A stretch of DNA of 64,000 bases from an uncultured Flavobacteriaceae bacterium (GTDB lineage: Bacteria; Bacteroidota; Bacteroidia; Flavobacteriales; Flavobacteriaceae). The notes under the pieces were generated by a model. The model had not been told where the DNA came from, made no database searches, and saw nothing but the letters and a program-made list of their open reading frames with translations. The DNA lies in NCBI GenBank assembly GCA_943789365.1, contig CALSTV010000001.1:248001-312000 (forward strand), read 5' to 3'. The translations under genes were made by a program, and so were the position numbers. Shown here piece after piece: positions 1 through 64,000 of the stretch (within the stretch, counting starts at the first letter, position 1; each line of letters opens with the position of its first letter).

Positions 1-896
1 ATTAACACTTGCGTTTTTTCATTTTTAAAAGAGCGCATTACCTTATCACGATCACGTTGTCCCATCTCTCCTTCCAATCCGTTGACTGAAAAATCATCTT
101 CTTTAAGATATTCTGTAAGATTCTGAACACCCGCCCTTGTCTTACAAAATACGATGCCTCGACCTTCCGAATTTTCTTCGAGAAACGAAACGAGCGCATC
201 GTACTTTTCTTTCCCGTTTACCAATTTATATTGATGTGCAATATTCTTATTGATAAGTGTACTTGCATCTACCGTTATTCTCTTAGCATCTGGTGACATG
301 TACGTTTTTACGATACGATGAATTTCTTCTGGCATGGTAGCTGAAAACAACCAAGTCTTGCGTGTACCGTTGGTATAATTTAAAATTCTATTTAGATCTT
401 GTTTAAAGCCCATGCTCAACATTTCATCAGCTTCATCCAATACTATGGTTTTAATTTTCGTTAAATCCAAAGCACCACGTTCAATTAAATCTACTAAACG
501 ACCTGGTGTTGCAACCACAAAATGTGTAGGCCGTTTTAAGTTGTTTATCTGAACATCAATTTTAACGCCTCCGTACAATTCTTCAGAAAATATTTTAGTC
601 GGCACATATTTCGTTAACTTGAACAATTGCTTGTTTATTTGCTGAACTAATTCTCGAGTTGGCGATAATATAAGTGCCTGAATTTCATTCTTAGAAGGAT
701 CTATTTGTTGTAAAATAGGCAAACCAAAAGCGGCTGTTTTTCCAGTTCCGGTTTGCGCCAAACCAATAAAATCAGTTTCTTCTTTCAATAAAATAGGTAT
801 GGCCTTTTCTTGAATATCTGTAGGAGTGTCAATATTATTCTCCTTTAATGCTTTATGAAAGTCTTTTGAAACTCCTAAACTTGAAAATGTAGTCAC
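1..896 (-). CDS. DEAD-box ATP-dependent RNA helicase (partial)
   Basis: About 298 residues from the N terminus are visible; the C terminus runs off the left edge. Helicase core motifs occur in order: AQTGTGKT (Walker A), SPTRELVQQ (Ia), TPGRLVD (Ib), LDEADEML (II, the DEAD box) and SATMPEE (III). The start of the second RecA domain follows, with VFCKTRAG and QRDRDKVM at the edge. The start is read as GTG at 896, since no ATG lies in frame just upstream. Such proteins unwind short RNA duplexes during ribosome assembly or mRNA turnover in the cytoplasm. The C-terminal tail that separates RhlE, DeaD and CsdA types is missing, so the subfamily is not called. Confidence 0.93.
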   Translation of the reverse strand, partial: MTTFSSLGVSKDFHKALKENNIDTPTDIQEKAIPILLKEETDFIGLAQTGTGKTAAFGLPILQQIDPSKNEIQALILSPTRELVQQINKQLFKLTKYVPTKIFSEELYGGVKIDVQINNLKRPTHFVVATPGRLVDLIERGALDLTKIKTIVLDEADEMLSMGFKQDLNRILNYTNGTRKTWLFSATMPEEIHRIVKTYMSPDAKRITVDASTLINKNIAHQYKLVNGKEKYDALVSFLEENSEGRGIVFCKTRAGVQNLTEYLKEDDFSVNGLEGEMGQRDRDKVMRSFKNEKTQVL

Positions 897-1127
897 AATA
901 AAATATTTAGACTGCAAAGATAGGATTAATTCTTCTCTGGTACATTAGAAACCCATTAACAATTATCATTCGCTATTAGGAGTAAACTCATTCACTTGAT
1001 TTAAACATCAGTGCCAATATCTTAAAAAATAAACTTTATTATATTTTTTAATATATGTACATTTACAATACGTTAAACTAAACCGAAATATAGTACTTGA
1101 ATAACAATCACAGAAATCAGCACAATA

Positions 1128-2222
1128 ATGGCAACAAATAATAGGGTTTTACAATTTGATTTTTTTAGAGGATTAATGCTCGTCATTATGATGTTTAATC
1201 ATTTAATGTATTTTCCATTAAATTCCTTAAAGAGTACTATCTATCCTTTTACATATGAAACTTTTGGATTTTTTACAGCTGCCGAAGGTTTTATTTTTCT
1301 ATCTGGACTTGTATTGGGTGTTGTTTATACAAAAAAACTAAAAAAACAAGGAAAGCTGGCATTTGATACCGCTCTCTACAAACGAGCATTATTCGTATAT
1401 AAGTACCATATTGGTTCTTTTTTATTTGTTACCTTGTTGTTTTATATCCCCTTGTATAATACATACTGGTCAGACAGCTGGGAAAGTCAACGAATGCTTA
1501 GAGACGCTCCTTTTTACACATTTCTCAAGGCCATTTTTCTTTTGCATCAAACAAATTTACTCGACATACTTTCATTATATGTTTTATATATTCTAATGGT
1601 CCCATCTATGACCAATTTACTTAACAATAACAGGCATAAATTGTTTTTCTTTTGCATTATTCTACTTTGGAGTTTTGGACAATTCCGACCTCAACTCTAT
1701 TTAGAGTCTATAAGTAGTTTTCATTTCGGATGGTTTGAAGCCTTTTCCTGGCAAAGTTTATTTTTTATCGGGTATTTTATTGGATATCAATACTCTATGC
1801 AGAAATCAATCCCTTTTAAATTTAATAAAATCTTATTTCAACTAAGTTTGACTATTTTTCTATTAGGATTCTTTTTTAAACATTTTTATTCAATTCCAAA
1901 AGCTTATGATACTTTATTTAGTGTTCGAAATTTAGGCCTTTTTAGAATTGTAAATTTCTTGGCGTTGGCATATTTAATTTATTTAGTATCAAAGCGCAAG
2001 TCTCATTGGTTTAAATCATCATTTTTCATACAACTTGGGCAAAATTCCATCTATGTTTTTGTATACCATATTGGATTGTGTTATGCATTAAATCCATTAC
2101 AACCTAAAATAGCCCAGTTTTCTACAGCATATCAAATGGTCTTTTTATTTGGATTAACGTTGAGCTTATACATACCTGTTTTTATTCTAAAAAAATGGCA
2201 ATTAATAAGAATTCATCTATAA
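1128..2222 (+). CDS. OpgC-like membrane acyltransferase
   Basis: The 364-residue protein is almost entirely hydrophobic, with roughly ten membrane spans. It opens with LQFDFFRGLMLVIMMFNHL, the R-G-L and N-H pattern of the OpgC / acyltransferase-3-like family, and later shows AAEGFIFLSG. OpgC proteins add succinyl groups to periplasmic glucans; distant relatives modify other envelope sugars. The acceptor here cannot be told from sequence. The gene stands alone between a divergent helicase and a convergent membrane protein, so there is no operon context. Start ATG at 1128. Confidence 0.75.
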   Translation: MATNNRVLQFDFFRGLMLVIMMFNHLMYFPLNSLKSTIYPFTYETFGFFTAAEGFIFLSGLVLGVVYTKKLKKQGKLAFDTALYKRALFVYKYHIGSFLFVTLLFYIPLYNTYWSDSWESQRMLRDAPFYTFLKAIFLLHQTNLLDILSLYVLYILMVPSMTNLLNNNRHKLFFFCIILLWSFGQFRPQLYLESISSFHFGWFEAFSWQSLFFIGYFIGYQYSMQKSIPFKFNKILFQLSLTIFLLGFFFKHFYSIPKAYDTLFSVRNLGLFRIVNFLALAYLIYLVSKRKSHWFKSSFFIQLGQNSIYVFVYHIGLCYALNPLQPKIAQFSTAYQMVFLFGLTLSLYIPVFILKKWQLIRIHL

Positions 2223-2261
2223 CACTACTTCAAATATTTTCTTAAAAACAACTTGTTTGAG

Positions 2262-2867
2262 CTATGCATTAAAAACGGGGTCATAAATTCTATACTTTTT
2301 CAGTATAAATCTAAAAAAAAGAAAAAAGCTCGAATGCATAAACATCAATAAAAAGATGGCCAATAGTGGTACTCCAAATAATTGATATCCCCATGCATAA
2401 GTCCAAACACCTAAATTAATTGTGATCATCTCTCCAAAAGTAGGATAAAAAGCATAAATCAATGCAACGATCAACAATTTTCTACTTACGGTAAGGTTGG
2501 GAATATTTGAAAAAATAGTTCTTTCATACCTATAAAAGTAAAGAAAAGTAAAAGCCCATGCTACGGGCAACCACAAAGGAAACTCTCTCCCCGAAGACAA
2601 GTCGTGATAAATCCAATGTCCATTTCTTATTCCCCACAACTCAAATGCCACTCCAATAAGCATCTGGCTTAAAACACCAATAAAAAGCACTCTAGTTTTA
2701 TACTTATTTGGGTTGATGTTTATTTCTTGGATAAATTTGTACACCAAAAACGCAAGTAAAAGTATCGCAACAGGTAAGTCATATTGATGAAAAACACCTA
2801 TAAACACCCCAGCAATAATTAAGAGTACTGTTGCTCGTATTGACTTTTGAATTATTAGTTTGTTCAT
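2262..2867 (-). CDS. multi-pass membrane protein of unknown function
   Basis: A 201-residue protein with about six hydrophobic segments and conserved-looking polar stretches in the loops (ELWGIRNGHWIYHD, PLWLPVAWAF, EMITINLGVWTY). The Trp and His residues next to membrane ends suggest an enzyme or a carotenoid- or lipid-related membrane protein, but I do not recognise the family. No signal peptide beyond the first span. It is convergent with the OpgC-like gene, with 39 bases between them. The start at 2867 gives a short basic N terminus (MNKLIIQKSIR) before the first span. Confidence 0.7.
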   Translation of the reverse strand: MNKLIIQKSIRATVLLIIAGVFIGVFHQYDLPVAILLLAFLVYKFIQEININPNKYKTRVLFIGVLSQMLIGVAFELWGIRNGHWIYHDLSSGREFPLWLPVAWAFTFLYFYRYERTIFSNIPNLTVSRKLLIVALIYAFYPTFGEMITINLGVWTYAWGYQLFGVPLLAIFLLMFMHSSFFLFFRFILKKYRIYDPVFNA

Positions 2868-3066
2868 GCCTATCTTTCTATATATATGTTCTGTGTTCTT
2901 GCCGCTATCCCTTCAGTTCAACAATATAATTGCAAAACTGTCTCAAAATATTTTTGCCAAAATTAGGCAATATACGTCAATAATGAAACAATAAAGAACA
3001 CTATATCAATCCATAAATTCTACACTCTATATACCATATAAAGGTAATGTTTAACAAGCAACATTC

Positions 3067-5331
3067 TTATTGTTGTTTTTTGATAAGATTTAAAGCAGAA
3101 CCTTCAAGATACCAGTCGATTTGCCCAGCATTATAGGTGTGATTCAATTTAATTGTATCTATTGTGGCATCCAGATGTATGATATCCAATGTCAACTGTT
3201 TTCCTGGTGCAAAGTTTTCCAAATCCGTAAAAGTAAATGTATCATCTTCTCGAATCAAATCATAATCAGATTCATTGGCAAAAGTCAGACCTAACATCCC
3301 TTGTTTTTTTAAATTTGTTTCGTGAATACGGGCGAAGGATTTTACAATAACTGCTGCAACGCCAAGATGACGAGGTTGCATGGCAGCATGTTCTCTTGAC
3401 GACCCTTCTCCATAGTTATGGTCACCAACAACAACTGTTTTAATACCTTCTGCCTTATACGCTCTTTGTACGTCTGGCACACCACCATATGCTCCCGTTA
3501 ATTGATTTTTAACGAGGTTTGTTTTTTGATTGAAAGCATTTACTGCACCAATGAGTGTATTGTTTGCAATATTGTCTAAATGTCCTCTAAATCGCAACCA
3601 CGGCCCTGCCATAGAAATATGATCTGTGGTGCATTTACCAAAAGCTTTTATTAATAATTTTGCGTTTGAAATTGAATCTCCAAGTGGTTCAAACGGCGTC
3701 AATAATTGGAGTCGTTGAGAATCTTCTTTGACAACAACATTGATATAGCTACCATCTTTTTCTGGCGCTAGGTAGCCATTGTCTTTTACATCAAATCCTT
3801 TTGGCGGTAATTCCCAACCTGTTGGTTCCTCAAACCTTACTTCCTCACCATTTTCGTTAAGCAAGAAATCTGTCAACGGATTAAAATCCAATCGACCTGC
3901 AATAGCTATTGCTGCCGTAATTTCAGGAGAAGCAACAAAAGCATTTGTATTTGGATTTCCGTCTGCGCGTTTGGCAAAGTTCCTATTAAAGGAATGTACT
4001 ATACTATTCTTAGGAGCATTTTTAGGATCATTATAACGCGCCCATTGCCCGATACAAGGTCCACAAGCATTTGTAAATATTTTGGCATCTAATTTTTCAA
4101 ACACTTCCAAAATACCATCCCGTTCTGCTGTATAACGCACTTGTTCAGAGCCGGGATTGATACCAAATTCAGCTTTGGTTTTTAGCCCTTTGTCTAGTGC
4201 TTGTTGTGCAATAGAGGCTGCGCGAGACAAGTCTTCATAGGAAGAATTTGTACAGGAACCTATCAATCCCCATTCCACTTTTATGGGCCAGTCGTTATCT
4301 ACAGCTTTTTTCTTCATCGTTAGTCCAACTTCAGTTGACAGGTCAGGTGTGAATGGACCGTTTAGTAAGGGACCTAACTCGGATAAGTTGATTTCAATTA
4401 CTTCATCAAAAAATTGTTCTGGGTTTTCATACACTTCTTTATCAGCTGTTAAATAATCTTTAACTTGATTGGCTGCATCGGCAATCTCTGCTCTATCTGT
4501 GGCTCTTAAATACCTATCCATAGAAGCGTCATAGCCAAAAGTCGAAGTGGTTGCCCCAATTTCCGCTCCCATATTGCAAATGGTACCTTTTCCTGTACAA
4601 GACATGGCTACCGCCCCAGGTCCAAAATATTCCACAATAGCTCCGGTTCCTCCTTTTACGGTAAGAATTTCAGCTACTTTTAAAATGACATCTTTGGGAG
4701 CTGTCCAACCAGAAAGTTTTCCGGTTAGCTTTACACCTATTAGTTTTGGAAATTTTAATTCCCAGGCCATTCCTGCCATGACATCTACAGCATCTGCACC
4801 ACCAACACCTATGGCTAGCATTCCTAATCCACCAGCGTTTACGGTATGTGAGTCTGTCCCAATCATCATTCCTCCAGGAAAGGCATAATTTTCTAAAACC
4901 ACCTGATGAATGATTCCTGCGCCTGGTTTCCAAAAACCAATACCATATTTATTTGAAACGGATTCTAAGAAGTCAAAAACCTCTTTACTGGTCGAGTTCG
5001 CATGTTTCAAATCCGCAGCTGCATTTACTTTGGCTTGAATCAAATGATCACAATGAACTGTAGTTGGAACCGCCACTTTAGTCTTTCCTGCCTGCATAAA
5101 CTGTAAAAGTGCCATTTGCGCAGTTGCATCTTGACAAGCAATTCTATCGGGAGCAAAATCGACATAATCCTTCCCTCTGATAAAACCTTTTGTAGTTATC
5201 CCTTCCCATAAATGGTTGTATAGGATTTTTTCAGACAATGTTAATGGTTTCCCTTCTATCTCTCTTGCAGAATCAATACGTTGAGACATACGTGCATAGA
5301 CTTGTTTTATCATTTCTATATCAAAAGCCAT
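3067..5331 (-). CDS. acn: aconitate hydratase (mitochondrial-type)
   Basis: The 754-residue protein converts citrate to isocitrate through cis-aconitate in the TCA cycle, using a [4Fe-4S] cluster. Cluster cysteines are seen in [11 protein letters not shown] and [10 protein letters not shown]; substrate-side motifs include [11 protein letters not shown] and the swivel-domain [15 protein letters not shown]. Length and order (large domains first, swivel last) fit the mitochondrial aconitase clade rather than the longer AcnA/IRP proteins. It lies downstream of acnB on the same strand, separated by a strong terminator, so the two are probably transcribed separately. Confidence 0.95.
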
Positions 5332-5433
5332 AAGAATACGTTTAGATGATTACTGTCTACAAGATACAAAATATACTGTGGTCATAAAACAGCTCTATTC
5401 GAAGAGACTTTTGGTGTAATGGGGAAATAAAAA

Positions 5434-5462
5434 AAGCCTAAGTATCAATGATACTTAGGCTT
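5434..5462 (-). terminator. Rho-independent terminator of acnB
   Basis: A perfect 12-bp inverted repeat (AAGCCTAAGTAT / ATACTTAGGCTT) with a 5-base loop is followed on the minus strand by a run of T. It sits 26 bases after the acnB stop. Confidence 0.9.
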
Positions 5463-5487
5463 CTTTGTTTACTTATATAAGCATTGT

Positions 5488-8265
5488 TTATTTCACTAAC
5501 AACTTGCTTGATGGTTTGAATTTTGTCAAGTTAATACCATCTACAGCCGCTTCGTATTCAGCCAAATTAGGAGTTCTTCCTAAAATTGTAGAAAGTACTA
5601 CTACGGGTGTAGAAGACAATAAAGATTCTCCTTTTTTCTCATCAGCATCTTTTACAACTCTCCCTTGGAACAAACGTGTTGAAGTTGCCATCACCGTGTC
5701 TCCAGGTTCCGCTTTTTCTTGGTTCCCCATACATAGGTTACACCCTGGACGCTCTAAATACAACATGTTTTCATATTTAGTTCTTGCGGCGGCTTTTGGT
5801 GCATTGTCATCAAATTCAAAACCTGAGTATTTAGTCAAAACATCCCAATCTCCTTCTTGTTTTAACTCATCTACGATATTGTACGTTGGAGGTGCTACTA
5901 CTAAAGGCGCTTTGAATTCAACTTTACCTTGTTGCGACTCAATGTTCTTTAACATTTGTGCTAAAATTTTCATATCCCCTTTATGAACCATACAAGAACC
6001 TACAAAACCTAAATCTACAGATTTAGTACCACCATAAAAAGACAAAGGTCTAATGGTATCGTGTGTATAACGCTTAGAAACATCTTCATTATTTACATCA
6101 GGATCCGCAATCATTGGTTCTACGATTTCGTTCAAATCAACGACAACCTCAGCATGATATTTTGCATTCGCATCGGGTCTTAAAGCTGGTTTTGCACCAG
6201 ATTTAATTTCCTCTATTCTAACATTCGCTTTATCTACAAGACCTTGAAGTACTTGCTTCGCATTGTCCATACCTTTCTCAATCATGATTTCGATACGTCC
6301 TTTTGCTATTTCCAATGATTCGATCAATGTAGCATCTTCAGAAATACAAATGGAAGCTTTTGCTTTCATCTCGGCTGTCCAATCGGTAAATGTAAATGCT
6401 TGATCAGCAGTTAAGGTACCAATATGAACTTCAATAATTCTTCCTTGAAATACATTTTCACCTCCAAATTGTTTTAACATTTGCTGTTGTGTTGCATGCA
6501 CTACATCACGGAAATCCATGTAACCTTTCATTTCTCCTTTAAAGGTAACTTTTACAGATTGAGGTATAGGCATAGTTGCTTCTCCTGTGGCCAATGCCAA
6601 AGCAACGGTTCCAGAATCAGCTCCAAAAGCAACCCCTTTAGACATACGTGTATGTGAATCCCCTCCAATGATAATATCCCAATCACCCACTGTAATATCG
6701 TTCAATACTTTGTGAATTACATCCGTCATGGCATGGTATGCTCCTTTGGGATCACGTGCAGTAATCAAACCAAAGTCATTCATAAACTGCATAAGTCTAG
6801 GAATGTTTGCTTTTGATTTATTGTCCCAAACGGAAGCCGTATGACAACCAGATTGGTAGGCTCCATCAACAATTGGAGAAATTGTAGTGGCCGCCATCAT
6901 TTCTAGTTCCTGAGAAGTCATTAAACCTGTGGTATCTTGCGATCCTACAATATTTACTTCAACACGAACATCTGAACCTGCATGTAATGTTATTCCTGGT
7001 GTGGTACCAACGGCATTTTTATTGAATATTTTTTCAACTGCTGTAAGTCCTTGACCTTCTACAGAAATTTCTTTAGACGCTGCATATACTTGAGGCACAT
7101 CAACACCTAACGCTTTCGCTGCAAAGGTTTGCAATTTTTTACCAAAAACAACGGCGTAAGATCCACCTGCTTTGATGAACTCCATTTTTTGTGGAGTTAA
7201 GGCAGTAGAAATATCTTTTAATTCTTCTGAACCTTTATATAATTTTTTCTCTTTTGTATTAATGGTAAGAACAGTTCCTGTTTCTACTGAGTAGGTTTGT
7301 TTCAATACAGGTTCTCCATCAGCATCAACAATAGTATTACCATCTGCATCTTTTTGTTTTTCCCAGTTTTGAAGATCTACTCCAATACCTCCAGTTACAC
7401 CCACTGTCGTTAAGAAAATTGGAGATATTCCATTGGTACCTGCAATTACAGGAGCGATATTAATAAATGGCACATATGGACTCGATTTTACTCCTGTCCA
7501 CAAAGCCACGTTATTTACACCTGACATTCTGGAAGAACCAACTCCCATCGTCCCTTTTTCAGCGATTAACATCACACGTTTATCTGGATGCTTTTCTTTT
7601 AAAACAGCAAGTGCATCTTGCATGTCTTTGTTATGTTCAAATATACACTGTCCGTGCAATTCACGATCAGAACGCGAGTGGGCATCACCTCCAGGAGAGA
7701 GTAAATCTGTAGAGATATCACCTACTCCAGCGATATAAGTTACAATTTCTATTTCTTCTTCTACTTCTGGCAACTCCGTAAAGAATTCTGCTTTTGCATA
7801 GCTTTCAATAATATTTTTTGCAATTTCGTTCCCTTCCTTGTACGCATTTTCAAGACGCTTAGTATCTGCATCGTATAAAAACACTTGGGTCTTAAGAACT
7901 TTAGCAGCTTCATTTGCTATTGCAGGATCATTGCCTAAAGCTAGATCAAGTAAAACTTCAATAGAAGGTCCTCCTTTCATATGAGACAGTTGCTCTAAAG
8001 CAAATGCAGCAGAAATCTCGGCTACAACGGTTTCACCTAAAATAATTTCTTTTAAAAACTTAGCCTTTACACCAGCAGCGCTTGTTGTTCCTGGTAAGAC
8101 ATTGTAAATAAAGAAATTAAGAGAATCTTCTCTGTGCTGGTTATTGGTATCTCTAATTTGCGAAATAATATCGCTCAATAATGCTGCACCATCAATTGGT
8201 TTAGGGTGAAGTCCCTGCCCTTTTCGATCTTCTATCTCCTTGATGTAGTCTTTATAAGTGTTCAT
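5488..8265 (-). CDS. acnB: bifunctional aconitate hydratase 2 / 2-methylisocitrate dehydratase
   Basis: 925 residues, with the AcnB layout: N-terminal HEAT-like helical domain (about 1-160), swivel domain (SPGGDAHSRSDRELHGQC near 200), then the catalytic domains. Iron-sulfur ligands are seen in GSCMVHKGDM and in RPGCNLCMGNQ near the C terminus; GGDSHTRMSKG is the substrate loop. AcnB catalyses citrate/isocitrate exchange and, in many bacteria, the dehydratase step of the methylcitrate cycle. It is slightly longer than enterobacterial AcnB (about 865), with a larger insert around residues 320-350 (KDADGNTIVDADGEP). Confidence 0.95.
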   Translation of the reverse strand: MNTYKDYIKEIEDRKGQGLHPKPIDGAALLSDIISQIRDTNNQHREDSLNFFIYNVLPGTTSAAGVKAKFLKEIILGETVVAEISAAFALEQLSHMKGGPSIEVLLDLALGNDPAIANEAAKVLKTQVFLYDADTKRLENAYKEGNEIAKNIIESYAKAEFFTELPEVEEEIEIVTYIAGVGDISTDLLSPGGDAHSRSDRELHGQCIFEHNKDMQDALAVLKEKHPDKRVMLIAEKGTMGVGSSRMSGVNNVALWTGVKSSPYVPFINIAPVIAGTNGISPIFLTTVGVTGGIGVDLQNWEKQKDADGNTIVDADGEPVLKQTYSVETGTVLTINTKEKKLYKGSEELKDISTALTPQKMEFIKAGGSYAVVFGKKLQTFAAKALGVDVPQVYAASKEISVEGQGLTAVEKIFNKNAVGTTPGITLHAGSDVRVEVNIVGSQDTTGLMTSQELEMMAATTISPIVDGAYQSGCHTASVWDNKSKANIPRLMQFMNDFGLITARDPKGAYHAMTDVIHKVLNDITVGDWDIIIGGDSHTRMSKGVAFGADSGTVALALATGEATMPIPQSVKVTFKGEMKGYMDFRDVVHATQQQMLKQFGGENVFQGRIIEVHIGTLTADQAFTFTDWTAEMKAKASICISEDATLIESLEIAKGRIEIMIEKGMDNAKQVLQGLVDKANVRIEEIKSGAKPALRPDANAKYHAEVVVDLNEIVEPMIADPDVNNEDVSKRYTHDTIRPLSFYGGTKSVDLGFVGSCMVHKGDMKILAQMLKNIESQQGKVEFKAPLVVAPPTYNIVDELKQEGDWDVLTKYSGFEFDDNAPKAAARTKYENMLYLERPGCNLCMGNQEKAEPGDTVMATSTRLFQGRVVKDADEKKGESLLSSTPVVVLSTILGRTPNLAEYEAAVDGINLTKFKPSSKLLVK

Positions 8266-8577
8266 AAATCTATGTTGTATATTTAGAGTACTGACTTTTA
8301 CATGGCAATGCTAAAAGTCATTTTTTCTATTTGTTAATAATTGCTGCAAAAATACAAAATATAGCTTGTATTTGAAAGCTGTACCCCTCATGATTCCTTG
8401 AATTCCACAAAGATAAATGACATTGAAATTTTAAGATTAGGAAAATTACACAATTTTCAAAATAGCTTCTAAAAATTAACAATCTCACAATTATTAAATC
8501 CAAAAAAAGGCATTGCTTAGGACATTTTAGAAGAATTCTAAAAATAATTTCATAATTCGAAATGGAATGTTATAAAA
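8266..8577. other. intergenic region upstream of acnB
   Basis: About 310 AT-rich bases between the acnB start and the 3' end of RNase P RNA. It should contain the acnB promoter. I see no open frame, strong hairpin or repeat in it. Confidence 0.4.
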
Positions 8578-8880
8578 AAGTAGGCCTATAAGCCGAATTC
8601 TGTCACCGTTAATAAACGGGTTCTTATCATTTATCTAGTTCCAAAATTACTTATGGAATCCATCTGCCTACCCCTTGGAATCGGGCGAGTAGCCCTCAAG
8701 CTCCAATGTACATGGCATTGCATCGTATAGAGTTTACCTGGTTTCACTACAGCCGAACTGTACTTGCTTTCTGTTGCACTTGTCCTCAACTCGCGTTGGA
8801 CGGATGTTATCCGCTATACTACTCTCTGATGTCCGGACTTTCCTTTCCCAATAAATTGAGACGATAAGACGGCCTACTTT
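8578..8880 (-). ncRNA. rnpB: RNase P RNA component
   Basis: Read on the minus strand, the segment shows the universal RNase P core: GGAAAGTCCGGACATCAGAG near the 5' end, AGTATAGCGGATAAC, AACGCGAG, ACAAGTGCAACAGAAAGC, a GGTAAACTC block, and the 3' core GACAGAATTCGGCTTAT. The termini (AAGTAGGCC and GGCCTACTT) pair to form helix P1. It is a bacterial type A-like ribozyme that removes 5' leaders from tRNA precursors. The 3' strand of P1 runs into TTTTTT, which probably ends transcription. The ends are estimated from P1 pairing. Confidence 0.95.
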
Positions 8881-8890
8881 ATATAAAAAA

Positions 8891-8912
8891 CCCACTCTAT
8901 CTCTAGAGTGGG
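8891..8912 (-). terminator. Rho-independent terminator of dnaJ operon
   Basis: A perfect 9-bp stem (CCCACTCTA / TAGAGTGGG) with a 4-base loop is followed on the minus strand by TTTTTTATAT. It lies about 95 bases after the dnaJ stop and just upstream of rnpB, so it insulates the two. Confidence 0.92.
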
Positions 8913-9006
8913 AAAATTGCTATGAAAAAGATGTTGCTAATAAGATTAGCAACACTACAAATATACAACAAATTATATGAATAATTGCATATATATATAA
9001 ATTTGT

Positions 9007-10125
9007 TTAAGAAAACATATCTTTTACCTTTTCAAAAAATGATTTATCCGAATTACTTGGGTTTGGAACAAAATTCTCGTCTTCCAACATACTCTCAAAG
9101 AACTTTCTTTGTTTTTTATCTAAGGCCTGTGGTGTCCATACATTTACGTGCACCATAAGGTCACCTGTACCGTAGCGCTCAATACTTGGCAATCCCTTTC
9201 CTTTCAGTCGTAAAATCTTACCTGACTGCGTTCCTGCATCGATTTTAATTTTAACTTTTCCGTTAACGGTTTCAATTTCCTTAGAAACCCCTAGAACGGC
9301 TTCGGAAAAACTCACATATAAATCGAGATGTAAATTAGTTCCTTCTCGTTTTAAAGTTTCGTGAGGAATTTCTTCGATAACTACCAATAAGTCACCTGAA
9401 ATAGAGTTATTCCCTGGTGCGTCATTTCCTTTTCCTGCTACCTTTAATTGTACCCCTTCTGTTACGCCTTCAGGAATATTGATGGTTACAGTTTCTTCGG
9501 AAACGATCAAACCATTGGCATCTGCTTCACTAGGTTTACTTTTTATGGATTGTCCTGAACCTTGACATGTAGGGCAGGTTGCCGCCGTTTGCATTCTTCC
9601 CAACATGGTATTGGTAACACGCATTACTTGTCCTTGTCCGTTACAGGTTGTACAGGTAGTATATTTTACCCCTTTAGCCTGAATTTTCCTGCGAACTTTC
9701 ACCTTTTTATCAACGCCATTGGCAATTTCCTCCAATGTTAATTTCACGCGTATTCTAAGGTTACTTCCTTTAGCTCTTGCAGGTCCTCTAGATTGTCTTC
9801 TTCCGCCACCAAAGCCGCCACCAAAGATATCCCCAAACTGGCTAAATATGTCGTCCATATCCATTCCGCCTCCACCAAAACCACCGAAGCCTCCGTTTCC
9901 ACCTTCAAAAGCACTGTGCCCATACTGGTCGTAACGTGCTTTTTTATCACCGTCACTTAGTATTTCATAAGCTTCAGCAGCTTCTTTAAATTTTTCTTCA
10001 GCATTTTTATCGTCTGGGTTCTTATCTGGATGGTATTTTACCGCCATCTTACGATACGCTTTTTTTATCTCTGAAGCACTTGCCGATTTTGAAATCCCCA
10101 ATACCTCATAATAGTCTTTTTTCAT
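9007..10125 (-). CDS. dnaJ: molecular chaperone DnaJ
   Basis: 372 residues. J-domain at 1-70 with the HPD triad (KYHPDKNP), a Gly/Phe-rich linker (about 75-115), a cysteine-rich region and two C-terminal substrate-binding beta domains. It presents unfolded clients to DnaK and triggers ATP hydrolysis. Only two CXXCXGXG-type motifs (CTTCNGQG and CPTCQGSG) are present instead of the usual four, so a single zinc site is expected; this reduced form occurs in Flavobacteriia. It lies 53 bases after grpE on the same strand, a heat-shock operon. Confidence 0.97.
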
Positions 10126-10178
10126 CTCTGTCCTATTTGATTTTTCTAAATAAATTAGAAAGTAATGCGTTAATATGT

Positions 10179-10724
10179 TTACTGACCGATAACAACTTTA
10201 GGGAAACGAATAATTTTATCCCCTAGTTTATACCCCTTTTCAATCACATCGATAATTTTCCCTTTAAGATCTTCGCTTGGTGCTGGAATTTGGGTAATGG
10301 CCTCATGCAAATCAGCATCAAAAGTTTCTCCTTTTTTAGCTTCTACTTCTTCTAAACCTTTTTGTGTAAGTGTGCTTCTCAATTTGTCATTGATCAATTG
10401 CATCCCTTTTAAAAGTTCTTTGTCTTTGGCTTTTTTAATTTCTGCCAAACCTCTGTCAAAATCGTCCAATACAGGTAATATTGACAGCATTATGTCTTGC
10501 CCAGCCGTTCTGTACAATTCAATTCTTTCTTTGGTTGTACGTTTTTTATAGTTTTCAAATTCAGCAAAAAGACGTAAATATTTGTCTTTTTCTGTCTGAA
10601 TCAACTCTTCGGCAGTAGGCTCATTTACCTCTTCAACCTTAGTTTCTTCTTGTTTTTTTTCTTTTGAAACTGCTTCTTCTTGTACTGCTGCTGTTTCTTC
10701 TTTATGCTGTTCTTCTGTACTCAT
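10179..10724 (-). CDS. grpE: nucleotide exchange factor GrpE
   Basis: 181 residues: an acidic, low-complexity N terminus (Glu/Lys-rich, 1-40), a long coiled coil (about 45-120, with [15 protein letters not shown]) and a C-terminal beta domain ending in [18 protein letters not shown], the GrpE signature region. It dimerises and releases ADP from DnaK. It is first of a two-gene unit with dnaJ. Confidence 0.96.
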
Positions 10725-10875
10725 TCGAATGCCTTATTTTAATAATACGTTTCTTTAATTGCAACAATACTGCCATTTCGGTCATAGTGTCAAATTGTCA
10801 CAACTCATTATGACAGTACAATTACATTCATGTATGCCTTAGCTTCTGATATTTTAATACTCATAAAGCGAAAAA

Positions 10876-10905
10876 AAAGCTACCTAAATTAGTTTAGGCA
10901 GCTTT
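10876..10905 (-). terminator. Rho-independent terminator after murA
   Basis: A 13-bp stem (AAAGCTGCCTAAA pairing with TTTAGGTAGCTTT on the minus strand, one G-U pair) with a 4-base loop, followed by eight T. It lies 21 bases after the murA stop. Confidence 0.88.
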
Positions 10906-10926
10906 GTGTTTTTCTTAAAAAAAGTC

Positions 10927-12237
10927 TCAATCCTCAATGCGTTCAATTTTCGCTCCTAGTGCTTTTAAGCGGCCTTCAATATCTTCATATCCTCTATCGA
11001 TTTGATCTATATTATGAATGGTACTCGTTCCCTTAGCCGATAGAGCTGCTATCAATAAAGAAATTCCTGCACGAATATCCGGAGAAGTCATAGTTGTAGC
11101 TTTTAAACTCGATTCGTGATTCATTCCGATTATTGTTGCACGATGTGGATCACAAAGAATTACTTTAGCGCCCATATCAATTAATTTATCTACAAAAAAC
11201 AACCGACTTTCAAACATTTTCTGATGTACCAAAACAGATCCTTTGGCCTGTGTGGCTACTACCAAAACTATACTCAATAAATCAGGTGTAAACCCCGGCC
11301 AAGGCGCATCAGAAATAGTTAAAATAGAACCGTCAATATAGTTTTGAATTTCATAAGATTCCTGTGCGGGTATATAAATATCATCGTCGCGCTTTTCTAA
11401 ATTAATTCCCATTTTTTGAAATACACGTGGAATCTGCCCAAGATCTTTCCAACTCACATTTTTAATGGTCATTTCAGATTTGGTCATCACTGCCATTCCT
11501 ATCCAACTCCCTATCTCAATCATATCGGGAAGTACGCGATGCGTGCATCCTCCAAGGCTTTTCACACCTTCAATGGTCAATAAATTAGATCCTATTCCTG
11601 TAATATTCGCCCCCATGCTATTCAGCATTTTAGACAATTGTTGAATATAAGGTTCACAAGCTGCATTGTATATAGTAGTGGTACCCGTTGCCATTACAGC
11701 AGCCATCAAAATATTTGCAGTTCCGGTTACAGAAGCTTCATCTAAAAGCATATCCGTTCCAAACAATTCATCAGCATCTACACCGTAGAAATATTCTTCT
11801 TTATTGTATCTGAACGTCGCTCCAAGTTTAATAAATCCTTCGAAATGCGTATCCAGACGTCTTCTACCAATTTTATCTCCTCCAGGCCTTGGAATGTAAC
11901 CTTTTCCGAAACGTACCAACAAAGGTCCTACAATCATGATAGAGCCTCGCAATGCGCTTCCATCGCGTTTGAATTCTGCAGATTCTAGGTATTCCAAGTT
12001 TATTTCATCAGCTTGGAATGTATATGTATTTACATCGTGCTTTTCAATTTTAACACCCAATTCACCTAAAATAAAAATCAATTTATTGACATCGATAATA
12101 TTTGGGATGTTTTCAATTCTAACCTTTTCAGGAGTTAAAAGTACTGCACAAATTATTTGCAATGCTTCATTTTTTGCACCTTGAGGACTAATGGTACCGT
12201 TTAATTTATGTCCTCCTTCAATTTTGAAAGTTGCCAT
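10927..12237 (-). CDS. murA: UDP-N-acetylglucosamine 1-carboxyvinyltransferase MurA
   Basis: 436 residues. It transfers enolpyruvate from PEP to UDP-GlcNAc, the first committed step of peptidoglycan synthesis. Family features: GAKNEALQ (Lys22-Asn23 region), RGSIMIVGPLL, LDEASVTGTANILMA and SPDIRAGISLLIAAL. The active-site loop reads PRPGGDKIGRR, so the position equivalent to E. coli Cys115 is Asp121; this substitution is known to give fosfomycin insensitivity. A DUF4290 gene lies 87 bases upstream on the same strand, as is usual in Bacteroidota. Confidence 0.96.
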   Translation of the reverse strand: MATFKIEGGHKLNGTISPQGAKNEALQIICAVLLTPEKVRIENIPNIIDVNKLIFILGELGVKIEKHDVNTYTFQADEINLEYLESAEFKRDGSALRGSIMIVGPLLVRFGKGYIPRPGGDKIGRRRLDTHFEGFIKLGATFRYNKEEYFYGVDADELFGTDMLLDEASVTGTANILMAAVMATGTTTIYNAACEPYIQQLSKMLNSMGANITGIGSNLLTIEGVKSLGGCTHRVLPDMIEIGSWIGMAVMTKSEMTIKNVSWKDLGQIPRVFQKMGINLEKRDDDIYIPAQESYEIQNYIDGSILTISDAPWPGFTPDLLSIVLVVATQAKGSVLVHQKMFESRLFFVDKLIDMGAKVILCDPHRATIIGMNHESSLKATTMTSPDIRAGISLLIAALSAKGTSTIHNIDQIDRGYEDIEGRLKALGAKIERIED

Positions 12238-12324
12238 TAAGTATGTCGTTTAGTGGTTTATATTCTTTGGTAGATTGCGGTAAGAAGTACGAATCACTCC
12301 TAAGAATAAAAGATATAATTTTTG

Positions 12325-12975
12325 TTATTTATACCTGTTCTGATGTTTACGGTTTTTGTTCTTCTTGTTTTTATTTGAATTATTCGAGTTTCTCCCATTG
12401 GTCGATTTTTTAAGTAGATTACTACTATCCGACAAGGTTTCACCAGAATCCGTCAAATCAAAAACGCCGTTGGACAAGTCTTTTAGGTGTTTGAAAATGA
12501 CAGCATCTTCCACGGTGTCTTTATTCCAGTTTAAATAGCATTTTTTCATATGATTGGCAATATTGAACACCAATGCTGTTTTTAATTCGCTATCTTCCCA
12601 CGACAAGGCTACTTTAATCATGGTTTGAATGTTATGACCGTAGAAACGATATCTCGACGCTAATTTTGGGTATGCCAAAGGCTCAGGTTTTGCTTCTAAT
12701 TCACCTTTATCTGGTTTTCCATAAGGAGCTTCTACATCCAATTTAAATTCGGACATGATAAATAGTTGATCCCATAGTTTATGCTTAAAATCTGGAACAT
12801 CTCTCAGATGTGGTTGTAGGTTTCCCATCACATCAACAATGGCATCGGCCATTTTTTTGCGCTCTTCTATTGTCTCTAGCCCAACACAATGGTCAACTAG
12901 CTTTTGAATATGTCTTCCATATTCAGGGATTATCAGCAGAGATCTGTCTGAATTGTATTCTAAATTAAATTCCAT
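12325..12975 (-). CDS. DUF4290 family protein
   Basis: 216 residues, soluble and with no signal peptide. The N-terminal 170 residues (FNLEYNSDRSLLIIPEYGRH, LWDQLFIMSEFKLDVEAPYG, YRFYGHNIQTMI) match the Bacteroidota family DUF4290; the last 45 are Ser/Asn/Lys-rich and probably disordered. Function is unknown, but the family's regular place next to murA suggests an envelope-related role (inference). ATG at 12975 is preferred to the in-frame TTG one codon upstream. Confidence 0.85.
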   Translation of the reverse strand: MEFNLEYNSDRSLLIIPEYGRHIQKLVDHCVGLETIEERKKMADAIVDVMGNLQPHLRDVPDFKHKLWDQLFIMSEFKLDVEAPYGKPDKGELEAKPEPLAYPKLASRYRFYGHNIQTMIKVALSWEDSELKTALVFNIANHMKKCYLNWNKDTVEDAVIFKHLKDLSNGVFDLTDSGETLSDSSNLLKKSTNGRNSNNSNKNKKNKNRKHQNRYK

Positions 12976-13211
12976 CAAGTTTGTATTTCAATCGTGCCTA
13001 ACAAACAGAAAAATCTGTTTTTATATTTACTGTAGTTAAAAATAAAGAACCAGTACTTCATTTGAGAAGTTTCATATATACTTGGTAGTACGCGTTCTTA
13101 TTATGAGCGCAAATTAACTATTTATTTTTGGTTCTACAAGTTTCGTATTACAAAGAAGGCTAAAAGTTTATTTTATAGACATGTCTTCCAATTCCCTAGC
13201 AATTTCTTAGT

Positions 13212-13943
13212 TTAAATAGCTATCAAAGCGGCACCAACGATTCCTGCATTGTTTTCAAATTTAGCGGGCACCACTGGAACTTTTACTGAAATTCTATGTT
13301 CAAACTTCTTCATTTTTTTACTCGCACCACCTCCTAGAATTATCAAATCGGGAGAAAATAGACGATTGGTTAATTTTAAGAATTTATCAAATCGTTTCCC
13401 CCAATCACTGTATGACAGTTCATCACGTTTACGTGCAGAATCCGCAGCGAAATATTCAAATCGTTTGTACTCTTTATAGGGTACAGTTCCTAATTCTACA
13501 TTGGGCACTAATTTCCCGTTGTAAAATACACCAGAGCCAAGACCTGTTCCTATGGTAAGCATAACCACCATACCTGTTTTATCTTTGCCTGCTCCAAAAT
13601 GCATTTCTGCTAAACCAGCTGCATCTGCATCATTTGCTATATAAAAATCGAGACCTGTTTTTGTTGCAAAAAGTTCGTCTACTTGAACATTCATCCAAGA
13701 TTTATCTATATTACCACAAGATCTCGCCTTGCCCGCTGATATGATGGTAGGGAATCCGCATCCTACTTTTCCTTTCCAATTAAAATGAGTCACCATCTGC
13801 GAAATTACTTCTGCAACATCTGCTGGCATAGCACCTTCGGGTGTAGGAATCCTATGTCGTTCAGTGACCAATTCACCTGTTTTCACATTTACAATGGCTC
13901 CTTTTATTCCTGTACCACCAACATCGATTCCCAATATTTCCAT
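13212..13943 (-). CDS. ppgK: ROK-family polyphosphate glucokinase-like kinase
   Basis: About 243 residues from ATG at 13943 (MEILGIDVGG), preferred because it places the phosphate-1 motif DVGGTGIKG at the N terminus; an upstream in-frame start would add 19 unlikely residues. ADAAGLAEM and TIGTGLGSGVF are the sugar and phosphate-2 motifs, followed by LGGGASKKM. The family phosphorylates glucose using polyphosphate and/or ATP. It stands alone downstream of a gene-free stretch. No ROK zinc-finger motif is present, consistent with the PpgK branch. Confidence 0.87.
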   Translation of the reverse strand: MEILGIDVGGTGIKGAIVNVKTGELVTERHRIPTPEGAMPADVAEVISQMVTHFNWKGKVGCGFPTIISAGKARSCGNIDKSWMNVQVDELFATKTGLDFYIANDADAAGLAEMHFGAGKDKTGMVVMLTIGTGLGSGVFYNGKLVPNVELGTVPYKEYKRFEYFAADSARKRDELSYSDWGKRFDKFLKLTNRLFSPDLIILGGGASKKMKKFEHRISVKVPVVPAKFENNAGIVGAALIAI

Positions 13944-14000
13944 ACCTGTTTTATATTTTAATTGCGCACTCAATATCGCAATACTATTTTGAAGATACAA

Positions 14001-14240
14001 GTTTTACATGAAGTAATACAGATAGCACCAATGTTCAGAGGATCGCGTAGTCAGATAGTCAATTAGTCTGTTCTTGTTATCGATATCAATACTGTAAATA
14101 GGTCACGAAGTCGTGCCGTCTATGGGGCGAGCATTTAGATCTTTGGTTCAAGCAATTTATGGGGTAGTGCATTCTATGACAACATTCAAATTAGTTTGGA
14201 GACCAAAATTCAGACCTGTCCACCGAAGTGCAACAAAGGA
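14001..14240. other. gene-free spacer next to repeat array
   Basis: No open frame with coding character, RNA or hairpin is recognised. Short variants of GTAGTCAGATAGTC-like words occur, possibly decayed relatives of the adjacent array. Confidence 0.3.
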
Positions 14241-14775
14241 GGAAGACTAGAAGACCAGCAGACCGGATGACCAGCCACCAGCCACCAGCCGACCAGCAGA
14301 CTAGAAGACCAGCAGACCAACCACCAGCCACCAGCCACCAGCCACTAGCCACTAGCCGACCAGCAGACTAGATGAACAGTAGACCAGCAACCAGCCACTA
14401 GCCACCAGCCGACCAACAGACTAGATGAACAGTAGACCAGCAACCAGCAACCAGCCACTAGCCACCAGCCGACCAGCAGACTAGATGAACAGTAGACCAG
14501 CAACCAGCAACCAGCAGACTAGAAGACCAGCCACTAGCCACCAGCCGACCAACAGACTAGATGAACAGTAGACCAGCAACCAGCAGACCAGCAACCAGCA
14601 ACCAGCAGACTAGAAGACCAGCCACTAGCCACCAGCCGACCAACGGACTAGATGAACAGTAGACCAGCAACCAGCAGACCAGCAACCAGCAACCAGCAAC
14701 CAGCCACTAGCCACCAGCCGACCAACAGACTAGATGAACAGCAGACCAGCAACCAGCCGACCAGCAGACTAAAAG
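14241..14775. repeat. complex heptamer-based tandem repeat array
   Basis: About 535 bases built of 7-base words (CCAGCAA, CCAGCCA, CTAGCCA, CCAGCCG, ACCAACA). A higher-order unit of roughly 55-90 bases contains GACTAGATGAACAG, which recurs at least six times. There are no unique spacers and no leader, so it is not a CRISPR array. Translated frames give only low-complexity peptides. It ends about 70 bases before the pyrG promoter. Confidence 0.85.
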
Positions 14776-14843
14776 ACAATTCTACCACAATACAAGGAAT
14801 ACCAATTGCGAATATGTACAATGCAAACTTTTGCTGTAATTGG

Positions 14844-16507
<1,664 letters not shown>

Positions 16508-16551
16508 GATTTTAATTTAACAAACGAACTTTAATAGTTCACAAGTAACGA

Positions 16552-18450
16552 ATGGAAGAAAAGAAATTTGACGCAAATTCGATCATCGGATTTATTTTAT
16601 TGGGTGCTATCATGTTTTGGTTTATGTACACCAATCCGCCCGAAGAACAAGCTACGGAAGAACAGGCTACTGAAAAACAAACAAATGCACCTGCATTTCA
16701 AGAAGCAAAAACTAAAACCTTAACGCAGGAAGCTGTTTCTGACTCCTTAGCATATGCACAAGCACAACAACGCTTAGGTAATTTCGCTTACTCTGCATCC
16801 TTGAACGTTTCAGAAACGGGTACTACAGTTTTAGAAAACGAAGTATTAAAACTAACTTTTTCTAACAAAGGTGCACAGATTACTGAAGCGCTTGTTAAAA
16901 ACTACAAGACGTATAATGCATTGCCTTTGTATATCATAAAGGATGCGAATGCTTCTTTTAACATCAACTTTGGTACGACGAGCAATCGAATTTTAAACAC
17001 TAAGGATTTGGTTTTTCAACCAGTGCTGACTCAAAATGGAGACAATTCTATTTTGTCTATGAAACTAAAGGTATCTGAACATGAATACTTAGAATACCGT
17101 TATGAGTTGAAACCCGACGAATACATGATTGGATTCGCTGTTCAATCCATTGGTTTAAATACGGTTATCAATAGTTCTAATGCTATTACACTTGACTTTG
17201 ACCTGAAGGCCTACCGCCATGAGAAAAGTATGAAGTATGAAAACCAAATGTCTGCCTTATACTATGAAAAAGAGGATGGAAAAATAGATGATCTTTCGAT
17301 TTCAGGTAGTGATGCAGAAGAAGAAACTGATGTAAATTGGGTTGGCTTTAAGCAACATTTCTTTTCTACAGTTTTAAATAGCTCAACTCCATTTAAAACG
17401 GCAAAATTATCATCTGAGACTTTATTTGAAGATGAAACCATAGATTCTGTTTTTACAAAAGGTTATAGTTTGCAAGCTCCATTAGCACTTAACAACGGTG
17501 AGTTGAATTACAACTTCGATTTATTTATTGGCCCAAATGATTATGAGTTACTTGCTAGCTATGACAAACAATTAGAAAACATAGTTGACTTAGGTTGGGG
17601 TATTTTTGGATGGATTAACAGACATGCCTTTATTCCTTTGTTTGCTTTCTTAGGTGGCTTTATTAGTAATTATGGTTTGATTATTATTTTGATGACCATT
17701 GTGGTTAGAATTTTTATGTCTCCTTTGGTATACAAGTCGTATCTATCGAGTGCAAAAATGAAAGTTTTGCGCCCAGAGATGACAGAAATCAATGAAAAAT
17801 ACCCTGGAAAAGACAATGCAATGAAGCGTCAGCAGGAGACCATGGCATTACAGCGTAAAGCAGGTGTAAGCATGTTGGCAGGTTGTATTCCTGCACTTTT
17901 ACAAATGCCTGTATTCTTCGCATTATTCCGTTTCTTCCCAAGTGCTATTGATTTACGTCAGCAAGGATTTTTATGGGCAGATGACTTGTCTTCTTATGAC
18001 TCTGTATTCAAACTACCGTTTAACATTCCAATGTATGGTGACCATGTTAGTTTGTTTCCTATTTTAGCTTCTATCGCTATTTTCTTTTATATGCGTATGA
18101 GTCAAAGTCAGCAAATGAACATGCAACAACCTGCGCAAGAAGGAATGCCTGATATGCAAAAAATGATGAAGATGATGATGTACTTCTCTCCTATCATGAT
18201 GTTGGTATTCTTTAATAGTTATGGTGCTGGATTGAGTTTGTATTATTTTATTTCAAACTTGTTGACCATTACGATTATGTTGGTGATCAAAAACTTTATC
18301 ATTGATGAAGATAAAATTCACGCACAAATTCAGGAGAACAAAAAACGTCCTGAAAAGAAAAAGAGCAAGTTTAGAGAACGTATGGACGAAGCCATGAAAC
18401 AAGCGCAGCAGCAACAACAAGCGCAACAAAAAGGTAAAAAGAAGAAATAA
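16552..18450 (+). CDS. yidC: membrane protein insertase YidC
   Basis: 632 residues. It has an N-terminal membrane anchor (about 10-27), a large periplasmic beta-supersandwich domain (about 60-350) and the conserved insertase core with five spans (IFGWINRHAFIPLFAFLGG, YGLIIILMTIVVRI, AGCIPALLQMPVFFALFRFFP). The tail is basic and Gln/Lys-rich and probably contacts ribosomes. It inserts proteins into the inner membrane alone or with SecYEG. Pairing with pyrG is common in Flavobacteriia. Confidence 0.96.
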   Translation: MEEKKFDANSIIGFILLGAIMFWFMYTNPPEEQATEEQATEKQTNAPAFQEAKTKTLTQEAVSDSLAYAQAQQRLGNFAYSASLNVSETGTTVLENEVLKLTFSNKGAQITEALVKNYKTYNALPLYIIKDANASFNINFGTTSNRILNTKDLVFQPVLTQNGDNSILSMKLKVSEHEYLEYRYELKPDEYMIGFAVQSIGLNTVINSSNAITLDFDLKAYRHEKSMKYENQMSALYYEKEDGKIDDLSISGSDAEEETDVNWVGFKQHFFSTVLNSSTPFKTAKLSSETLFEDETIDSVFTKGYSLQAPLALNNGELNYNFDLFIGPNDYELLASYDKQLENIVDLGWGIFGWINRHAFIPLFAFLGGFISNYGLIIILMTIVVRIFMSPLVYKSYLSSAKMKVLRPEMTEINEKYPGKDNAMKRQQETMALQRKAGVSMLAGCIPALLQMPVFFALFRFFPSAIDLRQQGFLWADDLSSYDSVFKLPFNIPMYGDHVSLFPILASIAIFFYMRMSQSQQMNMQQPAQEGMPDMQKMMKMMMYFSPIMMLVFFNSYGAGLSLYYFISNLLTITIMLVIKNFIIDEDKIHAQIQENKKRPEKKKSKFRERMDEAMKQAQQQQQAQQKGKKKK

Positions 18451-18471
18451 TACTTCTTTTAATTCACATAA

Positions 18472-18500
18472 AAATGCTGCCTATTACTTAGGCAGCATTT
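18472..18500. terminator. bidirectional terminator between yidC and beta-helix gene
   Basis: A perfect 10-bp stem (AAATGCTGCC / GGCAGCATTT) with a 9-base loop, with A-runs on the left and T-runs on the right. It can end yidC and the convergent minus-strand gene at 18531. Confidence 0.88.
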
Positions 18501-18530
18501 TTTATTTAATTGGGTATGTAATTATGAGAT

Positions 18531-21500
18531 TTACTTTTTTTGGATGTGCACAACGTTGCTTGCCCCATCAGAAAACAAGATTCTTGCATAGTAAATTCCA
18601 GTAGGCAATCCTTCCAAATTTAAGATTTCATTTTGTCCAGTTAGTTCTTTTTTAATCAAGCTAGTTCCCAATTGTGAAAACAACTCCACACAATTTAATA
18701 ATCGATTTCCATTTGTTTGAATATGCAATGTATTAGCAACGGGGTTTGGATAACAATGTATTTTATTTTGATTGCTAACTTCCGAAACATTTTCTACATT
18801 CAATATTGGCGGTTCATTACCAGATAACACAGCACCTCCTGATACTGTAGATCGAATATGATCTATATAAATAGTACTCGGATACTCTCCAAAACCTAAA
18901 TCTAGGTACAATTCGTAGCTATTGGCTGCTGGAAAACTTGTGTTCATTTTCACCGTTTGCCATGTGGTGCTTAGCTCTGTAATTTGATTCGTTTTAGACA
19001 ATCCGTTTTCTACGGCGTCTTTTACCATCATTTTTATACGTTTTGAAGGCACAACTGTTTCCACTTTTATATCCATAAATACGGATACCGATATAGCATC
19101 CGTTCCATTTCCTTCAAATGTAAAGGGCGTACCTCTAAGTTTTACACTTCCCTGGCTACCCGTAGAATTGACAACTATTTTTATTGAACTTTGTCCTGAA
19201 TTTGTTACTGAAATATCTGAAGAAGGACTAGCACTCCCTCCATTTCCTGAATATTCCCAATGGTCAAAACCACCTTCAAATTGCTGCTCAAATGTAGGGT
19301 TTAACACAAAGCCATTTCTATCTGTGGGACTAGGAATATCGTTGTCTTTTATGGTTCCTGTTGCAATCGTATTGAGAAATATTGCATTCGCTGTACTCAC
19401 CGTTAAAAGTGTTATTTCTAAAACTTCATCCGACTCTACCAACAAATCGTCTACGGTTTCAATCTTTATTTCTGTAGCCAAAGTATTTGCGGGGATGGTT
19501 ATCACTAAATTCGGCACTATATAATCTTCATCTTGTGTAGTGTTATTGCTAATTGAAAACTGAATGGTAGTATCGGAAGCATTTGGTTTGTCGAGACTCA
19601 ATTTAAGCTTTATGGTTTCTCCTTCGGTAGCTTGTCCATTTTCTATTTTAAGTACTGACACATCAGGTTCACCCCAAGGATATAAGTCTGGCGTCCACGT
19701 AACCCCAGCCACCCAGGTATCGTCTACTTCATACGCACCAATATCTGGTGAATTACTCGTTGTAATTCCTTCAATAACAGCTCCCATATCAATCACCTCA
19801 GAAGCGGATGGTTTTGGTCTAAAATCGAAATGATCCGGATCTACTAACAATTCTCGAACTCCGTAAGGTGTGGTTGTATCCGAATATACGTTATTGGTAA
19901 CAACACCAGGTATGGTCACAGCATCATTGCGTTCTCCTGAAATACGATCCGCCAAATTGTTGATTGTTTTGGTGGACAGATTTGAACCTTCTTCGTCTAA
20001 AATGGTAATGCTAACGCTTGAATTGTCGAAACAGGTATTGTTATACACTTCTTGGTTATCCCCCTTTATCATCAAAGCTTTTCCAGTAGCCCATATCACA
20101 TTGTGATGTACGAGTCCAAAATGTCCTGCTACGGTTGGATCGTCTCCGGGTGCATCATAACGCATTCCAGATTTGATTGAATGATGCAACCAATTGTGAT
20201 GTACTTCAGATCCGTCTACTGCATTTTTGGTTATTTGAATCATAGATCCATCATTTTGCAATAAGCCCGTATGTGAAATATCATTATAGGACACAATTGG
20301 AAAACTTCCCAATGCTAAAGTCGAAGAGGCACCTGTTGTAAATATCGTATTGTTCTTAAAAACACAATTGTCTCCTTTATTTGCCAAGGTTGTTCCCAAA
20401 TTACGCAAGGAACCACAAGAATAATCGATATGATGAATATAACAGTCCTCAATGGTATTATTACCTCCTTCTAAGAAAAAAGCTTCTCCATCTGTGTATT
20501 CAAACACACATTTATACAGGGTGAAACTAGAAATACTTTTGGTTCCATTACTCAATTCCGTAACCTTTGGATACGAAGTATCACCGAGCATTCTTCGAGA
20601 GCAACTTGGATACGAAAAATAGCAATTATTGATCGTTATATTATTCGATTGTTGTGCTTTAACAGACGTGCCAAAAAAACGAAGTCCTTCGAATGTTACA
20701 TGTGCTACGTCTTGCATTTCAAATAGGTAATCCTGTACTTTTCCCCGAATTTCTTTTCCCGACGGATCTCCATACACATATAACATTTGGGTATCCATAT
20801 TGTAGTACCATTCATTTTCCACATCCAATAAAGCGCGTTTACCTTCTAGAAAATAATCTTGATGATTGTCTCGGTATCCATTAGCACTCACCTGCTCATA
20901 GGTAAATGTATTTGCAGCCACATTTGCACTTTCTACAGGTACTACCCATGTACGAAAGGAACCAATATTAGCAATCGCCAAGGCACCTACCAAATCAGTA
21001 TCAGACAACCCAGATTGCGCCAAGGCACCATTGTCTTTCATTGTACCGTTCTCCATTCCATCAACACCATGCGCCCAATAAGTTTTATCATAAACACTGT
21101 CATCGTAAAACTGTGCATTTGGCCAACGCGCCATTACTTGTTCCTTATCATCTATAAACAACTGCCAAATATGACTTCCAAGTGTTAACTGTTTCGCATA
21201 TATATTATTCCCAATACCTGTCCAACCGATATTTGAAATTTCTCGAGTACCATTTAACACAACCATGGCGTTGTTATGAGCTTGAAATATCAAGTTTTTA
21301 TAACCATCGAGCTCTATACTCGATTCCTCATAATTCCCTTCTAAAAGGAAACAAGTCCCTCCATCAGTTTTATCCATTTCTGCCACTGCCTTTGCAATGG
21401 TTTTAAAGGGGTTTTCTATAGTTTGCCCGTTGTTAGTATCACTCCCCAGCGATGGTGATACATAATAGTTTGATTGCGCAAAACCTAAGGAAGAGAGCAA

Positions 21501-21539
21501 TAGTAGCAACCAATGAAATTGCATCGTATTTCGTGTCAT
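18531..21539 (-). CDS. T9SS-exported right-handed beta-helix protein with Calx-beta and CBM-like domains
   Basis: About 1002 residues from ATG at 21539, chosen because it opens a signal peptide (MTRNTMQFHWLLLLLSSLGFAQ). Order: YYVSPSLGSDTNNG and TIAKA opening of pectin-lyase-fold proteins; an insert with MARWPN; parallel beta-helix repeats to about 600 (RRMLGD, HHIDYSCGS, QNDGSMIQ); PDIGAYEVDD; a Calx-beta-like domain; a CBM4/9-like sandwich (about 750-915); and a type A T9SS sorting domain (CYPNPVAN ... GIYYARI). It is probably a surface or secreted galactan-active glycosidase or lyase. Family not assigned. Closely resembles the periplasmic protein at 23897-26074. Confidence 0.85.
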   Translation of the reverse strand: MTRNTMQFHWLLLLLSSLGFAQSNYYVSPSLGSDTNNGQTIENPFKTIAKAVAEMDKTDGGTCFLLEGNYEESSIELDGYKNLIFQAHNNAMVVLNGTREISNIGWTGIGNNIYAKQLTLGSHIWQLFIDDKEQVMARWPNAQFYDDSVYDKTYWAHGVDGMENGTMKDNGALAQSGLSDTDLVGALAIANIGSFRTWVVPVESANVAANTFTYEQVSANGYRDNHQDYFLEGKRALLDVENEWYYNMDTQMLYVYGDPSGKEIRGKVQDYLFEMQDVAHVTFEGLRFFGTSVKAQQSNNITINNCYFSYPSCSRRMLGDTSYPKVTELSNGTKSISSFTLYKCVFEYTDGEAFFLEGGNNTIEDCYIHHIDYSCGSLRNLGTTLANKGDNCVFKNNTIFTTGASSTLALGSFPIVSYNDISHTGLLQNDGSMIQITKNAVDGSEVHHNWLHHSIKSGMRYDAPGDDPTVAGHFGLVHHNVIWATGKALMIKGDNQEVYNNTCFDNSSVSITILDEEGSNLSTKTINNLADRISGERNDAVTIPGVVTNNVYSDTTTPYGVRELLVDPDHFDFRPKPSASEVIDMGAVIEGITTSNSPDIGAYEVDDTWVAGVTWTPDLYPWGEPDVSVLKIENGQATEGETIKLKLSLDKPNASDTTIQFSISNNTTQDEDYIVPNLVITIPANTLATEIKIETVDDLLVESDEVLEITLLTVSTANAIFLNTIATGTIKDNDIPSPTDRNGFVLNPTFEQQFEGGFDHWEYSGNGGSASPSSDISVTNSGQSSIKIVVNSTGSQGSVKLRGTPFTFEGNGTDAISVSVFMDIKVETVVPSKRIKMMVKDAVENGLSKTNQITELSTTWQTVKMNTSFPAANSYELYLDLGFGEYPSTIYIDHIRSTVSGGAVLSGNEPPILNVENVSEVSNQNKIHCYPNPVANTLHIQTNGNRLLNCVELFSQLGTSLIKKELTGQNEILNLEGLPTGIYYARILFSDGASNVVHIQKK

Positions 21540-21715
21540 TTTATAGCATTTAGAACCGCTTGTGAATTTGATTTTCTCCGCGAATGAATTTTTTACTAAA
21601 ATAACACGACCCTTATTACATTTTGTGTCCCAACAGAACAATTCTTAACATTATTAGAACAAATAATTTGCAATATGAAACTCAATTTGTAAGTATAAAT
21701 AGAGGATGATTGCTT

Positions 21716-21778
21716 TAGGATGACTTTGACTTTGACACTGACGATGACGCAGACGTTGACTTTGACGCTGACTTTCAC
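21716..21778. repeat. short imperfect hexamer repeat (TGACTT / GACGCT)
   Basis: About ten imperfect 6-base words of the type TGACTT/TGACGC/TGACAC. It lies within a 427-base gene-free gap between the beta-helix gene and the small-protein gene. A possible reading frame across it is low-complexity and not believable. Confidence 0.6.
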
Positions 21779-21910
21779 ATACTATGCCCCTCGCTGATTA
21801 TGACAGACGCTTAAGTAGAGGTATTCATCTTAGTACAGGCGCCATGCTATTTCCGTAAGCTATAAAATAAAAACATTGAGTAATAGGGTACTGAAAAGTC
21901 ATTGCATAAA

Positions 21911-21946
21911 AAAACTACTTAACGTTCATCACATTAAGCAGTTTTA
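21911..21946 (-). terminator. terminator of the 30.6-22.0 kb operon
   Basis: On the minus strand, AAAACTGCTTAA pairs with TTAAGTAGTTTT (one G-U pair) and is followed by a T-run. It lies 20 bases after the stop of the 112-residue protein gene. Confidence 0.8.
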
Positions 21947-21966
21947 AATTTGGGGGGATTAAATAA

Positions 21967-22305
21967 CTATTTCTTTTTCTTTTTGGCTGCCAAATAGGCT
22001 TTCCATTGCGCCATTTTATCTTCACCAATAACAGCCGTAATTTCCTTTTGTGCTGTTTTATTACTCTGTCCTAATGCCTTTTTAATCACAGCTTTATCTC
22101 CACTGTTTTTCTCTTTGATTTCTACATTTCTCGTGAATTTCGCGAGCATAATGTCATACACTTTTGCCGACTCCTCTTTTGTCAATGACAATTCAGTCGT
22201 CATTTTTTCAGTGTTGTTTTTTGCCGATTTCTCAGGGTTTCCTTTTTGAGCCATTGCTGAAAATGATACACATATCACCAAAAGCATACATAAGATTTTT
22301 TTCAT
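21967..22305 (-). CDS. small secreted helical protein (PUL-associated family)
   Basis: 112 residues: a signal peptide (MKKILCMLLVICVSFSAMAQ), then an all-helical, Lys-rich domain (TTELSLTKEESAKVYDIM, IGEDKMAQWKAYLAAKKKKK). The pattern of a helix with L-S-L-T-K-E near residue 40 and a terminal W-x-x-Y resembles the three small proteins at 62.4-63.7 kb and, loosely, Spy/CpxP-type periplasmic proteins. It is last in the operon with a sulfatase and three beta-helix genes, 29 bases after the sulfatase. Function unknown; binding of polyanionic sugar by its basic surface is a guess. Confidence 0.75.
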   Translation of the reverse strand: MKKILCMLLVICVSFSAMAQKGNPEKSAKNNTEKMTTELSLTKEESAKVYDIMLAKFTRNVEIKEKNSGDKAVIKKALGQSNKTAQKEITAVIGEDKMAQWKAYLAAKKKKK

Positions 22306-22334
22306 TTAAGTAGTTTTTATTTGTTGTTATTTAA

Positions 22335-23888
22335 TTAATCAATTGGAAAAGTTCCTGGTACAATTTTCAGGTATTTTTTCAATTCGGTCTTCAATTCTTT
22401 AATTTTTTCCTTTTGAGCTTTGTCGGTATACAAATTTGTTTGCTCAAATGGATCTTGTTCAATTTGGTACAATTGATCTTCGTCAAAATAGTTCTTTGCG
22501 TAAAACTTCAAGGCTGGAGATTCAGAACCTCTTCCTCCCGGCTTATCGCAGATATGGGTTGCTTTTTTACCATTCTTTTCAAGCTTTGCCTTTATAGACG
22601 CCGGCGCTTTAAATGCCAAGTACTTATAGCCGTCTTTTAAAACAGCTCTGGTAGCTCCCATTTCAAAAAATAGAGACTCGTGTATTTCTTTCGTGCTTCC
22701 TTTTAACAATGGCAACATACTCACCCCGTCCATTTTATAGGCCTTCTTTAGATCAACTCCTGCCAAATCTAGTGCTGTTGGCACCATATCAATATTCGAT
22801 ACCAATTGCTTGGAACGCAGTCCGCTTTTGATATAATTTGGACCGTACACAAAACTTACGGTTTTGATACCTCCTTCATACAAACTTCCTTTTCCAGATT
22901 CAACACCATGATCGTCTATAAAGAAAATGACCGTGTTGTCTAATTCATCCATTGCTTCTAATTTATCTAACAAAGCACCAATCCCATCATCTAACCATAA
23001 AATATCCGCCTTTTCTGGGTCGAGACCTGCTGCGTCGATACGCTCTGTTACAGAAGTTCTAGATGGCATTACCTCCAAAGGTTTGTCTAAGAACCCAACT
23101 GGAGTTGCCAAGGGATCTCCTTTATATTTGCTTCCTAGCTTATCAGGACCATGTGCTATGGTTGTTGCAAAATATAAAAAGAAAGGATTGTCCTTTTTCG
23201 AAGCCTTGTCTAAAAATTGCAAAGCACTGTCTACAATCCATTCCATATTGTGATCTTCTACCGCCTTTGGATATTGGTTGGGCAAGTTTCCTTTATAAAG
23301 TGCTCCTGCAAAATCGAAACCTACTGCTTTATAGGCCGCTACTTGCGACGCTTGGTTTTCTTCCATTTGCTTTTTTATTTTCGGATCTCTTGGATCGGCA
23401 TCTACAGGTACTTTGTGAGGGTTGTCTCCAGAAAAGGTATGGTTCTTACCGACCCCTCCTGTAAAGTAACCATTGTCTTTTAATGCACGTGCTATATTAT
23501 TCGTGTTTTTATCTACATGTACATTCCACGTAATGTTGGTCTGACCTTCGTATTTTCTTATAACCGACTTCCCTATCCCTCGAGAAGCGTAGGTTCCAGT
23601 TACAATCGAATAACGACTTGGTGTACATACAGAAGAACTTACATAACTATTCTCGAAAATAACTCCTTCGGTGGCTAGCTTATCAATATTAGGACTCAAA
23701 TTGGTAGGTTTGCCATTGGTATCCAATCCTTCTTTTATAAAGTTAAATTGATTCCTGTGTTGATCATCTGTTACGATGAATACGATGTTTGGACGTTTTC
23801 CTTTTTGCGCTTTTGCCTTATAAATACCTCCAACAGATGTCAAAAGTGAAAAACAAATTAGTACTATTTTATGCATTCTATTATTCAT
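22335..23888 (-). CDS. S1-family sulfatase, periplasmic
   Basis: 517 residues with a signal peptide. It hydrolyses sulfate esters, here presumably on algal galactan. Metal ligands Asp41-Asp42 lie in VTDDQ. The formylglycine motif CTPSR has Cys88 as the residue matured by an anaerobic (anSME) or FGE-type enzyme not present in the window. GGVGKNHTF supplies a Lys/His pair, and FFIDDHG the second metal pair. It lies 8 bases downstream of the beta-helix gene at 23897, so it is in the same operon. The S1 subfamily and position specificity cannot be read by eye. Confidence 0.92.
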   Translation of the reverse strand: MNNRMHKIVLICFSLLTSVGGIYKAKAQKGKRPNIVFIVTDDQHRNQFNFIKEGLDTNGKPTNLSPNIDKLATEGVIFENSYVSSSVCTPSRYSIVTGTYASRGIGKSVIRKYEGQTNITWNVHVDKNTNNIARALKDNGYFTGGVGKNHTFSGDNPHKVPVDADPRDPKIKKQMEENQASQVAAYKAVGFDFAGALYKGNLPNQYPKAVEDHNMEWIVDSALQFLDKASKKDNPFFLYFATTIAHGPDKLGSKYKGDPLATPVGFLDKPLEVMPSRTSVTERIDAAGLDPEKADILWLDDGIGALLDKLEAMDELDNTVIFFIDDHGVESGKGSLYEGGIKTVSFVYGPNYIKSGLRSKQLVSNIDMVPTALDLAGVDLKKAYKMDGVSMLPLLKGSTKEIHESLFFEMGATRAVLKDGYKYLAFKAPASIKAKLEKNGKKATHICDKPGGRGSESPALKFYAKNYFDEDQLYQIEQDPFEQTNLYTDKAQKEKIKELKTELKKYLKIVPGTFPID

Positions 23889-23896
23889 GATTTTTC

Positions 23897-26074
23897 TTAT
23901 TTTACGGTAAATTCAAATACTTCACCCTTTAGTACAGTTCCGTTTACTACAGAATCAATTCTCCAATAATAAGGTTGACCGCTTTTCAATATTCCGGGTG
24001 TGTATATATTATTTTTTTGCTCCCCTTTATATTCCGATGAATTTTGTGTAGCCACAACTATTTTAGCTTTATCTGTTCCAAAATACACATGATTGGAAGT
24101 TGCCTTATATGCTGGTAACCACATTAAATCTGCGTCTGTTTTTGCAGTTATTGTTTTGTTCTTAGGAATGGCTACCGAAGCTTTCGTGTCTTGAAATCCT
24201 GGAATCCAATAATTCGTATCGCCATATTCATAGGCACCTATATCTGGAGCACTGCCAAGAAATGGAATATTTTTCCCTTCAATTAAAGCACCTGCATCTA
24301 CCAACTCCGAATCTTTCTTAGGACGAAAATCTAAATTATCCGGATCGCGTAATTGATCTTTCATATCAGCTCCTTTGAAATTACCTGCCCAGTTGTGATC
24401 TACAATTCCTGGAACCGGATAGTCTTTTCCTGGTTTTGTTCTATTTCCAGAAAATTTATTTGTCAGATTGTTTCTAGTTATCGTTTTATGGTTATGCCCT
24501 TGTATTTTAGCATTGCTAGAAACTATTAAATCGTTTAAGTGACTGTCGAAACTCACGTTGTTATATATAAAATGCTTGTCTCCTTTAAAATAGATACGAT
24601 CTGTCTTCCATGCTACATTATGGTGCATGTTTCCATTCTCTCCCCAAGGTGCATTTGGTGTGTTTTTATTATCAAAACGAAGCCCTTGTTTGGAGGAGTC
24701 GTGTACCCAATTGTAACGTGTTTGTGATTTGTCTTGTGAAGCAACACTAACTTGTACCAAGGAACCATCGTTTTGCATATAGCCTGAACGTGACAGATCA
24801 TTCAATTCAATCGTATTGCGAACTCCCGCTTTGTACATTTCAGAAGCACCCGAAGTATGCACCGTATTTCTACGAAACACCAATTGTGTTGCTTGTGACA
24901 TATTCAAGGTATAACCTCCTTTATAAGTACAGCTATAATCGATGGTATGCATATAGTTGTTTTCAACAATATTATTCCATCCATTTAAATCGAGCACAGG
25001 ACCATCCATATACTCAAACTTACAATTGCGAACTGTATTATGCGTTTTCGTGTCTTTTTTTCGCACTTGCATACTAGTAACCTCAGTCAAAGACAAATCG
25101 CCAAGCATTCTTTTTGAATAACTAGGGTACATAAAATTGCAATCTTCTACTGTGATATGCTTACTTTCATTTGCTTTAAAAGTGGTTCCAAAAAAGTTCA
25201 AACCGCGCAGTTCTATGTATGATGAATTTGCAATATCAAAGGCATAGGATTGTGTTTTTCCTTTAATCTCCAATTTCTTTGGGTGTTTACCTTCCGGTGC
25301 CCATAAATAGATTTCTTTTGATTTTGGATCGTAGAACCATTCGTTCTCCTCGTCTAACAAGGCCAATTTCCCTTCTAAAAAGTACCCATGACGCTCCACC
25401 TTTCCTTGGTAACTAAAATGTACTTTTATCTCCTTTTTTGTAGTATCATACTTAAAATTGTCTGCTCCTTTGCTATGTTCAGTCACATGACTTTTAAAGG
25501 TCTTAAAAGAACCTGAATTCACCATAATTATAGCCCCTGTCAAGTCTCCATCAATCTGCGCCAATTCATCATTATAGTGATGTCCATATGCGCCTTTACC
25601 TTTTATGGGCCATGCCATGGACTTCTTTTTATCCCATACCGAACCATCGTTCCAATTTCCATTAGGCCATCTGGCGGAAGTCATACTAACACCATCTACG
25701 AACAATTGCCAAATAGGCGTTTTTAATTTTGCCTTGTAGATATTTCCATTGTGCTTTTTCCAAGAAAGTTCTAACAACTCAGAACCGTCCATGACAACGT
25801 GTTCATTGTTGTATGCTTTAAACACATAAGGGTTTCCTTTGGTTCCATTGACAGCTTTCATCTTAATGGTTTCATGATAGACACCTTCTCTGATGAAACA
25901 CACATCACCCGATCTCATTTTAGAGGCCGCTTTCTTAATAGTTCTAAAAGGTTTTTCTAGTGTTCCTTTATTAGAATCCTTCCCCTTGACTGAAACATAA
26001 TAGTCTTTTGCATTTGCCTGAAGTACAAACAACACACAAAAACCCAAAAGTTGCATATTTTTAACTAATTTCAT
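23897..26074 (-). CDS. periplasmic right-handed beta-helix protein
   Basis: 725 residues with a signal peptide (MKLVKNMQLLGFCVLFVLQANA). It opens with YYVSVKGKDSNKGT and TIKKA, has an insert with SARWPNGNW and a second strap EENEWFYDPKSKEIYLW, then beta-helix repeats (KRMLGD, HTIDYSC, QNDGSLVQ, HHNVAWKT) and PDIGAYEYGD. It ends in an FnIII-like domain (about 640-725, YYWRID). There is no T9SS domain, so it should stay in the periplasm. It is a close paralogue of 18531-21539 and may act on imported oligosaccharides. Catalytic family unknown; candidate catalytic residues are the Asp/His/Arg in the motifs shared with its paralogue. Confidence 0.85.
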   Translation of the reverse strand: MKLVKNMQLLGFCVLFVLQANAKDYYVSVKGKDSNKGTLEKPFRTIKKAASKMRSGDVCFIREGVYHETIKMKAVNGTKGNPYVFKAYNNEHVVMDGSELLELSWKKHNGNIYKAKLKTPIWQLFVDGVSMTSARWPNGNWNDGSVWDKKKSMAWPIKGKGAYGHHYNDELAQIDGDLTGAIIMVNSGSFKTFKSHVTEHSKGADNFKYDTTKKEIKVHFSYQGKVERHGYFLEGKLALLDEENEWFYDPKSKEIYLWAPEGKHPKKLEIKGKTQSYAFDIANSSYIELRGLNFFGTTFKANESKHITVEDCNFMYPSYSKRMLGDLSLTEVTSMQVRKKDTKTHNTVRNCKFEYMDGPVLDLNGWNNIVENNYMHTIDYSCTYKGGYTLNMSQATQLVFRRNTVHTSGASEMYKAGVRNTIELNDLSRSGYMQNDGSLVQVSVASQDKSQTRYNWVHDSSKQGLRFDNKNTPNAPWGENGNMHHNVAWKTDRIYFKGDKHFIYNNVSFDSHLNDLIVSSNAKIQGHNHKTITRNNLTNKFSGNRTKPGKDYPVPGIVDHNWAGNFKGADMKDQLRDPDNLDFRPKKDSELVDAGALIEGKNIPFLGSAPDIGAYEYGDTNYWIPGFQDTKASVAIPKNKTITAKTDADLMWLPAYKATSNHVYFGTDKAKIVVATQNSSEYKGEQKNNIYTPGILKSGQPYYWRIDSVVNGTVLKGEVFEFTVK

Positions 26075-26126
26075 CGATTTTAATTATCTGTTTAACGACT
26101 CGAAACAATTCCGAGTTCAACGAGGT

Positions 26127-28403
26127 CTACCAAAAATCGTAAATCTCTTGATCTGCTCTATTTCTATGAAAGTTTGGCTTTCTTCCATCAATATCCTGCA
26201 CATTGTATTGTAAATATTTTGCAGGAAATTCATTTTCTTTCAAACCAATTTCTGACATATCAATTTGTTTGAAACCTAGTTTTAACGCTGGTGAATCTGC
26301 TTTCAAAGTAAAATTCTCATTTGCAATATCTTCAAAAAGAGGATCGGCAACTATTGAATTTTTATCAATTCCTGTCTTTCTTACTTTTGCTACATACTTC
26401 TCCGCTTTTTTAACATTTTTAGCGCAATACAAGGTATTGAAGTCGATATTACAATCTTCTGGCTTTGAAATTCCTTCAGAGGCTCTGTATGAAATATTGT
26501 AATATTTAATAGCATTGTTCGATTCATAAAAAATATTGTTCTGAATGCTAGAACCGTAATCTGCTTCTTCATCTGGATAGGATGCAAAACGAATCGATTC
26601 TTTAGAACTACAATCCACAATAATATTGTTGTTGATATGGTTGAACCCTTTATGAACGATAGCAGCTACATTTGCCATATAGATAATATTATTTTCAAAG
26701 GTAGTTCCACGTTGCCAATCATCTGTACGCATAACACCAGAGGCATGTGAAGTAATATGGTGTGCATAATTGTTACGCATTACATTTCCTTCTCCCGCTC
26801 CAGAAACATTTAATGACGAACCGTCTGCTAATTCTTCCAAGGCTCTGTACACTTCATTAAACTCTACGATGTTATTTTTTGCATGTAAAAATGGCGTATA
26901 ACGTTGCCAGAATGTACCTTCTTTGGCAATGGCTTTATCAATCTCATTCCATCGAATAGTTTTTGAAGCCTCATCAAAGTCTATATTTCTCTTTTGTAAT
27001 ATTGGCACACGAATTCCGCAAATCCCTACTGCCTTTCTTGGTACATGATGTATCAAGTTATTTGCGATATGGTTACTTCCACTTTGCCAAGCAAAGACCC
27101 CAGCCCCCATTTTCATAACTCTACCTACATGATGAATCAAGTTATTTTCGATGCGATTGTTTTTGTTTACATCTTTGGTTCCAGGACCATAACCACACAA
27201 TAAAATCCCCATATGCCCAACAAAGTCGATCATATTGTTATTGATATTAATTTTTTGAGAATGCAAGTCCAATCGAATCGCTGAACCTCCACTATTTGTA
27301 AAACGACATTCAGTTACTTCACAATTTTCAGCGCCTCTAAAACGCAACATAGCATTGGCTCTGTCGAACTTATCCCAGTCGTGTTGAATTCCCCAACCTT
27401 TATGACCTTTCCACCAAGTATCTCTTTCTCCATGCATAAAAGTTAGTCCTCTAAACACCAAATTTTGTGTTGGAATATCAGTCGCTCCCTCATAATCAAC
27501 TTTTCCTTCTACTTTAAAATATTCTTTCAAAGCTGGAATTACTAAATTTTCCGAAGGCGCACCTTGCGCTGGCCAGTAATAGATTTTACGTTCTTGCGTA
27601 TTTACCACCCAATGTCCTGCCGTATCTAAATGATCGATTACATTTTCTACCCAAGGTTTGGTATGTGATTTTTTAGCTGCTGGCGGCGCATTTGCTTCTA
27701 ATACTGTCCATGCAATTCCTTTTTCCTCATCTACCGATTCCAACTGCAATAAGTTCATCGTCCATGGCACTGGTGCAAAACCAACTTCAATATCTTCTAG
27801 GTTTTCCCAGTTTTTCAAAACACCGCCTTCAAACTCTAGTTTGCGAAGTAAATAGCGATCTTTATCATGCAAAACATTCATACTTTTCGCACCTACATAA
27901 TCTATGTCTTTAAACGTAAAACCTTCTTTATGTGTAGTTGGAATTCTTGTTTCACCGTCGAACATGGTATAAAAACGTCCCATTCCTTCAGGAAGATCGG
28001 TTACCCAAACATTTCCCTTAGCTACTTCTGGAAGGGATGCTGGATACGCTTCTAACTTTTCCCAACCTTTTAAAGCTACACCAGATGATATCACTGGCGT
28101 TTCATCTTGGTACGCTTCATAAGAAATGGTACTTCCTTCTGCACCCGAATCTTCTAAACCAAACACTACAGTTTTTGTAAGTGTATGTGTTCCTCCTCTT
28201 AAGAATACTTTTACGCCTTTTGACTTGGTTCCTGCGGACAGGTTACGCAATGTCAATTTTGCTTTTTCAATAGTTGCAAACGGAGCTTCTAAAGTCCCCG
28301 CATTTGTATCATCTCCAGTGGGAGATACAAAATATACATTGCTTTCATTTGTCCCACAAGCAAAGAGAACAAAGACCAATAGAATTGCGATTATTTTATT
28401 CAT
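26127..28403 (-). CDS. lipoprotein right-handed beta-helix protein (GH120/GH141-like layout)
   Basis: 758 residues with a lipobox ending FACG (Cys16), so membrane anchored. It opens with YFVSPTGDDTNAGT, then LRGGTHTL, VVFGLEDSGAEG and VISSGVALKGW, a beta-sandwich-like insert closing with IYYWPAQG, and beta-helix repeats with NSGGSAIRLDLHSQ, GHMGILLCGYGPGTKDVNKNN, VPRKAVGICG and RTDDWQRGTT. The interrupted-sandwich layout recalls GH120 and GH141 glycosidases, but I cannot place it in a family. It is highly similar to its upstream neighbour at 28429 (25 bases apart), which points to tandem duplication. Confidence 0.83.
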   Translation of the reverse strand: MNKIIAILLVFVLFACGTNESNVYFVSPTGDDTNAGTLEAPFATIEKAKLTLRNLSAGTKSKGVKVFLRGGTHTLTKTVVFGLEDSGAEGSTISYEAYQDETPVISSGVALKGWEKLEAYPASLPEVAKGNVWVTDLPEGMGRFYTMFDGETRIPTTHKEGFTFKDIDYVGAKSMNVLHDKDRYLLRKLEFEGGVLKNWENLEDIEVGFAPVPWTMNLLQLESVDEEKGIAWTVLEANAPPAAKKSHTKPWVENVIDHLDTAGHWVVNTQERKIYYWPAQGAPSENLVIPALKEYFKVEGKVDYEGATDIPTQNLVFRGLTFMHGERDTWWKGHKGWGIQHDWDKFDRANAMLRFRGAENCEVTECRFTNSGGSAIRLDLHSQKININNNMIDFVGHMGILLCGYGPGTKDVNKNNRIENNLIHHVGRVMKMGAGVFAWQSGSNHIANNLIHHVPRKAVGICGIRVPILQKRNIDFDEASKTIRWNEIDKAIAKEGTFWQRYTPFLHAKNNIVEFNEVYRALEELADGSSLNVSGAGEGNVMRNNYAHHITSHASGVMRTDDWQRGTTFENNIIYMANVAAIVHKGFNHINNNIIVDCSSKESIRFASYPDEEADYGSSIQNNIFYESNNAIKYYNISYRASEGISKPEDCNIDFNTLYCAKNVKKAEKYVAKVRKTGIDKNSIVADPLFEDIANENFTLKADSPALKLGFKQIDMSEIGLKENEFPAKYLQYNVQDIDGRKPNFHRNRADQEIYDFW

Positions 28404-28428
28404 GTCTGTAAATTTACTGTTTTGAAGA

Positions 28429-30642
28429 TTATTTATTTAAGGTAGGATCTAATTTCCTAAACGCTTTTGGGTACTCCTTTGTGACACCAAAATTTTCAAT
28501 AGAAACATCAAAAGGTTTGAATCCTGTTGCTTTGATTAATTTTTTATTTGTGATTCGGTAATCATATTTCTCCAAGTTCTTAAACTTAGGGTCCATTACA
28601 ACTCCATGTGCTTCAATCCCGTTTTTGCGTTTCAATTCTAAATCTTCTTTTGCTCCGGGCCACCAGTACGCATTGTAGTCCATATTGTACTCGTATGGCA
28701 TTGGCTTTGTACCTGCTACATGTACAAACATTTTACCCCATTTAAAAATAGTGTTTGGTACAAATTTTTCATCCGAACTGTAAATGATATTTCTACGAAT
28801 ATCAGACTCAGGGATAAAGAATTGTTGTGGATACGCTCTAAAGTGAATTCCTCTCGCACAATCGATAATAATATTGTTTTCAATAGTATTGATTCCTTTG
28901 TGAATAAAAGCAGAGTTTCCTGACTTGTGTACAATATTGTTTACCAAGGTTGTGCCTTCTTGCCAGTCATCGGTTCTAAATCCTACATGAGGTACGTCGT
29001 AGATATAGTTATGACGTATCATGTTTCCAGTTCCTGCTCCTGAGATATTAATACTAGAACCATCACTTAATTTTAATAATGTACGTTCTGCTCTATTGTA
29101 TTCAACGGTGTTATTTCTAGCGTGTAAATACTGTGCATAACGTCTTTGAGGTGTTAAGGTACTGTCTACTGTTTTTTCAATTTCATTCCATCGAATGGTA
29201 CGTGCAGCTTCATCGAAATTCTTTTCTGGCTTCATTAATATCTGACAACGTACGCCGCACAATCCTATGGCTTTTCTAGGTACATCGTGTACATAGTTGT
29301 TAGCAATGGTATTGCCTCCACTTTGCCAAGCAAAAATAGCGTGACCATGCCAAATTACCTGACCTACGTGGTGCAGGATGTTGTTTTTTATACTGTTGTT
29401 TTTATTCACATCTTTGGTACCTGGCCCGTAGCCAACCAATAGAATTCCCATATGACCTACATAGTCGATATAGTTATTTTCCACTTTGATGTTTTGGGCA
29501 TGTAAGTCCAAACGCATTCCCGAACCTCCGCTGTTTGTAAAGCGACTTTCGGTAACACTACAGTTCTCAGCACCTCTAAAACGAAGCAATGCATTTCCAT
29601 AGTCGAAAGTATCCCAGTCATGTTGAATACCCCATCCTTTTCTGTTTTTAAACCAAACTGAACGATCCCCATGTGTAAAGGTCAAGCCTTTAAAGTGAAG
29701 GTTCTGAACAGGAATATCTTTAGCTAAATCGTATTGAATTTTCCCTTCTACTTTGAATAGTTCCATTAACTTAGGCGCTACTATATTGTCTGAAGGCTTT
29801 CCTTCTTTTGGCCAGTAGTAGATTTTTCTGGTTTGTGTATTAACACACCATTCTCCTGGCTCATCTAAATAGTCAATTACATTTTCTACCCATGCAATAG
29901 AGTGTTTTGGGTTTGTAAATGGCATCGCATTGGCTTCAAAGGCTAAATATCCCACTTTGTTTTCCACATCTACAGATTCCAACTGAATGATGTTCAAATT
30001 CCATGGTACTGGATTGAAAACTACCTCTACATCAGATAAATTTGACCAATCTTTGATTTCTTCATTTGGATAGGGCACCATTCTAAGATGAATTCTGTCC
30101 TTATGATAATATGTGTTCTGAGAGTCTGCTCTACGAATATGTTTTTTTAGAGGCATTTTAAAATCAGCACTTCTTGCTCGCGTTAGCATATGATCGCCAT
30201 CAAATAAGGTGCGGAACGTAGTTACATTAGCAGGCATATTGGCTACATACACTTTTCCTTTCGCACTTGCAGGCATTCCTGCTACCGCTCCTGCCAATTC
30301 CCAACCAGACACTGACTGACCAGAACTAATAACCGGTTTTTCATTTTTATATGCTTGGTAGGTTACTTTGAAATCTCCATTTGTTCCATCTTCCAAACCA
30401 AACACTACGGTTTCGTTTAAGGTATAGGTTCCTCCCATTAAGTGTATGGTTAGATCTTCTGAAAGCCCTTTTTTTATTTCTTTTCGCACTGCAAGTCGTG
30501 CTTTGTTTATAGTTTTATAGGGTGCTTTTACCGTTCCTTTGTTAGTATCACTCCCTTTTGGAGATACATAAATGTCTTTTGCAAAGCCAAATTGTAAAGC
30601 TAAAAAACAAAGAATTAGACTGTAGCTATTTTTAGTCGTCAT
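28429..30642 (-). CDS. periplasmic right-handed beta-helix protein (GH120/GH141-like layout)
   Basis: 737 residues, first gene of the five-gene minus-strand operon. A signal peptide ends FGFAKD; then IYVSPKGSDTNKGT, LMGGTYTL, VVFGLEDG, VISSGQSVSGW, insert strap IYYWPKEG, and helix motifs NSGGSGMRLDLHAQ, GHMGILLVGYGPGTKDVNKNN, VPRKAIGLCGVR and RTDDWQEGTT. Nearly every one of these is shared with the lipoprotein paralogue 26127-28403, so both likely cleave related bonds from different positions (soluble versus anchored). No T9SS domain. The enzymatic reaction is not known. Confidence 0.83.
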   Translation of the reverse strand: MTTKNSYSLILCFLALQFGFAKDIYVSPKGSDTNKGTVKAPYKTINKARLAVRKEIKKGLSEDLTIHLMGGTYTLNETVVFGLEDGTNGDFKVTYQAYKNEKPVISSGQSVSGWELAGAVAGMPASAKGKVYVANMPANVTTFRTLFDGDHMLTRARSADFKMPLKKHIRRADSQNTYYHKDRIHLRMVPYPNEEIKDWSNLSDVEVVFNPVPWNLNIIQLESVDVENKVGYLAFEANAMPFTNPKHSIAWVENVIDYLDEPGEWCVNTQTRKIYYWPKEGKPSDNIVAPKLMELFKVEGKIQYDLAKDIPVQNLHFKGLTFTHGDRSVWFKNRKGWGIQHDWDTFDYGNALLRFRGAENCSVTESRFTNSGGSGMRLDLHAQNIKVENNYIDYVGHMGILLVGYGPGTKDVNKNNSIKNNILHHVGQVIWHGHAIFAWQSGGNTIANNYVHDVPRKAIGLCGVRCQILMKPEKNFDEAARTIRWNEIEKTVDSTLTPQRRYAQYLHARNNTVEYNRAERTLLKLSDGSSINISGAGTGNMIRHNYIYDVPHVGFRTDDWQEGTTLVNNIVHKSGNSAFIHKGINTIENNIIIDCARGIHFRAYPQQFFIPESDIRRNIIYSSDEKFVPNTIFKWGKMFVHVAGTKPMPYEYNMDYNAYWWPGAKEDLELKRKNGIEAHGVVMDPKFKNLEKYDYRITNKKLIKATGFKPFDVSIENFGVTKEYPKAFRKLDPTLNK

Positions 30643-30992
30643 ATAAATGTAGTGTTATGTTATTTGAATTGTAAAATTAACTGAAAGGAATTCTTTTGTT
30701 AATTTCAAATATTACAAAAAGTAACATATTTGTAACTTCCAGATTTAATTTTCAAACACCAGAAACCTCAAACATAGCAAATACAGTAAGACACAACTAC
30801 ATCTCTTGTATTTGTTTCATCCATAGAACTACAATAAAACTGTAAAAACTAATACATAGACTTTTACAAACCACCTCCTTAATTATAGCAATATTGAAAT
30901 GTTTCAATTAATTTTTGCAATAAACCGTCGCTTAAAAAGACGACTTCAGAATTAATTTTACAGTATTAACCAACTAATCAAATTCTTTACTT
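30643..30992. promoter_or_regulatory. divergent intergenic region
   Basis: 350 AT-rich bases between the beta-helix operon (minus) and the first T9SS module gene (plus), so it must hold promoters for both. Several near matches to TAnnTTTG exist on each strand but none is clear enough to call. No hairpin or repeat of note. Confidence 0.45.
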
Positions 30993-32261
30993 ATGAAAAA
31001 AATTACTTTAATAATCCTTTTGGGATTTTCAACGGCGGTATTCAGTCAAGGTCCATGGGAATTTAGCAACACACTTGATGGATGGACTTCAGGAGCCTCA
31101 TATGGTTTGAACTCCGACCACATTACATTCACACTAAACAGCGGAAACACTACTGTGCTAGAACACGCCACTTTAAATGTAAATGGTGATAACAATGCTA
31201 TTGTTGCCGTGACTTTAAAAAACACAAGCGACGGTTCAGGGCCTACCGAATTAAGAGCCACCTTTAAAAAAGACGACGGTTCCGGAAACATCAACAGAAA
31301 AGAACTCGCCCTAGATAATAATGACAATTCTTTACGCACCTATTATATCGACTTATCCAATTCTAACTGGAACAACGATAGCCATGATGGCGCGAGTACG
31401 GTTACAGACAGAGGCGAACAATTTTTTCAAATTCATCTTAGAAACAGTAATGGTTCAGGTGAAACTGTAGAAATTCATAAAATTGAATTTCTAGCATTTG
31501 AACCGAAACCAGAATTGGTAAGTTACACTTTCGAGACAGATACCGATGAAGAAGGATGGGTTTTCAACGGAGTACAAGATAATTATACCGTTGCCAGTGA
31601 CGTTTTAAACATTGAACTACCGGCCACAACGGTAAACGACGAAATTGTGGAATTCGATCAAACAGAATACCAAATAGATGCTGACTCCTATGACTATGTA
31701 AATATCATATATAGAAATGAATCCGAAAACGACGAATTTAGATTTCAATTTAGAAGTATTGAAAACAACTATGGCAATCTTTATGGCGTAAATATGACTT
31801 TAACCGAAAACATGATCTCACCAAGCTTTGGTCTTATGCAAATTGACCTAAAAAACATTAGTTCAAACAGTTGGAAAGGTACCACCTTTGATTTTAGAAT
31901 CTTAATTCGAAACGAAGAAGAACAGGCAAACAATCCGGCTTTTAGCAACGATATTACAACACCAGGGAACTTTATTATTGAAAGTATAACTTTTTCTAAC
32001 CTATCTTTATTGGGCAACGAAGAAGAAACAATAGGAAATGCAATTATTTCGTTATACCCAAACCCAGCAAACAACCTCCTAAACATCAAAAGCTCCACTC
32101 CTATTGACTCAATTGAAATTCACAATATTTTGGGTCAACGTATAACTTCTATACAAGGAAGCAACCAAATAGACGTAAGCAATCTTACTAACGGAACATA
32201 TACATGCAAAATATATCTTGAAGATGGTTCTGTGATTATAAAACGATTTGTAAAGCAATAA
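30993..32261 (+). CDS. T9SS-exported protein with two CBM-like beta-sandwich modules
   Basis: 422 residues: signal peptide (MKKITLIILLGFSTAVFSQ); module 1 (about 20-170, WEFSNTLDGW ... IHKIEFL); module 2 (about 178-345, YTFETDTDEEGWVFNG, NESENDEFRFQF, TTPGNFIIESITF); and a type A T9SS sorting domain (SLYPNPANN to the C terminus). The start of each module, F-(E/D)-T-x-x-x-(E/D)-GW, is typical of jelly-roll carbohydrate-binding domains. No catalytic residues are evident. It is probably a surface or secreted glycan-binding protein. Related to 38011-39357 and to the second half of 35211-36930. Own terminator. Confidence 0.82.
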   Translation: MKKITLIILLGFSTAVFSQGPWEFSNTLDGWTSGASYGLNSDHITFTLNSGNTTVLEHATLNVNGDNNAIVAVTLKNTSDGSGPTELRATFKKDDGSGNINRKELALDNNDNSLRTYYIDLSNSNWNNDSHDGASTVTDRGEQFFQIHLRNSNGSGETVEIHKIEFLAFEPKPELVSYTFETDTDEEGWVFNGVQDNYTVASDVLNIELPATTVNDEIVEFDQTEYQIDADSYDYVNIIYRNESENDEFRFQFRSIENNYGNLYGVNMTLTENMISPSFGLMQIDLKNISSNSWKGTTFDFRILIRNEEEQANNPAFSNDITTPGNFIIESITFSNLSLLGNEEETIGNAIISLYPNPANNLLNIKSSTPIDSIEIHNILGQRITSIQGSNQIDVSNLTNGTYTCKIYLEDGSVIIKRFVKQ

Positions 32262-32304
32262 AAAATAGTCGTTTACTCAAAAAAAAACTCAAATCAACAA
32301 AAAC

Positions 32305-32326
32305 CTCAAAGATTCGCTTCTTTGAG
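32305..32326 (+). terminator. terminator after 30993 gene
   Basis: 8-bp stem CTCAAAGA / TCTTTGAG with a 6-base loop, followed by nine T. Confidence 0.85.
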
Positions 32327-32652
32327 TTTTTTTTTATTTATTAAACCTACTACCCTATATGTACCTTTTTTACACTTCAACAAAAAAACAAACCAATTAA
32401 GAATTAAGTTTCTTATTTGAACTCAAAAAATCACTTCTTAAAATTAACAACACAAAATATAAAACTAAAAACAACCCCACCTAACCCCTTACTAACACTC
32501 GCCTTAAACAGCCCCCCCTTTCTCAACAGCTTCAAACAAGCACAAAAAATAATTTACATACGGTACATCTGTAGTATCATTTGGGATAAATAGCCTCATT
32601 GGTATTCTTTTTTATTCGTCTCTTGTGGGCTACAATCTAACCCAACTATTCA
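32327..32652. other. intergenic region with a C7 tract
   Basis: About 330 bases, notably C-rich in places on the plus strand (blocks of C and a run of seven C at 32512-32518). It precedes the disrupted P-domain gene and should carry its promoter. No gene is seen. Confidence 0.4.
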
Positions 32653-34209
32653 ATGAAAAAAAGTACGCTTTTCAGTTATTTATTTTTCTGCGTTTTTCTA
32701 TCGCAGATGTATGCACAAACTCCCCCTCCCATAAACGGGGTAACATGCTCACCAAGCAGTCCAAGCTCCTATATTATATACGGAAGACTTTGAATATGCT
32801 TCTTCGGCAGATGCCATGTCTAACGGAGGATGGAGTGGAGACATTAAAGACCACAATCAAAGCATCAACTATCCAAAAAACGGTGTTTGGGGAATTACGC
32901 TCGAATCTGAAATGCGATCTGGAGGAACAGGTCCAGACGCAGCACATTCAGAAAACAAATATTTTATGTTCGACGCAAACGGAGCTACCAATCGTGCAAA
33001 GGCCGTAAGTCCAGATGGCACTATCATTGACCTTGTTCCTGGAAGATGGGATGCAGGCGGTTATTATATAAATACTGTTTTCGATGACGAGGCGGTAGAA
33101 ATCATTGAAGAAAATGGTGTTGCACAATCTCCATACACCGGTTCTTTTCAACCTGATGGACAATTGTCAGATTTAGACGACACCCATTCTACAGGGGAAT
33201 GGAAACTTCGTATTTGGGATTTCTTGATTGAAGATTCAGGTACTTTAGATAGCTGGAGTATTCAAATTGTTGGAACTGCTCAAGACCTTGACAACGACGG
33301 AATTGACAACAACTTTGACATCTGCCCAGAACTTGCCAATCCTGAGCAAGAAGATTTTGACAACGATGGCATTGGAGATTTATGTGATGATGATATTGAT
33401 AATGATGGTGTTTTAAACGGCATTGACAACTGTAACTATACGCCTCTAGGAGATGCAGTCGATATTTACGGATGTACTATCTTTTCGTTACCTGCTACTA
33501 ATTTCACAAATAAAATTTCTAGTGAAACCTGTAACAATAGCAATAACGGAAGTATTTATATTGAGGCCATTGAATTGTATAATTACACGGCGCATTTGGT
33601 TGGAAATGGTTTAGACCGCATTCAAACATTTGATAGCGCTACCCTTTTCAATAACTTAGAGGCTGGAGCTCTATGAAATATGCATTTCTGTGGAGAGTCA
33701 AGAAGACTATGAACTTTGTTTTGATGCCGTGATTACGGAACCTGAGGATTTTACAGTGGTTTCTAAAACAGATAAAACAAATGGTGAGCTCAATTTAGCA
33801 CTTACTGGAGGCGCTAATTATTATATTGAACTCAATGGTACATATCACTACCACAACAGACGATGAAGTTTCTATTAAGCTTGAAAGTGGCATCAATCAG
33901 CTTTCAATAACTACGGATAAAAACTGCCAAGGTGTCTTTACTAAAACGATCAACAATTCAGTTGAACCCCTTGTCTATCCAAATCCTATTTCGGATGAAC
34001 ACATCCTTAACATTGTACTCAATAACACAGAATTGAGCGAAGTACATGTGACTTTAGCTTCACAAATGGGACAAGTAATTTTCTCAGAAAACATTCAATT
34101 AAATGCTGGAACAGGTACCATAGACATCTCAAACCTTGCCTCTGGTTTATACATACTTACGATCCCTTCAAATGAAGGCATCTCTAATATTAAAATCATA
34201 AAAAATTAA
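32653..34209 (+). pseudogene. T9SS protein with P-domain and thrombospondin type 3 repeats, frameshifted
   Basis: A signal peptide starts at ATG 32653 (MKKSTLFSYLFFCVFLSQMYAQ). The frame changes between 32744 and 32793, then reads a proprotein-convertase P-domain (TGEWKLRIWDFLIEDSGTLDSWSIQI), calcium-binding type 3 repeats (DLDNDGIDNN, DFDNDGIGDLCDDDIDNDGV) and a beta-sandwich. A second shift lies at about 33665-33672 (GAL-stop, with YEICISVESQEDYELCF continuing in another frame) and a third at about 33838. The end is a T9SS sorting domain (VYPNPISD). Protein similarity continues across all three breaks, so this is either a recent pseudogene or a run of single-base sequence errors. Intact relatives sit beside the FnIII lipoprotein that follows. 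Confidence 0.8.
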
Positions 34210-34213
34210 GAAA

Positions 34214-34894
34214 ATGAAAAAATTAAGCTTATTAATTATACTCTGCATCATTAGCAGTTGTCAAGTAGAAGACGATTTTGTACCAAAGGCCCCTGCTCCT
34301 GCGAATTTGATTTTCCCAGACAACAATCATGAATGCACCGAAGGAATTGCTGTACAAGGAACCAACAGGACGGAAGTCGTTTTCACTTGGGAAAATGATA
34401 TCCTTGCCGATGGGTATACATTAGTTCTGAAAGACCTTTCAACACAAACTGAACGCCTATTTAAATCAAACGTTAACGAGGCCACGGTAGAACTTGAAAA
34501 AGCAACTGCATATTCCTGGTATGTCATCTCTCACAATATTTATAACTTAGAGACTGTGCAAAGTGATATCTGGAAATTTTTCAATGCTGGTGATCCTGTA
34601 ACTTCTTACACACCATTCCCAGCGGATGCCGTTTTTCCAGAACATGCAGGGACATACACGAATCTAACTTCGTTGAGGTTGCAATGGAATGGATTGGATA
34701 TTGACAATGACATTAGCAGTTATGATGTCTATTTTGATACGACAAAAGAGTTTACAACTCCTATAAGTAACACTATTCACAATACTATGGATATAACCGT
34801 TACGCCTGGAAGTGTTTATTATTGGAGAATCGTAACAAATGACGCTGAAGGCAATACATCGCAATCGGAAATTTTTGAATTTAAGATTGAATAA
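34214..34894 (+). CDS. lipoprotein with fibronectin type III-like domains
   Basis: 226 residues. Lipobox SSC then QVEDDF: acidic residues just after the lipidated Cys resemble the flavobacterial surface-export signal, so surface display is likely (inference). Two FnIII-like domains follow (about 28-125 and 130-226, ending YYWRIVTNDAEGN). The gene starts 4 bases after the P-domain gene stop, so the two form one unit. This pair is common in Flavobacteriia and of unknown function; a role as a surface receptor or scaffold for its P-domain partner is a guess. Confidence 0.8.
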   Translation: MKKLSLLIILCIISSCQVEDDFVPKAPAPANLIFPDNNHECTEGIAVQGTNRTEVVFTWENDILADGYTLVLKDLSTQTERLFKSNVNEATVELEKATAYSWYVISHNIYNLETVQSDIWKFFNAGDPVTSYTPFPADAVFPEHAGTYTNLTSLRLQWNGLDIDNDISSYDVYFDTTKEFTTPISNTIHNTMDITVTPGSVYYWRIVTNDAEGNTSQSEIFEFKIE

Positions 34895-34915
34895 GGAATA
34901 CGCTTTTAAGTGTAA

Positions 34916-34939
34916 AAAGAGGGCTAGCAAGCCCTCTTT
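34916..34939 (+). terminator. terminator after FnIII lipoprotein gene
   Basis: AAAGAGGGCT / AGCCCTCTTT perfect 10-bp stem with a 4-base loop, then T-run. Confidence 0.9.
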
Positions 34940-35210
34940 TTTGTTTTAATCCGTTTCTTAATTCTCCAAGAAAAAAATCACAACAAGTTCAATTCATTAC
35001 ATCCATTTGTTTTAACAAAATGAATACCACTCTCTTTACTACCCCCCCCCTTATAATCAACACTCTACACTATTAAACCATTTCTCCTACATACAACACC
35101 AATAGCCCTATCATTGCCTATTTTGCAAGATTTAAACAAGAACTTGTAAGATATGGACTGTTTTTTTTTTCGATAAATTTATAATTTGCTTTGACCTAAA
35201 CTTAATAATT
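34940..35210. other. intergenic region with C9 and T10 homopolymers
   Basis: It contains nine consecutive C at 35042-35050 and a run of about ten T near 35161-35170, upstream of the disrupted gene at 35211. Long C-tracts are rare in this AT-rich sequence. The gene promoter should lie between 35170 and 35210 but is not a clean consensus. Confidence 0.5.
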
Positions 35211-36930
35211 ATGAAAAAAATTACTTGCATTGCCACTTTGTTAGCGGCGTCCCTGTCTTTTGGACAAAACTTAGCGACCAATGGAGATTTTGAGAGCTCC
35301 AATCCTTACGACAATGTGGCGCATGGACAACCCACCGATGACCCATCATTGCTTTCAACAAATTACATTGATGACACCTATTTTAAAAGGGCAAAAAACA
35401 ATAAATACGGGTTTATAGAAGAAACCGACCCTAGTTTTATCCAAGGCACAAGAGGTGCTAAGTTACCAGTAGACTCCGGAATGCACATACGCTATGGAGT
35501 GCACTCCATTCTAACTCCTGGAGTTACCTATACCATAAAAATTGATTTCCATGCGCTTGAAGGTGCTGTCTATAACAAAGCATTTAGTTTTAATTATTAC
35601 CAAGGCTCTAATAAAAACATTGGTGGTATTGGTAGCAATTACAAACCAACCCTTGGATGGACAACCTGGAGCAGTCAGTTTAACTATGCAGATATCAATA
35701 CCTACCCGGAATATGATTCGGAATCTACAAGTGAATATATTCACTTTGGTATTGCGCAAGGTACGCAAACAACCGCTACCTATATTGACAATCTAGAAAT
35801 CGTTATTTTAGGGTGTATTCAAGAAGATATCCAATTTGAAAACGGAACAACTTCTGCAACCAGTATTTATGCGAATGATGTGAACAATGGTGTTCCCGTA
35901 AGCCATTGGCTCTAACGCCAAGCCTGACTTCCGCTATGCTTTCTACGAAGCTGACGGTACCACCAAGTGCTGACTGCCAAGTTCACCTTAAATCCTGACG
36001 GTACTATTACCGCCGTCTCGAGCTACTGAAGACACCGATTACAAGACTCACGTACAAGCTTAACAAGTACTGCGCGACGCCGACAGCTCTGGTACTAACG
36101 ACTGGGATGAAATTACGCAAACAATTCGAATAGCAGCACCTATCGTTTATTTACCGGAAAAGAACGTATTTTCGTTTGACACCGACGATGATTTAGAAGG
36201 TTGGGTAGACAATACTTTTGTAGGAGCACCAACGGTGGTTTCTGGAGGTGCAATGACGGTTACGCTTCCTCCATTACCAGTAGACATTAATACCCCTTTA
36301 AAAACCATCCTTGACCATACAGGAACAAGTGTAAACCCTCAGAACAACGATTATGTTTACATCCGTTATCAAAACAATTCTGACAATGAAACGTTTCGCT
36401 TTCAAATGACCAATAACAGCGGTGAAAATCAAGGATATGTTATAGACAATGGAACCGACTTTAAAATTAATACTACTGGCTACGAAGTATTACAAATTCA
36501 TTTAGCAGCACAGAGTAAATGGTCTACGGCAATCAATGCAACGAATTTCCAAATGCAGGTGAGAAATGAAGTGCTGCAGGCTAATGACGGGTATATTGGA
36601 GACATCACTTCTCCCGGTACATTTATTGTAGACCAAATCGTCTTTAGCAGCCTTCCAACATGGGAGGAAGTAGAAGAAGAATTATCAATAGACAACATCA
36701 TCAAAGAAGATGCTAGTATTGCGTTGTACCCCAACCCGGTGAATGCCGTTTTAAATATTCAATCTAACAACGAAATTGATTCGGTAACCATATGCAATGC
36801 GGTTGGTCAAAACGTGCTTATTCACAATAGCTCTGCTATGGATGTGAGTCATTTACCTAAGGGAATTTACATATGTATCATACAACAGAGCAATGGAAAC
36901 ATTTCTACAAAACGCTTTGTAAAAAACTAA
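35211..36930 (+). pseudogene. T9SS protein with CBM-like modules, multiply disrupted
   Basis: An intact N-terminal part (234 codons) has a signal peptide (ITCIATLLAASLSFGQ) and a CBM4/9-like sandwich (TNGDFESSNPYD ... TYIDNLEIVIL). After GVPVS the frame breaks. Protein-like segments continue in changing frames (GSNAKPDFRYAFYEADGTTK; VLTAKFTLNPDGTITA; ATEDTDYKTHVQA then a TAA; QVLRDADSSGTNDWDEITQT) between about 35905 and 36120. A long in-frame part with VFSFDTDDDLEGWV and NETFRFQM resembles module 2 of 30993 and 38011, ending in a T9SS sorting domain (LYPNPVNAV). The broken patch has about 51% GC by hand count, well above its surroundings. Pseudogene, chimera or assembly error are all possible. 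Confidence 0.78.
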
Positions 36931-36951
36931 TACGTAACAACACATCACAAA

Positions 36952-36987
36952 AAAGGGTTTGATTGCAAATAGGCAATCAAACCCTTT
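36952..36987 (+). terminator. terminator after 35211 gene
   Basis: Perfect 15-bp stem AAAGGGTTTGATTGC / GCAATCAAACCCTTT with a 6-base loop, then T. Confidence 0.92.
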
Positions 36988-37054
36988 TTCATTCAATGTA
37001 ATTTTTATTGTAAGTATTGCAAGAACTCAACCGTTTAGCATCACAACAGATATC

Positions 37055-37062
37055 TACTTTTG
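37055..37062 (+). promoter_or_regulatory. -7 promoter box TACTTTTG
   Basis: Matches TAnnTTTG, 30 bases before the ATG at 37092. TTTA occurs about 20 bases upstream in place of the -33 TTTG. Confidence 0.5.
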
Positions 37063-37091
37063 TTGACATACAAACACTAATAACTTTCATT

Positions 37092-37844
37092 ATGAAAAAA
37101 ATTACTTTACTTATTGTATGCTTGGTAGCCATCAACGTACAAGCACAAACTATTAAATCAGGACTTGGAACACTGTCGAGCACAAATAGTGTGGGTGCAG
37201 CTTGCCCTGTGTTTACAGAAGATGGAATTGTTGTTGCAGAAGATGCAGCTTCCATCACCTATACTGTTGAAGTAGACGAGAATACTACAGATACTTTTAT
37301 TCACTTAAAAGTAACACATGATTCAAAGTGGAAAAACGACAGTGAAGCACCAGCAATAAGCGACTGGGCGAACAAATTAACAGGAGATGCCAATCTAACG
37401 CTTGTTGGACTGGATAAAAACAATACGAACCTCAACGCGTGCGACGGAAGTTCAGGAAATAAAGTATTGTTATTGGTTTTTGAATATACCGGTACCTATT
37501 CAAACACCTTGGATACTTCGTACACATTCAGCGTTTTAAAAAATGACGACACCACAGACACGGTTATCATCAATATTTTAGGAAACCCAAACCTAAGTGC
37601 TAGCTATTTTGAAAATATAAACTTTCAGTTAAGTCCAAACCCAGCTTCAGATATGGTAAACCTTTCTGCTGCAAGCAACATTGAAAACGCTACCCTATAC
37701 AATATTGCTGGACAAGAACTTAGTGTAAGTACTTTTGACAGCCGAAATGCAAGTCTAGATATTTCACAATTATCCAAAGGGTTGTACGTCTTAAAAGTTA
37801 GTATAGATGGACATACGAATACCTACAAACTGATTAAAAAATAA
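37092..37844 (+). CDS. small T9SS-exported beta-sandwich protein
   Basis: About 250 residues from ATG at 37092, which begins a signal peptide (MKKITLLIVCLVAINVQAQ); an upstream in-frame start would mask it. A single beta-rich domain (about 20-170) ends with LLLVFEYTGTYSNTLDTSYTFSV and a T-x-x-x-I-N-I strand, a pattern also seen in 41236-41979 and 57865-58656. A T9SS sorting domain follows (LSPNPASDMV to the end). No enzyme motif. A monocistronic unit with its own promoter and terminator. Function unknown; glycan binding outside the cell is inferred from context. Confidence 0.75.
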   Translation: MKKITLLIVCLVAINVQAQTIKSGLGTLSSTNSVGAACPVFTEDGIVVAEDAASITYTVEVDENTTDTFIHLKVTHDSKWKNDSEAPAISDWANKLTGDANLTLVGLDKNNTNLNACDGSSGNKVLLLVFEYTGTYSNTLDTSYTFSVLKNDDTTDTVIINILGNPNLSASYFENINFQLSPNPASDMVNLSAASNIENATLYNIAGQELSVSTFDSRNASLDISQLSKGLYVLKVSIDGHTNTYKLIKK

Positions 37845-37865
37845 AACATTCAAACACGAAACTAA

Positions 37866-37899
37866 AAAAGCGTCCATAATTAATATTATGGACGCTTTT
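37866..37899 (+). terminator. terminator after 37092 gene
   Basis: Perfect 15-bp stem AAAAGCGTCCATAAT / ATTATGGACGCTTTT with a 4-base loop, then T. Confidence 0.93.
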
Positions 37900-37969
37900 T
37901 TTGAATGTTCTTTTGTAATAAGTATTAATTTTTGTCAAATATGAACAGGTTTAAATCTAAGAGCTAACA

Positions 37970-37977
37970 TAACTTTG
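37970..37977 (+). promoter_or_regulatory. -7 promoter box TAACTTTG
   Basis: Matches TAnnTTTG 33 bases before the ATG at 38011; no exact -33 TTTG at the usual distance. Confidence 0.5.
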
Positions 37978-38010
37978 TATCACTTATTAACCATTTATAC
38001 GCATGCAATT

Positions 38011-39357
38011 ATGAAAAAAATTATTCTTTTATTTCTTTTTATTCCATTCATAGGAATCGCACAAACGCTATTTGAATTTAATACCGCGGGAAATTTGGAA
38101 GGTTGGGACGTATGTGACAGTTGTTCTGCCACTTATCCGAACACTACCGATAATACAGGTGCACTTACTTTAAAATACACTGGGAAAAATGGAAATTTAA
38201 TAAAGGACGACTTGGCGGTAAATGGATCTACTTATAAAGTTATTGCTATTACACTTAAAAATGTTGCAGCCACGGGTCCAGACGAAATTCAAGTACGATT
38301 TCCAAAAAATGATTTAACGGATGCCAAAGAAACTTTTACCATTCCTCAAAGCATGACAGAATTTGTTACTTTCGAAATAGACTTAAGTGGCAATACTTCT
38401 TGGGGAGATGATGAAGGTAACGCCCTACAGGATGGTCTTGGAACAGATGATGGTTTAGAGAACTATATAAAATTAGTCCCGAGATCAGGGGGTGGTAAAT
38501 ACAATGGTAGTAACGAAGAAATTATCATCTCAAAAATTGAATTTTTAGAAGAATTATCTCCTCTACCTCAAAAATTAGATTATACATTTGATACTCTAGA
38601 CGACGTAGAAGGCTGGGTAGGAAATGGCAAACTCGAAGAGGATATAAGTATCGTAGTGGATGAAGGCTTAAAAATAAAATTTTATGATGTATCACTAGCT
38701 ACGGATGGAAAAGCAGCCATTGATCAACCAAACTACAGTGTCGATCCAAGTGCGTACCAATACCTCTATGTTGTATATAAAAACGAATCTAGTAACGACA
38801 CGTTCAGATTTCAATACGGAACGGAAGACGGGAATAGCTCTATAAGCCGAAATACTTCAGCGGGAGAAAACCCTTTGTTAATAAACACTACTGGGGCACA
38901 TGTACTTAAATTTGATTTCACTGCCGTGGACAATTGGAAATTAAAAGATTATGCCTTTGACTTCAACATTCAAATAAAAAACGAAGGATTTGAAGCGGCT
39001 GAAGCTGGGTTTAATGAAGATGTATCTACACCCGGTACTTTTTATATTAAAAGGCTGCTGTTTAGTGACCAAAACTACGACGAATCACAAATGATAAACA
39101 ATTTCACACTCGACACTAAAAACACGGCTTCTAAAGAAGCTAATATTGTGCTATCCCCTAACCCTGTTGAAAACACATTTACAGTGCATTCGGACCAACG
39201 CATTGCTAAAATAGAAGTATACAATAGCTTAGGACAAATAGTACTGACTGGCAACAATAACACCGCAAATGTTAACCAGCTACACAATGGCATCTATACT
39301 TGTAAAATATACCAAGCTGATGGAAGTGTAACTACAAAACGCTTTGTAAAACAATAA
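38011..39357 (+). CDS. T9SS-exported protein with two CBM-like beta-sandwich modules
   Basis: About 448 residues from ATG at 38011 (MKKIILLFLFIPFIGIAQ signal peptide). Module 1 (about 20-180) begins FEFNTAGNLEGWDV; module 2 (about 190-360) begins YTFDTLDDVEGWVGNG and contains NESSNDTFRFQY and STPGTFYIKRLLF. A type A T9SS sorting domain follows (LSPNPVENT ... GIYTCKIYQADGS). The same two-module plan is seen in 30993-32261, with closely matching sorting domains (TCKIY.(A/E)DGSV..KRFVKQ). Probable extracellular glycan-binding protein; no catalytic signature. Own promoter and terminator. Confidence 0.82.
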   Translation: MKKIILLFLFIPFIGIAQTLFEFNTAGNLEGWDVCDSCSATYPNTTDNTGALTLKYTGKNGNLIKDDLAVNGSTYKVIAITLKNVAATGPDEIQVRFPKNDLTDAKETFTIPQSMTEFVTFEIDLSGNTSWGDDEGNALQDGLGTDDGLENYIKLVPRSGGGKYNGSNEEIIISKIEFLEELSPLPQKLDYTFDTLDDVEGWVGNGKLEEDISIVVDEGLKIKFYDVSLATDGKAAIDQPNYSVDPSAYQYLYVVYKNESSNDTFRFQYGTEDGNSSISRNTSAGENPLLINTTGAHVLKFDFTAVDNWKLKDYAFDFNIQIKNEGFEAAEAGFNEDVSTPGTFYIKRLLFSDQNYDESQMINNFTLDTKNTASKEANIVLSPNPVENTFTVHSDQRIAKIEVYNSLGQIVLTGNNNTANVNQLHNGIYTCKIYQADGSVTTKRFVKQ

Positions 39358-39398
39358 CATCTCTTATAACGCGGATCAACTAATTTAAATGTACACAG

Positions 39399-39422
39399 CC
39401 TCAAGGACTTCGGTTTTTGAGG
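39399..39422 (+). terminator. weak terminator after 38011 gene
   Basis: CCTCAA / TTGAGG stem with a 12-base loop followed by TTTTATTTT. Confidence 0.6.
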
Positions 39423-39504
39423 TTTTATTTTATTTTCGTCTCAATTTGAAATATTTGCGTTAATAACTGTTCTTTTTGAAGGCTAAATTATAACAATACC
39501 TAAT

Positions 39505-39512
39505 TATTTTTG
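39505..39512 (+). promoter_or_regulatory. -7 promoter box TATTTTTG
   Basis: Matches TAnnTTTG 24 bases before the sulfatase ATG at 39537. A TTTG lies 26 bases upstream (39475-39478), slightly further than usual. Confidence 0.55.
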
Positions 39513-39536
39513 TAATACACAACCAAACATCAATCT

Positions 39537-41033
39537 ATGAATTACCTAAAAAAAATCGCTCTGCCTTTATTCGTATTGACAACGCTCGTTGCTTGTCAAG
39601 ATAAAACAAGTAACACACAAAAGAGTACGAAACCAGAGAATAGCAAACCAAACATCTTATTGATCTATACGGACGATCAAGGAACCTTAGATGCAGGTTG
39701 CTATGGTGTTACAGACATCAAAACACCTGTGCTAGACAAATTGGCCGAAACCGGGATTCGTTTTACGCAGGCCTATGCGCATACCGTTTGTTGTCCTTCT
39801 AGGGCTGCATTACTTACCGGTAGAGCACCACAAAGAGGCGGTGTGAATCAATGGACTTCCTGTAGCCCTGCCGATAAAGAAGGACGTGTTTTAGATTTAA
39901 AAGAGATTACCATTGCAGAACATTTAAAAAATTATGGATATGCTACCGGACTCATTGGAAAATGGCATTTAGGAGCTACGATGGATCATGGCCCCTTAGA
40001 CCAAGGCTTTGATACTTTTTATGGATTTAGAGGTGGTTTTATCGATTACTACAGCCATAAATTTCTACATGCCAAATGGCAGAAACCACAGTTCCATGAT
40101 TTGTACAATGGAAAAGAAGAAATTTTTGAAGACGGTACGTATTTCCCGGATTTACAAGTGGCACAGGCTCATAAATTCTTGGAAAGGAATACCGAAAATC
40201 CTTTCTTTTTGTATTTACCATTTAACTTACCGCATTATCCAGAACAACCAGACAATAAGTTTACCGCTCAATACAAAGATTTAGACTGGCCTAGAAGTTC
40301 GTATGCTCCTATGATTACGACTGTAGACGACCGAATTGGACAAGTACTAAATAAACTTGATGCTTTAGGTTTAAGAGAAAACACCATTATTATTTACATG
40401 AGTGATAACGGACATTCTACCGAGGATTATTACAACTGGCAAGTTAGTTATGGTGGTAATGGTGGCGGTGGCTATACCGGAAAATGGAGAGGTGCCAAAG
40501 GAAGCTTTTTTGAAGGAGGACTTAGAGTACCAGCAATTATAAGCTATCCAAAAGAATTACCACAAGGCGAAGTGCGAGACCAAGCCATTATAAATTTAGA
40601 CATCTTACCTACCCTATGTGAGTTGTTAGACATTCCTGTACCTAAAAACAAACTCGATGGAAAAAGTATCGTACCTGTACTTAAATCCAAAGACGCAGCA
40701 TCACCACATAAAGCCATGCATTGGATGTGGCAAGAAATGTGGGCTGTAAGAGAGGGCAACTGGAAATTGATTTACAAAGGGCATGATACTACAGGAAAAT
40801 ATAGCACACATCCTGAAAAAGAGTTTGAAATGCCTGAATACTATTTGGCAAAACTCGACGATGAAAACCCTGAAGAAATCAATTACGCAGCTACACAACC
40901 AAAAATTGTAGCGAAACTCTTGAAATTACATCAAGATTGGGCTAAAGATGTATTTGAAGGTTCTGGCTACCCAGACCCTAACCTGGTCAAAGAAGTCAAA
41001 TCAGCCCAAAAGCTCGGAACTACAAAATTGTAA
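39537..41033 (+). CDS. S1-family sulfatase, lipoprotein
   Basis: 498 residues with a lipobox VACQ (Cys20). Metal-binding Asp46-Asp47 in YTDDQG; formylglycine motif CCPSR with Cys85 as the modified residue; GKWHLG (Lys/His of the active site); MSDNGH (second metal pair). It removes sulfate esters from glycans. The YTDDQG / CCPSR / KWHLG set is typical of PUL sulfatases acting on algal or animal glycans. Single-gene unit with its own promoter and a strong terminator, in the middle of T9SS module genes. It is only distantly related to the sulfatase at 22335-23888, so the two probably remove different sulfates. Confidence 0.93.
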   Translation: MNYLKKIALPLFVLTTLVACQDKTSNTQKSTKPENSKPNILLIYTDDQGTLDAGCYGVTDIKTPVLDKLAETGIRFTQAYAHTVCCPSRAALLTGRAPQRGGVNQWTSCSPADKEGRVLDLKEITIAEHLKNYGYATGLIGKWHLGATMDHGPLDQGFDTFYGFRGGFIDYYSHKFLHAKWQKPQFHDLYNGKEEIFEDGTYFPDLQVAQAHKFLERNTENPFFLYLPFNLPHYPEQPDNKFTAQYKDLDWPRSSYAPMITTVDDRIGQVLNKLDALGLRENTIIIYMSDNGHSTEDYYNWQVSYGGNGGGGYTGKWRGAKGSFFEGGLRVPAIISYPKELPQGEVRDQAIINLDILPTLCELLDIPVPKNKLDGKSIVPVLKSKDAASPHKAMHWMWQEMWAVREGNWKLIYKGHDTTGKYSTHPEKEFEMPEYYLAKLDDENPEEINYAATQPKIVAKLLKLHQDWAKDVFEGSGYPDPNLVKEVKSAQKLGTTKL

Positions 41034-41050
41034 CCAATAGAATAAGACTA

Positions 41051-41086
41051 AAAAAGGTTTAAAACACAGGTGTTTTAAACCTTTTT
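41051..41086 (+). terminator. terminator after 39537 sulfatase
   Basis: Perfect 17-bp stem AAAAAGGTTTAAAACAC / GTGTTTTAAACCTTTTT with a 2-base loop, then T-run. Confidence 0.92.
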
Positions 41087-41199
41087 TTTGATTTTAATAA
41101 AATCTAATTATTCTAAAACGTCCTACTAACAAAAAAAACCGTGTGCAATTTGTAATATCTTTTGAAGAATTCGTGGTATATAAAATATTAATTCATGCT

Positions 41200-41207
41200 T
41201 AATTTTG
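41200..41207 (+). promoter_or_regulatory. -7 promoter box TAATTTTG
   Basis: Matches TAnnTTTG 28 bases before the ATG at 41236. Confidence 0.5.
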
Positions 41208-41235
41208 AAATCAATTAATATAAAACCCATTGATT

Positions 41236-41979
41236 ATGATTCGAAAAATTACATTTATTACTCTTTTATCTCTTACTAGCTTATCATTTGGACAAAGTTT
41301 TACCGTCTTAAAATCTAAGATGGTTGCTTCTAATGACTGTACAGTGATTGGAGGAATAACGAACACTGACGTTTCTACGATGACTTCTACTTACGATGTT
41401 ATCAATACAACTTCGGAGAAATATTTTGTTTTTCAAGTAAAAACTAGTGACGCTATGCCGGTTGCCACGAGTATTTCAGATTTAATTTCTTACGACTCAG
41501 GATCTACTAATTTTACAGTGACCAGTGCAGAGTCAAAACAGTTTTTAGGCAACGGAGGCTGTGGACAAGGTGTGACTGCTGGTAAGGAAATGCGCTTTAT
41601 TATTGAATACACACCTGATTACGTGATCGGAGTTTCAGAAACAGTTACATTCAACTTGGCGAACCTTCTTACGGGTATGACTAGTCATGCTTTTAGCTTG
41701 ACCGTAAATATCATTGAAGACCCGCTTGCAAGTGTAAATGCATTGGAACAGTTTGATTTCCATTTTGGTCCGGTGCCATCATCAGACCACATCAATGTGT
41801 CTGCAAACACAGCAATCGATACGGCAAGAATTGTAAATGTTCACGGACAAACTGTATTGTCTGCCAAAATCGACGACAAAACAAGCGCTGTAGATATTTC
41901 CAATTTACCTAATGGAATCTACGTATTACAAGTGAGTATAGGTGACACAACAGGAAGTTACCAATTCATTAAAAGCTAA
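41236..41979 (+). CDS. small T9SS-exported beta-sandwich protein
   Basis: About 247 residues from ATG at 41236 (MIRKITFITLLSLTSLSFGQ signal peptide); an in-frame TTG two codons earlier is less likely. One beta-rich domain (about 20-165) contains CGQGV, FIIEYTPDYVIGVSETVTFNLANL and a closing SLTVNI strand, a pattern shared with 37092-37844 and 57865-58656. A T9SS sorting domain follows, starting FHFGPVPSSDHI, where the usual YPNP reads FGPVP. Own promoter; a shared bidirectional terminator separates it from the convergent beta-helix gene. Function unknown. Confidence 0.74.
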   Translation: MIRKITFITLLSLTSLSFGQSFTVLKSKMVASNDCTVIGGITNTDVSTMTSTYDVINTTSEKYFVFQVKTSDAMPVATSISDLISYDSGSTNFTVTSAESKQFLGNGGCGQGVTAGKEMRFIIEYTPDYVIGVSETVTFNLANLLTGMTSHAFSLTVNIIEDPLASVNALEQFDFHFGPVPSSDHINVSANTAIDTARIVNVHGQTVLSAKIDDKTSAVDISNLPNGIYVLQVSIGDTTGSYQFIKS

Positions 41980-41998
41980 AAATCCCCCCAGTTTTTTT

Positions 41999-42026
41999 GC
42001 CCAAACTTTTAATTAAAAGTTTGGGC
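41999..42026. terminator. bidirectional terminator
   Basis: Perfect 12-bp stem GCCCAAACTTTT / AAAAGTTTGGGC with an AATT loop and T-runs on both sides. It serves the convergent genes at 41236 and 42069. Confidence 0.92.
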
Positions 42027-42068
42027 ATTTTATTTTAATTATACCACTATATTGAATGAATCACCTAA

Positions 42069-45000
42069 TTATTGCTTAATAATCTGAAATAACTCTCTAC
42101 CGTATATAGTTTCTAATTGAATAAGATAGATGCCTGAAGGCAATCCTTCCATTTCTATTGAAACCTGTTCTGCATGGAATTGTTCCTCTTTGACCAATCT
42201 CCCAACAGTATCAAACAACTTTATACGTTTGATTATATCCTTGTTGGACACCTGTAAAACAGCTGTCACCGGATTGGGATAAAAACGGCTACTCAATGTA
42301 GTTTCTTCCTCTACAGAAAGTTCAGGGTTGTTTACTTTTACTGACATTTTCACTATCTGAGAACAATACAACTCGCCATTTTTTGATATCAAATTATTAT
42401 TTGGATTGAATCGCAATTCCAATTCGTGTACAGATTCAAAATCATTGCCTGTATATACGAGTTCTACATTGACTCTTCGATTCCAATTCCAACAATCCGC
42501 TGACATTTTATCTATACGACTAATTTCAAAGCCAGTATGACTACCGTTAAACTGAATAAAATCTGAATCTGGCATAGAGGATACATCTGCATCAAAAGGA
42601 CCGGAAGGTTTTCCTGTACTGTCCCAATCTTCTAGGAAAAACAAAGTAAATAACTGACTGTCGGTACCCCCTGATAAATCTATAGCATATGCTTCCGATT
42701 CAATATCTTTTTGAACTACTGTATAATTTTCAATTTTTGTACTCCCATCACAAGCTGCTTCTTCCATATAACTAAACGAAGCTAATTGTATACCATCACA
42801 TACTACAACCGGACACGCATCGAAAACAACAGTATCCAAATCACCACGAGATTGTAAATTCAAACTAATTTCATTTGCTAAATTACCTCCAGAATAGGCT
42901 ATTGAAGGATACAGATTCTGATTGATAGCATCATTAACCACTACATTTGGAAATGTATTTGTTGTTTCACTTATAGTCAATGCCTCGTTGTCTTCTGGAA
43001 CATGCAAAGAAAGATAATCTACTTTATTGCCATTGTCATCCAATTCAAAATAAGGGGAATACTCCCAAAACACCTCACCATCTCCTAAGGTAACACCTCC
43101 CCAAGTACCGGTTCCTCCCGACGGTAATTTACTTGTATCTGTATGCATACTTAGATTGTTCTCGATGTCCGAGCGTTGAAAAATCAATTGAAAATAATTA
43201 CGCCATTGCTGCCATTCTGAAAGCCCTGTCACATCGTTTTCATCCTTCATGGCATCATACCCTTTTCGATCCCACTCGCCTCTCACCAAATTCCACTCCG
43301 CATTACTTGTTATCAAAGGCAATTCAGTTTCAACTACCAGAGGAAGATCACTTAAATAACCAATAAAAGCTGCCAATTCTGAAGCGCTGTATTCTGTAAC
43401 AAATGCATTGTAATGAGCCCCCGTATCAGGATTAAACCCTTGTCCTGTTTGTACCGACTGAAACCAGCCCTTTAGATATTTCCATGTAGCCCCAGTAGAC
43501 GATTTGACAATATGGCTACCCGTCTTTACAAAAACGGCGCAATCAATTGCAATATTATCTGTATAATAATTCTGTCCACCTCCATGATTGTATATTGCCG
43601 CATAATTGGCTCCATCAGCGGAGTTTCCAACATCGTAAAGAACATTTCCTTCCACAAAATTACCTACGGTATAATTATCTAAATAGATACCATTGGTAGG
43701 TACTTTTGACAAGGTATTGTTTTTGACAACATTTTCTCTGTTTTGAAAATTTATTCCCAATCCAAGATAAATCGCCCCACCGTCAAAATGATGGTAATTT
43801 GGTAAATCATGAATATTGTTTCCTTCCACAACACAGCCTCTAGCTTGTCTAAATTTCACAGCAAAATGAGGTGCGTCATAAATTTCATTCTGCAAGGCTT
43901 TGTTGCCACAGCCAGACAAGGTAATCCCAGGTACTTGCGACTTTTGATCCCAAGCAAAATTGTGCATTTTAGAATTTTGTACGGAATTGTTCTCTTTTGT
44001 CAAATGAAAAGTTTTGTTCTCGAGTCCTAATTTGACCCCACCGGCTCCTAAGTTGTACAATTCACAATTGTTCACCAAGTTGTCTGTTCCTTCAACTCGG
44101 ATTCCCCATTGGTTAAAATTACGAATGATGCTATTGTCTATGGTAATATTCTCCGAATTATCTATTACAATACCGTTTTTCAATCCAGCTTCCAAGGTAA
44201 TATTTTCAATACGAATATTCGCTGCGTTGCTAATACTCAACATATTTGCATTCAAAGTTGATAAGGAAAGCTTTTTAGATTCCCAACCTACGGGAGGGTA
44301 AAAATACAACAGCATATTATCGCGGTCAATAAAATATTCTCCTTCAGTATCCAGTTCTTCGGGTATGTTTTCAAAATGAAAATGCGACACTTTTGTAGCA
44401 GGGTCAATCGCTCTTCCATTTTCGGTTGTTATTGAAAAAGATGAATTACTACCATATTGCATTTTTATTTCAGCATTGGCTATCTCTTTTATTTGATTGT
44501 ATTCCCACTCCCAAGAAGAATGTACGACCCCATCCATCCAAATTTTCTCTTCAGAAGTTTTATAGAAATCCCAAGCAGCTATTTTTGCTGACCTTTCGCT
44601 ATTTATGGTGAATTTTATTCCGTCCGTTGCTGAGTCTTTGGTTCCGGTTTCCAAAATATCTTTATACGAAATCGCTCCGGAAACTTCCAATCTTAAATCT
44701 TCCCATTTCGAAGAAATAATCAAATCATTTGCACTTACCACTTCATTTTTATTCGGCCAACGTGCAAGGTCCATTTTACCTTCATCTAACCACAGCATGG
44801 AAGGTGTTTCAAAATCGTCTGAAAAGCCATAGCCGTGATGGTTATGTGTTCCCAAATCTGATTTCGAAATTCCCAGACTCGTCAAATCATAGACTTTTAT
44901 ATTCGAAGCCATTGCTGGATTCACCAGATTAAATCCCGAACTCACTGAAGAATAGTCCTCAAAATTATTGGGGTTTAACACAACTCCTCCGTTTAGATAC

Positions 45001-45242
45001 ACCGCTCCACAACCTGAAATAGTGATACCATTATGAGCGGATGTCAATTCAATTTCTGAATCTATGACGTAGGTGTTTTCTTCTAACACAATTGTAGTTG
45101 TTGTACTGGTACCGGCTGCTATTGCGTCCAACTCATTTACCAACTGCGTCTTATTTGATATGCGTTTTGTCTGACTGTAAAAAACGGTTGTCAATGACAA
45201 AAAGCAATACAATACTAAATAATTCTTAGACATAAGTATCAT
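42069..45242 (-). CDS. T9SS-exported right-handed beta-helix protein with CW.WNRR module
   Basis: 1057 residues. Signal peptide (start at 45242, or at 45233 giving MSKNYLVLYCFLSL). An insert carries MDLARWPNKNE, WMDGVVHSSWEWEY and the strap ELDTEGEYFIDRDNMLLYFYPP. Beta-helix repeats follow (WDQKSQVPGI, PHFAVKFRQARG, HFDGGAIYLG, VPTNGIYLDNY), then a linker region (about 580-800). A beta module (about 815-975) has FEISRIDKMSADCWNWNRR, also found as the stand-alone protein 57865-58656. A T9SS sorting domain ends it (RFYPNPVTA). Last gene of the catabolic operon, and the surface paralogue of 46379-48550. Reaction unknown. Confidence 0.84.
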   Translation of the reverse strand: MILMSKNYLVLYCFLSLTTVFYSQTKRISNKTQLVNELDAIAAGTSTTTTIVLEENTYVIDSEIELTSAHNGITISGCGAVYLNGGVVLNPNNFEDYSSVSSGFNLVNPAMASNIKVYDLTSLGISKSDLGTHNHHGYGFSDDFETPSMLWLDEGKMDLARWPNKNEVVSANDLIISSKWEDLRLEVSGAISYKDILETGTKDSATDGIKFTINSERSAKIAAWDFYKTSEEKIWMDGVVHSSWEWEYNQIKEIANAEIKMQYGSNSSFSITTENGRAIDPATKVSHFHFENIPEELDTEGEYFIDRDNMLLYFYPPVGWESKKLSLSTLNANMLSISNAANIRIENITLEAGLKNGIVIDNSENITIDNSIIRNFNQWGIRVEGTDNLVNNCELYNLGAGGVKLGLENKTFHLTKENNSVQNSKMHNFAWDQKSQVPGITLSGCGNKALQNEIYDAPHFAVKFRQARGCVVEGNNIHDLPNYHHFDGGAIYLGLGINFQNRENVVKNNTLSKVPTNGIYLDNYTVGNFVEGNVLYDVGNSADGANYAAIYNHGGGQNYYTDNIAIDCAVFVKTGSHIVKSSTGATWKYLKGWFQSVQTGQGFNPDTGAHYNAFVTEYSASELAAFIGYLSDLPLVVETELPLITSNAEWNLVRGEWDRKGYDAMKDENDVTGLSEWQQWRNYFQLIFQRSDIENNLSMHTDTSKLPSGGTGTWGGVTLGDGEVFWEYSPYFELDDNGNKVDYLSLHVPEDNEALTISETTNTFPNVVVNDAINQNLYPSIAYSGGNLANEISLNLQSRGDLDTVVFDACPVVVCDGIQLASFSYMEEAACDGSTKIENYTVVQKDIESEAYAIDLSGGTDSQLFTLFFLEDWDSTGKPSGPFDADVSSMPDSDFIQFNGSHTGFEISRIDKMSADCWNWNRRVNVELVYTGNDFESVHELELRFNPNNNLISKNGELYCSQIVKMSVKVNNPELSVEEETTLSSRFYPNPVTAVLQVSNKDIIKRIKLFDTVGRLVKEEQFHAEQVSIEMEGLPSGIYLIQLETIYGRELFQIIKQ

Positions 45243-45306
45243 TGTATTTTAGTTCACAAAACATCTAAGTTTTGTCTAATTCTTTTTCACTTGATTTAAA
45301 TTGCTA

Positions 45307-46323
45307 TTAGCTGATTCCGTTACCTATAGAGATAATTACAATACCTATCACCATACATGCCAATCCTACATACAAGTAGTTTCTAGCTTTTGAAGAGGCA
45401 GCTACCCACTCTTTGGTAACCAATCCGCTAACAATGGCAGTGGCCACACATGAGGTGTTAAAAATTGCATAGCCCACAGTATTGCCAGCTGCACCTAATT
45501 TAGAAGCTGCAAAGGCAAACAAGGCAGAAGCTGCGTAATGAAATATCGCCATTACAGCGATTAAAACTAAATTTTTCCCAAAATGTGGTGTTTTAAAAGT
45601 CCCCCAAGATTTTTTCTTTGAAATTTCATAGGCAAAATATACTGCCATTACAATACCTCCACTCATAAATATTGGAAACATTACGCCAACTGCGGTTACC
45701 CACTCTGGGTTCCCAGCAGCCTGACATGCTTTGTGAATTACAGGTCTTCCTATGGCATTTGCGTAGCTAAAACCTGTAGCTAACAAACCTCCAATTACGG
45801 CAATTAAAATCCCCGTAAGCACAGATCCTTTGTTTTCTCCTTCAGAATCGCCAGCTTGTTTCTGGTCTTGTTCGCGGATTAAACCTGCCTTTCCGTTTGC
45901 AATTACTCCTATTAAAACTACTGCCAGTCCTGTTAAAATCGTTAGAAAAGTATTGGTTGGAGGAATTCCGTCAACGACAAATGGCAATAAAGAACCTATT
46001 AGAATAACAGTTCCAATAAATAAGGAGAATCCCAAAGACAAACCGATATGGTTGATCGCTTTTCCCCACATCATTACACCAATTCCCCATAAAAAAGAGG
46101 CAGCTGCCATTTTATAAATAACATCTACGGGTATGGCGGCTACAACGTCGGAAAATCCGTTTATCAACACCACGGAGGCAACTATAGGCACAGCAAACAT
46201 GGTGAGCATAAAAAAGAGCCCCCAAGTATTTTCAAATTTAAAGTCTTTCGTGAATTTTTCTGGTAAGGCATACAATCCGAGCATCAATCCAGCAAATACG
46301 GCAATAATAATTCCTTCAATCAT
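45307..46323 (-). CDS. RhaT-type sugar:proton symporter (DMT superfamily)
   Basis: 338 residues with about ten membrane spans. The family resemblance to L-rhamnose:proton symporter RhaT is seen in GLMLGLYALPEKFTKDFKFENTWGLFF, WGIGVMMWGKAINHIGLSLG and YVGLACMVIGIVI. It imports a monosaccharide across the inner membrane. Its place between the anhydrogalactose-type catabolic genes and two beta-helix proteins suggests 3,6-anhydrogalactose or another product of this locus rather than rhamnose (inference). The upstream spacer carries TTAGTTGTTAG direct repeats. Confidence 0.82.
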   Translation of the reverse strand: MIEGIIIAVFAGLMLGLYALPEKFTKDFKFENTWGLFFMLTMFAVPIVASVVLINGFSDVVAAIPVDVIYKMAAASFLWGIGVMMWGKAINHIGLSLGFSLFIGTVILIGSLLPFVVDGIPPTNTFLTILTGLAVVLIGVIANGKAGLIREQDQKQAGDSEGENKGSVLTGILIAVIGGLLATGFSYANAIGRPVIHKACQAAGNPEWVTAVGVMFPIFMSGGIVMAVYFAYEISKKKSWGTFKTPHFGKNLVLIAVMAIFHYAASALFAFAASKLGAAGNTVGYAIFNTSCVATAIVSGLVTKEWVAASSKARNYLYVGLACMVIGIVIISIGNGIS

Positions 46324-46378
46324 AATATTAGTTGTTAGTTGTTAGTTTTTCCCCCTTCGCTTGGCTTCGGAGGACATT

Positions 46379-48550
46379 TTAGTGTTTCTCGTTAATTCCA
46401 ATGTTTGAAAAGTCCCCTGGCGAGAAGTTTTCTATTGGTAGTTTATTTTTGTTTTTAGTCGACAATTCTAAAGAGTTCCTTTTAAAACCTGGATCCTCTT
46501 CGGCGTAATAATTGTCTTTAGCTACAATCTTCTTTTTTTTATTGGTAATACCCTTTGGTTTGTTTGCAGACGCTTCAAGCGGCACTATTGGATTGTAAAA
46601 CAAGTTTCTATTGGCATAACTATAAGGATACTTAAAAGCCGCATAGTCGTTTTCTGGAGAGAGCGCAAGAAAATCTTTGAACGTCTCATACTTTGTGTAA
46701 GGTGTGTCTTCAATTTTCCCATTGCCATATTTCTTAACCGCATTGTTCCATGCGTTTTGCACCTTCGGCTTTCCTTTGTATGAGTTGTAATACCCACCAA
46801 CACCATACAGGATTGGAATTCTACAATCTACAAATACATTGTCATTCATATAATTCTGACCTCCTGTATTTAACATAATGGCACCAAACCCCCATTCAGA
46901 ATCTAGATAGGATACGTTTTTAAAATAATTCTTTTCCATGAATACACCCATCGCATAATTATCGCAATAGATACCATTGGTAGGCACATTGTATAGATAA
47001 TTGTTACGCAAAGCATTCCCTCTGTTCGAAGGATTCAACGGACTTGTATATACATACACAGCACCACCATCAAACATATGATAGGTTGGTAAATCGTGAA
47101 TTTTATTATTATCTACCTCACAATCATTATTGTAGTTCATGCGAATGGCAAAATGAGGCATGTCATAAATCTCATTATTACGAGCATGATTTCCAACACC
47201 TTTATCCAAAAAGACACCTGGCATTTGCGATTTTTGATCCCAACCAGAACTGTAAATTTCACAATGATCTACTACATTGTTTCCCGGACGTAATGTTTTC
47301 TTATCTCCTCCTCTTAATGTAACGCCATAAGCCCCTACGTGATGAATTTTTGAATGATGGATACGATTGAAAGAACCACTTAACAACACACCTCCCATCA
47401 CTACATTTCTTATCTCACAATTGGCAATCTCTATATGATGTGATCGTTCTACTATAATCCCATTTTTTCTTCCAGAATCTATCGTAATATTTTCAATTTG
47501 CACAAAGGCTGTATTTGAAATATGAAATACATCGTCTTCTAATGAGGAAACATAAATCGATTTTTTTTCAAAATTCTTCGGCGGCATCATGTACAATATT
47601 CCTGAATCTCTATCCATATAATATTCTCCTGCCGAATCGAGTTCTTCCAAGATGTTTTCAAAGTAAAAGTGACTCAAACGGGGCAATCCTCCACCTAATC
47701 CATTCAACTCTCCGCTTTGTAAAGTGATGGTTTTCTTCTCAATATCCACAGATTTGATATTGGTATAGGTCCACTCCCATGTGGTTCCCAACACACCATC
47801 GATCCATACATTTTGAATATCCTTCCAATGTTTCATTCTATCAAATGCAACTCCAAAAGTTCCTCCATTGTTCATAAAGTTTTTGTCTTTATGCCAATCT
47901 CTAATTCTAGGTTTAGAAGTACCTTTCTCAATTATTTTAGTAAAAGACACCATTCCTTTTAAAACACCACCAATCCTAGCCTTATCTTCCAAATAAGGTG
48001 AGTTTTCGTTTTTGTTTGGCCAACGTGCCAGTTCCATACGCTCACCACCAATACTCAATCCTGTAGGGGCTACTCTCGAGAAATGTTCTAAGTTCCAACC
48101 GTGCTTTGACAACTTTCCATAACTATGTATACCGTGTTTTTTTAAATCCACCATGAGAATCTTCCCTTTGGCTTCTTCAGATAAAACCCTATCCAATACT
48201 TTTGCTTCGGTTACACTTGAAAACCAATTTGCCTGTAAGTATTCACCACCAAAGAAAACCACTTTATGGCCTTTCTTTGCTTTTATTACTAACGGAGATT
48301 CTTTGGTTCCCGAATGTGATTTATTGAGTCTAAATCCTTTTTGAACGGGATACTCTCCTTCTTCAATTAATATAGTTACACCTCCCTTTGGATATTTTTT
48401 TTGACTGTTTAGCTTTTGGACCGCATCAAGCGCTTCTTGCAATGTATACTGTCCTGATGTAGGCGATTCAGTCACTACATAGGTGATTTGTTCCTGCGCA
48501 AACAAATGCAATGAAACGCATATCAATATGAATGTTATTTGCTTTTTCAT
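46379..48550 (-). CDS. periplasmic right-handed beta-helix protein
   Basis: About 723 residues from ATG at 48550 (MKKQITFILICVSLHLFAQ signal peptide). Upstream in-frame starts would overlap galM and hide the signal. It shows MELARWPNKNE, WIDGVLGTTWEWTY, the strap ELDSAGEYYMDRDSGILYMMPP, and helix motifs WDQKSQMPGVF, PHFAIRMNYN, HMFDGGAVYVY and VPTNGIYCDNY. These match the first part of 42069-45242 one for one, but the extra modules and T9SS domain are absent. Probably acts on imported oligosaccharides in the periplasm. It begins 20 bases after galM, so it is in the same operon. Confidence 0.84.
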   Translation of the reverse strand: MKKQITFILICVSLHLFAQEQITYVVTESPTSGQYTLQEALDAVQKLNSQKKYPKGGVTILIEEGEYPVQKGFRLNKSHSGTKESPLVIKAKKGHKVVFFGGEYLQANWFSSVTEAKVLDRVLSEEAKGKILMVDLKKHGIHSYGKLSKHGWNLEHFSRVAPTGLSIGGERMELARWPNKNENSPYLEDKARIGGVLKGMVSFTKIIEKGTSKPRIRDWHKDKNFMNNGGTFGVAFDRMKHWKDIQNVWIDGVLGTTWEWTYTNIKSVDIEKKTITLQSGELNGLGGGLPRLSHFYFENILEELDSAGEYYMDRDSGILYMMPPKNFEKKSIYVSSLEDDVFHISNTAFVQIENITIDSGRKNGIIVERSHHIEIANCEIRNVVMGGVLLSGSFNRIHHSKIHHVGAYGVTLRGGDKKTLRPGNNVVDHCEIYSSGWDQKSQMPGVFLDKGVGNHARNNEIYDMPHFAIRMNYNNDCEVDNNKIHDLPTYHMFDGGAVYVYTSPLNPSNRGNALRNNYLYNVPTNGIYCDNYAMGVFMEKNYFKNVSYLDSEWGFGAIMLNTGGQNYMNDNVFVDCRIPILYGVGGYYNSYKGKPKVQNAWNNAVKKYGNGKIEDTPYTKYETFKDFLALSPENDYAAFKYPYSYANRNLFYNPIVPLEASANKPKGITNKKKKIVAKDNYYAEEDPGFKRNSLELSTKNKNKLPIENFSPGDFSNIGINEKH

Positions 48551-48569
48551 TTTTATAATTCTTTTACGA

Positions 48570-49604
48570 TTACCATGAAAATTTAAAGACTGTGGTGCTA
48601 CGATATTGCTCACCCGCTTTGGTAATCGACTTTGGAGAACTCGCAATATTAGGTCCATTCTGATAACGATGTGTTTCACAACAAAACCCCTTGTATTTCC
48701 CATATTGCTCATCGCTATTTCTTTGTAATTCATTTGAAGTATATTTCCCTGTATACAACAACATACAAGGTTCTGTCGATTGCACAGTCAACTCTCTACC
48801 TGAAACCTCTGAAGTTATTTTTGCTACTTCTTGCAATTTAAAATCAGGATTGTCAAAAACATAGAAATGTTCAAAACCGTCGTTCATTGCCTCATGTACA
48901 GCTCCAATACTTTTTCCTTTTCTTAAATCGTCAATGTTATTCTCTACAGACACAACCTCACCAGTTGCTGCTCCTGAAGCATCCAACACTTGTCTTTTTG
49001 ATGTATGAACACTTGCGATATGATCTTCTACCGTCCCTGCAAAAGCATTTAGGTTGAAATAGGTATGATTCGTCAATGCAAGCGGCGTGTCTTGATCTGG
49101 CAATGCGCTGTATTCAATTTTCAGTTCATTCGTATCTGTCAATTCAAACACTACAGTGATATCGACATTTCCAGGAAACCCTTCTTCTAAGTCTGTACTT
49201 CTCAAAGACATTTTCAGTTTAGCACCGAACAATTCCGCTCTCCAAATTCTTTTGTCAAACCCTTTTACTCCCCCGTGTAAATTGTTATGCCCACAATTTG
49301 CGTTTAAGGAATAATTTCTACCGTTCAATACAAATTGAGCATCTTTTATTTGAGAACAATAACGCCCTACTGTACTTCCAAAATAAGGCGCATTTTCAAT
49401 ATATTCTTTCGAATAATAGCCCTCTAAGGTATCAAAACCACAGGCAATATTTTCAAGTATTCCTTTTGCATTTGGCACCCATAACGAGGTTACTGTTGCG
49501 CCGTAATTAGTAATACTGACTTTTACGCCATTCTGGTTTTCTAAGGTATATAAGTCAATTTCTTGTTGGTCTATGCTTCCAAATATTACTTTGCTTAGTT
49601 TCAT
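48570..49604 (-). CDS. aldose 1-epimerase (galactose mutarotase family)
   Basis: 344 residues, no signal peptide. GalM-family motifs: GAKSLWVP-type opening (GATVTSLWVPN), FGSTVGRYCSQI, NNLHGGVKGFDKRIW (substrate His), ALTNHTYFNL (catalytic His) and a late FCCETHRYQNGPN with the catalytic Glu. It interconverts alpha and beta anomers of a hexose, probably galactose or anhydrogalactose released in this pathway. It lies between the cycloisomerase (26 bases) and a beta-helix gene (20 bases) in the operon. Confidence 0.92.
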   Translation of the reverse strand: MKLSKVIFGSIDQQEIDLYTLENQNGVKVSITNYGATVTSLWVPNAKGILENIACGFDTLEGYYSKEYIENAPYFGSTVGRYCSQIKDAQFVLNGRNYSLNANCGHNNLHGGVKGFDKRIWRAELFGAKLKMSLRSTDLEEGFPGNVDITVVFELTDTNELKIEYSALPDQDTPLALTNHTYFNLNAFAGTVEDHIASVHTSKRQVLDASGAATGEVVSVENNIDDLRKGKSIGAVHEAMNDGFEHFYVFDNPDFKLQEVAKITSEVSGRELTVQSTEPCMLLYTGKYTSNELQRNSDEQYGKYKGFCCETHRYQNGPNIASSPKSITKAGEQYRSTTVFKFSW

Positions 49605-49630
49605 AGGTTTCGTTTGGTTTAAATGCTGAT

Positions 49631-50725
49631 TTATTTTTCTTCAAATGCGGCTAATTTCTCCCAGTCGAAAACAACGCCTGTTCCTGGCTCATCTGAGGCT
49701 ACCGCTCTATAGTTTTCAACAACTAATGGTCTTGTAGTATATTCATCTATTGGAAAGCTATGCACTTCCAGCCAACCTGCATTAGGTTGAGACGACACCA
49801 AGCTCACATGTAGTTCTTGCATTCCATGTGAACAAGCAGGAATACCGTATTTGTCGGCAAGCTTTGCTGCTCGTAACCACCCGGTAACACCTCCACAATT
49901 GGATGCATCTGGTTGTACAAATGACAGTTTAGATTGTTCAAATGCATACTCAAATTCATGAATGGTATGCAAATTCTCCCCCATAGCCAAAGGCATACCA
50001 GTAGCGTCGGAAATTTCACCATATCCTTTGTAATTATCTGGAATGGTGGGTTCTTCAAACCAATGAATGTTATAAGGTTCAAATGCTTTTGCTGCTTCGA
50101 TGGCTTTTGCTACAGACATGGAATAGTTCGCGTCTACCATAAACGTCACATCCGGACCTATCAATTCTCGTACTGCTTTTATCCTAGCAATGTCTTCGTC
50201 CAAATTTTCTCTTCCAATCTTTATCTTCACAGCATTGAAACCATTTGCCAAATACCCTTTGATATTGTTTAGCAGTTTTTCCAATGGAAACATCAAATCG
50301 ATCCCACCGCAATATGCCTTACAGGTATTGTCTGTTCCTCCAGCGGCCTTCCATAAAGGCTGCCCTGCTTTTTTACAGCGAATATCCCAAAGTGCAATAT
50401 CGACTGCCGACATGGCGAATGATGCAATTCCACCTCTACCTACATAATGAATATGCCATTCTAGAAAGTCATAAATACCTTCAATATCTGTCCCATCCTT
50501 TCCAGTTAACACTTCAGAAAAATCGTGTTCTATCATGGCTTTTATTGCATGACCACCTTTTCCTCCTGTATACGTATAGCCGGTTCCTTCGCTACCATCT
50601 TCCAATGTAATGGTCGTGGTTACCAGTTCAAAATGGTAATGATCACCATGTTTTGCATCTGATAATACTTCTGGTAACGGCACTTTAAATAAACGAACGT
50701 CTATTTTATTTATCTGTGTACTCAT
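49631..50725 (-). CDS. 3,6-anhydro-L-galactonate cycloisomerase (enolase superfamily)
   Basis: 364 residues. It opens the anhydro ring of 3,6-anhydrogalactonate to 2-keto-3-deoxygalactonate. Mandelate-racemase-type layout: capping domain ([22 protein letters not shown]), KIK base pair Lys167/Lys169, metal ligands Asp198 (VDANYS), Glu224 (WFEEPT) and Glu250 (MGENLHT), and the His of SHGMQELH (His300). From memory it is very close over its whole length to the characterised enzyme of an agar-degrading Vibrio, including the HGDHxHFEL and FPIDEYT segments. The D-sugar cycloisomerase of carrageenan pathways is similar and cannot be fully excluded. It abuts the ALDH gene (2 bases). Confidence 0.9.
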
Positions 50726-50727
50726 CT

Positions 50728-52086
50728 TTATCCTTTAAATTTTACGTAGAAAGTTTTCTTTTCTAGATATTGCTCAAAACCATATTTACCATATTCTAAC
50801 TCATTGTTACATCTCATAATAGTATTCATGTCATTAGTAAATACCATGGCTGCTAATCCGTATTCACAATCATTTGCAAAGCCAATTACTTCGTCGAAAG
50901 AACTAAATTTTAAGACGGGTAAAATAGGTCCAAATGATTCTTCATGCACAATGGTCATATCTTGTTTTACATCCGTTAGAATGGTAGGCTCAAACCAATT
51001 TCCTTTTTCAAATTCAGCACCTTCTGGTCGCTTTCCTCCAAAAGCCAATGTTGCGCCTTCTTCCAGAGAAACAGCTACAAGATGCTCCATATGTTTTAAT
51101 TCATTGGCATTTACCTTTGGCCCCATGTCAGTTTCTTCCAGCATAGGATTCCCTACTTTTAAAGCAGCAACCTTCGGCATAAAAATCTTCATAAAGTCGT
51201 CATACACATTTTCATGAATGTACATTCTTTCATTACAAGTACATACTTGTCCACAGTTATCGAAACGAGAGTGTAAAGCCGATTCGGCGGCTGCTTCTAA
51301 GTCAGCATCTTCGAATACAATAAATGGCGCTTTTCCTCCTAGTTCTAGTTGTACATGAATTAAATTATCAGCCGCCATTTTAGCAATTTGCTGCCCTACT
51401 GGCGTAGACCCTGTCATAGTTACCATTTTTGTGATTGGGTTTTGAACCAATGCAGACCCCATACTACGTCCAGGCCCTGTGATGATATTGATAACTCCTT
51501 TTGGAATCCCTACTTTCTCTGCCAAATTCCCCAATTCAAGTGTAGCAAGTGGTGTTTCTCCAGTAGGTTTTATTACAATGGTATTTCCTGCTACCAAAGC
51601 CGGCCCCAATTTTCGTCCCGCCAAGGCTAATGGAAAGTTCCAAGCCGTAATTGCTACTACAACCCCTCTTGGTATTTTCTGTATCCAGATTTGCTCATCC
51701 GGATTGTCTGAAGGAATAATGTCTCCTTCTATCCTCCTCGCTCCCTCACAAGCATATTCAATAAAAGAGGCCGTTACAGCTACTTCCATACGCGCTACTT
51801 TTAATAGCTTTCCTTGCTCTTTTACTAATAGTTCAGCTAAAGCCTCACTGTTTTTCTTTATTTCATTCGCCAGTTTGTACAAATATTCTGCGCGTTTGCG
51901 TGCAGGAAGTTTACGCCACTGTTTTTGTCCTTTTTCAGCTGCTTCTAGAGCTTCATTTGCATCTTCAACCGAACCTTTCTGTACGGTTGCTACGACTTCT
52001 CCTGTAGATGGATTGAGTACTTCTGACAGATCTCCTGATGCTGTCTGTTTCCATGTGCCGTCTATAAATAGTTTGTATTCTTTCAT
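50728..52086 (-). CDS. aldehyde dehydrogenase (probable 3,6-anhydrogalactose dehydrogenase), C-terminally shortened
   Basis: 452 residues. An NAD(P)-dependent ALDH with [24 protein letters not shown] (dinucleotide loop), catalytic Glu249 (LELGGKAP) and Cys282 (GQVC). In this pathway it should oxidise 3,6-anhydrogalactose to the galactonate. Relatives of the AldA type are about 480 residues and have, after NNELE(F/Y)G, a stretch of about 28 residues with YINR and a K-S-G-I-G-G motif before KYGFEQYL; here ELEYG joins KYGFEQYL directly. The missing part helps form the oligomer and active-site wall, so activity is doubtful unless the gap is a sequence error. Frame is kept. Confidence 0.85.
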
Positions 52087-52099
52087 GAGTTAGTGAGAT

Positions 52100-52246
52100 T
52101 TGACTCCTTTGGAGTTATAGTTATTTGACTCCTATGGAGTCATGATTGCATTCTTTCTTTTACTTATAGATGTTTGACTCCTTTGGAGTTATAGTTATTT
52201 GACTCCTTTGGAGTCATGTTTGTAAACTTTCTTTTACTTATAGATA
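52100..52246. repeat. two 74-base direct repeats carrying GACTCCTTTGGAGTC palindromes
   Basis: Copies at about 52100-52172 and 52174-52246 differ at a few positions. Each holds two near-palindromes of the form GACTCC-TTT-GGAGT(C/T) at 52102, 52127, 52176 and 52201; a degenerate fifth lies at 52250. The repeat fills the only large gap in the catabolic operon, between the ALDH and SDR genes, and could fold as a row of hairpins in the mRNA. Confidence 0.85.
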
Positions 52247-52284
52247 TTTGCCCCCTTTGGCGTCGCTCAATTCTTGTTTGGAAA

Positions 52285-53055
52285 CTATCTTCCCATCCAA
52301 CCTCCGTCTACCAAGGTTATACTTCCATGCATATAAGCTGCTGCTTCCGAACAGAGAAATACTACTGGACCTGCGAAATCTTCAGGTTTCCCCCATCGCC
52401 CTGCCGGTATACGACTTAATATGGATGTAGACCTCTCTGTATCATTACGTAAGGCTTCGGTATTGTCTGTGGCTATATAACCCGGGGCTATAGCATTCAC
52501 ATTGACACCTTTACTCGCCCATTCATTTGCGAAGGCCATAGTCAACTGACCAATAGCTCCTTTACTGGCGGCATATCCTGGCACTGTAATTCCACCTTGA
52601 AAGGTCAACAAGGAAGCCGTAAACACTACCTTACCACTTCCTCTTGCGACCATTTCCTTTCCGATTTCTCTAGTCAGGATAAATTGTGCATTTTGGTTTA
52701 CTTCGACTACTTTGTCCCACATTTCATCTGGATGTTCTGCTGCAGGTGCACGCAATATGGTACCTGCATTGTTTACCAAAATATCAATGACAGGAAAGTC
52801 CTCCTTTACTTCTTTAATGAATGCATACAGCGCTTTTCTATCGCTAAAATCACATTGGTACGCTTTGAAGTTGGTCCCTCTTGCGTTTACTTCTTTTTCA
52901 ACGTCAGACCCAGACAATTCTAAACTTGCACTGACACCAATAATATCCGCTCCTGCCTCTGCCAAGCCAATCGCCATGGCTTTTCCTATTCCTCTTTTGC
53001 ATCCTGTAACTATCGCTACTTTCCCCGCTAAACTAAATGTATTTAATATACTCAT
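52285..53055 (-). CDS. SDR oxidoreductase, KduD-like (probable diketo-deoxygalactonate reductase)
   Basis: 256 residues of the classical short-chain dehydrogenase fold: TGCKRGIG (17-24), NNAG (95-98), catalytic Ser148, Tyr161 and Lys165 (PGYAASKGA). The sequence is typical of 2-deoxy-D-gluconate 3-dehydrogenase (KduD) annotations. In the published L-anhydrogalactose route, an SDR of this kind reduces 2,5-diketo-3-deoxygalactonate to 2-keto-3-deoxygluconate; the neighbouring cycloisomerase and Zn-ADH support that role. It lies 20 bases after the Zn-ADH stop. A plain KduD role in uronate metabolism is the alternative, but no KduI or lyase of that pathway is here. Confidence 0.85.
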   Translation of the reverse strand: MSILNTFSLAGKVAIVTGCKRGIGKAMAIGLAEAGADIIGVSASLELSGSDVEKEVNARGTNFKAYQCDFSDRKALYAFIKEVKEDFPVIDILVNNAGTILRAPAAEHPDEMWDKVVEVNQNAQFILTREIGKEMVARGSGKVVFTASLLTFQGGITVPGYAASKGAIGQLTMAFANEWASKGVNVNAIAPGYIATDNTEALRNDTERSTSILSRIPAGRWGKPEDFAGPVVFLCSEAAAYMHGSITLVDGGWMGR

Positions 53056-53075
53056 TTTCTTAAATTTTTATCGTT

Positions 53076-54092
53076 TTACTGTTGACAATCCATCAACACT
53101 TTTAAGCCTTCTGGGTTGTTATCTATGTCTTCAAATACTTTTTGAATACTGGTTAACGGCTGTACATCTGTAATCATTGCTTCAAAAGGCAATTCATTTA
53201 ATGTTACCAATGCAATTGCTGTTTCATAATCTTCTTTTTCATAAACACGAGCTCCAATCAATTTCAATTCTTTCCAAAAAAACTTAAAAAGATCAATTTC
53301 TTTCTTTTGACCGTGTATAGCAACCATTACGATTCTCCCTCTAATGCCAGCTACCTCTGTCATAATATCTAATGCCGGTTGTACCCCTGCAACTTCAAAT
53401 ACAACATCTGCTAAACTACCTTCTGTTTTTTCTTTTACATAACTCACTAAATCTACTTCGAGTGGACTTACAGCATCAAAACCAAGTTCTTTGGCTTTGG
53501 CGATTCTGTTTTTATTTACTTCTGAAATAATGACTTGAGCCCCTGTTGATTTAGCAACCATAGCAACCAACAAACCAATTGGTCCTCCACCAATTACAAC
53601 AGCAGTCTCATCACTTTTCAATCCGCTTAAACGAACATCATGAACCGCAACCGATAATGGCTCTATCAAAGCAGCTAATTTTAAGTCTGTAGTATCCTTA
53701 AGTTTATGTAAGGTAAATGCCGGTACGTTCCAGTATTGTTGCATAGAACCAGGACTGTCAATCCCTATAAACTTTAAATCTTCACAGATATGATTAAAAC
53801 CTTTGTCTGATGGTTTTACCCCTCTATCATCTAAAGGACGCACAACTACTTTTTGTCCTAATTCATACCCTACTACTCCTTCTCCAACAGCATCAATCAC
53901 ACCCGACATTTCATGACCAATAGTTAAGGGCATAGCTACCCTCTGATCCATCATACCATGATAAATATGCACATCTGTACCACATACACCTGTATAAGCT
54001 ACTTTTATTCTTACTTCGCCTTCCTTAGGCTGCTCTATTTCTTTTTCGATTACAGAGAATTTTTTTTCTCCTTTGTACTGTGCTGCTGTCAT
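53076..54092 (-). CDS. zinc-dependent alcohol dehydrogenase (probable 2-keto-3-deoxygalactonate 5-dehydrogenase)
   Basis: 338 residues from ATG at 54092 (in-frame TTG two codons upstream is less likely). MDR fold with catalytic zinc ligands Cys37 (TGVCGTD), His60-Glu61 (GHEMSG) and Glu144 (LIEPL), and cofactor motif VVIGGGPIGLL. The structural-zinc lobe reads DDRGVKPSDKGFNHIC; relatives have four Cys there, but only Cys103 remains. In the L-anhydrogalactose pathway such an enzyme oxidises 2-keto-3-deoxygalactonate at C5. First gene of the operon, behind a good promoter. Galactitol- or sorbitol-type dehydrogenase activity is the alternative. Confidence 0.85.
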   Translation of the reverse strand: MTAAQYKGEKKFSVIEKEIEQPKEGEVRIKVAYTGVCGTDVHIYHGMMDQRVAMPLTIGHEMSGVIDAVGEGVVGYELGQKVVVRPLDDRGVKPSDKGFNHICEDLKFIGIDSPGSMQQYWNVPAFTLHKLKDTTDLKLAALIEPLSVAVHDVRLSGLKSDETAVVIGGGPIGLLVAMVAKSTGAQVIISEVNKNRIAKAKELGFDAVSPLEVDLVSYVKEKTEGSLADVVFEVAGVQPALDIMTEVAGIRGRIVMVAIHGQKKEIDLFKFFWKELKLIGARVYEKEDYETAIALVTLNELPFEAMITDVQPLTSIQKVFEDIDNNPEGLKVLMDCQQ

Positions 54093-54123
54093 GTTCAAAT
54101 ATAAATTACATTTCTTATTTGAA

Positions 54124-54156
54124 CAAAAATAATCATATCCTGAGCATTAAAACAAA
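54124..54156 (-). promoter_or_regulatory. promoter of the anhydrogalactose catabolic operon
   Basis: On the minus strand TTTG (54156-54153) is followed after 21 bases by TATTTTTG (54131-54124), matching the Bacteroidota -33/-7 consensus. The ATG at 54092 is 31 bases downstream. Confidence 0.68.
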
Positions 54157-54287
54157 ACAAAACGCACAGAAGTTGACAGAAATAGCACGTATGACATAAA
54201 TGCCAATTTCCCAACATTAACCAATTGAATGTTAAAAAAAAGATGCTACAAGTAAAAAAAAACTATCAAAAAATAGGTGACAAAAAA

Positions 54288-54320
54288 AAAGTACAGCCAA
54301 TATAATATTGACTGTACTTT
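54288..54320 (-). terminator. terminator after 54343 gene
   Basis: Stem AAAGTACAG / CTGTACTTT extended by an inner CAATAT / ATATTG pairing, then a T-run on the minus strand. Confidence 0.9.
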
Positions 54321-54342
54321 ATTAATATTATAAAAGATGGCT

Positions 54343-55305
54343 TTATTCTTTTACCACCTTATAAGTTCCAACAGCTCCGTTGATGGTTACTTTTAAAACA
54401 TATACTCCGTTGTTTAGGGCAGACATATCTATTTCACTTGCTGCATTTGGGTTCGCTTCTGACTGTATCAATTGCCCCATTAAATTATACAAAGCAATGT
54501 TCTGAATTGACTCCTCCGCGTTTACATGTAATACGTCCGTTACCGGATTTGGATAGGTTGATACTCCGTACTGCGTCAATTCATTTACGCCTGCAGTTGG
54601 ATCCTCCACCATTGAAAATTCAGCAATAAAAATATCATCATTAGCATCAGGGCTTGATGACTTCGCTCTTGAAAACTGAATTACAAAACCTTCATGATAA
54701 TTTGCCAACCCTGTATTACCTGTTGTTCCATTGCTTTCCAAATCAGAACCTATATCTAAGGTAGAAGGTGTAACATATGCAAATTCGAAAGTGCTATACC
54801 CTGTATGATCAAATGAGTCGTATGGAATTTGGATTGCATTTCCTGCTAATACAATTGAAGGATCTCCTCCTGAAATCAATTGCGCACCTACCACAGAATT
54901 TGTTAGATTGTCTATGTGCTTAAATGATACTTGTACGTAGTTATCATTGTTTACATGAGCACCTCTATTTCTAATTCTTAAGGTTATTCTATAGGAAGTA
55001 TTTGGTAAAAGTGCGTCTCCAGAAGTAACCTGATTAGAAATGGTTTGCCTAATACTAGGAGTTTTTGACGACACGCTTACTACGATAGTTCCTTCAGCTC
55101 CATCTGTTTCCGTCGTAACACCTCCGCAATAATACCAAGAGCCATCATCTTTTACGACTATTGCTCTTTCTGGTTTAGCTGTATGCGACTCTCCAGACAA
55201 ACAACTCGACACAGGTGCAGCTCCTTCGAAATCGTTGTTTTGAAGTAATTGCGCTTGATTAGACAGTGGCGCCAACACTAATAAACTAAGTAATAATTTT
55301 TTCAT
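54343..55305 (-). CDS. T9SS-exported protein with CBM4/9-like module
   Basis: About 320 residues from ATG at 55305 (MKKLLLSLLVLAPLSNQAQ signal peptide). A single jelly-roll-like domain (about 20-240) begins LLQNNDFEGA, the N-x-D-F-E opening typical of CBM4/9-like modules, and contains GSWYYCGG and DHTGYSTFEF. A T9SS sorting domain follows (STYPNPVTDVLHV ... GVYVLKVTI). It resembles 56628-57515 in layout (N-terminal Cys pair, W-(Y/F)-(Y/R)-C-G, TGxxxFEF). Probably a secreted glycan-binding protein. Monocistronic with its own promoter and terminator. Confidence 0.8.
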   Translation of the reverse strand: MKKLLLSLLVLAPLSNQAQLLQNNDFEGAAPVSSCLSGESHTAKPERAIVVKDDGSWYYCGGVTTETDGAEGTIVVSVSSKTPSIRQTISNQVTSGDALLPNTSYRITLRIRNRGAHVNNDNYVQVSFKHIDNLTNSVVGAQLISGGDPSIVLAGNAIQIPYDSFDHTGYSTFEFAYVTPSTLDIGSDLESNGTTGNTGLANYHEGFVIQFSRAKSSSPDANDDIFIAEFSMVEDPTAGVNELTQYGVSTYPNPVTDVLHVNAEESIQNIALYNLMGQLIQSEANPNAASEIDMSALNNGVYVLKVTINGAVGTYKVVKE

Positions 55306-55361
55306 AATAAATTGATTTAGGGATTTAAGCTTCCATAAGGAAACTATTTTCATATATGAAA

Positions 55362-55369
55362 CAAATATA
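55362..55369 (-). promoter_or_regulatory. -7 promoter box TATATTTG
   Basis: Matches TAnnTTTG, 56 bases upstream of the ATG at 55305; no clear -33 element. Confidence 0.45.
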
Positions 55370-55510
55370 CAGTATCCTTAATACTTATACATGAAACACA
55401 CTTCACAAATAGTAACACAATTTTCACATTAAAAACATATACGCTATAACCTAAAAATTGATTAACCCTTTATAAAGTCCTCGACTCACCTGTATAGTAC
55501 GCAAAAAAAA

Positions 55511-55538
55511 GCACTCAAAAGATATCTCTCTTGAGTGC
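55511..55538 (-). terminator. terminator after 55562 gene
   Basis: 8-bp perfect stem GCACTCAA / TTGAGTGC, then TTTTTTTT on the minus strand. Confidence 0.88.
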
Positions 55539-55561
55539 CTAAATATTATTTTCTAGAAATC

Positions 55562-56413
55562 CTAGTTAATCATAATTTTACGAGTTGCCACTGCATTCCC
55601 AATGACGGCTCTTAAAATATAGACACCTTTAGGAAGTGTCGCAACATTAATAGTCCCTGTTTTTGTTCCTAACACTTTCGTAGTTACCACTTGCCCAACA
55701 GCATTCGATAACGAGACCTGAGAAATTTTAGAATCAGCAGCCACATTGATATGGCTATTGGCTGGGTTTGGTGCGAATGAGAAATTTAAATCTTCTACTG
55801 TATCAACACTCAACTCAGACTCCAAGGTAATTGTTACATTAGAAACTTTTAAACTTCCAACAACATCAGCTGCTCCCGATTGTTTATTAATAGAGAAATA
55901 TATAGACTTATCTGAAGGTGTGTCAATTGTAAATGTTGCAAAATAGGTCGCTGAACCTGCATTTATATTCTGAAATTTTACTTGCATGTTTTTACCTGTT
56001 GTTTCTTCTGTATTCGTATTATCAGGTACAGATGTACCTTCAGAACCAGAGCCTAAAACAAATATTTCGTTAATAACACCGCTACCAGCAACCTCTCTTA
56101 TTGTATTATACATATGCTTATCCATGGTAACACCTGTTCCTAGCACAACATCGAATTGCAACTTATAGATACCCGCCGTTGCGAAATTGACATCTTGTCG
56201 GATAAAGGAATTCGAACTGTTACTAAAATTCAAAACACCAAAACCTCCAGCTATCGTACTGTCAGAGTCACCATACCAACCTGCACCTACTCCTGGTGTA
56301 GCTGTTGGTAATACCGGCACATCTACAGAAAAATCTGAATTGGTCATTGCTTGACCGAATGAATCTGTAGCAAAAAAACAAAGTGATAAAAGTAAAAAAG
56401 TAATTTTTTTCAT
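55562..56413 (-). CDS. T9SS-exported beta-sandwich protein
   Basis: 283 residues: signal peptide (ITFLLLSLCFFATDSFGQ), one beta-rich domain (about 20-200; MTNSDFSVD opening, then GWYGDSDSTIAGGFGVLNF, SIYFSINKQ) and a T9SS sorting domain (FSFAPNPANSHI ... GVYILRAVIG). The overall pattern suggests a CBM-like jelly roll, but it shows no close similarity by eye to the other modules. No enzyme motif. Own promoter and terminator. Confidence 0.76.
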   Translation of the reverse strand: MKKITFLLLSLCFFATDSFGQAMTNSDFSVDVPVLPTATPGVGAGWYGDSDSTIAGGFGVLNFSNSSNSFIRQDVNFATAGIYKLQFDVVLGTGVTMDKHMYNTIREVAGSGVINEIFVLGSGSEGTSVPDNTNTEETTGKNMQVKFQNINAGSATYFATFTIDTPSDKSIYFSINKQSGAADVVGSLKVSNVTITLESELSVDTVEDLNFSFAPNPANSHINVAADSKISQVSLSNAVGQVVTTKVLGTKTGTINVATLPKGVYILRAVIGNAVATRKIMIN

Positions 56414-56472
56414 AAATAATGGTTTAAAATTTGATTAAAATAATTCTACAAGAACCTTTTTCTTGTCACAAT

Positions 56473-56480
56473 CAAATTTA
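56473..56480 (-). promoter_or_regulatory. -7 promoter box TAAATTTG
   Basis: Matches TAnnTTTG, 59 bases upstream of the ATG at 56413. Confidence 0.45.
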
Positions 56481-56627
56481 CATTTCGCCATGTTCAACGA
56501 CTGTAATAAATTGCACAAAAAATAACAAAATTTGAACGAACGTTACTACCTACAAATCCCTCAAGAAACAAGATACCCCGCCATAGACGCTGTCTATAGG
56601 GGGTTCTTGAAAATATACTGATTAAGG

Positions 56628-57515
56628 TTATTCTATCACCACTTTACGAGTGATCGTTGCGTTGGCAATGTTAGCTTTTAAAATATACACTCCTCTTGCG
56701 AGGTTGGCAACGTCTATTGTTCCATCATTTGCACCAATATGTGTTGTTGATACTTGTTGCCCTAATGAGTTTATCATTGCTACAGATACAATTGCTTCAG
56801 AGGCAGCTACTTTTATATGTGTTTTTGCGGGGTTCGGCGCATAGCTAAAATCAGCGCTGTCCTGAATATTTGTATCTAGCAAAGAAACCAATACCATTTC
56901 GACATCATCTACATACGTACTAAGCAGTGGGTCAGTTGTTTTAGAAACCTGAAAAACTACGTTCGCTATAGTAGGCGTGTAATCGAATTCAAAATAAGTA
57001 AACCCTGTTGAATTATACGCTTCGGGCTTTATGGCCACACTCGCTTAATTTACTGTCACATTCGGTACCGAAGCAACCTCAGACCATCCGCTAAGATTCG
57101 CTAAATTTAAATCATCAGCATTTTTCATCGTCAATGTTACATTTTTACCGGTTGTATAAGTTCCGGCAGGTCTTGAAACTTTAATAGAAATTCGGTAAGG
57201 AACTCCTGTAGTTAACCCTCCAGCAAATTGTCTTATGGGTGTAGAACCGGTTGTTAGAAATTCAGCATAGTAATTACTTCCATCATTACTAACAGTAAAT
57301 TTATTTCCACAACGAAACCAGTTACTTGCTGGTACCGCGTTCTGCCTCCCCTCTGGACACCCTCCACAACTTTCGTTACTGTAATTAACACCTCCACTAC
57401 AGTCAGAAGTTACATCTGACAACGATGTAAAGTCAGATTGTTCAAACAGTTGCCATTGGCCAATCGCTGGTATCGTAATTGTTATAAATAACAGTATAAA
57501 TAATTTTGTTTTCAT
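56628..57515 (-). pseudogene. T9SS-exported CBM-like protein interrupted by an in-frame TAA
   Basis: A signal peptide from ATG at 57515 (MKTKLFILLFITITIPAIGQ), then a jelly-roll domain with cysteines (SDCSGG, NESCGGCPEG, WFRCGNKF). The reading frame stops at TAA (57047-57045) after PNVTVN. Exactly in the same frame, with no shift, ASVAIKPEAYNSTGFTYFEFDY continues the domain, followed by a T9SS sorting domain (FSYAPNPAKTHI). The similar protein 54343-55305 reads through the equivalent point (NAIQIPYDSFDHTGYSTFEF). A single nonsense change or a sequence error would explain it. Without readthrough, the product lacks its export signal. Confidence 0.82.
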
Positions 57516-57570
57516 AATATAATGGTTTTAAGAGTGGTAAAATTAGTTTGTTGAAATACTTTCATTTTTA

Positions 57571-57578
57571 CAAATTTA
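57571..57578 (-). promoter_or_regulatory. -7 promoter box TAAATTTG
   Basis: Matches TAnnTTTG, 55 bases upstream of the ATG at 57515. Confidence 0.45.
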
Positions 57579-57808
57579 GGGCCACTGTATGGATTTGAAC
57601 GAAACAGATAGCACAATCTTCATGTTCATATTAAAAAAGTTATTAAAACCGTGTTAAACGGGGTTATTCACAATATTATTCCTCATACCAAAGAGGAGTA
57701 AAAACCTCCCTGCTATCAACTTTTAACATAAATATTACAAATAACCAACACCAACTAAAAAATATAATATGCTTTACGGTTACAAACTCCTCAACATTTC
57801 AAAAAAAA

Positions 57809-57837
57809 ATCCCAAAGAGTATTTTTCTCTTTGGGAT
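57809..57837 (-). terminator. terminator after 57865 gene
   Basis: 11-bp perfect stem ATCCCAAAGAG / CTCTTTGGGAT with a 7-base loop, followed by a T-run on the minus strand. Confidence 0.9.
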
Positions 57838-57864
57838 AGATTAACGATCTTAAACACTTGTAAA

Positions 57865-58656
57865 TTAATCGACTACAACTCTTCGAATAATGGATGTGTT
57901 TCCAATAATAGCTTTTAATACATACATTCCTTTTGGTAAACTTGCTACGTCTATTGTACCAGCAACAGCTCCAATTTGAGTTGTTGCTATTTGTTGTCCT
58001 AATCCATTCATTAATTCTACGGAATCATTAGGACTTGAAGCAGCAACATTTATATGTGTTTTTGCAGGATTTGGTGCAAACGTAAAATCAGAATCTTCTA
58101 CAGTGCCATTCTTCAATGTTGCACTAGGTTTAAAGGCTAGGTTAATTGTTATTTCCTCATAATCATTCCCTAAATTTGATTTAAGAAATTGATTTTTATT
58201 AAATACGAATGTTACATTCTTAGTCGTATTGTCATTCGCTCCAATATACCTCACAATAAAATCAAACCTACGATTCCAAGTCCAATCACAGGGAGAACCA
58301 CCATCGCCGAGAGATTCTATGCGATCTATTTCAAAATCTGTAGAACTTGTTTCAAAACCAAAAACGGTACCATTGCCAACAGTACTTGCATTCACTGCCT
58401 TTTGAACGTTTGTTCCTGCAGCTGGATCCCAATCTACCAGGACACTGATACGAACCTCAGGCATTTCTTGCGAAGCAGAATAATCAATACTGTATTCAGT
58501 GGAACTATCCTTCGTAATATTATTCCCGTTACCATAATTACAAGAGTCGCTGTTATGGCCTTTTATTCCCGACGCTCCATAGGTTGGAAAAAGTCCAGTT
58601 TGCCCAATCATGGGTACCGTAATCAATAATAAAAAATAAAGTAATGTTTTTTTCAT
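57865..58656 (-). CDS. T9SS-exported stand-alone CW.WNRR module protein
   Basis: 263 residues: signal peptide (KKTLLYFLLLITVPMIGQ), one beta-rich domain (about 20-190) and a T9SS sorting domain (FTFAPNPAKTHI ... GMYVLKAIIG). The domain contains FEIDRIESL, PCDWTWNRRFDFIVRY and NVTFVFNKNQFL, matching FEISRIDKM, DCWNWNRRVNVELVY and LELRFNPNNNLI in the C-terminal part of the beta-helix protein 42069-45242. The module is therefore mobile between a free secreted protein and an enzyme, which is typical of binding modules. I recognise no known CBM family in it. Confidence 0.8.
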   Translation of the reverse strand: MKKTLLYFLLLITVPMIGQTGLFPTYGASGIKGHNSDSCNYGNGNNITKDSSTEYSIDYSASQEMPEVRISVLVDWDPAAGTNVQKAVNASTVGNGTVFGFETSSTDFEIDRIESLGDGGSPCDWTWNRRFDFIVRYIGANDNTTKNVTFVFNKNQFLKSNLGNDYEEITINLAFKPSATLKNGTVEDSDFTFAPNPAKTHINVAASSPNDSVELMNGLGQQIATTQIGAVAGTIDVASLPKGMYVLKAIIGNTSIIRRVVVD

Positions 58657-58708
58657 AATATAAATGGTTATAGTTTATTCAAATAAAAACCCTTGTTCTT
58701 ATTTGAAA

Positions 58709-58716
58709 CAAATGTA
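58709..58716 (-). promoter_or_regulatory. -7 promoter box TACATTTG
   Basis: Matches TAnnTTTG, 52 bases upstream of the ATG at 58656. Confidence 0.45.
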
Positions 58717-58876
58717 CCTTATATAATTCTTTATAAACAACACAAATTTCACAAATCATGATACAGATATATCAGAAAAGCATTTCCAAATAAAAAACAC
58801 ATTGGCACACTGATTCTAGCCTACAAAAGTGTATTCTAAATTATGTGCTTTTTGTTTTTCAATATTCGTAAAACAA

Positions 58877-58905
58877 AAAGCACCTCAACTGTATTGAGGT
58901 GCTTT
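58877..58905 (-). terminator. terminator after IclR-type regulator gene
   Basis: Perfect 12-bp stem AAAGCACCTCAA / TTGAGGTGCTTT with a 5-base loop, then TTGTTTTACG-type T-rich sequence on the minus strand. Confidence 0.9.
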
Positions 58906-58929
58906 CTTGTTTTATTATATTACATTCAA

Positions 58930-59715
58930 TTATATGCCTACATACCCTAATTTAAGTGATATTAGGTGTGCGTATTTTTGAACAACCTTCCCTTTGTCAG
59001 CAAAATCGGAAGGTCCTAACCTACCAGACGGTGCAGTAATCCATAGTGCGGCAACGGGTTTACCATACTCATTAAAGATGGGGGCTCCTACACAATTAAT
59101 TCCTTCTATATCTTCTCCGTAGTCGATTGCATAACCAATGTCCGCTACTTCTTTTAAGGTTTCTTTAAACTGTTTTTTTGAAACTATAGTATTCTTTGTA
59201 AAAGCGGTCATTTTCTTTCCTTTTAGAAGTTCTGAAGCCTCTGCCTCGGGAAGATTGGCTAAAATAGACTTACCTCCAACGGAGCTGTGCAAGGCAAACT
59301 GTGTTCCTTGCTCTACAGAAAGCTTGACTGGATACAAAGAAGCTACCTGTTCCAAAATCACTCCATTACCACCAAGTAAAACACCTAACATGACAGATTC
59401 TTTCAATTCATCCCTTAGGGCACGCATCACATCAATGGAAAGCTCCACTATACTTTGCTCGTTCATAGAAGAAATTCCCAAAGTCAGCATTTTTCTAGAA
59501 AGTGTAATTCTTTTTGTGGTTTCGTTCTTTTGCAAATAATTTTTAAAGATTAAGGTATTTACAATCCTAAAAGCACTGGATTTTGAAATTGCTAAGGTTT
59601 GAATTATCTCAGTAAGTGTCAACCCTTTCGTTTTCGTTGCTAATAGTTCTATAATTAATAAACCGCGCTCTAAGTTAGGCACATTATAGTTCGCTTTTAC
59701 GGTTTCTTTTTCCAT
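58930..59715 (-). CDS. IclR-family transcriptional regulator
   Basis: 261 residues. N-terminal winged helix (about 12-75: NLERGLLIIELLATKTKGLTLTEI, ISKSSAFRIVNTL recognition helix) and a C-terminal IclR effector-binding domain (about 90-255: LHSSVGGKSILANL, IDYGEDIEGINCVGAPIFN). IclR proteins often sense small keto acids, KdgR sensing 2-keto-3-deoxygluconate being an example. As the only regulator in the locus, between the GH117 unit and the T9SS modules, it probably controls the catabolic operon in response to a pathway intermediate (inference). It has its own promoter and is flanked by terminators. Confidence 0.93.
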   Translation of the reverse strand: MEKETVKANYNVPNLERGLLIIELLATKTKGLTLTEIIQTLAISKSSAFRIVNTLIFKNYLQKNETTKRITLSRKMLTLGISSMNEQSIVELSIDVMRALRDELKESVMLGVLLGGNGVILEQVASLYPVKLSVEQGTQFALHSSVGGKSILANLPEAEASELLKGKKMTAFTKNTIVSKKQFKETLKEVADIGYAIDYGEDIEGINCVGAPIFNEYGKPVAALWITAPSGRLGPSDFADKGKVVQKYAHLISLKLGYVGI

Positions 59716-59737
59716 TCCCCTTTTTTCAGTTTTAAAA

Positions 59738-59745
59738 CAAAAATA
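59738..59745 (-). promoter_or_regulatory. -7 promoter box TATTTTTG of the IclR-type gene
   Basis: Matches TAnnTTTG, 22 bases upstream of the ATG at 59715; the -33 region is T-rich but has no exact TTTG. Confidence 0.5.
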
Positions 59746-59826
59746 ACATTATTAATTAAATAGAAAAGAATTGAGACACATAAAACAATTAATTCTCAGT
59801 CAATAAATGTATTGTTATATAACAAA

Positions 59827-59858
59827 AAAAACAGGTTTGCTTATCAAACCTGTTTTTC
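59827..59858 (-). terminator. terminator of the SusD-GH117 operon
   Basis: Perfect stem AAACAGGTTTG / CAAACCTGTTT with a 5-base loop and T-runs; 17 bases after the last GH117-like gene. Confidence 0.92.
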
Positions 59859-59874
59859 TACTAAGACATATTTG

Positions 59875-61164
59875 TTATTTTCTTCCTGTTGAATTTTTCC
59901 TTGAATATTCATCGAATCGGATGTTTTCTTTTTTGTGATTCAAATCTTCTTTTTCTTGAGACAAATCACATTTGAATTGAATTAGATACGCCCAAGGTTT
60001 CGATTTGGATTGTGCTATATGGCAAACACCCCAAGTAAAACCTTTTCCATTTTTTGTATCATCGTACTTATCTGTACAATACAAACCTGCGGCATCTGGA
60101 GGTAATACTATATGTGCTTTTACTTCAAAATTCACTCCATCTTTTGCCCATTGTATGGTATTCTTTTCAGGACCATTGGCTGTAATCATGGAAGCGACTC
60201 CTTCTTTATAAGGCCAAACTAAGGCTTCGTGTCCACTTGCAGAAACAGGATTTAATGGATGTTTTACAAACGGTCCCTTTGGCGTATCGGCGATGGCAAC
60301 TCCCATAGAGAAATTAGGATATGGTTTTTTCAACCCTACCCCTCTTGGCGCAGCGTGCTCACTTCCTACACCCATTGGATGTGCCTTGTAGTACATCCAA
60401 ATTTTTCCGTCTCTTACAATTAAGTTTGGATCGTGTACTTTTTGACTGTCAAAGTCACCGTACTCCGTGATATCTGATCTTTTCGTAGTACTGGTTCCAA
60501 ATCTCCCTGGTTTACCGGATACCAAAACGGGTTCTGGATGCCTGTGCCAAGGTCCGGTTGGACTTTCAGCCCAACTCATTCCAATTACATTTTTGGAACG
60601 TTCTGTATACGGAAATTTTACCGCTTGGTAGTACAAATAATAGATCCCATTATATACCATTATGTCCGGTGTAAAAACGGAGCGATCATCAAATTCACCT
60701 TCTGGTCCTCTCACAGCCGAAGGTCCTTGTTCTTTCCAGTTCTTACCGTCTTTAGAGGTTGCATAATAGATATCACACATGTCCCAAGTATTGGCAGGAA
60801 TTTCTTTGGTCGCTTTTTTGTAACCTACGGGTGCCTGTGTTTTTGGACTGCGTGTATAGTATACATAATACATACCGTCTACTTTAATAACTGTACTAGG
60901 ATCTCTTCTTGAAATCCCTTCTTCGTATTCCAAACCTTTCATCGTTTGGTAACTAAAGCTAGAGTAAAATTCGTTTTGAGAAGGTTCTGTTTGATCCCAT
61001 TGCTCAATATATCTCCGCATAGAAGCACTGACTTCTTTTCCGTCGTAATAACCATCTAAAGTCCCCTTCAACTCGTTATTCTGTTCCTTTTCCGAACTCG
61101 CCACGCACGATGTCAAGACAATTGACGTGAGCACTATTAGTTTTTTTAGCATTGTATTTTTCAT
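59875..61164 (-). CDS. GH117-like exo-alpha-1,3-(3,6-anhydro)-L-galactosidase, lipoprotein
   Basis: 429 residues with a lipobox (LTSC, Cys20). A five-bladed beta-propeller with the GH117 pattern: an N-terminal helix (SMRRYIEQWD) used for dimer swapping in the family, RRDPS (Asp88), VHDPN (Asp245) and SGHE (His312-Glu313). These match the catalytic Asp/Asp/His(Glu) set described for characterised GH117 enzymes. They release 3,6-anhydro-L-galactose from the non-reducing end of agar-type oligosaccharides in the periplasm. Last gene of the SusCD-containing operon, 24 bases after its paralogue. Some GH117 clades have no agarose activity, so the exact linkage is uncertain. Confidence 0.87.
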   Translation of the reverse strand: MKNTMLKKLIVLTSIVLTSCVASSEKEQNNELKGTLDGYYDGKEVSASMRRYIEQWDQTEPSQNEFYSSFSYQTMKGLEYEEGISRRDPSTVIKVDGMYYVYYTRSPKTQAPVGYKKATKEIPANTWDMCDIYYATSKDGKNWKEQGPSAVRGPEGEFDDRSVFTPDIMVYNGIYYLYYQAVKFPYTERSKNVIGMSWAESPTGPWHRHPEPVLVSGKPGRFGTSTTKRSDITEYGDFDSQKVHDPNLIVRDGKIWMYYKAHPMGVGSEHAAPRGVGLKKPYPNFSMGVAIADTPKGPFVKHPLNPVSASGHEALVWPYKEGVASMITANGPEKNTIQWAKDGVNFEVKAHIVLPPDAAGLYCTDKYDDTKNGKGFTWGVCHIAQSKSKPWAYLIQFKCDLSQEKEDLNHKKENIRFDEYSRKNSTGRK

Positions 61165-61188
61165 TTGAATCGTATTTACGGCCTAAGC

Positions 61189-62379
61189 TTATTTATTTTT
61201 CTTTTTATGTTTTCTTCGTCCCTGTAATATTTCCGTGGTCACGCCAAATTTTTCGGGTTGTAACATCACATCTCGAATGGTGCTATAATGCCTGAACTGA
61301 TTCCATCCTATTTGTTTTTCTGAATTTCTTTTGAGATCGCATTCAAAACGCACTAAAAATGTCCAATCTGATCGTCCGTAATGACATAATCCCCAGTCAA
61401 AGCCTTGCCCATCATTGGTGTCTAAAAATTTATCAGCTATATAGGCACCGCCTGCTGGAGGAATGTCTTCCAAGGTTGTAACCACGTCAAAATTAATTCC
61501 ATCTTCGGAATATTGAACTGTTCCTTTTTCGGGTCCTGCCCAGTCAACCAATGCCCCTATTCCAGTTTTCCAAGGAAACACCCATACTTCATGGCCGCTA
61601 TTGGTAATTGGATTGTATGGTGATTTTACATAAGGTCCTTCTGGTTTGTCTGCAATAGCAACTCCCCATTTAGAGTCGGCAAACATTTTTTCACAAACTG
61701 GATGTCCCTTGTAATATAACAAGTATTTGCCATCTTTCACAATAATCCCTGGATCGTGGATGGCCCCGCTATCCCAAGACCCCGGTTTTTTACAATTTTT
61801 AAATTGAGAAAAGCCTGGTTTGTGCTCGTCCAACAACTCACCGTCTGGTGTTGTCGTTAAAATAGGTTCTGGCAGCTTTGTCCATGGACCATTTGGGTTG
61901 TTCGCCCATGCCATTCCAACGGTGTTTCTTTGTTCTAAAAAAGTACGGGCTTGATAGCACAAATAGTATTTACCGTTGACCACCAAAATATTTGTTGTAA
62001 ATACGGAATAGTCGTCCCAAGCTCCTTTTTCTCCACGCTCTACAGCGGGTGCTTTTTCTTCCCAAGTTATACCATCCTTACTCGTAGCGTACCATAAATC
62101 TGCGTTTAACCAACTCGATTTTGTATCCAAACAGCGCGTATACCAGATATAATAAAGATTGTCTACTTTAATAATGGAACTTGGGTCTCTTCTGTGCACC
62201 CCTTCTTCATAGCCTAAGCCTTTTATTGGCTTGTAACGAAAACGAGTATAGAGTTCATTGTCGCTATCATTTCCTTGAAATCGTTGCATGGCTGCACTTT
62301 GGCTTGTAGCGTCTTTTTTTGTGACACTACATGCACTACAGTATCCTAATAAGAATATAAAATAAGCTAGATATTTCAT
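61189..62379 (-). CDS. GH117-like glycoside hydrolase, lipoprotein (second copy)
   Basis: 396 residues; lipobox CSAC (Cys17). Same propeller signature as its neighbour: RRDPS (Asp65), IHDPG (Asp209) and SGHE (His263-Glu264), with GGAYIADKFLDTNDGQGFDWGLCHYG near the end of the propeller. It lacks the longer N-terminal helix segment of the 429-residue copy, and the loops around residues 185-205 differ (KPGFSQFKNCKKPGSWDSG). The pair is diverged enough to suggest different substrates, for example sulfated versus unsulfated oligosaccharides (inference). Confidence 0.86.
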   Translation of the reverse strand: MKYLAYFIFLLGYCSACSVTKKDATSQSAAMQRFQGNDSDNELYTRFRYKPIKGLGYEEGVHRRDPSSIIKVDNLYYIWYTRCLDTKSSWLNADLWYATSKDGITWEEKAPAVERGEKGAWDDYSVFTTNILVVNGKYYLCYQARTFLEQRNTVGMAWANNPNGPWTKLPEPILTTTPDGELLDEHKPGFSQFKNCKKPGSWDSGAIHDPGIIVKDGKYLLYYKGHPVCEKMFADSKWGVAIADKPEGPYVKSPYNPITNSGHEVWVFPWKTGIGALVDWAGPEKGTVQYSEDGINFDVVTTLEDIPPAGGAYIADKFLDTNDGQGFDWGLCHYGRSDWTFLVRFECDLKRNSEKQIGWNQFRHYSTIRDVMLQPEKFGVTTEILQGRRKHKKKNK

Positions 62380-62448
62380 TTACATATAATTTTAAACAAA
62401 TAGTGGGTCCATAAAAAAGACCCACTATTCAAAAATACAAATTAGTTG

Positions 62449-62781
62449 TTAAGCGTATTTCTGTTTGATATAGGCAAACCATTTGTTCATGGTTTCTTTT
62501 CCTAAAATTTCTGTAAACTTTTTAGATGCTGCCTTGTATTCTTTTTTAATCGCCTCTTTCTTTTCGGCCTCGCTTAGGTTTGCGTCCAATTTAATGGTCT
62601 CAATTTTTGTTACCTTATCGAGGTGAACAGGAAAAATTGCATCGCATTGCTCTTTATCAAGAGACAATACCTTTTTCATTTCATTCGTGACACCTTGTGC
62701 CATATTTTTGTAATTCTTCTTTTGTGCAGAAACTACTGTCACTGCTACTAAGAACAATACTGTAAGGATACGTGTTTTCAT
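62449..62781 (-). CDS. small secreted helical protein (PUL-associated family)
   Basis: 110 residues: signal peptide (MKTRILTVLFLVAVTVVSAQ), then a helical domain: MAQGVTNEMKKVLSLDKEQ, AEKKEAIKKEYKAASKKFTEILGKETMNKWFAYIKQKYA. Closely related to the next gene upstream (18 bases away) through M-A-Q-G-V-T-N-E-M-x-K-V-L-S-L and K-E-T-(L/M)-N-x-W-F-A. No known motif. Loosely like Spy/CpxP chaperone-type periplasmic proteins. Function unknown; its position between SusD and the GH117 genes ties it to the locus. Confidence 0.8.
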   Translation of the reverse strand: MKTRILTVLFLVAVTVVSAQKKNYKNMAQGVTNEMKKVLSLDKEQCDAIFPVHLDKVTKIETIKLDANLSEAEKKEAIKKEYKAASKKFTEILGKETMNKWFAYIKQKYA

Positions 62782-62799
62782 AATCTATGTTATTTAAAA

Positions 62800-63144
62800 T
62801 TATTTGTTTTTTTGCTTTTCTCTTTTTGCTTTTTGATGTGCAAACCACTCATTCAAGGTCTCTTTATCGAAGACGGTTAAAAATTCTTTAGATGCCGCTT
62901 TGTAAATTACTTTCATTGCTTCTTTTTTCTCCGCATCACTTTTTGAATCATCTTTCTTTACGGCTTCAATCTTTTTCACTTTTTCTAAATGAATGATATA
63001 AAGATCTGCCGCTTGTTTATCTGTTAAAGACAAAACTTTCTGCATTTCATTGGTTACTCCTTGTGCCATTTGCTCTACTGTTTTTTGCGCAGATACTGAT
63101 GTTAAAATCATGGCGAATACTAAGGTTAAAATTGTACGTTTCAT
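62800..63144 (-). CDS. small secreted helical protein (PUL-associated family)
   Basis: 114 residues: signal peptide (MKRTILTLVFAMILTSVSAQ), then MAQGVTNEMQKVLSLTDKQ, EKKEAMKVIYKAASKEFLTVF and WFAHQKAKREKQKNK. The second of three tandem paralogues after susD. Strongly basic C terminus. Probably a periplasmic accessory protein; function unknown. Confidence 0.8.
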   Translation of the reverse strand: MKRTILTLVFAMILTSVSAQKTVEQMAQGVTNEMQKVLSLTDKQAADLYIIHLEKVKKIEAVKKDDSKSDAEKKEAMKVIYKAASKEFLTVFDKETLNEWFAHQKAKREKQKNK

Positions 63145-63195
63145 TTGATATATAGTTTTTAGTTGTTCGTTGTTCGTTGTTGGCTTTCAGCTGAT

Positions 63196-63251
63196 GATTG
63201 CTGATTGCTGATTGCTGATTGCTGATTGCTGATTGCTGATTGCTGATTGCT
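63196..63251. repeat. (GATTGCT)8 heptamer tandem repeat
   Basis: Eight exact copies of GATTGCT in the 228-base gap between two small-protein genes of the operon, preceded by GTTGTTCGTTGTTCG-type words. The repeat word differs by one base from the complement of the CCAGCAA-type word of the 14.2-14.8 kb array. Confidence 0.9.
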
Positions 63252-63372
63252 GGTTGTTACAAAAATAAATAAAATTCATATATAAAACTAGTTTCATATC
63301 GGGATTTTTAGCTAAAAAAAGTATTGCTTCTATAAATCATTTACAAAAACAATACTTTTAAAAGCCAGGTGC

Positions 63373-63729
63373 TTAATCGTATTTCAGCGCTTCTTTCTTT
63401 TCTTGCTGATACAACACCCAATTTTTATATTTAGCACTTCCAAACAAGGCTGTGAAAGAAATTTTTGCTTCTTTATAAACTTTCTGTTGTGCAAGTTGCC
63501 AAGCCTTAGAATCATTTATAGTAGTTGCTTTTGCAGCTTGTAATTTCTGTACTTTTTCGAAATGTACAGCAAACACATCTGCTTCTTTTTCTGTTTCCAA
63601 CGCCAATACCTTCATCATTTCATTGGTCATGGCTTTTGCCATTTCCTCCGTGGTTTTAGCTTGAGAAAAAGTGAGTGTAGAAAACAACACAAAAACAACT
63701 ATTACTAAATATTTTTTACCAGCCTTCAT
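63373..63729 (-). CDS. small secreted helical protein (PUL-associated family)
   Basis: About 118 residues from ATG at 63729 (MKAGKKYLVIVVFVLFSTLTFSQ signal peptide), then MAKAMTNEMMKVLALETEKE and a helical region ending WVLYQQEKKEALKYD. Upstream in-frame starts would reach into susD and hide the signal peptide. The start overlaps the end of susD by 14 bases, which suggests translational coupling. It is the most diverged of the three tandem paralogues. Function unknown. Confidence 0.78.
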   Translation of the reverse strand: MKAGKKYLVIVVFVLFSTLTFSQAKTTEEMAKAMTNEMMKVLALETEKEADVFAVHFEKVQKLQAAKATTINDSKAWQLAQQKVYKEAKISFTALFGSAKYKNWVLYQQEKKEALKYD

Positions 63730-64000
63730 TATTATCTCCAATATTGATAAAACTGTTACCTCTAATTTCTGCTTCAGGAATTGGAAACAATATATGCTTT
63801 GGTTGTACATTTCCACCCCATGGCACCGGTTTTGGTGAATTTGAAGCATTTGTATCTTGTGTAAGGTCCGTATCCCATAATTGGTTGGCTACCAACTCAA
63901 TAAATTTAGTTTCTCCATAACGGAATACATCAAATTTACCGGTCCCTTCAAAACATAGTTCTTTGGCTCTATCCCAAATAATTTCATCTAATAAATCTTC
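63716..64000 (-). CDS. RagB/SusD-family outer-membrane glycan-binding lipoprotein (C-terminal part)
   Basis: The last 94 codons are visible; the rest lies beyond the right edge. IIWDRAKELCFEGTGKFDVFRYG is the typical C-terminal SusD motif, followed by KHILFPIPEAEI and a stop at 63716. SusD lids a TonB-dependent SusC channel and captures oligosaccharides at the surface; a susC gene is expected just outside the window. It heads the visible part of the operon leading to the small proteins and the GH117 pair. Confidence 0.92.
   Translation of the reverse strand, partial: EDLLDEIIWDRAKELCFEGTGKFDVFRYGETKFIELVANQLWDTDLTQDTNASNSPKPVPWGGNVQPKHILFPIPEAEIRGNSFINIGDNNEGW

Follow-up and report, generated by a model that had tools for sequence, protein, structure and literature searches.

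In natural transformation, short segments of foreign DNA reportedly replace resident sequence through homology-facilitated or double illegitimate recombination, as Harms and colleagues are said to have described in 2016. The locus described here resembles such replacements in being a short stretch of odd composition that lies in an otherwise normal gene and bears no mark of a mobile element. It differs in that neither a donor nor microhomology could be demonstrated, and in that the stretch, of about 200 bases, is itself frame-broken. Pseudogenes of T9SS cargo provide a second comparison, in which a premature stop and frame breaks sever the sorting tail as they do here; in the present gene, however, the breaks are in one short segment with foreign-looking codons and the flanks are clean. 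Indel errors of long reads, which according to passages of PMC12007338 fall predominantly at homopolymers, likewise split genes by indel-type breaks, but homopolymers are absent from the breaks at this locus and indels would leave the codon shift unexplained. Finally, two kinds of flavobacterial surface-protein domain, He_PIG-type Ig-like repeats (L062) and TSP3-type D/N-rich stretches (L063), show weak in-order similarity running from the flank of the stretch into the stretch itself, although the latter has no Pfam match, the two likenesses disagree with each other and the GC3 of L062 is 0.33. A record-level literature search showed no report of a comparable patch; passages of PMC8116780, PMC6321871 and PMC12007338 were also consulted.

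The window, that is, the whole stretch of 64,000 bases that was analysed, corresponds to positions 248001-312000 on the 3.69-Mb main contig of a Flavobacteriaceae genome of 3.73 Mb in 3 contigs, with a completeness of 99.84% and a contamination of 0.42%. It also holds an RNase P RNA (class A) on the minus strand at 8573-8880 (203.9 bits). Several T9SS cargo genes lie near the broken gene, and the surroundings resemble a region for polysaccharide use. The features concerned are as follows, in window coordinates.

28429-30642: beta-helix / GH141-like protein
32653-34209, plus strand: neighbouring T9SS gene with P-domain, TSP type-3 repeats and sorting tail, composition not raised
35211-35901, plus strand: 5' part of the broken gene, beginning like a signal peptide and carrying an orphan module of ~200 residues, in an intact frame with host-like codon use
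35903-36108, plus strand: the patch, GC-rich, with C/T-ending codons and divided into three to five protein-like pieces whose reading frame shifts from one to the next
35905-35967, plus strand: piece 1, reading IGSNAKPDFRYAFYEADGTTK
35970-36026, plus strand: piece 2, reading LTAKFTLNPDGTITAVSSY in a different frame from piece 1
36028-36073, plus strand: pieces 3 and 4, read either as EDTDYKT followed by TYKLNKYC, further frame changes included, or as a single frame with a TAA at 36061
36076-36120, plus strand: piece 5, reading DADSSGTNDWD and continuing into the downstream frame, with host-like codons returning about here
36109-36930, plus strand: 3' part of the broken gene, with a paralogue-like module and a T9SS sorting tail, intact and out of frame with the start
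39537-41033: sulfatase

The GC content of the patch (35903-36108) was 51.5%, compared with 39.3% upstream and 38.6% downstream in the rest of the gene, and that of 35900-36099 was 51.0%, in agreement with the value near 51% given by the initial annotation. Segmentation by base composition placed the best single segment from 35895 to 36089-36106 with a score of 7.9, and other genes among the 75 ORFs scored up to 17.9. At least as high a GC content was found in 24 of 5476 windows of 200 bases, of which 19 lie in two degenerate repeat arrays, one is the patch and four are elsewhere. In plain base composition, the patch is unexceptional. One of the arrays is made of short units, is GC-rich (53%), contains no long ORF and spans 14150-14800, where no Rfam match was found; the second, with a different unit, is at positions 1-700 of the stretch L035.

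The coding potential of the patch was evaluated by choosing a path through the reading frames solely according to the likeness of its residues to protein. Each frame change was penalised, and the residue frequencies came from six coding stretches nearby, which included both flanks of the gene itself. Under a mild penalty, the path reads through the five peptides listed above, and its score was matched by 1 of 500 shuffles of the patch and, when the run was repeated, by 0 of 1000. Under two stricter penalties, two internal frame changes were kept and the TAA at 36061 was crossed; 1 or 8 of 500 shuffles then equalled the path, and 7 of 1000 did so in another run. Intact coding stretches used as a control gave 0 of 500 shuffles at all three penalties. 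At the same three penalties, the counts per 500 shuffles were 13, 14 and 31 for the minus strand of the patch and 87, 54 and 23 for an intergenic stretch. In the patch, frame changes were located near 35902, 35968, 36027, 36049 and 36074. With the same settings, no frame change was found in 35211-35900 or in 36108-36866, where the scan ended.

The codon use of these pieces was also unlike that of the host. Their GC3 was 0.59; host windows of equal length averaged 0.31 (sd 0.07), and none of the 968 compared reached the value of the patch. Synonymous choices as improbable as those of the patch occurred in 3 of the 968. The patch thus has codon use outside the host range, as an acquired segment would. 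The gene's own flanks both have a GC3 of 0.35. High expression of a native sequence fails to account for the deviation, because the host ribosomal-protein genes have a GC3 of only 0.24 and so deviate in the opposite direction. The patch GC3 mostly restates the high GC content, since the observed value was reached by 41 of 1000 shuffles of the patch itself under the mild penalty and by 204 of 1000 under a strict one. A further property is the ending of free third positions in C or T, which amounted to 88% (mild) and 83% (strict), compared with shuffle means of 55% and 53%, and which none of 1000 shuffles reached; third-position choice played no part in choosing the coding path. From the protein-like path, the controls and this third-position preference, we conclude that the patch is most likely a former coding sequence of the plus strand that has been broken several times. 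The unusual codons and the several frame switches, including a stop, that had been noticed initially were thus both borne out.

On the 5' side of the patch, an ORF at 35211-35915 is closed by the TAA at 35913, shortly after the patch begins. Its N-terminus, MKKITCIATLLAASLSFGQ, looks like a signal peptide. The module that follows matched no Pfam or NCBIfam profile, and its relatives were limited to its own genome and one weak match, both among 60 related genomes and among 378 family genomes; an exact-peptide scan of GTDB contigs and a comparison with plasmids found none. An AlphaFold model of this module alone had a pLDDT of 31. On the 3' side, the downstream frame is open to 36930 and ends in a Por_Secre_tail domain (2.5e-12, 47.3 bits vs. 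a cut-off of 27), so that the C-terminal sorting domain of a T9SS cargo is present, though out of frame with the start. The downstream module is collinear with two paralogues in the window (31509-32255 and 38563-39351, 34-36% identity), and together with the sorting tail it was matched in 229 of the 299 family genomes searched, its own included; among the matches listed, most were to the tail region. The initial description of intact flanks collinear with paralogues therefore holds for the frames of both flanks, and for paralogy on the downstream side; the upstream flank has almost no relatives. No intact homologue of the whole gene was found in the 60 or 378 genomes, or in GTDB contigs by exact-peptide scan. 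The gene as assembled gives a truncated product lacking the sorting tail, and it shows the frame-breaking changes expected of a pseudogene, namely the TAA at 35913 and frame changes within a stretch that retains a coding signal.

Relatives of the patch were sought at several levels, as had been proposed at the outset. It matched a single place in its own genome at E 0.001. The class search (395 genomes) found it in its own genome only; the phylum search (395 genomes) added one match (G330, E 0.007, 1 of 395), a chance alignment within an unrelated protein, and hence yielded no clear relative. The family search (397 genomes) likewise gave no clear relative, and at E up to 0.1 the 50 of 397 genomes that matched, its own included, were at about the level of chance. 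Exact-peptide scans of GTDB contigs and IMG/VR gave no confirmed match, profile searches yielded neither a Pfam family, at E values up to 10, nor one from PHROGs or NCBIfam, and the PDB gave three matches at E 0.43 or worse. A phage origin was rejected, as the sole match was 33 bases in one phage (two records), antisense to a phage gene, and PHROGs gave none; a plasmid origin was rejected on a single match at E 3, and contamination with E. coli on the lack of any match in E. coli genomes. An insertion element or tandem repeat was also rejected, since the patch lacks terminal repeats, forms no tandem array and has no second copy, and no flanking duplications or inverted repeats marked an insertion. 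An 11-base direct repeat has one copy just 3' of the patch and the other 140 bases 5' of it. An identifiable donor or relative was thus not found in these collections, which gave two weak leads only.

The first lead is a gapless alignment of flank and patch with a D/N-rich part of a TSP3-type protein in one relative (G201), at 30% identity over 101 residues; 31 of these residues in G201 are D or N, and the stretch has 45.5% GC. The match, the best of the family search, has an E value of 5.7e-5 in 1 of 397 family genomes, or ~0.02 after allowing for the 397. Flank and patch together, and the patch alone, were each equalled by 0 of 1000 shuffles, and the flank alone by 103 of 1000. In the second lead, Ig-like repeats of another relative (G789) align to the same flank and patch with 24.7 bits and an E value of 0.02 in one genome, which is not significant. 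Here, 0 of 1982 scored shuffles and 0 of 1000 were as good as flank and patch together, 1 of 1000 was as good as the patch alone, and 212 of 1000 and 70 of 1993 were as good as the flank alone. The native flank by itself matches neither protein. Both leads were found with this same query among the 397 genomes, so that the shuffle tests are circular. Either alignment, if true, would mean that one domain begins in native DNA and continues into the patch, but the domains are of two different kinds, and at most one of the alignments can be right. An Ig-like (He_PIG) identity gained no profile match in Pfam up to E 10, the circular repeat match being all that pointed to it, and the G789 repeats themselves have a GC3 of 0.33 and ordinary codon use unlike that of the patch.

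The account that we favour, at slightly under an even chance, is that a linker, or a domain of a surface protein, had part of its sequence replaced by foreign coding DNA, which was broken on or before arrival and left a recent pseudogene. In this view the gene encodes a secreted surface protein (T9SS cargo), and the part in its middle would have been exchanged for some 200 bases of coding sequence whose source had a different codon preference, ending in C or T; the incoming segment would have been frame-broken already or have broken in the process. Ribosomes beginning at the normal start would then stop at the TAA at 35913, giving a product of ~234 residues without the sorting tail, which would reach the periplasm but undergo no T9SS secretion or anchoring, and the gene would since have been a recent pseudogene. 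The codon shift, the coding signal across several frames, the unbroken flanks and the out-of-frame sorting tail are observed; the foreign origin, the sequence of events, the recency and the consequence for secretion are inferred. A foreign source is supported by a GC3 that exceeds every sampled host window and is unlike that of the host ribosomal genes. Replacement is further favoured by the excess of C or T at free third positions, by the patch being the sole GC-rich gap of its type in the 676,302 bases sampled, by the confinement of the breaks found to it and by its occurrence at a single place in the genome. Homologous replacement would fit, because native flank and patch align in order to both G201 and G789, although these alignments carry the circularity noted above. 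The initial suggestion of a recombined or acquired piece accordingly gains from the codon evidence, and on the side of the donor it has only weak or chance matches in the collections searched. Counting against replacement are the lack of a donor and of an intact orthologue in the searches made, the conflict between the two weak leads, an unexceptional base composition, a GC3 that is not high given the composition of the patch itself and the lack of insertion marks at its edges, together with breaks in the neighbouring gene that involve no change of composition and hint at a regional cause.

Local misassembly is nearly as likely as replacement, with perhaps one chance in three. In this explanation, which we regard as a serious possibility, the patch and perhaps the neighbouring breaks are an uncorrected or chimeric consensus, such as a contaminating read or the collapse of a variable region could produce, and the gene of the living cell is intact. 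Several breaks crowded into 206 bases between clean flanks, and a patch with no convincing relative, are consistent with such a fault, as is the presence of two broken T9SS cargo genes within 4.3 kb. The neighbouring gene has about three breaks, near 32776, 33672 and 33842, none of them at homopolymers. Relatives are intact and collinear across the latter two, 42 of 60 genomes matching at 1e-5 (own genome and tail-only matches included), and in many of the matches a single open frame extends over almost all of the query, with 40% identity in the best of them. The break near 32776, within a TATATTATATA stretch, is a candidate, as the checks against relatives cover 33672 and 33842 only. For the paired broken genes, a regional cause, either relaxed selection or a poorly assembled stretch, fits as well as coincidence.

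The rarity of such breaks was assessed by running the coding model over the window and 32 further stretches, two of which overlap by 3.5 kb, for a total of 676,302 bases. Seven gaps of 60-400 bases that looked non-coding were found between segments on the same strand in different frames with no start codon nearby; the patch was the sole GC-rich one (50% GC by the model limits), the other six having 22-37%. Close frame changes with no start codon nearby numbered 5 in the 676,302 bases, a count that is no upper bound, as the filter is severe and misses the breaks of the neighbouring gene. A laxer filter over the first 276 kb gave six close frame changes, one within the neighbouring T9SS gene; of four cases inspected by eye, one was seemingly a true break and the rest were ordinary gene ends or unclear. 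This scarcity of clear breaks elsewhere also agrees with a local fault. Against an assembly fault, the longest run near the eight break sites (five in the patch, three in the neighbouring gene) was at most 3 bases, and 7 of 8 were below the background mean of 2.9, so that the homopolymer signature of long-read indels described in passages of PMC12007338 was found at none of the eight. The length of the main contig, the completeness and low contamination of the genome, the lack of an E. coli match and the restriction of phage similarity to 33 bases argue in the same direction. Because the breaks are off homopolymers and few occur elsewhere, generic read error is disfavoured; a local chimera is unaffected by this argument, and of the misassembly originally suggested it is the form that stays in contention.

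A C9 tract at 35042-35050 precedes the start of the patch-bearing gene by ~160 bases, and a C7 tract at 32512-32518 precedes that of the neighbouring broken gene by ~135; each is a possible phase-variable leader. The first 276 kb contain only these two C/G runs of at least 7, but 692 kb of the genome have seven, five of them elsewhere, and a link between poly-C and the broken genes is therefore not claimed. One of these five other C/G runs lies 84 bases upstream of a secreted-looking ORF (L094). The G11 and C9 runs at position 10524 of L086 and position 5550 of L096 are longer than the run-length distribution suggests and are possible hypervariable tracts.

That a native high-GC segment was always there and was broken in place after selection was lost is unlikely. 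The possibility that one domain spans the junction of native flank and patch (again circular), the 45.5% GC of the G201 stretch itself and the breaks in the neighbouring gene would suit it. However, the breaks found are confined to 206 of the gene's 1717 bases (12%), with none in the 1.45 kb of flanks, where slow decay should spread them; under uniform breakage and equal detectability, the probability that all would fall in the patch is 0.0017 for three breaks and 0.000025 for five. Such clustering would not look like the slow decay of an unselected gene, and decay in progress, as initially proposed, is disfavoured as the whole story. The contrast in GC3 between the patch and the flanks of the same gene also stands against it. 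A similarly improbable variant of the favoured replacement is that short degraded DNA was taken up, a foreign coding fragment of 200 bases, with several frame breaks beforehand, being patched into a surface-protein gene of a wild flavobacterium at matching domain positions with no mobile element involved. A functional non-coding or recoding element, such as a structured RNA, a translational bypass or a small mobile element, would suit a bounded single-copy stretch but is very improbable given the strong coding signal, the lack of terminal repeats, the lack of an Rfam match and a folding no better than that of shuffles (z +1.04; 173 of 200 shuffles folded at least as well), the last two being the grounds on which a structured RNA was rejected.

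If the patch is an artefact, the region at ~32.6-36.1 kb marks two secreted-protein genes that are unsafe to annotate as pseudogenes without a check of the reads. If it is real, the locus offers a bounded example of a normal gene into which a small coding fragment, broken and foreign in appearance, has been set, the kind of trace expected from short-fragment recombination.
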